Part shown: in pieces, positions 1 through 36,818 of the stretch
Position numbering within the stretch: position 1 is the stretch's first letter
How the letters are laid out: each line of letters opens with the position of its first letter
From: an uncultured bacterium
GTDB taxonomy: Bacteria > Bacillota_I > Bacilli_A > RFN20 > CAG-826
Direction: 5' to 3'
DNA: 36,818 nucleotides
NCBI GenBank assembly: GCA_949299335.1
Contig: CASGAD010000003.1
Coordinates: forward strand, 1 to 36,818
The notes under the pieces: model-generated
Told to the model about the DNA's origin: nothing
Database searches by the model: none
The model's input: the letters and a program-made list of their open reading frames with translations, nothing else
Translations under genes and position numbers: made by a program

Positions 1-70
1 ATATTGATTTTTTAGTTTAAAACACAAAAATGATAAATTTTTAAGTTTTAATTCTAAATGAATAGATAAA

Positions 71-1318
71 TTACTTTGCAAAATTAACTTCTTTTAAATG
101 ATTTAATAAATCGTTTTTTAAATTTTCCTTTAATTTCAGGAATCTTAAATCCTCATACTTTGCACTAACTAAAGCCAAATGAATTACATCTTTTTCTATA
201 TAATAAATTGCATCATAGTCTTTGGAAAGGTAGAAAATCTCTAGTTCAGAAAAATCTTTTCCCTTAAAATATTTAGTTAATTCTTTATCATGGTCTGCAT
301 TAACTATAAATTCTTTAATTAAGAAATCTTTATTAATATGATACACATAATAATAGTCTTGATTTTGATAAGCCAGTGAAATTAGCTCATACATTGAATA
401 ATTTGGATTACTCTTTGCCACTATTTTTAAAGTGTCGATTAATGTATTTCCATCACTTAATAAAGTTTCAAATTCTTCGTTTACTTGACCTTTTGTTTTA
501 GGGATGTTATGTGAAGTTAAAAATATTTTTATAAAATTTTCATCAATAAAAGCATCGAATATTGGAAGATTAGAATATATCTTTAAATACTCAATTAACA
601 CTCTTAATGCAGATATAGTTGATGCATCTTTTAAATCGTAATAACGATGTTTTTTATTATGCAATCTAACATCAATATAATAATCTAAATCACTTTTCTT
701 TTTATCAGTATTTTCAGCAAAGTTAGCTTTCTTATTAAATAGGTAGGTAAAATAATGTACGTTGATTGGAAGTACAAAGTTTAAATCGTTTTTCTTAAAA
801 AATTTATTTAGCTCGTCAATCGAAACATCTACATCATATTCTTCTTCGTTTAATCTGTCTTTAGAGATGACAAGTTCCCCATTCTTAGAAAATACACTCA
901 CTTTTTCAATATAATTAGTTTTATATTTTTCATCTTTATCTAACATTTCATCCTTAACTTTTAAAGTAGAAGCACTTCTTCCAGGAACTAATTTTGCTAA
1001 ATCAGATATAAAATCATTGTAAAATTCAGGATAATGAGAGTAACCATTAAAATCTAGAATCTCTCTATTCTTAAAAGTAATTTTAATGCGATAATCAATT
1101 TGATCTTTGACTCTAAAAGGGTACATCGTATCAACGGTTAAATTCTTAAAATCAAATTTTCTAAAAATAGCATCTACATCTTCTTTGTATAAAGAAAATG
1201 TTTTATTTTCTTTTCTGATTTTAAAAATAAATGCCCCTTCTTCAAGTTCTATAGAATACGCTCTAACCCTATCTTTATTTCCTAATTCTTTGTATTCAAA
1301 CTTTATTACATCTTCCAT
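71..1318 (-). CDS. Unrecognised 415-aa protein with two similar modules
   Basis: I do not recognise a family. The protein is soluble and acidic/lysine-rich, with no signal peptide or membrane segment. Residues about 45-112 and about 168-248 look like two copies of one alpha/beta module: each has an acidic helix, a YRI/YID-type strand, a short turn with basic residues, an aromatic strand (LDFNGYSHY; RYYDLKD) and then a helix ending FISDL or LIEYL. The C-terminal 150 residues are rich in Tyr, Asp and Lys. The ATG at 1318 is the only reasonable start. An AAGGGG lies at 1330-1335, rather far (11 nt) from the ATG, and an extended -10 box lies at 1346-1354. It stands alone downstream of mntR's terminator. 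Confidence 0.75.
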   Translation of the reverse strand: MEDVIKFEYKELGNKDRVRAYSIELEEGAFIFKIRKENKTFSLYKEDVDAIFRKFDFKNLTVDTMYPFRVKDQIDYRIKITFKNREILDFNGYSHYPEFYNDFISDLAKLVPGRSASTLKVKDEMLDKDEKYKTNYIEKVSVFSKNGELVISKDRLNEEEYDVDVSIDELNKFFKKNDLNFVLPINVHYFTYLFNKKANFAENTDKKKSDLDYYIDVRLHNKKHRYYDLKDASTISALRVLIEYLKIYSNLPIFDAFIDENFIKIFLTSHNIPKTKGQVNEEFETLLSDGNTLIDTLKIVAKSNPNYSMYELISLAYQNQDYYYVYHINKDFLIKEFIVNADHDKELTKYFKGKDFSELEIFYLSKDYDAIYYIEKDVIHLALVSAKYEDLRFLKLKENLKNDLLNHLKEVNFAK

Positions 1319-1345
1319 ATAGTCTAATACCCCTTCTCGTTTCTT

Positions 1346-1354
1346 ATTATATCA
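1346..1354 (-). promoter_or_regulatory. Extended -10 promoter of the 415-aa gene
   Basis: On the minus strand the sequence reads TGATATAAT, a consensus TATAAT with the TGn extension, about 28 nt before the ATG at 1318. The same ATTTGATATAATAA string precedes the macro-domain gene near 12384-12394. No good -35 is visible. Confidence 0.5.
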
Positions 1355-1390
1355 AATTAAGCCTAAATTAAGCATGAGAAAGAAATATAA

Positions 1391-1430
1391 ATAAAAAATC
1401 CAAGTTTGTAGCGTTTATAAAACCTGGATT
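1391..1430 (-). terminator. Rho-independent terminator of the mntP-mntR unit
   Basis: An 11-bp stem, arms 1397-1407 and 1420-1430, contains one G-U pair when read on the minus strand and is followed there by a run of T. It lies just downstream of the mntR stop. Confidence 0.85.
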
Positions 1431-1453
1431 AATTAATTAGTCCCTAAAAATAT

Positions 1454-1831
1454 TTAGTAGTCGCATTTTGACAAATATTTTTCTAATGCTGCAAAAGTTT
1501 CATCACTTAAATCGTGTTCAATTTTACATGCATCTTCTTCTGCAACCTTTTTATTTACGCCAATACTTTCAAAAAATCTAGTTAACATTTTATGCTTCTT
1601 GTATGTGGCTTTTGCGATTTCAATTCCGGACTCTGTTAATGTAATTTGTCCAGTTTCTCTATTAAAAATTATAAAATTTTTCTCTTCTAATTTTTTCATC
1701 GCAATACTAACACTAGGCTTAGAAAAATTCATAAAATGGGCTATATCAATAGATCTAACAAAACCATTTTGCTCAATTAACATTAAAATCTTTTCTAAAT
1801 AATCTTCTTCAGATTCATGATTTCTTTTCAT
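1454..1831 (-). CDS. mntR: DtxR/MntR-family metal-dependent repressor
   Basis: A 125-aa metalloregulator made of an N-terminal winged helix-turn-helix (about 8-72) and a metal-binding dimerisation helix region (about 75-125), without the SH3-like third domain of DtxR. It is somewhat shorter than Bacillus MntR (about 142 aa). Putative ligands are Asp10 and Glu13 in EEDYLEKI, His80 in KKHKML, and Cys102, Glu105, His106 in ACKIEHDLS. Asp at position 10 is MntR-like, while Cys at 102 is the DtxR-like residue where MntR has Glu. The gene follows the manganese exporter mntP by 50 bp with no terminator between, which supports a manganese role. AGGAGC lies 6 nt before the ATG. Confidence 0.9.
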   Translation of the reverse strand: MKRNHESEEDYLEKILMLIEQNGFVRSIDIAHFMNFSKPSVSIAMKKLEEKNFIIFNRETGQITLTESGIEIAKATYKKHKMLTRFFESIGVNKKVAEEDACKIEHDLSDETFAALEKYLSKCDY

Positions 1832-1881
1832 TTTTTTGCTCCTAATAGAATTATATTAACACAAATATTGCAAACTAACAT

Positions 1882-2502
1882 TTAAATCGCTTCTATCAAA
1901 AATTTAATAGCCAAACACAAAAAAATAAGTCCGCTGATAAGTGGTGCAAATCTTTCAATCTTATCTCCAATTTTTTTGCCTAAAAGTAAACTAATAAAAG
2001 AAAGGATGAATGTAACAACACCAATAATCACAAAAGTTATCATTGCATCATAGATTGTTTGATTTACATTAATAAATCCAATCGTTAACGCATCAATCGA
2101 TGTAGCGATATCTTGAATAAAAACTTCAACATAGTTTATGTGTTTATGAATTACTAAATTATCTTCATTTTTAAACTTTTTTCTTTCTAAATGTTCTTTA
2201 ACTCCATCATAAAAAGACTTTAAAGAAAGAAATAATAAAACTCCAAAAGCAATCCAAGGAATATAGTCTACAACATAATCTTTAATACTATAACCAAGGA
2301 AGTAGCCAATAACTGGCATAATAAATTGAAAAAATCCAAATGAAAACGGTATCAAAACCGATTTCAATTTTCCCATTCTATTATCTTTTATACCATCGCT
2401 AGCAGATGCGCACATTGAATCTGCTGCCATTGAAACACCTAATGTAAAAGCTCCAAAATAATCCATGTAAGGTATTGTAGAAAAAATAGAACTATTTGTC
2501 AT
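1882..2502 (-). CDS. mntP: Manganese efflux pump MntP
   Basis: An MntP (YebN, DUF204) family integral membrane protein that exports Mn2+ across the cytoplasmic membrane. It has 206 aa and about six membrane helices, with a charged cytoplasmic loop around 98-120 between two 3-helix halves. The duplicated intramembrane signatures are visible: MAADSMCASASDG in helix 1 and ATSIDALTIGF in helix 4, carrying the conserved Asp residues. It is longer at the N-terminus than typical members (about 185 aa); a second ATG at codon 13 is possible. Neither start has a Shine-Dalgarno. It is probably co-transcribed with the downstream mntR. The short upstream gap is largely taken by the proS terminator, so there is no room for the yybP-ykoY Mn riboswitch often found here. 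Confidence 0.92.
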   Translation of the reverse strand: MTNSSIFSTIPYMDYFGAFTLGVSMAADSMCASASDGIKDNRMGKLKSVLIPFSFGFFQFIMPVIGYFLGYSIKDYVVDYIPWIAFGVLLFLSLKSFYDGVKEHLERKKFKNEDNLVIHKHINYVEVFIQDIATSIDALTIGFINVNQTIYDAMITFVIIGVVTFILSFISLLLGKKIGDKIERFAPLISGLIFLCLAIKFLIEAI

Positions 2503-2546
2503 TTATTAATTAAAAAGAATTTCATTTTTACTCTTATAATTACTAT

Positions 2547-2581
2547 TTAAAAAAGAGTTAGATAACAGCCTAACTCTTTTT
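2547..2581 (-). terminator. Terminator of proS
   Basis: Perfect 11-bp stem AAAAGAGTTAG / CTAACTCTTTT with an 8-nt loop. U-rich flanks on both strands suggest bidirectional use, but only the minus-strand proS needs it. Confidence 0.88.
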
Positions 2582-2584
2582 GCA

Positions 2585-4012
2585 CTAATATGCTTTTGCA
2601 AATAATACCACGTATTTTGCTTTTTTCCCGCAAATCGGACATTTATCGTCAAATTCTACCTGATCAAATGGTATGCATCTTGCAGTAGCATTTGTTAATT
2701 CTTTAATTTTATCTTCACATGCTTGATCACCACACCACATCATCTTTGCATATCCACATTTATCAACAACTTCCTTAAGTTCTTCAAAAGTATGAACTTC
2801 TTTAATATTAGCTAATAAATTCTTCAATGCGGCATTATACATCTCTTTATGAATAGTGGCTAATAAATCTTTAACTAAATCACTAATATTATTTAATTCA
2901 TATTTAGTTCTTGTTCCATCGTTTCTTTTATGAATCATACAACAATTATTAGCTAAATCTTTTGGTCCAACTTCAATTCTTAAAGGAACACCCTTCATCT
3001 CATATTCGCTAAATTTCCATCCAGGTGTTTTATCACTATCATCTAATTTTACTCTAAATCCGGCATTGATTAATTCATCTCTAATTTCTTTTGCCTTAGC
3101 TAAAACTCCAGGTTCATTCATTTTAATAGGAACAATTACTACTTGGATAGGTGCTACATAAGGAGGTAACACCAAACCATTATCATCGCCATGAACCATT
3201 ATAATAGATCCAATTAATCGTGTAGAAACACCCCAACTAGTTTGATATGGATTTTTTATCTTTCCATCTTTATCTAAGTATTGGATTCCAAATGCTTTTG
3301 AAAAACCATTTCCAAAATAATGAGTCGTTCCGCTTTGTAAAGCTTTCCCATCATGCATCAAAGCTTCTATTGAATATGTCTCTAAAGCTCCAGCAAATTT
3401 TTCTTTTTCTGTTTTTCTTCCTTTAACAAATGGCACTGCAAGTAAATCTTTTCCCATTTTATCGTAAATTTCAAGCATTCTTAAAGTCTCTTGTCTAGCT
3501 TCATCTTCGCTTGCATGCATTGTATGACCTTCTTGCCGTAAGAATTCACTTCCTCTTAAAAATGGTCTCGTAGTCTTTTCCCATCTTACAACAGAACACC
3601 ATTGGTTATAAAGTTTAGGTAAGTCTCTATAAGAATTAATAATATGAGAATAATGTTCGCAAAATAAACATTCACTTGTAGGTCTAATAATTAATCTATC
3701 TTGAATTTCTTGTCCACCACCAATAGTAGCAATTAAACATTCTGGGGCAAATCCTTCAACATGATCTTTTTCTTTTTGAAAAAGAGACTCATTAATAACA
3801 AGTGGCAAATAAACATTTTCATGCCCTGTCTTTTTAAATTCTTTATCTAAATAATGTTGAATTTCTTCCCAAATCGCATAACCATATGGTCTATAGATTA
3901 TAAAGCCCTTAACAGCTGAATAATCCATTAATTCAGCCTTTTTGCACACATCTGTATACCATCTAGCAAAATCTTCATCTCTACTAGTAATTGATTTATT
4001 TTTGATATCCAT
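2585..4012 (-). CDS. proS: Prolyl-tRNA synthetase, archaeal/eukaryotic type
   Basis: Class II aminoacyl-tRNA synthetase that charges tRNA-Pro. The 475-aa form lacks the bacterial editing insertion and has the archaeal-type C-terminal zinc domain: CGDQAC followed by CPICG before the terminal tyrosine (LFAKAY). Class II motif 2 is visible (RWEKTTRPFLRGSEFLRQEGHT, split here as RWEKT and RPFLRGSEF), and motif 3 lies near SWGVSTRLIG. I chose the ATG at 4012 because GAGGG lies 7-8 nt upstream of it and the protein then begins in the usual way before ITSRDEDFARWY. An in-frame ATG at 4027 overlaps the preceding gene by 4 nt. It is probably co-transcribed with that upstream membrane protein. This ProRS type is common in Firmicutes and Mollicutes. 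Confidence 0.96.
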   Translation of the reverse strand: MDIKNKSITSRDEDFARWYTDVCKKAELMDYSAVKGFIIYRPYGYAIWEEIQHYLDKEFKKTGHENVYLPLVINESLFQKEKDHVEGFAPECLIATIGGGQEIQDRLIIRPTSECLFCEHYSHIINSYRDLPKLYNQWCSVVRWEKTTRPFLRGSEFLRQEGHTMHASEDEARQETLRMLEIYDKMGKDLLAVPFVKGRKTEKEKFAGALETYSIEALMHDGKALQSGTTHYFGNGFSKAFGIQYLDKDGKIKNPYQTSWGVSTRLIGSIIMVHGDDNGLVLPPYVAPIQVVIVPIKMNEPGVLAKAKEIRDELINAGFRVKLDDSDKTPGWKFSEYEMKGVPLRIEVGPKDLANNCCMIHKRNDGTRTKYELNNISDLVKDLLATIHKEMYNAALKNLLANIKEVHTFEELKEVVDKCGYAKMMWCGDQACEDKIKELTNATARCIPFDQVEFDDKCPICGKKAKYVVLFAKAY

Positions 4013-4023
4013 AGTAATTTCCC

Positions 4024-5802
4024 TCATTTCTTATACATATTCAAAAGTTTTTTCACAACTCTCTTATCAACTGGCATTAACATTGGTGAGGTCTCTGCGA
4101 TAACCTCACTAGAGAATAAATATACTCCACTTTTAACCAATAATTCAACTTCATTCCATGAAGTAGAATTAACACTTACAATTGGAGTCTTAAATTTAAC
4201 AAGTTTATCTAACATAGCTCTTGTAACTAAGAATTCTCTATTTTCACCTTTTGTCCCACCTTGCGGTTTGGTATTTATCATAAATCCATCAAACAAACTA
4301 TAGGTTGCACTTCTTAGATTATAGTCTCCGTTGTTTATAGTAACGTAAACTTCATAATCTCTAGATTGTAATGTTTTAATATTATTAATAAGTGTTACAT
4401 TTGTTTCACTATCAACAAAATCATTATTTTGAATAATTACTGCAATTTTAGTATTAGTAGCTAGATTCATGTGTGGAAGACTCCTAAGCACATATTGTAT
4501 TTCATGTATTTTAATAGGTATAAAAAGCCTCAAATTGTTATTATCTTTTTCGTTATTAAATGTAGGAATCATTTTTCTAGTAATCATAGAAAATAATTCT
4601 TTATCTAAATTATATTTAAGAGCATATTTTTTAACTTCATCTATTGTTTCAAAAATAGAGCCTTTTGGTCTGACTTTTGCGATATATCCTAAAGTTAAAA
4701 CACGTTTATTTGCTATTTTTACTAATGGTGAAAACCCTAGATTTATAAGTTGCATCCTAATAATTTTATTAACTTCAGCTTTATAGCTTTCTTCAACATT
4801 TCTATTTTCTCGATTATCGTTTTTATATAAAAGAAAATCTTTTCCATCATCTCTCATTAAGTGAGAAACGTTTTTAAGAGTTTCGTGAGCTTTTATAAAA
4901 TCACTATCTAATTCAGAAGTTTTACTTCCAACAATGGAAAATTCGTAAAAGGTTTTGAATCCATGAACTTCTAATATTTCATTAATGGATCTCACCATAG
5001 ATTTCATTTCTCTGTTAATTTGAAAATCATTTTGCCATTTTGTATTCAATACTGTCATTTCTAAAGGGTTATCATCGTTTAATAAAACATAGAAAGATAG
5101 AGCGTTTTTCTTTTGATATATAGCATTTAAAACAATGTATCGATATTCGTATTCATTAATTCTAGGATTAGTGTTTGCTTTTCTATAAAAGTCTATAATG
5201 TATATACTGCCTTTTTGAAATAAACCATGTGCATAAAACCTCGCTATTTCACTAACAAGAAAAGTATCTTTTTTAAAAATTCCCTTTTTAATACGATTGT
5301 ATTCACTAGGTAAATTGTTTAATAAAACACTATCTAGATAAATCATGCCCTTAGCTTTATCAATAACATTTACATTAAATAAAATACGTGAACAATATGA
5401 TTTAATTTGATCTTGCATCTTAATATCAGTAATAAAAGTTAATTTGTCAGGTGTTAAGATTTCGTTTTGTTGATACATATCTAAGAGCCAGTTATTGAAT
5501 TTGTTTTGTTCTTTATCCTCAAGCATCTTTAAAAAATCAGTGTATGAAATTTTAATAATATCTTTTAAATTTCTAAAACTAAAATATTCAACGCTTTGTG
5601 ATTTGAAATCAATGATAAAAGTCCTGTTTATATTAAATTTACGTTTTAAATATTCGCTATATTCAATTTCCTTTTTCTTGGTTACTAAAATAGTTATAAC
5701 TAGCGAAATAAGTCCAACTGAAAGTACAACAATGATAAAAATTAAGAATGGCATTGCGCCATCTTGAATATTTTGTAGCGTGCTGAAAAAAGGTATTTTC
5801 AT
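4024..5802 (-). CDS. Membrane-anchored degenerate GGDEF-EAL-like protein
   Basis: 592 aa. One N-terminal membrane helix (about 18-41) is followed by a PAS-like segment (about 75-130). A GGDEF-like fold follows (about 190-335): IYIIDFYRKAN fits the first strand, and EFSIVGSKTS plus a helix and GKDFLLYKND fit the SIGxA-to-Gxxxxxxy tail. A C-terminal EAL-like barrel follows (about 345-590). No GGDEF motif is present, and the EAL position reads GYIAKVR, so the catalytic Glu is lost. The late strands LFDGFMINTK and TPIVSVNSTSWNEVELL fit EAL strands 6-7. It is therefore probably a receptor or scaffold rather than an enzyme. The domain reading is inference from fold pattern. The start at 5802 is preferred because a -10 box precedes it and the membrane helix follows; an upstream ATG lies at 5838. 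The stop is TGA. Confidence 0.72.
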   Translation of the reverse strand: MKIPFFSTLQNIQDGAMPFLIFIIVVLSVGLISLVITILVTKKKEIEYSEYLKRKFNINRTFIIDFKSQSVEYFSFRNLKDIIKISYTDFLKMLEDKEQNKFNNWLLDMYQQNEILTPDKLTFITDIKMQDQIKSYCSRILFNVNVIDKAKGMIYLDSVLLNNLPSEYNRIKKGIFKKDTFLVSEIARFYAHGLFQKGSIYIIDFYRKANTNPRINEYEYRYIVLNAIYQKKNALSFYVLLNDDNPLEMTVLNTKWQNDFQINREMKSMVRSINEILEVHGFKTFYEFSIVGSKTSELDSDFIKAHETLKNVSHLMRDDGKDFLLYKNDNRENRNVEESYKAEVNKIIRMQLINLGFSPLVKIANKRVLTLGYIAKVRPKGSIFETIDEVKKYALKYNLDKELFSMITRKMIPTFNNEKDNNNLRLFIPIKIHEIQYVLRSLPHMNLATNTKIAVIIQNNDFVDSETNVTLINNIKTLQSRDYEVYVTINNGDYNLRSATYSLFDGFMINTKPQGGTKGENREFLVTRAMLDKLVKFKTPIVSVNSTSWNEVELLVKSGVYLFSSEVIAETSPMLMPVDKRVVKKLLNMYKK

Positions 5803-5809
5803 ATTTGTT

Positions 5810-5817
5810 ATTTTATA
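5810..5817 (-). promoter_or_regulatory. -10 box next to the start of the GGDEF-EAL-like gene
   Basis: The minus strand reads TATAAAAT just before the ATG at 5802. The hexamer TAAAAT ends 7 nt from the ATG and TATAAA ends 9 nt from it. There is no Shine-Dalgarno, so the transcript may be leaderless. Confidence 0.4.
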
Positions 5818-5869
5818 ACAAATACTGGCAAATCTCAAATTTATATATGCAGAAGGTATTTTTTATTTG

Positions 5870-5875
5870 TATAAT
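5870..5875 (+). promoter_or_regulatory. -10 box of tRNA-Ser(CGA)
   Basis: TATAAT lies 9 nt upstream of the first base of the tRNA. No clear -35 hexamer is visible. Confidence 0.5.
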
Positions 5876-5884
5876 ATGTTTTAC

Positions 5885-5973
5885 GGAGAAATACCCAAGC
5901 GGCTGAAGGGGTCAGTTTCGAAAACTGATAGAGGTGAAAGCCTGCGGGGGTTCAAATCCCCCTTTCTCCGCCA
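5885..5973 (+). tRNA. tRNA-Ser(CGA)
   Basis: The 7-bp acceptor stem GGAGAAA / TTTCTCC is followed by discriminator G and an encoded CCA. Anticodon stem TCAGT/ACTGA closes the loop TTCGAAA, giving anticodon CGA, which reads UCG. A long variable arm and the T-arm GGGGGTTCAAATCCCCC are typical of tRNA-Ser. The acceptor and T arms are nearly identical to the tRNA-Ser(GGA) at 30606. Confidence 0.97.
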
Positions 5974-5984
5974 TATTGTTTGTA

Positions 5985-6012
5985 AAGTAATGATTATATC
6001 GTTACTTTTTTT
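5985..6012 (+). terminator. Terminator of tRNA-Ser(CGA)
   Basis: Stem AAGTAATGA / TCGTTACTT (9 bp with one G-U) with a 5-nt loop and a run of T, 12 nt after the tRNA CCA end. Confidence 0.85.
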
Positions 6013-6020
6013 AATTTCAT

Positions 6021-6054
6021 AAAAAAAGGCGCACAAATTGGTGCGTCCTTTTTT
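6021..6054 (-). terminator. Terminator of the nfnAB operon
   Basis: A GC-rich stem (GGCGCAC / GTGCGTCC, one bulge) is flanked by A-run and T-run arms. It lies 16 nt past the nfnB stop, and its symmetry would let it work on both strands. Confidence 0.85.
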
Positions 6055-6069
6055 ATAATTTAAGTTACT

Positions 6070-7482
6070 TTATTTAGCACTTAATTCTTCATCAATTGCT
6101 TTAGCAGCTGCTTTACCAGCTCCCATAGCTAATATAACAGTAGCGGCTCCAGTGACAGCATCACCACCAGCATAAACGTGATCACGTGATGTTAAACCAG
6201 ATTCACCTTTAGTAATGATACATCCGTGAGGATTTGTTTCAAGACCTTCGGTTGTATGTTTAATTAATGGATTTGGAGATGTGCCGATTGAGCAAATAAC
6301 ACAGTCAACATCAAGTGTTCTATATTGTCCTGTTCCGACTGGTCTTCTTCTTCCACCTGCATCAGGTTCACCAAGTTCCATAATCTCAACTTTAATTTTA
6401 GAAACTAAATGTGTCTCAGGATCACCGATAATTTCAACTGGATTATTGAGCAATTGGAAATCAACTCCTTCTTCCATAGCGTGATGAACTTCTTCTTTTC
6501 TAGCTGGGAGTTCTTCTAAACTTCTACGATAAATAATGTAAACGTGCTCGGCGCCTAATCTTAAAGCACATCTAGCAGCATCCATAGCAACATTTCCACC
6601 ACCAATAACAGCAACATTTTTAGCGTGTTCAATAGGTGTATTACTATCTTCACGATAAGCTTTCATTAAATTTGTTCTTGTAAGATATTCATTAGCGGAA
6701 TAGACACCTTTTAAATTCTCTCCAGGAATTCCCATAAATCTTGGAAGTCCTGCTCCAGAACCAATAAAAATTGCCTCAAAATGATATTCTTGCAATAATT
6801 CATCAATAGTAATTACTCTTCCAATTACCATGTTTGTTTCGATCTTAACACCTAAAGCTTTTAAGCCATCGACTTCTTTTTGAACAATTGACTTTGGCAA
6901 TCTAAATTCAGGAATACCATAAACAAGAACACCACCAGCCAAGTGCAAAGCTTCGAAAATAGTTACATCATAGCCTTTCTTAGCTAAATCACCTGCACAA
7001 GTTAAGCCTGAAGGTCCAGAACCAATAACAGCAACTTTGTGGCCGTTAGAAACTGGTTTTTTAACTTCGTTTTTTGCATGAGCATTGTGGTAATCAGCAA
7101 CAAAACGCTCTAATCTTCCGATAGCAACAGGCTCACTTCCAGCTTTTAATCCTCTTGTACATTTCATTTCACACTGAGTCTCTTGAGGACAAACTCTACC
7201 GCAAACTGCTGGTAAAGAACTAGACTCAGAAATAATGTTATATGCTTCTTCAAAATTGCCTAAAGCAACTTGATGAATAAATCCTGGAATATTGATATTA
7301 ACAGGACAATGTGCAATACATGGTGTATTTGGGCATCCTAAACATCTTTTTGCTTCATCAATAGCCATTTCCTCTGTGTAACCTTCAGCAACTTCTTTAA
7401 AGTTGTGAGCTCTTACCTTTGGATCTTGGCTTGGCATAGGATTCTTTTTAGGAGCCATATTTGGCTTATATTCCTTAAACAT
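6070..7482 (-). CDS. nfnB: NfnB / GltD-like FAD- and Fe-S-containing NADPH oxidoreductase subunit
   Basis: The large subunit of NADH-dependent reduced ferredoxin:NADP+ oxidoreductase, homologous to the small subunit of glutamate synthase (often annotated gltA). 470 aa. N-terminal 4Fe-4S ligands are in CLGCPNTPCIAHCPVN and CGRVCPQETQCEMKC (about 47-110). A first dinucleotide fold with AVIGSGPSGLTCAG (about 150) binds FAD, and a second with AVIGGGNVAMDAAR (about 290) binds NADP(H). C-terminal YAGGDAVTGAATV contacts FAD. Its ATG overlaps the nfnA stop as TAATG, so the two are translationally coupled. No GltB-type large glutamate synthase subunit is nearby, and the NfnA partner makes Nfn/transhydrogenase the better call. 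The complex is cytosolic and balances NADH, NADPH and ferredoxin in anaerobes. Confidence 0.93.
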   Translation of the reverse strand: MFKEYKPNMAPKKNPMPSQDPKVRAHNFKEVAEGYTEEMAIDEAKRCLGCPNTPCIAHCPVNINIPGFIHQVALGNFEEAYNIISESSSLPAVCGRVCPQETQCEMKCTRGLKAGSEPVAIGRLERFVADYHNAHAKNEVKKPVSNGHKVAVIGSGPSGLTCAGDLAKKGYDVTIFEALHLAGGVLVYGIPEFRLPKSIVQKEVDGLKALGVKIETNMVIGRVITIDELLQEYHFEAIFIGSGAGLPRFMGIPGENLKGVYSANEYLTRTNLMKAYREDSNTPIEHAKNVAVIGGGNVAMDAARCALRLGAEHVYIIYRRSLEELPARKEEVHHAMEEGVDFQLLNNPVEIIGDPETHLVSKIKVEIMELGEPDAGGRRRPVGTGQYRTLDVDCVICSIGTSPNPLIKHTTEGLETNPHGCIITKGESGLTSRDHVYAGGDAVTGAATVILAMGAGKAAAKAIDEELSAK

Positions 7483-8330
7483 TATTTTGCCTCCTTTTTG
7501 AAAAGATTACATTTTGCTTCATCATAAGCTTTCTTTTCAAATGCTTTATACATAGTTCCTCTTTGCATTGCTTCATCGAAATCAACTTTATAAGCATCAA
7601 AATCTGGTCCATCAACACAAGCGAATTTTGTCTCTCCGCCAACTGTTAATCTACAACATCCACACATACCAGTTCCGTCAATCATAATTGGGTTCATTGA
7701 ACATACGCATTCTGGGACATTATATTTTTTACATGTTTGAGTTACAAATTTCATCATGATAACAGGTCCGATACAAATAACCTTGTCAAATTTCTCACCT
7801 TTAGATAGTAATTCTTCTAATGGTACACAAACATTTCCCTTGTTTCCGTTTGAACCATCATCAGTCATTTCATAATATTTTCCTGGGGCAGATGCAGCGA
7901 ATTCATCATGCAAAATAATTAAATCTTTGTTTCTAAAACCTGCTATTGCAGTAACATCTTTACCTGCATCATGGAAAGCCTTAGCAATAGGATATGCAAT
8001 TGCTGTTCCTAAACCACCTCCAACGACACATACTTTTTCTCCAGTCAATTCGGTAGGTCTTCCTAATGGACCAACAAAGTCGTGTAAACAGTCTCCGACT
8101 TCAAGTTTGTTTAATTTATAGGTAGAAGCACCAACAATTTGGAAAATTATTGTTACTGTTCCTTTCTCCCTATCGTATCCTCCAACTGTAAGAGGGATTC
8201 TTTCCCCTTCCTCATCAACTCTCAAAATAATGAATTGTCCAGGTTGTGCTTTTTTAGCAACGGCTGGAGCTTCAATTTCAAGAAGTGTTTCAGTAGGATT
8301 GAATACGTGTTTTCTAACAATCTTATACAT
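7482..8330 (-). CDS. nfnA: NfnA-type ferredoxin-NADP+ reductase subunit
   Basis: 282-aa partner of NfnB, with the dihydroorotate-dehydrogenase electron-transfer (PyrK-like) fold. The N-terminal beta-barrel binds FAD (RIPLTVGGYD, about 50-60). The nucleotide fold with CVVGGGLGTAIAYPIAKAF (about 100) binds NAD(H). A C-terminal 2Fe-2S site is seen in ECVCSMNP, GTGMCGCCRLTVGG and FACVDGP. Family precedent (Thermotoga and Clostridium Nfn) gives electron bifurcation between NADH, ferredoxin and NADPH. AAAGGAG lies 8 nt before the ATG. The promoter region carries a 19-bp palindrome overlapping the -10 box, so the operon is probably under a dedicated regulator. Confidence 0.93.
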   Translation of the reverse strand: MYKIVRKHVFNPTETLLEIEAPAVAKKAQPGQFIILRVDEEGERIPLTVGGYDREKGTVTIIFQIVGASTYKLNKLEVGDCLHDFVGPLGRPTELTGEKVCVVGGGLGTAIAYPIAKAFHDAGKDVTAIAGFRNKDLIILHDEFAASAPGKYYEMTDDGSNGNKGNVCVPLEELLSKGEKFDKVICIGPVIMMKFVTQTCKKYNVPECVCSMNPIMIDGTGMCGCCRLTVGGETKFACVDGPDFDAYKVDFDEAMQRGTMYKAFEKKAYDEAKCNLFKKEAK

Positions 8331-8357
8331 TTTTTAACTCCTTTGTTTTACGTTTAA

Positions 8358-8378
8358 ATTATAGTCTTTAAGACTATA
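8358..8378 (-). promoter_or_regulatory. nfnAB promoter with overlapping palindromic operator
   Basis: Positions 8360-8378 are a perfect inverted repeat, TATAGTCTT-T-AAGACTATA on the plus strand, with 9-bp arms. On the minus strand its end forms part of a TATAAT -10 box (8358-8363). No T run follows, so this is not a terminator. A repressor bound here would block RNA polymerase. The cognate protein is unknown; the site does not resemble a Rex box. Confidence 0.65.
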
Positions 8379-8531
8379 AAAATAAACACAAAATAAAAAT
8401 TGCATTTTTATTTGTTCTTTCGTAAATTCATATTTTTGTAATCTAATTTTTTGTTCCATCAAATTATTGAGAATACAAGCAATTTTAACTTTTTTAAAAT
8501 AGTAATTTACCATTAACTTTTGCGTTGTTTT

Positions 8532-8744
8532 TTATTTAGATTCAATCTTTCCTTCGTATTTTTCTAAATTTAATATAGAAACAGTAACAGTTTCTAAATC
8601 TTTAAATAAATCATCTAAATAAACAATCATGGCTAATTCATTTTTGTAATCAACATTAAGTACTCTTCCAAGTTTAAATTCATTGTCTTCATCATAAATT
8701 TTTACGATTTCACCAACTCTAATTCTTTTCTTAAAAGTTTTCAT
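8532..8744 (-). CDS. Small unrecognised 70-aa protein, possible beta-barrel
   Basis: I do not recognise a family. It has a basic N-terminus (MKTFKKRIRVGEIVKIYD) followed by alternating hydrophobic strands (KLGRVLNVDY, LAMIVYLDD, TVTVSILNL), which would suit a small SH3- or KOW-like barrel. It ends in a charged helix. It lies 51 bp downstream of the CofE-like gene but has its own TATAAT exactly 6 nt before the ATG and no Shine-Dalgarno, so it is probably expressed from a leaderless transcript. No clear terminator is seen downstream; 8391-8413 is an AT-only inverted repeat. Confidence 0.7.
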   Translation of the reverse strand: MKTFKKRIRVGEIVKIYDEDNEFKLGRVLNVDYKNELAMIVYLDDLFKDLETVTVSILNLEKYEGKIESK

Positions 8745-8750
8745 ACAAAT

Positions 8751-8756
8751 ATTATA
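8751..8756 (-). promoter_or_regulatory. Leaderless promoter, -10 box 6 nt before ATG
   Basis: TATAAT on the minus strand, then six bases (ATTTGT), then the ATG of the 70-aa gene. With this geometry the transcript would begin at or next to the start codon. Confidence 0.6.
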
Positions 8757-8795
8757 TAAATTTAAAAACCACTAGTAGCAATCATCAACTTAATA

Positions 8796-9989
8796 TTAAT
8801 TCGTATAGTTATCAAAGTATCCCTGTACTAATACAACTGGCGTTCCTTTGTCACCGCTTCCACTAGTTAAATCACATAATGAGCCAATTAAATCTGTCAA
8901 TTGTCTAGGTGTAGTACCTTGTGAAGCCATTGAGCCAACAAGGTTTTTCTCTTTATGTTTAATTTTCTCTTCTATTGCTTTCTTAAGTTCTTCACCTTTC
9001 AATTCTTTATAATCGTTATCGGCCAAATATTTTAACTTTAATTCATTTGGTGTTCCAATTAGTCCATCTGTATATCCAGGGGAAACTACTGGGTCAGCTA
9101 ATTCCCAAATTTTTCCTTGAGGATCTTTAAAAGCTCCATCCCCATAAACCATCACTTCGATATGTTTCCCCGTTAATTCAAGAAATCTTTTTTGAACTTT
9201 CAATACAAGTTCTTTAGAATTTCTTGGAAATAATTTAATTTTATCTTCAGTAGATTTATTGCTTCCTAATAATCCGTAAAGTTCATTAAAACCATTGCCA
9301 TCAATTGAAGTTGTAAGTAAATCATCTAAACTATAAACTTTTTCGGCTCCAGCATTTAAAAGAATTCGTTTTGTTCTTTTACGTGTATGAATATCACAAT
9401 TGATAACATTTTTTGTGTATTTTAAGATTTCTTTTGCTTGATTTGCAAAAATTACTTCAACTTCAGCACCACATTCTTTAATTAAATTTGAATAGTATTC
9501 AACATAGTCTACACCGGTGAATTCGTGTTTTGTATATCCGAAAATTTTTCTATATGTTGCTAAGTCTAGAACATCACAATAAGGATTTATATTGGCTTCA
9601 TCGATTTTGTCTAAGGAAACTAAAGAATTACCAACTTCATCACTTGGATAATTTAACATTAAATATATTTTTTTTGCCCCTAAAGCGATTCCTCTTAAAA
9701 CTATCGCAAACCTGTTTCTAGATAATATAGGAAAAATGACACCTATTTCACCTCTTCCAAACTTATTTGTAACATCTTTTGCAATCGCATCAACTGTTGC
9801 ATAATTACCTTGTGATCTTGCAACAATAGATTCAGTAATTGCAACAACATCCCTATCTCTCAATTCAAAATTATCTGTCTTTGCAGCAGTTAAAACTGAC
9901 GATACAACAATTTCACATAAGTCGTCACCCTCTCTAATAATAGGGCATCTGATACCTCTTGATACTGTTCCTACATTTCTTTGTTTCAT
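8796..9989 (-). CDS. CofE-like (F420-0:gamma-glutamyl ligase family) protein
   Basis: 397 aa. The N-terminus matches the CofE fold: TVSRGIRCPIIREGDDL, then DRDVVAITESIVARSQGN (about 43-60). Late segments such as YGDGAFKDPQGKIWELADPVVSPGYTDG and LVGSMASQGTTPRQLTDLIGSLCDLTSGSGDKG are Gly/Asp/Ser-rich and may be the nucleotide and metal site. True CofE adds glutamates to the deazaflavin F420. Firmicutes of this kind are not known to make F420, and no F420 genes are visible here, so the substrate is unknown. The ATG has AAAGGAAG about 10 nt upstream. The gene lies between alcohol dehydrogenase and the 70-aa gene. Confidence 0.82.
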   Translation of the reverse strand: MKQRNVGTVSRGIRCPIIREGDDLCEIVVSSVLTAAKTDNFELRDRDVVAITESIVARSQGNYATVDAIAKDVTNKFGRGEIGVIFPILSRNRFAIVLRGIALGAKKIYLMLNYPSDEVGNSLVSLDKIDEANINPYCDVLDLATYRKIFGYTKHEFTGVDYVEYYSNLIKECGAEVEVIFANQAKEILKYTKNVINCDIHTRKRTKRILLNAGAEKVYSLDDLLTTSIDGNGFNELYGLLGSNKSTEDKIKLFPRNSKELVLKVQKRFLELTGKHIEVMVYGDGAFKDPQGKIWELADPVVSPGYTDGLIGTPNELKLKYLADNDYKELKGEELKKAIEEKIKHKEKNLVGSMASQGTTPRQLTDLIGSLCDLTSGSGDKGTPVVLVQGYFDNYTN

Positions 9990-10071
9990 TTACTTAAACT
10001 TCCTTTCGTATTATATCTATATATTAATAAATTATGGTACAAATCAAAAATACTAATACACTTCTTCCATT

Positions 10072-10100
10072 AAAAAGACCTATATCTATTGATATAGGTC
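10072..10100 (-). terminator. Terminator of the alcohol dehydrogenase gene
   Basis: Perfect 10-bp stem GACCTATATC / GATATAGGTC with an ATT-type 4-nt loop, followed on the minus strand by TTTTT. Confidence 0.9.
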
Positions 10101-10121
10101 AATTTATTTAATGACAGATTA

Positions 10122-11306
10122 CTAGAATTTATATGGTTTATTATAGTAACAGCATGTGAAGAGTTCTTCCATGTGTTTGTCATCGATTGGGTTTGGGTTT
10201 GTTCCTGTACATGCATCAAGAACAGCATTGTGTGCGATAGCTGATAATTTTTCTTTAAATTCAGCTTCTTTAACGCCAAATTCTTGCATTGAGTGTGTAA
10301 TACCGAGTAAAGTATTTAACTCGTGGATTCTATTGATTAATCCTTGTGTTTGAGCATGTGCATCTTCACCTTCAATACCTAATGCTTGAGCAATTTGAGC
10401 GTATCTTTCTAAAGCACGTTTATTGTTTGCATTATATTCGATAACGTGTGGGAGATACATTGCATTAGCACAACCATGTGGGATATGTCCTGTTGAGAAA
10501 GCTGCACCTGTTTTGTGAGCCATTGAGTGAACAATACCAAGTAAAGCATTGGAGAATGCCATACCTGCTAAGCATTGAGCATAGTGCATTTCTTCTCTAC
10601 CTTTACTTTTTGGATCATTATATGATTCAACAAGATAAGTATTAATCATTTTGATAGCTTTTAATGCTAATGGATCTGTGAAATCTGTAGCCATTGTAGA
10701 AACATATGCTTCAATAGCATGTGTTAAAGCATCCATACCTGTGTAAGCAACTTGAACTTTTGGTAAACCTCTTACGATATCTGGATCAACGATTGCAACA
10801 TCAGGTGTGATTTCGAAGTCAGCTAATGGATATTTAATTCCTTTAGCATAATCAGTAATGACTGAGAATGCAGTAACTTCAGTAGCTGTACCACTGGTTG
10901 ATGGGATAGCAACGAATCTTGCCTTAGTTCTTAATTTTGGGAATGAGAATGGTGTGCAAAGTGTTTCAAAAGTTGTATCTGGATATTCATAGAAAGCCCA
11001 CATAGCTTTTGCTGCATCAATTGGGGATCCTCCACCGATAGCAACGATCCAATCTGGTTGGAACTTTCTCATTGCTTCAGCACCCTTCATGACTGTTTCG
11101 ATTGATGGATCTGGTTCAACACCTTCAAATGTTTCAACTTCTAATCCAGCTTCTTTTAAATAAGCGATTGTTTTATCTAAGAAACCGCTTGCTTTCATTG
11201 CGTGTCCGCCACAAACAACGATTGCTCTTTTTCCTGTTAATGTTTTGAGATCTGCTAATGATCCTGAGCCATAGTAGACGTCTCTTGGTAATGTAAATCT
11301 TGACAT
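10122..11306 (-). CDS. Iron-containing (type III) alcohol dehydrogenase
   Basis: Cytosolic NAD(P)H-dependent alcohol/aldehyde reductase of the Fe-ADH family, 394 aa (usual 380-400). The N-terminal half carries the nucleotide-binding GGGSPIDAAKAMW loop (about 96-108). The metal ligands lie in the C-terminal helical half: Asp in DPLAL or GMDALTHAIEAY (Asp and His), HSMAHKTG and HIPHGCANAMYLP, the two family signatures. It probably regenerates NAD+ during fermentation, by ethanol or butanol formation or lactaldehyde reduction; the substrate cannot be read from sequence. AGGAGG lies 5 nt before the ATG. It is monocistronic, with its own promoter, operator-like palindrome and terminator. Confidence 0.95.
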   Translation of the reverse strand: MSRFTLPRDVYYGSGSLADLKTLTGKRAIVVCGGHAMKASGFLDKTIAYLKEAGLEVETFEGVEPDPSIETVMKGAEAMRKFQPDWIVAIGGGSPIDAAKAMWAFYEYPDTTFETLCTPFSFPKLRTKARFVAIPSTSGTATEVTAFSVITDYAKGIKYPLADFEITPDVAIVDPDIVRGLPKVQVAYTGMDALTHAIEAYVSTMATDFTDPLALKAIKMINTYLVESYNDPKSKGREEMHYAQCLAGMAFSNALLGIVHSMAHKTGAAFSTGHIPHGCANAMYLPHVIEYNANNKRALERYAQIAQALGIEGEDAHAQTQGLINRIHELNTLLGITHSMQEFGVKEAEFKEKLSAIAHNAVLDACTGTNPNPIDDKHMEELFTCCYYNKPYKF

Positions 11307-11325
11307 AATATCCTCCTGATTTAAT

Positions 11326-11367
11326 TCCGTACGGACTTATTGTAGCAAATCAAATCTTACTTGTTAA
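11326..11367 (-). promoter_or_regulatory. adh promoter with palindrome at the transcription start
   Basis: On the minus strand, TTAACA (11362-11367), a 17-bp spacer and TACAAT (11339-11344) form a good sigma-A promoter. Immediately downstream is the 10-bp palindrome TCCGTACGGA (11326-11335), at the expected start of transcription and suited to a repressor. Confidence 0.7.
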
Positions 11368-11412
11368 GAATAAAATGGTAAAAAAATACTGAATAATTAT
11401 TAAAGTTATAAG

Positions 11413-11440
11413 CAAAAGAAAAGGGTCTTATTCGACCCTT
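11413..11440 (-). terminator. Terminator of the macro-domain gene
   Basis: Stem AAGGGTC / GACCCTT with a 6-nt loop and a T-rich tail on the minus strand, just past the macro-gene stop. Confidence 0.85.
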
Positions 11441-11453
11441 ACAAAATTAACTT

Positions 11454-12356
11454 TTATTCTAAACCAAGAGGCTTTGATTCGTAATTGAATAATGCACAAT
11501 TTATTCTATAAACATCATAAACATTTGCTTTTATAAAGAATAAAACAACTAATGCGACAACACTATTATTTACATCATCATAGCCAAGAGTACTTAAAAA
11601 TGACTTTAATTCGTCTTCGTTAAGTTTTAAACCAATTGCTAACGAAAGCACTAAACTTTTAGAAGGAATGTATAAAGAATCAGTAAATAAATTATCCAAA
11701 GTTTTAGGCAATATGTTACTAGCCTCAATTAATTCGTCTATTGAGATATTCTTTTTTACCATAATTGCCTTAAGCATATTTACAAAATCAAAATTAACTG
11801 ATTTTATTGTATCTTTAGTTTTTGCATTAAAATTCTCAATAATGAAATTTTTTAAATCATTATGCGTCTTATCATCTAATAAATCTGGGAAATTTTTAAA
11901 TATAATCATATAGATACTTACATCTTTATGAATGCTCAAAAACTTTTTAAATTCATCCTCTGCGATTTCGTATGCTTCATCTAATGGATAATTGAATTCT
12001 CCACTTAATAAAGGAAAAGCAACAGATTTAAAATTATTTTCAACACATATTTGTAATGAAGATTGATAAGCTTTTCTTAACAAAGGCTCTTCGTTATGCT
12101 TTCCATTTATATATATAGGACCAACTGCGTGAATAATTGCCTTACAATTTGTAAGGTTAAAAGAAGGTGTTAAAACAGCATTCCCAACTGCACATTTTCC
12201 TATTAATTTGCAAGCTCTTGCTAAATCGCTATCACCTGCTTTATGAAAAATTGCTCTCCCAACACCCTCAACCATCTTAAGATTGACATTACTAGCATTA
12301 ACAATTGCATCAACGTTTGCGGAAACAAGATCTCCTTTTTTTAAATAAAACGGCAT
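11454..12356 (-). CDS. Macro-domain protein with XRE-like helical C-terminal domain
   Basis: 300 aa. Residues about 1-165 are a macro domain, the ADP-ribose-binding fold: VDAIVNASNVNL, the loop VEGVGRAIFHKAG, AVLTPSF.L and IIHAVGPIY are the standard landmarks. The catalytic loop of MacroD-type hydrolases (GGGVDG) is replaced by EGVGR, without its Asp, so it may bind rather than hydrolyse. Residues about 180-300 (LKAIMVKKNISIDELIEASN, PSKSLVLSLAIGLKLNEDEL, YDVYRINCALFNY) resemble the helix-turn-helix-like tail seen in several Firmicute macro and kinase proteins. Start: the ATG at 12356 has GGAGG 8 nt upstream; a GTG at 12365 overlaps that Shine-Dalgarno and is rejected. Function is unproven; regulator or ADP-ribose sensor are possibilities. 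Confidence 0.85.
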   Translation of the reverse strand: MPFYLKKGDLVSANVDAIVNASNVNLKMVEGVGRAIFHKAGDSDLARACKLIGKCAVGNAVLTPSFNLTNCKAIIHAVGPIYINGKHNEEPLLRKAYQSSLQICVENNFKSVAFPLLSGEFNYPLDEAYEIAEDEFKKFLSIHKDVSIYMIIFKNFPDLLDDKTHNDLKNFIIENFNAKTKDTIKSVNFDFVNMLKAIMVKKNISIDELIEASNILPKTLDNLFTDSLYIPSKSLVLSLAIGLKLNEDELKSFLSTLGYDDVNNSVVALVVLFFIKANVYDVYRINCALFNYESKPLGLE

Positions 12357-12375
12357 ATGTTTCACCTCCCTAATG

Positions 12376-12392
12376 CGTACGTTATTATATCA
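12376..12392 (-). promoter_or_regulatory. Extended -10 promoter and CGTACG site of the macro gene
   Basis: The minus strand reads TGATATAAT (12384-12392), an extended -10 box, followed two bases later by the palindrome CGTACG (12376-12381) near the expected +1. The adh promoter also has CGTACG just after its -10 box. Confidence 0.5.
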
Positions 12393-12511
12393 AATTATGA
12401 TTTATAGTTAAAACAGGTTTTCAATAAGAATGCACAAAATTTATTGATTATTAATATCATTCTCTAAGCCTTCTAGTAATTAATACTACATTTTCATATT
12501 TTTTTACTTGT

Positions 12512-12520
12512 GGTATATTT
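12512..12520 (+). promoter_or_regulatory. Extended -10 of the degV promoter
   Basis: TGGTATATT on the plus strand fits a TGn-extended -10 box about 20 nt upstream of the ATG at 12540. The -35 is weak. Confidence 0.45.
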
Positions 12521-12539
12521 TTCACCAAGAGGTTTTTTT

Positions 12540-13412
12540 ATGAAAATTTGTGTAGTAACTGATGATAACGCTGGTTTCTCTAAACAAGAAATTAACGAAC
12601 TTGGCATATATGTTGTAAGGATGCCTATTTTAATTGATGAAGATACTTATTTTGAAAATATATCTATTGATGAAAAAACGTTTTATCAAAAGATGGCTGA
12701 TAATGCAGATATTAAAACAAGCCAACCAGCTCCAGGTGAAATTATGGAATTGTGGGATAATTTGCTAAAAACATATGATGCTATTTTGCATATCCCTATG
12801 TCTAGTGGTTTAAGTGAAGAATGTAACACCGCAAAAGTACTTGCTCAAAATTATGAAGGCAAAGTGTTTGTTGTCGACAATCATAGAATTAGTGTAACTT
12901 TAAAAGCTGCAGTTAGAGATGCTTTAAAACTTATTAAAGAAGGAAAAGATCCTGAATATATTCGGGAATATTTAACTAAAGATGGCTTAAATTCAACTAT
13001 ATATATTATGGTCGATACTTTAAAGTATCTTAAAAAAGGTGGAAGAATTACTCCAGCCGCAGCTTTAATAGGTGGCGCATTACACTTAAAACCAGTTTTA
13101 ACCCTTTTAGGTCAAAAACTAGATGCATTTAAAAAAGCCATTGGAACAAAAAAGGCTAAACTCATTATGATTGATGCCATAAAAAACGACTTGGCAACTA
13201 AATTTAAAGACTATAAAAAGGAAGATTTGATATTTTCAATGGCATACACATATGATTTTGATGAAGCTATTCAATTTAAAAAAGAGTTTGCTGAAGCAAT
13301 TGGAATTGATGAAAAACAAATAGAAATGAATCCACTTTCTTTAAGTGTTGCAACACATATTGGTCCAGGTGCGTTGGCTGTTACAGTTTCTAACCATTTA
13401 AAATGGAATTAA
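12540..13412 (+). CDS. DegV family fatty-acid-binding protein (FakB-like)
   Basis: 290 aa, usual length for the DegV/FakB family. FakB-type proteins hold a fatty acid so that the kinase FakA can phosphorylate it for phospholipid synthesis. Visible landmarks are the N-terminal ICVVTDDNAGF, KTSQPAPGE (about 55-63), IPMSSGLS (about 83-90) that coordinates the carboxyl group, and LSVATHIGPGALAV near the C-terminus. The ATG at 12540 is chosen because AAGAGG lies 7 nt upstream; a GTG at 12510 is in frame but lies in the promoter (TGGTATATT, an extended -10, at 12512-12520). It is the only gene on the plus strand in a 25-kb minus-strand stretch besides the YolD gene. Terminated inside the convergent HAD gene. 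Confidence 0.93.
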   Translation: MKICVVTDDNAGFSKQEINELGIYVVRMPILIDEDTYFENISIDEKTFYQKMADNADIKTSQPAPGEIMELWDNLLKTYDAILHIPMSSGLSEECNTAKVLAQNYEGKVFVVDNHRISVTLKAAVRDALKLIKEGKDPEYIREYLTKDGLNSTIYIMVDTLKYLKKGGRITPAAALIGGALHLKPVLTLLGQKLDAFKKAIGTKKAKLIMIDAIKNDLATKFKDYKKEDLIFSMAYTYDFDEAIQFKKEFAEAIGIDEKQIEMNPLSLSVATHIGPGALAVTVSNHLKWN

Positions 13413-13464
13413 ACGCATAATCAGTTTGTTATTAGTGCTATATTAGTAGATTATTAGTATTTAA

Positions 13465-14268
13465 TTAGTATTTAACAAAATTGTTAAAGGCGTAGATGAC
13501 CCCACCGTCATCTACGTTTTTTGTTATGAATTTAGCAACATCTTTACATTCTTTTGTTGCATTGCCCATAGCAATCCCATTATATTCTTTAATCATTTCT
13601 ACATCATTTCCAGAATCACCAAAAGTATAAATATCTTCATAATTAAGAGAAAGGTATTCCTTTAAAAAAGCCACTCCTTCACTTTTATCTGTATTTTTAT
13701 TGATAAATTCAATGAAGATTGAACTAGTTCTTAATACTTTAAAATTAGTTTTCTCCTCTTTTGTTATGTACTTTTCGCACTCCAATGAAAATTCTTTAGT
13801 TGTGGCAATCATAAATTTCAAAATTGGATAATTCAAATCAAAGTCTCTCCCAGTTAAGTTAATCATCTTATAATTCCCATTATAATAACTCTCACTTTCA
13901 ATAAATTTATCAAGTTTTAAATACCCGATACCCTCAGACAAATAAACATATATATTTGTATGCTCATGATTAAATATATTTTTATGGTTATCAATAAATT
14001 TATAATAGTCGCCTAGTTCTATAGTTTCGCTAAAGAGTACATTGCCATCTATATCTCTGACTTCTGCTCCATTAGCACAAATACAAAACTTATGTCCGTC
14101 TTCCAAAAAATTAAAATATTTTTTTATACCTGTAAATGGACGCCCACTAGCAATTGCGATTGCATCTCCGTTTCTTAAAATTCTATTCAGCAAAATAATG
14201 GTTTCTTCTTTTAAAATTTGATCTCTCCCCACTAATGTACCATCTACATCAAATACAAATAATTTCAT
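13465..14268 (-). CDS. Cof-type HAD-superfamily phosphatase
   Basis: 267-aa cytosolic HAD hydrolase of the Cof/YidA class II type, which dephosphorylates small sugar phosphates, flavin mononucleotide or similar. Motif I is FVFDVDGTL (Asp nucleophile near residue 6), motif II AIASGRPFTG (about 39), motif III the Lys in DKSEG (about 193) and motif IV TFGDSGNDVEM (about 215); the C2-type cap lies between motifs II and III. A second Cof-type paralogue is at 32285-33118. It has TATAAT exactly 6 nt before the ATG and no Shine-Dalgarno, so it is probably leaderless. Its last 20 codons contain the terminator of the convergent degV gene. Confidence 0.93.
   Translation of the reverse strand: MKLFVFDVDGTLVGRDQILKEETIILLNRILRNGDAIAIASGRPFTGIKKYFNFLEDGHKFCICANGAEVRDIDGNVLFSETIELGDYYKFIDNHKNIFNHEHTNIYVYLSEGIGYLKLDKFIESESYYNGNYKMINLTGRDFDLNYPILKFMIATTKEFSLECEKYITKEEKTNFKVLRTSSIFIEFINKNTDKSEGVAFLKEYLSLNYEDIYTFGDSGNDVEMIKEYNGIAMGNATKECKDVAKFITKNVDDGGVIYAFNNFVKY
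13489..13522 (+). terminator. degV terminator embedded in HAD coding sequence
   Basis: Perfect 10-bp stem CGTAGATGAC / GTCATCTACG, 6-nt loop CCCACC, then TTTTTT on the plus strand. It lies 77 nt past the degV stop and inside the 3' end of the opposing HAD gene, where it encodes the VDDGGVIYAF stretch. Confidence 0.88.
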
Positions 14269-14274
14269 ACAAAA

Positions 14275-14280
14275 ATTATA
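14275..14280 (-). promoter_or_regulatory. Leaderless promoter of the HAD gene
   Basis: TATAAT on the minus strand, six bases (TTTTGT), then ATG. No Shine-Dalgarno. Nearly the same string as at 8742-8756. Confidence 0.6.
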
Positions 14281-14335
14281 GTTAAATGTAATTTAACGTT
14301 CAAGGTAAGTTGTTTTTGCTATTTCATAAATAATG

Positions 14336-14341
14336 TATAAT
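14336..14341 (+). promoter_or_regulatory. Probable leaderless promoter of the YolD-family gene
   Basis: TATAAT lies 8 nt before the ATG at 14350 and there is no Shine-Dalgarno in the gap AAAATCCT. Confidence 0.55.
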
Positions 14342-14349
14342 AAAATCCT

Positions 14350-14679
14350 ATGTCAGATAGAGGGATGAAAAAATGGTTACCATTCTCTAGTCTTGTTGAA
14401 CAAGCTTCTTACTTGGACAAAATGCTTTACGAGAAATATAAGGTTGAAAAGCCAAGAATAAGTGTCGAACAAGCAAGAAAAATCGATCGCATATTAAAAG
14501 AATATGATGGATCTCTTTTGACCATGAAAATATATGTTGATGGTTATTTATATACTTATAAAGGCATAATAGAAAAAATAGATGCCTCTAAGAAAATAAT
14601 TTTTCTTAAAGACATCTATTTACCTATTAAAAATATAATTGATATAGACGACCCAGATCCATTTGGCGATATTTTATAA
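14350..14679 (+). CDS. YolD-like family protein
   Basis: 109 aa. The N-terminus DRGMKKWLPFSSLVEQ fits the YolD-family signature (RGxxKWxPFxxLxEQ), followed by KPRISVEQARKIDRILKEY and a strand-rich C-terminal half (VDGYLYTYKGIIEKID, KKIIFLKDIYLPIKNIIDID). YolD genes usually sit beside a Y-family DNA polymerase (UvrX/YqjW) and are linked to SOS mutagenesis by association; no polymerase is in this window, so the gene is an orphan here. It has a TATAAT 8 nt before the ATG, suggesting a leaderless mRNA. It overlaps the opposing membrane-protein gene by 6 bp tail to tail. Confidence 0.88.
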   Translation: MSDRGMKKWLPFSSLVEQASYLDKMLYEKYKVEKPRISVEQARKIDRILKEYDGSLLTMKIYVDGYLYTYKGIIEKIDASKKIIFLKDIYLPIKNIIDIDDPDPFGDIL

Positions 14680-15327
14680 AGTTGAGTCCTTTTTTAAGAA
14701 AATTGGGAAAGTAAAATATAAACAGCCCATCATTATGCTTTCTACTCCACTTAAAATTAATGAAACAGCATTTAGAATTGTCGCAAGATATAATTCGCCA
14801 GTGAATAAACTTTGTGCACCTAATGTAATATAAAGTCCAGCTACAACGCAGTTAATAATTAAAATTAATCCGCCTATAATCGTAAGATAAGTAAGATTTC
14901 TTTTTCCTATGTTTTTATTGTTTCTTGCCAAAAATATAAAGTATAGGATTCCTAAAACAGCAACCGATAATAATGTTGAAGCAAGAGCGATAACTACTCC
15001 ATTAAAAATCATATTTAGCAAAAAGTAATTTATTGCAGGCAAAACATAATCAAATATTGTAATTATAAGCAAATTATAATTAACAATCCCAAGATTATTT
15101 TGTTGCTTAGCATTGATAAAACTCTTAGTTAAATATAAATAGAAAGCACAATTAATTATCGTAATAACTAATTCATAAATAGCACTATCGAAACTTGCTC
15201 CACTAGCTGCAAATGTTCCTAAATCTAATAAATTGATTAATACAGCTACTCCACAAGCAATCGAGCCAAATGTTGCTACATGGAATCTTTTAATAAACCT
15301 ATTTAATTTATCAAAGAACTTTTTCAC
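14674..15327 (-). CDS. Unrecognised six-helix membrane protein at end of sugar operon
   Basis: 217 aa with about six hydrophobic helices (near 18-42, 48-68, 80-100, 106-130, 143-168 and 180-208), a basic N-terminus (KKFFDKLNRFIKRFH) and no recognisable motif. I cannot assign a family; it does not look like a sugar transporter or permease component. It starts at GTG (15327) with AAGGAG 7 nt upstream, one base after the beta-galactosidase stop, so it is the last gene of that operon. The stop overlaps the convergent YolD gene, and no separate terminator is seen before that gene. Confidence 0.8.
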   Translation of the reverse strand: MKKFFDKLNRFIKRFHVATFGSIACGVAVLINLLDLGTFAASGASFDSAIYELVITIINCAFYLYLTKSFINAKQQNNLGIVNYNLLIITIFDYVLPAINYFLLNMIFNGVVIALASTLLSVAVLGILYFIFLARNNKNIGKRNLTYLTIIGGLILIINCVVAGLYITLGAQSLFTGELYLATILNAVSLILSGVESIMMGCLYFTFPIFLKKDSTL

Positions 15328-15328
15328 G

Positions 15329-20602
<5,274 letters not shown>

Positions 20603-20603
<1 letters not shown>

Positions 20604-22228
20604 TATAAAACCTCAAAAATCCCCGCAAAATAAGGGTCTAAATATTTAAAATCGTTTATTTTGTAATTAGAAATTAATAACTTTATATCCAAAGGTGTAT
20701 TAAATTTAATCTTTTTAGGAGAGAAATTTAAAACAATCATATAGCATTTATTTTTGTATCTTCTATAGAAATAATTTAAAGAATTGGATGCTTTCCCTTC
20801 TAAAAAATCTCCAAACTTCAATACATCACTCTCATTTCTAAATTTAATAACTTTTTTATAAAAGTTTAATATTGAATTCTCATCATTCTCTTCTTTAGCA
20901 ACATTTATCTCTTTGTATAATTCATTAACTTTAAGCCATGTAATATTACCATCATTAAAGCCACCATTTTGATTGCTATTCCGTTGCATTGGAGCTCTTG
21001 CGTGATCTCTATTTATTGTTTCGTTTACAAGCTTCCGTGCTTTTTTATCAGAAATTCTTAGTATTTTTTTAATAGTTGTAAATGTCATTTTTGCAGCTAT
21101 ATCATTAGTTTCGTTAATAGAAATTTCTTTATAATTTAAAGAACCAATTTCTTCGCCTTGATAGATAAATGGTGTTCCTTTTAAACTTAATAAAAGTGTC
21201 GCTAATAATTTTGCACTTTCGTTATAATATTTATCAACATTTCCGTAACGATTAACACTTCTTAATTGATCGTGATTTTCTAAATAATTAGCAATATAAG
21301 GAACTTCTAATTGCCGTTTAAACAAAGCGGAAACAAGTTTTTTTGCACTAAATTTATGTCTAAAAATTGGTAAAATCTTTGATTTATCCGCATAAATATG
21401 GTCGAATTCAAAGAACATATCTAAACAATTCTCATTTATAAGCCTAGTCCCAATCTTTGGTGTGATTGCTCCTGTTTCACCGACTAAAAAAGTATCATAA
21501 TGACTTAAAACATCATTTCTAAAACGTTTCAGGACATTAAACATTCCTTCCTGATTTTGATAAAACTTTGTGCCCTTATTATAAAGCTTTAGTGGATTAT
21601 CATTTTCTAAAGAAGTTTTGTAGATACTATTAATTACATCGCATCTAAAACCATATACACCTTTATCTAACCAAAATTTTATAATTCCTTCCACTTCTAA
21701 AATTACATTTTCATTATGGTAGTTTAAATCTGCCTGAGTATCACAAAACAGACGTAAAAAATATTTATTACTATTTTCGATTTTTTCCCAAGCACTTCCA
21801 GTGAAAGCACTGTCCCAATTGTTTGGGGCTTTATTGCCTTTTCCTTCTTTAATTATATAATAATCTTGATATTTTGGATTACCTTTAATTGCTTCTTTAA
21901 ACCATTCGCATTTTGTTGAAGTATGATTAATTACTAAATCCATTACAATCAAAATATCCCTTTTTTTGGCTTCAACTATCAAATTATCAAAGTCTTCCAT
22001 CGTTCCAAAACGAGGATTGATTTTGTAATAATTGCTTATATCGTATCCCATATCATCCATTGGTGATTCATAAACGGGTGATAACCACAAAATTCCAACA
22101 CCTAAATCTTTTAAATAATCTAATTTAGAAATAATTCCATTTATATCACCCCATCCATCGTTATTTGAATCCTTAAATGAGGCAGGATATATTTGATAAA
22201 TAACTCTTTCTTTAAATGCTTTTGCCAT
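20603..22228 (-). CDS. Alpha-glucosidase / oligo-1,6-glucosidase, GH13
   Basis: 541 aa, GH13 subfamily of oligo-1,6-glucosidases, dextran glucosidases and trehalose-6-phosphate hydrolases, no signal peptide. Conserved regions are DLVINHTS, GFRCDVIN (nucleophile Asp near 197), LVGETGAITP (acid/base Glu near 251) and YLENHDQLRSVNRYG (transition-state Asp), with WLKVNELYKEINVAKEENDE (seen as WLKVNELYKEINV) typical of this subfamily. Cys replaces the usual Met in GFRMDVI. With no PTS genes here, a non-phosphorylated alpha-glucoside such as isomaltose or sucrose is likelier than trehalose-6-phosphate. The start overlaps the transporter's last 17 bp. Confidence 0.93.
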
Positions 22229-23750
22229 TTTTTTGATTTCTTTCTTTTATTTTCTCTACCATTAAAGCATGATTTTCTTCGTTTATTTTATAAGTGAAAC
22301 GTGTAACTAAATAGCAAGCTAATATCAATAACATCGGAACAATAGTAAAACCAACTTGGTACACTACTCTCTTCCATAATTCAACATTAGCAGCTCCAGT
22401 AATTGCATCAGCTAAACCACTAACATAATTTCCAACTTCAGTTGCATTATCTCCAAACATATTAATTGCTTCTGCTTCGTATCCACTAATTTGATTAGAA
22501 ATAGATAATAGTCCGCCTGCAATTAATGCACCATATAAAACTAATTGTTGAATCGAACTTCCTAATTTAGCTGTAAAAGCTCTTAAAGAGAACACTGCTG
22601 ACTCTCTTCTTTCGTTAAATTTATATTCATTATATTCAATAGAATCTTGAATATTAATATAAAGAATTAATGAAATAATTGTTTGACAAAAGAAAACTAT
22701 AAATCCAAATATACACATCAAAGGATAGTAGGTTAAAGGATCTAAGAATACATAAGCAAATAATACTAAATAACAAGTTATTGCAACCCATGATGTAACT
22801 GTAAAAATAGTCATCCTATGTAATTTAAATTTATTAGTTAAAATTGGATAAACGGCTTGTCCAAGTAATGTTGCAACAGCGAAAATAACGGTAAATATAA
22901 ATTGATATGTCCCGGCTGCTGAATAGCCAAAATTGAAATAAAAATAATTAAGTCCTAATGAAACTAAAATTGAAGAACCTGTGTAATAAAGTAAGATACT
23001 AATTATTGAACTTCTTACTTGATCATTTTTTCCTAAGACAGTAAAAATTTCTCTAAACTTCATCTTCTCACTGTCTTGAACATTCTCCTCCGTTTCTTTC
23101 TTTTCTTTCATAAAAATAACTAAGATGAGTTGAGAAATTAAGTAAAGAAGAGAGGCAATCAATGCGAAATATTTATATGAAATAGTATAGCCAAAGCTAC
23201 TTGATAATAATGGAACTATACCTCCTGCAGCAAAACTACCTATAGAAACAAACACTGATAATAAAGTAGTTAAATTAGCTCTTACTTTTTCTTTATTAGA
23301 CAAAGAAGGCAAAACACTCCAGAAAGCAATGTCATTAATTGTATAAGTTAAATCCCAAAAGAAATAGAAAACAGCAAAGCAGGCAACATATGCCCAGCCA
23401 TGAACAGGCAACCAAAACATTAAAATAGTAACAATACTACTTAAAATTGCACCTATTCCAATCCAAGGACGATATTTTCCAAACTTTCTAAATTTGCATT
23501 TTTCAATAACAAAGCCCATTATAGGATCATTAAATCCATCCCAAATTCTTAAAATAATGATGATTATAGTTATTGTAGTATACATAGCCAAGTAATTTTC
23601 ATTTTGCCCAATACCACAATATTGAGCAAACATAAGCAAAAACATGGATACAAACTGATAAACTAAATCCCTAAACATTCCACTTGAACAATAAAGCCAC
23701 TTGGTCGCTTTTGGAACATCATCACCAGTAAAAGTACGATTGTAATTCAT
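22212..23750 (-). CDS. GPH-family sugar:cation symporter (MelB-like)
   Basis: 512 aa, about 12 membrane helices, glycoside-pentoside-hexuronide (GPH) family within the major facilitator superfamily. It would import galactosides or glucosides with Na+ or H+. Landmarks are ATKWLYCSSGMFRDLVYQ near the N-terminus, WDGFNDPIMGFVIEKCK and KYRPWIGIGA after helix 2, and YNEYKFNERRESAVFSLRAF in the second half. Helices 11-12 enclose a loop of about 45 residues, longer than in MelB. It is the first gene of the glycosidase operon, so transport and hydrolysis are co-expressed. AGGAG lies 7 nt before the ATG. A TATAAT-type -10 lies near 23790, but the -35 is not clear and no operator could be identified. 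Confidence 0.93.
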   Translation of the reverse strand: MNYNRTFTGDDVPKATKWLYCSSGMFRDLVYQFVSMFLLMFAQYCGIGQNENYLAMYTTITIIIIILRIWDGFNDPIMGFVIEKCKFRKFGKYRPWIGIGAILSSIVTILMFWLPVHGWAYVACFAVFYFFWDLTYTINDIAFWSVLPSLSNKEKVRANLTTLLSVFVSIGSFAAGGIVPLLSSSFGYTISYKYFALIASLLYLISQLILVIFMKEKKETEENVQDSEKMKFREIFTVLGKNDQVRSSIISILLYYTGSSILVSLGLNYFYFNFGYSAAGTYQFIFTVIFAVATLLGQAVYPILTNKFKLHRMTIFTVTSWVAITCYLVLFAYVFLDPLTYYPLMCIFGFIVFFCQTIISLILYINIQDSIEYNEYKFNERRESAVFSLRAFTAKLGSSIQQLVLYGALIAGGLLSISNQISGYEAEAINMFGDNATEVGNYVSGLADAITGAANVELWKRVVYQVGFTIVPMLLILACYLVTRFTYKINEENHALMVEKIKERNQKNGKSI

Positions 23751-23844
23751 AAATTATCTCCTAAAATTAAAATTTATAAGATAATTATATCGCTATACAA
23801 TATCTCTTTGCATTAATTTCAACGATTATAAGGTATATTTTAAT

Positions 23845-24387
23845 TTAATCCGTAATTATACAATTTAATTTAACATCATCATTAGTTATATCATCTATAG
23901 AATTCTCAATTTTTTGCTCTTTATAAGCAAGTCCAATTCTAAACGCGCTCATATTCAATTTAAAATATCGATCATAATAACCTTTTCCATACCCTACTCT
24001 ATATAATTTTTCATCGAACGCTATAAGCGGAACGATAAAACACTCTATAGACTTCGGATTTATTAAATTTGATTTAATGGATTTTGGTTCCATAAGATTG
24101 AACTTTCCTTTTACAAGCTCATCTATTGAAACAATTTTATAAAACTCCATTTCTTTGTCGTTAATTACCTTTGGAAGACATACTAAAATATTATGTTTAA
24201 AGGCATAATTAATTAATTCGATTGTATCAACTTCCTCTTTGATAGGAAAATAAATGCCAATTATTTTTGCTTCATTAAATTCTTTTATTTTTTTCACTCT
24301 TTCACAAATAATATGTGACTTTTCTTTTTGATTTTTAATAGAACTTCTTTTATTTAGCATTAGTTTTCTTATTACATTCTTATTCAT
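23845..24387 (-). CDS. 5-formyltetrahydrofolate cyclo-ligase
   Basis: 180 aa, usual size. It converts 5-formyl-THF to 5,10-methenyl-THF using ATP in folate one-carbon metabolism. Landmarks are KLMLNKRSSI near the N-terminus, GIYFPIKEEVDT (about 44-55), and the signature VPLIAFDEKLYRVGYGKGYYDRY, which holds the phosphate-binding GYGKGYYD loop. A TATTAT -10 box lies exactly 6 nt before the ATG with no Shine-Dalgarno, so a leaderless transcript is likely. No terminator separates it from the sugar transporter 95 bp downstream. Confidence 0.94.
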   Translation of the reverse strand: MNKNVIRKLMLNKRSSIKNQKEKSHIICERVKKIKEFNEAKIIGIYFPIKEEVDTIELINYAFKHNILVCLPKVINDKEMEFYKIVSIDELVKGKFNLMEPKSIKSNLINPKSIECFIVPLIAFDEKLYRVGYGKGYYDRYFKLNMSAFRIGLAYKEQKIENSIDDITNDDVKLNCIITD

Positions 24388-24393
24388 ATATTA

Positions 24394-24399
24394 ATAATA
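24394..24399 (-). promoter_or_regulatory. Leaderless promoter of the cyclo-ligase gene
   Basis: TATTAT on the minus strand followed by six bases (TAATAT) and the ATG at 24387. No Shine-Dalgarno. Confidence 0.5.
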
Positions 24400-24481
24400 G
24401 ACTATTTTTCCAAAAAAATATTTTTTTATCTAGATTTTGCAAAAAACTCCACACAAAAAAGTATTTTTTTAAAAAATTATT

Positions 24482-24812
24482 TTTTTGATATAGGTTTCCC
24501 GCCTCCTACCGAGATATAGATAAGAGGCGAGCAGCACAAAAAGATTAACTAATCATACTGGAAATTTGAAGAGCACTACTCACTCCAACGGACAATTCGT
24601 AAACTTTCGTCTACCTAACTACGCCTTATTTATAAAAATAAATAATATTGTCATTCCTGCTATCTGTCTATCTATTAGCACTATAGCAGTTAAACCCATG
24701 CTTGTCGACTCTGAGAATTCATTCACGTGCCTAACGACTAGAAATTTCATGATAGGGCGTGAGCGAATAGCGCTTGGTCTCCTTTCACTAGTACAACAAC
24801 TTATATTTTGAT
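24482..24812 (-). ncRNA. Unassigned structured RNA candidate, about 330 nt
   Basis: This fills the only gene-free interval over 300 bp (24388-24871). Positions 24481-24780 are 39% G+C (116 of 300 by hand count) against 17% in 24421-24480. Helices: 24498-24505 with 24524-24531; 24571-24574 with 24582-24585; 24599-24604 with 24609-24614, closing a GAAA tetraloop on the minus strand; 24626-24633 with 24638-24645; 24657-24663 with 24683-24689; 24724-24727 with 24758-24761; 24762-24765 with 24771-24774; and an outer helix 24488-24494 with 24800-24806. Four helices have G-U pairs on the minus strand where the plus strand would have C-A mismatches; only the outer helix prefers plus. Minus strand is therefore favoured. 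I see none of the tmRNA, RNase P or SRP RNA hallmarks. Exact ends are uncertain. Confidence 0.62.
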
Positions 24813-24822
24813 TTTTTTCCAT

Positions 24823-24852
24823 AAAAAAGAACTATCCCGAAGAATAGTTCTT
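24823..24852 (-). terminator. Terminator of eno
   Basis: Stem AAGAACTAT / ATAGTTCTT with a TTCGG-type loop, followed on the minus strand by a T run. It separates enolase from the structured-RNA interval. Confidence 0.88.
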
Positions 24853-24871
24853 AATTAATAGATTTTTGTAC

Positions 24872-26191
<1,320 letters not shown>

Positions 26192-26265
26192 TTAAAGACG
26201 ATAATATTATATATTAAATAAAAATAGCATTAAAGTTTTTTGAGATTTCTACTCACTCTTTTTTG

Positions 26266-26703
26266 CTAAATTATCGTTTTCCTAACTAAAAAATTATAAT
26301 CGGTCTCTTGTGATAAATAACGAATGCTTTTAAATCCATTATTATTAAAATACAAAATATCCTTTGCGTTCACATAAGCCTCAATCTTATCTAATTTTAA
26401 GGTTTTGGCTGTATCAATTGCTTTTTTTAATAAATTATTTAAATTACCGAGATCTTTATCATCAGTACTCAAATTAACAATAAGCCCCTCTTTAGCTATA
26501 GCAGCCACCCCTTCAATCTTATTGTCTTTATCTACCTCAAGATAAACAAAAACATCACCTTTAATTTTTTTCTTGCCTTGAGTTAAAAATTTAAATTCAT
26601 TACCCAAAATAAAGTTTTTGCCTTTAGCCACACAAAAAGAACTATTTATAAATTTAAACAGTTCTTCTTTATAGGTGTCATTATATTGAATTATTTTACT
26701 CAT
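26266..26703 (-). CDS. GNAT-fold acetyltransferase-like protein
   Basis: 145 aa with the strand-helix order of a GNAT fold: GDVFVYLEVDKDNKIEGVAAI (strands 2-4), a helix NLLKKAIDTAKTLKLDKIEAYV, then DILYFNNNGFKSI, which matches the fYxxxGF ending of acetyltransferases. The acetyl-CoA-binding R/QxxGxG/A loop is not convincing (STDDKDLGNLNN), so activity is uncertain and the substrate unknown. ATG follows the upstream membrane-protein stop by one base (TAATATG), indicating translational coupling without its own Shine-Dalgarno. Confidence 0.72.
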   Translation of the reverse strand: MSKIIQYNDTYKEELFKFINSSFCVAKGKNFILGNEFKFLTQGKKKIKGDVFVYLEVDKDNKIEGVAAIAKEGLIVNLSTDDKDLGNLNNLLKKAIDTAKTLKLDKIEAYVNAKDILYFNNNGFKSIRYLSQETDYNFLVRKTII

Positions 26704-26704
26704 A

Positions 26705-27352
26705 TTAATCTAATTTTATATAAACAGGGGAATATGTCTTTCTCATCTCATCATCATTAAATTTCTTTAAATACATTGGTTCGTATTTTCTATAATTAAT
26801 CATTGTATTACTCATTAATCTAATTGATGTGAAAGACAAAACATTTAATAAAAATGCTCCAAACAATAAATCGTAGTTTTTAAAATATTCCCAAAATGAC
26901 CTTGTATACTCCATGTTTAGTAGTTTAACAATATCTTGGTGGAAGAAATCTCCAAGAATCAAAATCGCGCTAAAAACAACAGTTAAGAAAGAAGCAATAA
27001 AAACTAAAATCATTAAAAATCTGATAAATCTTTTAAATTTAAAGGTTTTTTTCTTAGGAACATATGTTTTTAATGTTAAATTTTTATCAAAATATTGTTC
27101 ACCTTTTGCATAACTAGTAAATGGATCTACATACATTGAAATTGGTTTATTAGATACAAGTATTCTTTCTCTATTATCATTTACGTTTAAAACATAACTA
27201 TTTGTATTATCTAAATATAAGTTCCTGGCTTCCATATTTTTAATTCTCTTAAGGAGATTTAAATGTAAGCTAATCATTATTATCATTACAACAAGAAAAA
27301 CTGCGAACATTACGCATAAAACTATTAAATTTTGTATAGTAAAAATCTTCAT
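26705..27352 (-). CDS. Unrecognised three-helix membrane protein
   Basis: 215 aa. One membrane helix at the very N-terminus (about 5-30), a polar stretch of about 80 residues, then two helices (about 108-140 and 160-182) and a basic tail (NYRKYEPMYLKKFNDDEMRKTY). No family recognised. I chose the ATG at 27352 rather than that at 27391: TATAAT lies exactly 6 nt upstream and the membrane helix then begins at once. The longer start would place the promoter inside the gene. It forms an operon with the GNAT-like gene downstream. Confidence 0.7.
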   Translation of the reverse strand: MKIFTIQNLIVLCVMFAVFLVVMIIMISLHLNLLKRIKNMEARNLYLDNTNSYVLNVNDNRERILVSNKPISMYVDPFTSYAKGEQYFDKNLTLKTYVPKKKTFKFKRFIRFLMILVFIASFLTVVFSAILILGDFFHQDIVKLLNMEYTRSFWEYFKNYDLLFGAFLLNVLSFTSIRLMSNTMINYRKYEPMYLKKFNDDEMRKTYSPVYIKLD

Positions 27353-27358
27353 AACTAA

Positions 27359-27381
27359 ATTATAAACTATTTTAATAGTTT
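27359..27381 (-). promoter_or_regulatory. Leaderless promoter with adjacent palindrome
   Basis: TATAAT (27359-27364) is followed by six bases and the ATG at 27352. Positions 27364-27381 form a perfect inverted repeat AAACTATT-TT-AATAGTTT on the plus strand, just upstream of and touching the -10 box, suiting an operator. Confidence 0.5.
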
Positions 27382-27413
27382 TTCGAGACATAAATCTAAA
27401 TTTTAACCTAATT

Positions 27414-27447
27414 AAAAGTCGATAAGCATTTTAACTTACCGACTTTT
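27414..27447 (-). terminator. Terminator of the phosphoglucomutase gene
   Basis: 13-bp stem, arms 27414-27426 and 27435-27447, perfect with one G-U pair on the minus strand, ending in TTTT followed by AATT. It lies 18 nt past the phosphoglucomutase stop. Confidence 0.8.
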
Positions 27448-27465
27448 ATAACTAAATAACTTTAA

Positions 27466-29175
27466 TTACTTAATGTCTAGAACCTTCTTTAATGAAGTAT
27501 ATGCCTTATCGCATCTTTCTTCAGCCACTTCTAATGACTTATCAACCATTTCTACATAGAATTTACATTTTGGTTCAGTTCCACTAGGTCTAACTGAAAT
27601 ATTGCTACCATCTACAAATATAAATTTGATTAAGTCCCCTACTGGTAAGTTTGGAATCTTTTCAACTTCATTTGTTTCCAAATTTGTTCTTGTTAATTTG
27701 AAGTAATTTTCAACGTATTTAACCTTATTACCATCAAGTTCAGTTATTGGATGTTCTTCTAATTCGTCCATAATCTTTTTCATTTCTTCTTGGCCTTCAG
27801 ATCCTTTGAAGTAAATATTATAAAGTTTAGACTTATAATTTCCGTATGTCTTACCTAAATTTCTATAAGCTTCGTCAAGGGTAATACCTTTTAATTTGTA
27901 GAATAAAGCCATTTCACAATAGAGTAATATAGCTTGAATGCCGTCTTTATCTCTAACAAAATCTTTGATTAAGCAGCCATAACTTTCTTCATATCCAAAA
28001 AGGAAACTTGGACCACCATTAACTTCATAATAGTGGATTCTATCCCCAATATATTTAAATCCTGTTAAAAATGCCTCGATTTTAACATTATAGTGATGAC
28101 AAATTGCTGCTCCTAAAGAAGAAGAAACAACCGTGTTATAAACTACACTATTGTTTAAGTTTTCACATTTTTTCAATTTTTCTGAAATAATGTAATCTAA
28201 TAAAATAGCTGCACTTTCGTTTCCAGTAAGTAGAACATATTCACCTTGTCTATTTTTGCAAGCCAAACCAACTCTATCTCCATCTGGATCTGTCATACAA
28301 ATAAGGTCAGCATCAATACTTTTTGCTAATTTAATAGGTTCGATGTAAGAATCTTTATTTTCAGGATTAGGAGATAATGTTCCACTAAAAGCTGGGTCAG
28401 GATTACACTGAGATAATACTGGGTGAACATCATATCCACAATCTTTAAATACTCTCATAGCATTTACATAGCTAGTTCCATGATTTGGAGTATATACAAT
28501 CTTAAAATTCTTTTTATTTAAATCAGGATTAATTTGAACTTGTTTACAAAGTTCAACATAAGTATCATCAACATCTTTCCCTAGTATTTCGTTTTTACCT
28601 ACAACTTTACCAGCAGGAACTTGAAGAGTTAGTTCATCCCCCAATGTTGTAATAATGTCGATCAAATCTTTAATTTTCGATGGGACTAATTGGCAACCTT
28701 CCTCATCATAAACCTTAAATCCATTATCTTCTTTAGGGTTATGACTTGCAGTAATCATAATTCCACCGCTGCATTTTTTATATCTTACTGCATAAGAAAG
28801 TTCTGGTGTAGGTCGTAAAGAATCAAAAATATAAGTATTAATTCCCATCTTATTAAGAATATCTGCACATTCTAAAGTAAATTCTCTACTCATATAACGA
28901 TTATCATGACTAATCGCACAACTTTGTGGTGCTTTATAATGTTTTAATAAATAAAGTCCGAAACCAACACAAGCTTTCTTAATTGTATAAATATTCATTC
29001 TATTTGTTCCAGGTCCAAGAACTCCTCTCATGCCTGCGGTACCAAATTGAATATTTTTAAAGAACGCATCATCAATTTCATTATCGCTCATCTTTTTTAG
29101 TAGTGCTTTATCCTCATCACTAATAACTGGAGAATTTAACCATCTATTATAATTTTCTAACGTAAATTTATCCAT
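27466..29175 (-). CDS. pgcA: Alpha-phosphoglucomutase / phosphomannomutase
   Basis: 569 aa, alpha-D-phosphohexomutase superfamily of the PgcA (long) type; interconverts glucose-1-phosphate and glucose-6-phosphate. Landmarks are FGTAGMRGVLGPG (about 45), the phosphoserine loop IMITASHNPKEDNGFKVY (about 138), the metal loop TDPDGDRVGLA (about 300), the sugar loop GYEESYGC (about 398) and the phosphate-binding SVRPSGTEPKCKFY (about 530). The ATG at 29175 has AAGGAG 7 nt upstream and is preferred over the in-frame ATG at 29193, which lies upstream of that Shine-Dalgarno. It would connect galactose and glycogen-type sugar phosphates from the glycosidase operon to glycolysis. Confidence 0.96.
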   Translation of the reverse strand: MDKFTLENYNRWLNSPVISDEDKALLKKMSDNEIDDAFFKNIQFGTAGMRGVLGPGTNRMNIYTIKKACVGFGLYLLKHYKAPQSCAISHDNRYMSREFTLECADILNKMGINTYIFDSLRPTPELSYAVRYKKCSGGIMITASHNPKEDNGFKVYDEEGCQLVPSKIKDLIDIITTLGDELTLQVPAGKVVGKNEILGKDVDDTYVELCKQVQINPDLNKKNFKIVYTPNHGTSYVNAMRVFKDCGYDVHPVLSQCNPDPAFSGTLSPNPENKDSYIEPIKLAKSIDADLICMTDPDGDRVGLACKNRQGEYVLLTGNESAAILLDYIISEKLKKCENLNNSVVYNTVVSSSLGAAICHHYNVKIEAFLTGFKYIGDRIHYYEVNGGPSFLFGYEESYGCLIKDFVRDKDGIQAILLYCEMALFYKLKGITLDEAYRNLGKTYGNYKSKLYNIYFKGSEGQEEMKKIMDELEEHPITELDGNKVKYVENYFKLTRTNLETNEVEKIPNLPVGDLIKFIFVDGSNISVRPSGTEPKCKFYVEMVDKSLEVAEERCDKAYTSLKKVLDIK

Positions 29176-29263
29176 ACTATGCTCCTTAAACATTAATTAA
29201 ATTATATAAAATTGAAAAAACATAATATATAAAAATATAGTGCTTTTTATTAAAAATTTAGAA

Positions 29264-30241
29264 TTATTTAGTAGCCTCCAAACCTAATGACTTTAATATT
29301 TCCTCATCTTTTGGAAATAAATTTGCAACATATGTTTTATTAGACAAATATGAAAGTATACCACTTACATCAATAAACTGAACTTTATAGGCATGTAAAA
29401 ATTGATAATGATAATTAAACTTTTCATCAAAAATCTTGTTTAAAGAAAAATCACCATATTTTTGATCACCAACTATTGGATGACCGATATAAGAAAAGTG
29501 AACTCTTAATTGGTGCGTTCTACCAGTTATTAAATCAGCTTCAACTAAAGAATATGAATAATTACAAGTTAATAACTTATATTTTGTTATTGCTCTTTTC
29601 GCTCCCCTATCTACACTTCCAACTTTAACAAACCCTGTGTCTGAATCTTTAATTAATGGGGCTTCTATCGTTCCTTTTTCATCAGTTTTCCCTTTTAAAA
29701 GCGCTAAATAACTTTTTTTAATATTTTCATGTGTTTTAAATAAATCCATTAGTATTTGACTTGATTCAACATTTTTAGCATATATTACAAGTCCACTAGT
29801 ATTTCTATCAAGTCGATGACATGGCGATGGCACAAAGCCTTCACCATCAGGAATATACTCACCCTTCTTATATAAATAAGATAACACCATATTTGAAAGT
29901 GTTATCCTTTTTTCGCTTTCATCACCATGGATTAAAAGCCCTTTTGGTTTATTCACTATTAAAATATTTTTATCTTCATAAACAATTTGAAAAGTAGCTT
30001 TAATATCTTCAATTTTTTTAGGCTTATTAAATTCAGAAAGCTGTTCATCCGTAACATAAATACGCAAAACATCATTATTTTGCAAAATATAGTTTTCCTT
30101 GACCCAGTGACCATTAATCTTTATATCTTTTTTTCTAAAAAGTTTATAAATAAAGCTTAATGGTGCTTCATTAAGAAATTTGCGTACAAATTTATCTATT
30201 CTTTGATTGCAATTTTCACCAGTTATTTTAATTTCTTTCAT
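29264..30241 (-). CDS. RluC/RluD-family 23S rRNA pseudouridine synthase
   Basis: 325 aa with an N-terminal S4 RNA-binding domain (about 10-75: RIDKFVRKFL, INGHWVKENYILQNND) followed by the pseudouridine synthase catalytic domain. The catalytic Asp is in CHRLDRNTSGLVIYAK (about 140-155), with LLIHGDE, GRTHQLRVHFSYIGHPIVGD and QFLHAYKVQF as further motifs. RluC-like rather than RluD-like cannot be settled from sequence alone. It overlaps the MGMT-like gene's end by 14 nt, so the two form an operon; no Shine-Dalgarno is evident at its ATG. Confidence 0.94.
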   Translation of the reverse strand: MKEIKITGENCNQRIDKFVRKFLNEAPLSFIYKLFRKKDIKINGHWVKENYILQNNDVLRIYVTDEQLSEFNKPKKIEDIKATFQIVYEDKNILIVNKPKGLLIHGDESEKRITLSNMVLSYLYKKGEYIPDGEGFVPSPCHRLDRNTSGLVIYAKNVESSQILMDLFKTHENIKKSYLALLKGKTDEKGTIEAPLIKDSDTGFVKVGSVDRGAKRAITKYKLLTCNYSYSLVEADLITGRTHQLRVHFSYIGHPIVGDQKYGDFSLNKIFDEKFNYHYQFLHAYKVQFIDVSGILSYLSNKTYVANLFPKDEEILKSLGLEATK

Positions 30242-30536
30242 ACTTAAATCTATATTTCCCTAAATCAACTTTATAATTTAATACTTCTATGCCCTCTTCT
30301 TCAAGAAGTTTCCTTTGCCCTTCTTTTCCACCAAAAGCATAATTATTTGCTAACATCCCTTCATTATTAACAACCTTATAACAAGGGTATATTTTTGCGT
30401 TTTCATTTTTATGTAATGCATTTCCAACGGCTCTATAAGCTTTTGGCTTATTTAAAATAATTGCAATATCTTTATAAGTTAAGACTTTACCTTTTGGAAT
30501 TAAAAGCAATACATTTAAAACATCATCTTTAAACAT
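30228..30536 (-). CDS. MGMT / alkyltransferase-like protein (ATL)
   Basis: 102 aa, only the DNA-binding C-terminal domain of O6-alkylguanine-DNA alkyltransferase. The winged-helix core IPKGKVLTYKDIAIILNKP and YRAVGNAL (recognition helix with its Arg finger) is clear. The active-site motif PCHRV is PCYKV: Cys52 is kept, but His becomes Tyr and Arg becomes Lys. Activity is thus uncertain; ATLs that lack the Cys flag O6-alkylguanine for nucleotide excision repair. The YAFGGKEGQRKLLEEEG segment is the usual C-terminal loop. TATAAT lies exactly 6 nt before the ATG, with no Shine-Dalgarno. Confidence 0.88.
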   Translation of the reverse strand: MFKDDVLNVLLLIPKGKVLTYKDIAIILNKPKAYRAVGNALHKNENAKIYPCYKVVNNEGMLANNYAFGGKEGQRKLLEEEGIEVLNYKVDLGKYRFKYERN

Positions 30537-30542
30537 ATTTCG

Positions 30543-30548
30543 ATTATA
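30543..30548 (-). promoter_or_regulatory. Leaderless promoter of the ATL-rlu operon
   Basis: TATAAT on the minus strand, six bases (CGAAAT), then ATG at 30536. No Shine-Dalgarno. Confidence 0.6.
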
Positions 30549-30592
30549 TCATAACTTAAAAAAATAATGACATACTCTACTTTTTTTGTTAA

Positions 30593-30598
30593 TATACT
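30593..30598 (+). promoter_or_regulatory. -10 box of tRNA-Ser(GGA)
   Basis: TATACT lies 7 nt upstream of the tRNA's first base. An ATGACA at 30567-30572 is a possible but poorly spaced -35 (20 bp). Confidence 0.45.
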
Positions 30599-30605
30599 TA
30601 GGCAC

Positions 30606-30696
30606 GGAGAAATACCCAAGTGGCTGAAGGGGTGGGCTTGGAAAGCTCATAGTCCTGTAAAAGGGAGCGGGGGTTCAAATCCCCCTTTCTCCGCCA
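30606..30696 (+). tRNA. tRNA-Ser(GGA)
   Basis: Acceptor stem GGAGAAA / TTTCTCC, discriminator G and encoded CCA. Anticodon stem TGGGC/GCTCA closes loop TTGGAAA, giving anticodon GGA, which reads UCC and UCU. Long variable arm of serine tRNA, T arm GGGGGTTCAAATCCCCC. It shares its D-arm start, acceptor and T arm with tRNA-Ser(CGA) at 5885. Confidence 0.97.
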
Positions 30697-30707
30697 TTCA
30701 AAAAATA

Positions 30708-30737
30708 AAGATCGGCACATTTAGATGTGTCTTTTTT
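30708..30737 (+). terminator. Terminator of tRNA-Ser(GGA)
   Basis: Stem GCACAT / ATGTGT with loop TTAG, flanked by AAAG and CTTTTTT, 12 nt past the tRNA. Confidence 0.8.
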
Positions 30738-30883
30738 ATTGCTTTAAATTTAATTGAACTCATAGACATTTCCTTTACGATTTCGTTTATTAAAGCATAA
30801 ATAAGCTATTAATGTATTATCATTAACTTATTTAACTTGCTTTATAGATTCTTTTTGATTGAACACATTATTTTTATATAACT

Positions 30884-30914
30884 AAAAAAGCCTCGATAAT
30901 ATCGAGACTTTTTT
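30884..30914 (-). terminator. Terminator of the 33118-30933 operon
   Basis: Stem CTCGATA / TATCGAG flanked by A and T runs (a strong, nearly symmetrical hairpin), 19 nt past the last stop of the operon. The T run on the minus strand fits the operon's direction. Confidence 0.88.
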
Positions 30915-30932
30915 GCATATATAATCTTTTAA

Positions 30933-31358
30933 TTATTTTTGGTCGTTAGCACTTGTTGTTCCTGTGAAATCAACAACAATTCCTTGATTTTGAGCTTCTT
31001 GCATTGCTTTGAGCCTTTGTTCTCTTCTAGCTTCTTTTTCTTTTTCACGATCTTCGTTTCTACTTGATGAAGATAATGATAAAGCGCAAACCAAAGTGCC
31101 TAAAACAAATGTAATAACCCCAAACCATTTAAAATCTATTCCACCTAAGACACTTTTCATGCTTGTATTTACAGGCTCGAAAATATCATAACCTAAATCA
31201 GCATAATCGGTAATTAAACCAATAATTAAAAAAACTAATGCATTTAATGCGATCAAAATGCCAATAATTAGCCAAACCAATTCTTTAGTTGTAAAACTTT
31301 TTGGTCTGCTAGTTTTTTTATTTGCTGAAAATTCTTTTGGTGTTTTAACTTTAGTCAT
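30933..31358 (-). CDS. Unrecognised two-helix membrane protein with charged tail
   Basis: 141 aa. A basic N-terminus (KTPKEFSANKKTSRPKS) leads to a membrane helix (about 26-50), a short external loop, a second helix (about 78-98) and a highly charged, coiled-coil-like tail (RNEDREKEKEARREQRLKAM) that would face the cytosol. No family recognised. AAGGT lies 7 nt before the ATG; the gene starts 14 bp after the stop of the helical protein at 31373, so both probably act together. Confidence 0.75.
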   Translation of the reverse strand: MTKVKTPKEFSANKKTSRPKSFTTKELVWLIIGILIALNALVFLIIGLITDYADLGYDIFEPVNTSMKSVLGGIDFKWFGVITFVLGTLVCALSLSSSSRNEDREKEKEARREQRLKAMQEAQNQGIVVDFTGTTSANDQK

Positions 31359-31372
31359 TAGTTTACCTTAAA

Positions 31373-32251
31373 TTAAGCAGCTTTCTTTTCTTCTGCAGGA
31401 GCTTGAGATTGAGCAGCAGCTGCTTCTCTTGCTTTCTTATTATCATCAATTAATTCTTGTAACAATGGTTGATAGATTTTTTTCCAAGCATCTTCGCTAT
31501 CTTGAACAAAATCACGAATCTTAATGCTTGCATCATTAAACACATCTGGGAAATTCTTTCCAGCTGGAAGTTCTCTCTTACCATTCATCATTTCTACTGA
31601 ATTAAATACAGCATCTAATGCGTCTGTGTATAAATGATCTTTAGCTGTAGCGTTTTGTCTAACTGTTGCTAAGCATTTAACTAATGTATTTAAATCATTT
31701 TGAATAAAGTTGGATTGAGGAGTTGCTTCACCTTTTGATTCTCTCATGACTTTATTGAATTCTTCAAATTGACGATCGATTTCTCCGTTTAAAGTCATTA
31801 ATGCAACTGCTCTATAAAATCTTTCATCTGCGTCTGTTAATGTAACGATTCTTTCATCAAGTTGGTTATTTTGACGTGCATAGTTAACATGAAGTTTAAT
31901 AATTGAATTTAATTCTTCGTGTAGTGGAATAACTGATTCAAAAATTCTGACACTTTGAGCGCTATCAACTCTTAATCCATCAGCACTCTTTTTAATTACT
32001 GTAGATGTGTCGCTATAGAAATCATTTCCAAATGCTTCTAATTTTTTTCTTAATTCTTCACCTTTTTCTCCATTTTGATCTAAGAATACTTTTAATGGAG
32101 TTTGAAGCTTAATTTCATTTACAATTCCGTTTCTTTTATAATCGTAGAAGTTAACTTCGAATTTATCTTTTCTTAATGTGTATTCGAGAGTATCTCTTAC
32201 TAATGAGTTATAATAGACTAAAGAAACGATTACTCTACTAATTGTGTTCAT
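31373..32251 (-). CDS. Unrecognised soluble helical protein with Ala-rich tail
   Basis: 292 aa, no signal peptide or membrane helix. A short strand-rich N-terminus (ISRVIVSLVYYNSLVRDTLEY, FEVNFYDYKRNG) is followed by long amphipathic helices and a low-complexity tail (AREAAAAQSQAPAEEKKAA). I recognise no catalytic motif. AGGAG lies about 12 nt before the ATG, and a TATTAT box lies 5 nt before it, so either a normal or leaderless start is possible. It sits between a HAD phosphatase and a small membrane protein in one operon. The sequence is regular and complete with good coding signal. Confidence 0.72.
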   Translation of the reverse strand: MNTISRVIVSLVYYNSLVRDTLEYTLRKDKFEVNFYDYKRNGIVNEIKLQTPLKVFLDQNGEKGEELRKKLEAFGNDFYSDTSTVIKKSADGLRVDSAQSVRIFESVIPLHEELNSIIKLHVNYARQNNQLDERIVTLTDADERFYRAVALMTLNGEIDRQFEEFNKVMRESKGEATPQSNFIQNDLNTLVKCLATVRQNATAKDHLYTDALDAVFNSVEMMNGKRELPAGKNFPDVFNDASIKIRDFVQDSEDAWKKIYQPLLQELIDDNKKAREAAAAQSQAPAEEKKAA

Positions 32252-32284
32252 ACTTAATAATATCTCCTAACTTTTAATATTTTA

Positions 32285-33118
32285 CTATTTTTCATAAATA
32301 TATCTAGATAAATATTCAAATTTATCTATTGTAAATCTCGCGTGCTTTCTAACGGTTTCGGGACTATGCCCCATGCAGAAGCTATGTTCAGGAAAAGCTT
32401 TGAACATAGAAATGTCATTTCCGCTATCTCCAACCACATAAATATCGTCTTTATTTAGGCCCTCTTTTTCAACTAAAGTCATTAAAGCTCTAGCTTTCGA
32501 ACATCCTCTTGCGGTAATCTCAATTACATTATCACTCCAATTGCATTCAACATTGTCATAGATATTTCTAATAATCTTATTAGCGTTAGAAGCCTTCTCT
32601 TTCTTCTTTTTACCTAATCCGAAGAAAATCATAATCTTATATATATGCCCATTATCCAGTTCTTCTTTATACTTGTCTTCTCCCATAACTAGATCCTCGG
32701 CATATATCTTTTGGCCTTTATAATATAACTCATATCCTTTTCTTATAATCCAAGACTTATATTCTAAGTGAATAAAAAGACCTTTTTCGGTCATCAAAAA
32801 AACTCCAGGATTTTTATAAGTTTTAAAAATATCATCTATGATGCTTTTTGCTTCATCATTAGGTATAGAATTAGAAAATATGGTTTTTTTACCATCATAA
32901 ATACATGCTCCATTATAAGAAATAGCTTGGCAAGTTCTACCAATCTTATTAATTACTCTTAGACAATACTTATAACTTCTTCCTGAAATTAAAATAACCT
33001 TCCCTCCATCATCAATAAAAGATTGAAGGAAAAATAGGTTTGGCTTATAAATCATTTCTTTTTTATCTTTTGGATAAAAAAGTGTTCCATCTAAATCTGT
33101 CGCGATTACTTTTCCCAT
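32285..33118 (-). CDS. Cof-type HAD-superfamily phosphatase (second copy)
   Basis: 277 aa. HAD motif I IATDLDGTLF (Asp near 8), motif II LISGRSYKYCL (about 59), motif III Lys in CSKARALMTL (about 208) and motif IV VVGDSGNDISMF (about 226), with a C2 cap between. YNGACIYDG (about 83) is typical of Cof proteins. The likely substrate is a small phosphorylated metabolite. AAGGA lies about 8 nt before the ATG. It heads the operon that continues with the helical and membrane proteins. It differs clearly from the copy at 13465-14268. Confidence 0.92.
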   Translation of the reverse strand: MGKVIATDLDGTLFYPKDKKEMIYKPNLFFLQSFIDDGGKVILISGRSYKYCLRVINKIGRTCQAISYNGACIYDGKKTIFSNSIPNDEAKSIIDDIFKTYKNPGVFLMTEKGLFIHLEYKSWIIRKGYELYYKGQKIYAEDLVMGEDKYKEELDNGHIYKIMIFFGLGKKKKEKASNANKIIRNIYDNVECNWSDNVIEITARGCSKARALMTLVEKEGLNKDDIYVVGDSGNDISMFKAFPEHSFCMGHSPETVRKHARFTIDKFEYLSRYIYEK

Positions 33119-33205
33119 TGTTCAGTCCTTACTTAAAAATTGTTAATTATGGTTAATATTATATATAAAAAAGTCACAAAAAATAATTACAATTTTAGGC
33201 TAGAG

Positions 33206-33256
33206 ACGATGCAAAAACAATATTTTTAAAAATATTTAGTTTTTGCATCGTTTTTT
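33206..33256 (+). other. Long perfect hairpin with plus-strand T run
   Basis: 13-bp perfect arms ACGATGCAAAAAC (33206-33218) and GTTTTTGCATCGT (33239-33251), an AT-rich and itself palindromic interior, then a run of T on the plus strand. It lies between hpf and the HAD gene, both on the minus strand. The minus-strand downstream side is CTCTAG, not T-rich, so it is oriented as a plus-strand terminator although no plus-strand gene precedes it. Confidence 0.7.
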
Positions 33257-33297
33257 ACGTTATTACTTTATTTTTTATATTAAATAGATTTATATTT

Positions 33298-33861
33298 TTA
33301 TTTTAATTCGACATTGTTATCTGCTTGTAATAAGCCATAACCACCTTCTTTTCTCTTATATACAACACTAACTTTTTCATCATCAGTATCTAAATATAAG
33401 TAGAAATCATGTCCAATGGATTCCATTTCAATAACGGCATCTTCCATTGTAATAGGTTTTAAAGAAATGGTCTTAGTTCTAACTGGGGTTGCTTCCATTT
33501 CCTTATTTTCTTCATCTTTGATTGACTCAAATACAATAGATTTACCTATTCCTTCATGTTCATAACGTCTCTTTAGTTGAGTCTTTAACTTTCTCATTTG
33601 ACCAACTAACTTATCGACAGCTAAGTCAACTGCAGCGTACAAGTCATGATGCTTTACTTCTGCTCTAAAAGTGGTATCCTTTGAAAAAATAGTGACTTCT
33701 ACTTTAGCTTCATCGGATGCTTTATACACTCTAACGACAACTCTAGCAAGAACATCATCATCAGCATGGAAATATTTATCCATCTTAGAAAGCTTTCTGG
33801 TAATTTGAGAAGAGATTCCTTCTGTAACAGTTATGTTTTTACCTGAAATTTGATATCTCAT
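33298..33861 (-). CDS. hpf: Ribosome hibernation promoting factor, long form
   Basis: 187 aa. The N-terminal S30AE domain (about 1-100: YQISGKNITVTEGISSQI, KVEVTIFSKDTTFRAEVKHHDLYAAVDLAVDKL) binds in the 30S mRNA channel, and the C-terminal dimerisation domain (about 130-187: KTISLKPITMEDAVIEMESIGHDFYLYLD, GGYGLLQ) pairs 70S ribosomes into 100S dimers. The long form is characteristic of Firmicutes. AGGAGG lies 8 nt before the ATG. The gene is monocistronic. Confidence 0.96.
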   Translation of the reverse strand: MRYQISGKNITVTEGISSQITRKLSKMDKYFHADDDVLARVVVRVYKASDEAKVEVTIFSKDTTFRAEVKHHDLYAAVDLAVDKLVGQMRKLKTQLKRRYEHEGIGKSIVFESIKDEENKEMEATPVRTKTISLKPITMEDAVIEMESIGHDFYLYLDTDDEKVSVVYKRKEGGYGLLQADNNVELK

Positions 33862-33989
33862 ATTATGTCCTCCTATGTTTTATTCTTTATATTTTAATTA
33901 TAAGGTATAATTTAGTTTTTTTGTAGAGAAACAAAAAGAAATTTTAAGTTTGATTTTGTTTAGTTTTTTATTAATTAATGCTAGTTAAC

Positions 33990-34021
33990 AAAAAGCCTTT
34001 TTTACTCGAGAAGGCTTTTTT
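33990..34021 (-). terminator. Terminator of metK
   Basis: Stem AAAAAGCCTT / AAGGCTTTTT with loop TTTACTCGAG, 19 nt past the metK stop and symmetrical enough to work on both strands. Confidence 0.88.
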
Positions 34022-34039
34022 CTATTTTAATAAAGAAAA

Positions 34040-35200
34040 TTATTTTAAAAGTTCTTTTATTTCATCAACTTTGTCTAATTTTTCCCAAGGTAAGTCTAAA
34101 TCAGGTCTACCAAAATGACCATAGTTAGAAATGTCACTATATTTAAAAGAAGGATTTCTTAAACTAAATTGATGGATGATAGCACCTGGCCTACAATCAA
34201 ACAATTTCCTTATAATATCTAATATCTTTTCATCACTATAATGACTTGTCTTAAATGTTGATAAAGAAATCGATAATGGTTCAGCTTTACCAATTGCATA
34301 AGATAATTGAATTTCTATTCTATCAGCAACTCCAGCTGCAACTAAATTTTTAGCTATATATCTAGCGTAATAAGCAGCACTTCTATCGACTTTAGATGGA
34401 TCTTTACCACTAAAAGCTCCTCCACCATGTCTTGCACTACCACCATATGTATCAACAATAATTTTTCTTCCAGTTAATCCTGTATCACCAGCAGGTCCAC
34501 CTATAACAAATTTTCCTGTAGGATTAATTAAAACATTAAAATCAGTATTTAAGCCAAATGAAAGAGCAACTTTTTCCATAATTTCTTTTTTAATATATTC
34601 TTTGAATTCGTGCTCATTATAATCTTCATCATGAGAACAACTCATTAAAATTGTCTTAATTCTTGGTGTCTTATCAGTATAGTCAATTGTAACTTGGCTC
34701 TTCATATCTGGTCTAGCGTGTTTGAATTTACCTTCTTTTCTTAAAGAGGTAGCAACTCTAACAAGTTTATGAGCAATACAAATAGGTAAAGGCATATAAC
34801 CTTCACTTTCATTTGATGCATAACCAAACATAATGCCTTGATCGCCTGCACCTGTTTTTAAATAATCTTCATTTAAAACACCTTGACGAATATTACTTGA
34901 TTGTGGTTTTATTAAATTTAAAATTTTAACAGTTTTATAATTAAAACCTAATTCATCTTTATCATATCCAATACGTTTAATTACATCTCTAGCAACTTCT
35001 TCATAATTAACTTTTGCGTTGGAAGTAATTTCCCCACCAATAAGTAAAAAGTCTGTAGTTGCAAAGCATTCACAAGCAACAAAACTATTTGGATCTTGTT
35101 TTAAACATTCATCTAAAATAGCATCACTAATTTGGTCACAAACTTTATCAGGATGACCTTCTGAAACACTTTCACTTGTAAATAAAATTTCTTCTTTCAT
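34040..35200 (-). CDS. metK: S-adenosylmethionine synthetase
   Basis: 386 aa, standard length. It makes S-adenosylmethionine from methionine and ATP. Landmarks are FTSESVSEGHPDKVCDQISDAILD at the N-terminus (seen as SESVSEGHPDKVCDQ), GAGDQGIMFGYA (about 117), GGPAGDTGLTGRKIIVDTYGG (the P-loop-like signature, as GDTGLTGRKI) and GGGAFSGKDPSKVDRSAAY. The ATG at 35200 has GGAG about 7 nt upstream. An in-frame start at 35242 would lie inside the riboswitch expression platform and is rejected. The leader carries a SAM riboswitch, so the enzyme's product shuts off its own synthesis. Confidence 0.97.
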   Translation of the reverse strand: MKEEILFTSESVSEGHPDKVCDQISDAILDECLKQDPNSFVACECFATTDFLLIGGEITSNAKVNYEEVARDVIKRIGYDKDELGFNYKTVKILNLIKPQSSNIRQGVLNEDYLKTGAGDQGIMFGYASNESEGYMPLPICIAHKLVRVATSLRKEGKFKHARPDMKSQVTIDYTDKTPRIKTILMSCSHDEDYNEHEFKEYIKKEIMEKVALSFGLNTDFNVLINPTGKFVIGGPAGDTGLTGRKIIVDTYGGSARHGGGAFSGKDPSKVDRSAAYYARYIAKNLVAAGVADRIEIQLSYAIGKAEPLSISLSTFKTSHYSDEKILDIIRKLFDCRPGAIIHQFSLRNPSFKYSDISNYGHFGRPDLDLPWEKLDKVDEIKELLK

Positions 35201-35358
35201 ATATACTCCATAAAAAAATGACTTCCCACATTGGAAAGCCATTAAATTGTCAATCCGCTTATCGTTCAGAGTGTGGGAACTCTGCTGTTAAGAAGCACTT
35301 ACTATTTCTAGAGTTGCTATCACACTTTTCCACTTAACATTGTGTGATTCTTGATAAG
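35201..35358 (-). promoter_or_regulatory. SAM-I/SAM-IV-clan riboswitch in the metK leader
   Basis: All reading is on the minus strand. P1 is CTTATC/GATAAG (35353-35358 with 35258-35263). P2 is TCACAC/GTGTGA (35342-35347 with 35320-35325). Its loop TGTTAAG pairs perfectly with CTTAACA (35333-35339 with 35286-35292), a pseudoknot. P3 is a GAAA-capped stem, and P4 is CAGAGT/ACTCTG (35279-35284 with 35267-35272). S-box core strings TTATCAAGA, AGCAAC and GTGCT...CAGCAGAG are present. P2 is short and has no kink-turn, so it fits SAM-IV or SAM-I/IV better than classic SAM-I. An expression platform follows at 35212-35238. A SAM riboswitch before metK is well established. Confidence 0.87.
35212..35238 (-). 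terminator. Regulated terminator of the SAM riboswitch
   Basis: Hairpin CTTTCC/GGGAAG (35233-35238 with 35222-35227, one G-U) then TCA and seven T on the minus strand. The 3' arm can instead pair with TTCCCACA in the P4 region (35272-35279), so the two states exclude each other. Confidence 0.7.
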
Positions 35359-35365
35359 TGTAATA

Positions 35366-35394
35366 AATATAAAATAAATGGTTTTAAAATACAA
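35366..35394 (-). promoter_or_regulatory. metK promoter
   Basis: TTGTAT (35389-35394), a 17-bp spacer and TATATT (35366-35371) on the minus strand, placing transcription start at the foot of riboswitch P1. Confidence 0.7.
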
Positions 35395-35412
35395 GGGAAA
35401 TAACAACTATAA

Positions 35413-35447
35413 TTAAAAAAGGAACTGCTTTTTAATTTCAGCTCCTT
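35413..35447 (-). terminator. Terminator of the pduL-TSCPD operon
   Basis: 9-bp stem AAGGAGCTG / CAGTTCCTT (one G-U) followed by a T run on the minus strand, 35 nt past the TSCPD stop. Confidence 0.87.
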
Positions 35448-35481
35448 AATTTATTTTGGGTTTTTAAACAGCCCCTTTTAA

Positions 35482-35742
35482 CTAATTGTTACTAAGAATC
35501 TCTTCAATACCTAATGCCAATTGATCAGGACAACTAGTAGGTTTTCCACCACAACGAGTTCCTTTTAGAATATCTCTAACTTTTTCTAATTTTCTACCCT
35601 TTGCTAATAACGAAACTCCTAGAGTATTTCCAGGACAACCATACTCAAATTTTACATCTTCAATAATGTGATCATCATTATATGTGATTGTAACAGATTT
35701 TGAGCATGTACCATGACATATATGCTTATAAGTTTTGCTCAT
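35482..35742 (-). CDS. Small TSCPD-domain protein
   Basis: 86 aa, a TSCPD-domain protein related to the short family found alone in many Firmicutes and to the C-terminus of adenosylcobalamin-dependent ribonucleotide reductase. The signature TSCPDQLALGIEE is near the C-terminus. Five cysteines (9, 13, 36, 64, 71) in HICHGTC, YGCPGN, TRCGGKPTSC may bind a metal. Function is unknown. Its ATG overlaps the pduL stop as TAATG, so it is co-translated with PduL; no cobalamin genes are seen nearby. Confidence 0.88.
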   Translation of the reverse strand: MSKTYKHICHGTCSKSVTITYNDDHIIEDVKFEYGCPGNTLGVSLLAKGRKLEKVRDILKGTRCGGKPTSCPDQLALGIEEILSNN

Positions 35743-36320
35743 TATAATTTAATAATTTCACCGTAAATTTCACCAGCACAATTGCCTGCATTACATTCAT
35801 CTGTATCAATGTGCATTGCTAATGCGAATTTTGGTGAAACTCTAATAACTGTATCTCCAAAGACAATACTTCTTCCATTTGATAAAACTTTTACCCAAAC
35901 AATATCACCATTATTAACTCCAAAGTTTGTTGCATCTTCTGGAGTCATATGAATGTGTCTTTTAGCAATAATACAACCTTCACTTAATTCAACTGACTTA
36001 CCATTTTCAGGATTAACGATTGTAATAGGAGCACTGCCAGCAATATCTCCACTTTCTCTAATAGGAGCTTTTACTCCAAGTGTTCTTGCTTCAGTAGCGC
36101 TAACTTCAACTTGATTAAATTTTCTTACTGGTCCTAAAATTGATGCACTTAATTCACCTTTAGGTCCTTTAATAACTAGTTTCGTTGTTGATGCATATTG
36201 ACCAGGTTGAGAAAGAGCTTTTTTAGATGTTAACTCAAATCCTTTACCGCATAATTCTTCTAATACTTCTTGTGTAACGTGAATGTGTCTTGCACTTGTT
36301 TCAACTAAGATTTTATTCAT
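35742..36320 (-). CDS. pduL: PduL-type phosphate acyltransferase
   Basis: 192 aa. It converts acyl-CoA plus phosphate to acyl-phosphate, the alternative to Pta; in fermentation it would yield acetyl-phosphate for ATP and acetate. The two PduL repeats each carry a zinc-binding His motif: TSARHIHVT near residue 8 and AKRHIHMTP near 123, with AMHIDTDECNA near the C-terminus. There is no N-terminal microcompartment targeting extension, so it is cytosolic. The ATG at 36320 has AGAGG 8 nt upstream; an in-frame GTG at 36329 overlaps the Shine-Dalgarno and is rejected. Own promoter and operator-like palindrome upstream. Confidence 0.94.
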   Translation of the reverse strand: MNKILVETSARHIHVTQEVLEELCGKGFELTSKKALSQPGQYASTTKLVIKGPKGELSASILGPVRKFNQVEVSATEARTLGVKAPIRESGDIAGSAPITIVNPENGKSVELSEGCIIAKRHIHMTPEDATNFGVNNGDIVWVKVLSNGRSIVFGDTVIRVSPKFALAMHIDTDECNAGNCAGEIYGEIIKL

Positions 36321-36346
36321 TTTCTTCACCTCTCTTGACCTTAATT

Positions 36347-36375
36347 ATTCTAGCACTTTCAACTTACTAAGTTAA
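36347..36375 (-). promoter_or_regulatory. pduL promoter with palindrome in the spacer
   Basis: TTAACT (36370-36375), a 17-bp spacer and TAGAAT (36347-36352) on the minus strand. Plus-strand 36361-36373 is the perfect palindrome AACTTA-C-TAAGTT, overlapping the -35 and spacer, suitable for a repressor. Confidence 0.6.
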
Positions 36376-36473
36376 ACAAATTGATATAATCATAATGCAA
36401 TTTAATTAATTAAATGTTGCAAATAATTTTCTTATTTAACTAAAATAATAGATTTAATCATCCAATTTTATAA

Positions 36474-36502
36474 TTGATATCAAACTACTTTTTTGATATT
36501 AT
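36474..36502 (+). promoter_or_regulatory. Promoter of tRNA-Leu(GAG)
   Basis: TTGATA (36474-36479), 17-bp spacer and TATTAT (36497-36502), ending 10 nt before the tRNA. Confidence 0.65.
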
Positions 36503-36512
36503 AATAAGGCTC

Positions 36513-36597
36513 GCGCGAATGGCGGAACTGGTAGACGCGTACGTTTGAGGGGCGTATAGGATTTCCTGTGTGAGTTCGATTCTCATTTCGCGCACCA
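36513..36597 (+). tRNA. tRNA-Leu(GAG)
   Basis: Acceptor stem GCGCGAA / TTCGCGC, discriminator A and encoded CCA. Anticodon stem TACGT/GCGTA (one G-U) closes loop TTGAGGG, giving anticodon GAG, which reads CUC and CUU. The long variable arm and D-loop GGCGGAACTGGTAGACGC are typical of tRNA-Leu. T arm TGAGTTCGATTCTCA. Confidence 0.97.
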
Positions 36598-36611
36598 AAT
36601 TAGAAGTTTAG

Positions 36612-36638
36612 GCTTGATACTTATATCAAGCTTTTTTT
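36612..36638 (+). terminator. Terminator of tRNA-Leu(GAG)
   Basis: Perfect 8-bp stem GCTTGATA / TATCAAGC with loop CTTA and TTTTTTT, 15 nt past the tRNA. Confidence 0.92.
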
Positions 36639-36759
36639 GTCCTGTTAAGCGTCTTGTTCTATAACACAATAATTTTATTTTGTAAGCGTAAAAGATATAC
36701 CATTATTTTCGTTCGAACACTTGAGCCTCATAATGTATTCATAAATAAAGGAGACAATT

Positions 36760-36818
36760 ATGGGAGTAATTACAAACACTTATCCTGAGGCTTTTAAAAT
36801 TAGCTTAGTTAGACGTTA
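36760..36818 (+). CDS. Start of an unrecognised gene, cut by the window end
   Basis: Only the first 19 codons are present, reading MGVITNTYPEAFKISLVRR, then the window ends. AAAGGAG lies 6 nt before the ATG, so the start is well supported, but no family can be named. A palindrome GTTCGAAC at 36711-36718 lies about 40 nt upstream and may belong to its promoter region. Confidence 0.6.
   Translation, partial: MGVITNTYPEAFKISLVRR

Follow-up and report, generated by a model that had tools for sequence, protein, structure and literature searches.

The window analysed here, a 36,818-nucleotide stretch of DNA from an uncultured gut bacterium (genome of 1.417 Mb, 37 contigs, 98.3% complete), carries a minus-strand gene for a membrane protein with PAS-like, GGDEF-like and EAL-like domains. 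The gene is followed by proS and lies head-to-head with a tRNA-Ser gene. The features of the locus and the evidence for each are as follows.

2585..4012, minus strand: proS, family I (TIGR00408) prolyl-tRNA synthetase (ProRS), 475 residues; the start given is common to most relatives, and the mechanical open reading frame begins at 4027.
4024..5802, minus strand: gene of the doubly degenerate PAS-GGDEF-EAL membrane protein, 592 residues, ATG start.
4027..4797, minus strand: EAL-like barrel, residues 336-592, inactive (AlphaFold2, Foldseek, VIA, hhalign).
4675..4683, minus strand: place of the EAL motif, I374-A-K376, reading IAK (81-member profile alignment).
4825..5256, minus strand: GGDEF-like domain, residues 183-326, inactive (AlphaFold2, VIA, hhalign, Pfam GGDEF in relatives).
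5056..5070, minus strand: place of the GGDEF motif, N245-P-L-E-M249, reading NPLEM (81-member profile alignment).
5296..5628, minus strand: PAS-like domain, residues 59-169 (AlphaFold2 model, PAS part folded alone, Foldseek).
5635..5757, minus strand: N-terminal helix (membrane helix and linker), residues 16-56 (AlphaFold2 model; hydrophobic stretch by eye).
5803..5823, minus strand: 21-nt dyad ATTTGTTATAAAATAACAAAT abutting the ATG, with a -10-like TAAAAT in its centre (dyad and promoter scans).
5885..5973, plus strand: tRNA-Ser(CGA), head-to-head with the degenerate gene (Rfam scan, neighbour count).

The mechanical open reading frame of the degenerate gene reaches a TTG at 5838, which would give 604 residues. 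This TTG doubles as the first bases of a -35-like TTGAGA, from which the promoter scan counts 17 nt of spacing to TAAAAT; the last base of TAAAAT is at 5810, seven bases ahead of the ATG at 5800-5802 (minus strand). Since the TTG also begins the -35-like box, the ATG at 5802, which the first-pass annotation had chosen (592 residues), seems to be the better start. Since TAAAAT lies inside a dyad at the ATG, a leaderless mRNA is possible. On its own, the promoter scan was at chance level (2 sites found versus 1.4 expected from shuffles), and we therefore infer, rather than observe, both the ATG start and the leaderless mRNA.

The dyad scored 9, and none of the other 28 window genes tested exceeded 8. 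It has no second copy on either strand of the window, where the search returned only the site itself, and 7 of 100 shuffles reach two matches. A clear dyad is confined to part of the genus (the window, L031, L139-L141, L007, L009 and L023) plus L102; L006 and L019 have different dyads, and many other loci show none. In some relatives within the genus, another sequence with the same symmetry is present (AATTTAGTATATAATACTAAATT and ACTTTAGTATATAATACTAAAGT), and both arms have changed together. This pattern suggests an operator or a structured start, while a chance palindrome in AT-rich sequence is possible. TATAAT-like boxes lie a few bases before the start at the 5803-5823 site and at the genes 13465-14268, 27466-29193 and 30228-30536 (minus), and a Shine-Dalgarno-like word precedes 12 of the 29 window genes. 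The combination of a TATAAT-like box near the start with the lack of a Shine-Dalgarno-like word suggests that this genome may use leaderless mRNAs widely. On the far side of the tRNA-Ser(CGA), between it and the convergent gene 6070-7482, a hairpin at 6028-6047 with T-runs on both strands is likely a bidirectional terminator (2 sites found versus 0.2 expected).

The ancestry of the protein is hardly recognizable from the single sequence. Searches of the window protein with Pfam, NCBIfam and phmmer against PDB gave nothing significant, and PADLOC gave nothing. A profile of 29 members searched against PDB sequences returned one match (E 0.37), taken as chance. Among relatives the signal is stronger. 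With an E limit of 0.1, 11 of 29 family members match Pfam EAL (best 5.6e-9), and Pfam GGDEF matches two of the five more distant members scanned, L167 at 4.2e-10 (over the cut-off) and L102, which adjoins proS, at 4.2e-5 (at the cut-off). When the profile was aligned by hhalign with active EAL (8) and GGDEF (7) domains of the same bacterial family as the window, 81 members gave a probability of 97.4 for EAL (E 5e-11) and 85 for GGDEF (E 6e-6); 29 members gave only weak probabilities of 27 and 12, the 81-member set being more diverged.

The predicted structure is in line with these matches. The AlphaFold2 model, built from an alignment of the window protein and 17 relatives (18 rows), has a mean pLDDT of 79.9 and a pTM of 0.46, and we named its domains from the order of strands and helices. 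Foldseek of the model against PDB placed GGDEF-EAL proteins on top, with DosP at E 4.9e-17, followed by the GGDEF-EAL part of PA0575 (1.8e-16), LapD (7e-15) and the PAS-GGDEF-EAL protein PA0861 (7.4e-15). VIA-align superposed residues 180-579 of the model, covering both domains, on PA0575 with Z 23.5; the rmsd of 11.3 reflects a different relative domain placement. The EAL domain of BifA aligned with Z 23.4 and rmsd 2.6 over 235 residues. When the PAS part was folded alone (pLDDT 80.7), its best Foldseek match was the FixL PAS domain, a weak one (E 9e-4, TM 0.5), and the next were mostly PAS/LOV chains at E 0.003-0.06. Residues 59-169 were assigned a PAS fold on these weak but consistent matches. 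The EAL superfamily fold is supported by Foldseek, VIA and hhalign and by Pfam EAL in relatives, and the GGDEF superfamily fold by VIA over 180-579, by hhalign and by Pfam GGDEF in L167 and L102. The order of membrane helix, PAS-like, GGDEF-like and EAL-like parts, which the first-pass annotation had proposed from the sequence alone, was thus recovered by AlphaFold2, Foldseek and VIA, and the comparison with known structures that it had called for found both the GGDEF and the EAL fold.

Neither domain retains a recognizable active site. We read the catalytic positions off the hhalign profile alignment of the 81 members with active EAL and GGDEF domains, scoring eight EAL residues (EAL motif, N, E, DD, K, E, Q); the literal pattern E[AVGIL]L is unspecific, and its count was disregarded. 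The window protein has none of the eight, as have 29 of the 81 members, and the maximum among the 81 is four. The KxD lysine occurs in 0/81 members, and the catalytic Q is replaced by serine in 56. By this count the window protein lacks the residues of an active EAL phosphodiesterase. The pattern GG[DE][DE]F occurs in 0/81 members, and with it the GG(D/E)EF signature of an active diguanylate cyclase is absent. According to PMC10333796, degenerate domains bind c-di-GMP through two motifs, ExLxR and RxxD, and LapD and FimX carry ExLxR. In the window protein family, ExLxR, the receptor motif of the LapD/FimX type, was found in 0/81 members, and so was RxxD, the search for which was limited to the window's columns immediately ahead of the loop. 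The protein could conceivably bind a ligand through unfamiliar residues.

The c-di-GMP machinery is also missing from the genome as far as the searches for GGDEF, EAL and PilZ reach. Neither GGDEF (control: 8 of 14 known genomes match) nor EAL (control: 6 of 14) has a match in the window genome, and PilZ has none in 26 genomes of the window's genus (0/26; control: 5 of 14). GGDEF matches were found in only 4 of 23 genus genomes and in 102 of 196 family genomes, leaving 94 without. These are incomplete metagenome-assembled genomes, and for no individual genome is a lack of GGDEF certain. On contig 11 of one family genome (G083, 153934-159990), GGDEF and EAL matches fall in what is apparently one unusually large open frame of 2357 residues.

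The degenerate protein, on the other hand, is kept almost everywhere. Matches to it occur in 184 of 196 family genomes and in all 23 genomes of the genus; 172 of the 184 have one and 12 have two, where some doubles may be one split gene. In G089, two copies (contigs 41 and 49) each lie directly upstream of their own proS, reflecting a duplication or a mixed bin. Among the 94 family genomes without GGDEF, 88 matched the protein at the first search and 91 after closer reading. The additions are G092 and G101, in both of which the gene precedes proS, and G001, whose full-length candidate is very diverged (E 1e-6 to the family profile, the bias term far exceeding the score). The remaining three (G013, G042 and G169) also have no family I proS match, and therefore the locus is probably missing from their bins. 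More generally, nine of the 12 family genomes without a protein match at the first search have no close family I proS. A biological co-absence of the protein and proS was rejected, since ProRS is indispensable and the other ProRS type was found in 0/9 of them at E 1e-60; these nine bins most likely miss the locus. Two family genomes, G003 and G142, have a weak protein match and no family I proS match. The extremely diverged G001 candidate, of 539 residues and overlapping proS by 11 nt, lies at L158 5448-7067 in a 0.4-Mb (66% complete) family genome. Across the order, the profile finds the gene in 221 of 245 genomes sampled and, at the class level, in 57 of 395, with only weak matches outside the order (E 6e-11 or worse). 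The dN/dS ratio is 0.072 for the window against L031 and 0.068-0.099 for four further pairs (~0.07-0.10 in all five), rough values because dS is high. The gene is a functional core gene under strong purifying selection.

Family I ProRS is the eukaryote-like type, and the window enzyme scores 566 bits to TIGR00408. With the proS start at 4012, the window has 11 nt between the degenerate gene and proS. In all 135 family genomes tabulated, the gene immediately precedes proS on the same strand, with 34-106 nt between the match ends, and two genomes outside the 135 (G180 and G111) show the same order; of a further 59 of the 196 left untabulated, 11 lack a family I match and the rest have no recorded position for one of the two genes. 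The close coupling to proS emphasized in the first-pass annotation is therefore a property of the family. For a comparison with other neighbours, 35 loci were picked for flank length from the window's family (f1), order-level loci being excluded. While proS is next in 35 of 35, the commonest other neighbour family reaches 7/30 at position -1, 7/28 at -2 and 5/31 at +2. Since the other neighbours are scrambled and proS is fixed, the linkage is not just slow shuffling. The proS link is also present in 7/7 genomes read of family f5 and 1/1 of f2, and absent in 9/9 genomes read of f3 and in the single f4 genome; in family f8, G207 has a different gene next, and G202 is without any close family I proS. 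In 2 of 196 family genomes (G080, at L148, and G104, at L149), a bacterial-type ProRS (TIGR00409) accompanies the family I enzyme, perhaps as a spare or as a resistance gene.

The tRNA-Ser neighbour has a different distribution. A tRNA-Ser(CGA) in the same orientation lies within 260 nt in 46 of the 53 f1 members having at least 300 nt upstream and is missing in seven; in this survey, loci without a family label were counted as f1 (at most L040 and L045-L047, from named contigs). The same arrangement occurs in 6/9 loci of f3, 2/6 of f5, 1/1 of f2 and 0/1 of f4. Thus, the tRNA link spans families, and the proS link is fixed within the window's family. On the other side, 20 of the 42 f1 loci with sufficient sequence have a tRNA-Ser(GCU) after proS. 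A scan of the upstream regions (8 sources) found no T-box or other Rfam leader, with only tRNAs reaching the gathering score; weak leader-RNA matches were far under the cut-offs and were treated as chance.

On the basis of the fold, the motif loss, the retention, the purifying selection and the linkage, all of them established results, we favour, at somewhat better than even confidence, a reading in which this core gene encodes a membrane-anchored descendant of a PAS-GGDEF-EAL protein with both sites dead, serving as a c-di-GMP-independent sensor or scaffold and forming a two-gene unit with proS. The ancestor would have been a PAS-GGDEF-EAL c-di-GMP enzyme that lost both catalytic sites, and c-di-GMP would no longer be used. 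The membrane helix and the PAS domain may sense a signal, and the pseudo-GGDEF/pseudo-EAL body would relay it without chemistry, as a scaffold, by binding a protein or RNA partner. The gene would head the unit and be transcribed together with proS, so that co-expression with ProRS is probable, from a probably leaderless promoter head-to-head with tRNA-Ser(CGA). Given the gene's constant position next to proS and tRNA-Ser, the tRNA-charging machinery is the first candidate for the partner, a speculative assignment, and direct action on tRNA charging is possible as far as gene order can suggest it. The description of a double-degenerate GGDEF-EAL protein closely coupled to proS in the first-pass annotation, including the absent GGDEF, the IAK in place of EAL and the lack of visible c-di-GMP partners, agrees with our results (NPLEM at 245-249, IAK at 374-376, no GGDEF, EAL or PilZ match). 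Its suggestion of a c-di-GMP receptor finds no support, since ExLxR and RxxD are absent from the 81 members and genomes in which GGDEF has no match still keep the protein. Scaffold or regulator is the best reading among the roles it had suggested, and a receptor for some other nucleotide, which it also named, is conceivable.

The linkage to proS may stem from a promoter shared with an essential gene, which can explain it equally and does not imply a shared function. In this strongest rival explanation, proS has no promoter of its own, the pair is inseparable for that reason, and the upstream protein works in the envelope or in signalling, independently of proS. The 11-nt gap in the window and the f3 members that live without adjoining proS fit such an arrangement, and we give it a substantial probability, short of even; the link to a tRNA-Ser(CGA) on the opposite strand, found also in 6/9 f3 loci, is left unexplained by it. 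Another proposal is that the protein is a membrane-bound partner of prolyl-tRNA synthetase or the serine tRNA and adjusts charging to a membrane or redox signal detected by PAS; this is a bolder form of the favoured explanation and not exclusive of it. Its arguments are the 135/135 upstream placements, the head-to-head tRNA-Ser(CGA) in 46/53, the tRNA-Ser(GCU) after proS in 20/42 and the lack of conservation of other neighbours. All of these are gene order, and the f3 gene lies away from proS in 9/9 genomes read; we consider this proposal rather unlikely. Unlikely, too, is the widest form of the idea, that across a whole order of gut Bacilli a dead c-di-GMP enzyme became a membrane-bound, PAS-sensing translation regulator, made together with ProRS near tRNA-Ser, which would tune tRNA charging or ribosome behaviour to the membrane state and has outlived the loss of c-di-GMP.

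The other two alternatives concern the protein itself. A LapD- or FimX-like receptor for c-di-GMP or another cyclic dinucleotide, with a ligand supplied by an undetected cyclase, by neighbours or in the form of c-di-AMP, would be in keeping with the structural matches to modules of the LapD, FimX, PA0575 and DosP type and with GGDEF matches in about half of the family genomes (102/196). We consider it improbable, since both receptor motifs occur in 0/81 members, the protein is kept where GGDEF has no match, and PilZ is found in none of 26 genus genomes. The loss of both catalytic motifs, in a genome with no c-di-GMP enzyme match left, could also mark a functionless, decaying remnant of a c-di-GMP enzyme. 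This is scarcely credible for a gene that has long open frames among the matches listed, is under strong purifying selection in all five pairs and survives, in very diverged form, even in a 0.4-Mb genome.

The favoured reading, a c-di-GMP-independent sensor or scaffold, has a parallel in CsrD of E. coli, a degenerate GGDEF-EAL protein that directs CsrB/CsrC RNA to RNase E. In PMC10333796, CsrD is described as working without c-di-GMP in E. coli and as having the layout GAPES4-HAMP-dGGDEF-dEAL with the motif EXMXR, and YdiV-like EAL proteins and CsrD are precedents for action without turnover. CsrD and the window protein share a dead GGDEF and a dead EAL domain; the window protein differs in the PAS-like domain before GGDEF, in the motif IxKxR and in the adjacent proS. 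It has no Pfam match to a GAPES4-HAMP N-terminal part, the PAS-like domain standing there instead. LapD and FimX have the GGDEF-EAL fold in common with it, and LapD is among the best structural matches, but their ExLxR occurs in none of the 81 members. DosP and PA0861, at Foldseek ranks 1 and 5, share the PAS-GGDEF-EAL order. They are enzymes, whereas the window protein has all eight catalytic EAL positions changed and an added membrane helix. GdpP is a c-di-AMP phosphodiesterase of Gram-positive bacteria with a membrane part, a PAS domain and a degenerate GGDEF domain, and ends in DHH-DHHA1. The window protein resembles it in the first three parts and differs at the C-terminus, which is an EAL-like barrel; Pfam gives no DHH match in the window protein.

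Neither the fold family nor the concept of a degenerate GGDEF-EAL regulator is new. Among the literature matches listed, the titles and abstract openings report no degenerate GGDEF-EAL gene beside proS, and to that extent there is no earlier report of a PAS-containing core subfamily that is linked to proS and tRNA-Ser and retained in the absence of c-di-GMP enzymes. Degenerate GGDEF-EAL proteins have mostly been studied in bacteria rich in c-di-GMP, where a continued response to c-di-GMP is hard to judge. Since the present protein is a core gene product in genomes seemingly without c-di-GMP synthesis, a c-di-GMP-independent job can be tested directly, and the fixed neighbourhood of proS and tRNA-Ser offers a concrete first partner for such tests.

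The loss of activity itself may be traceable. In L167 9155-10855 (family f4), the GGDEF domain is still recognizable (Pfam 40 bits), and its motif, read by eye, is already altered. To judge from their sequences, L167 and L102 seem to stand between active enzymes and the window protein, and L167 is a good intermediate for tracing how activity was lost.
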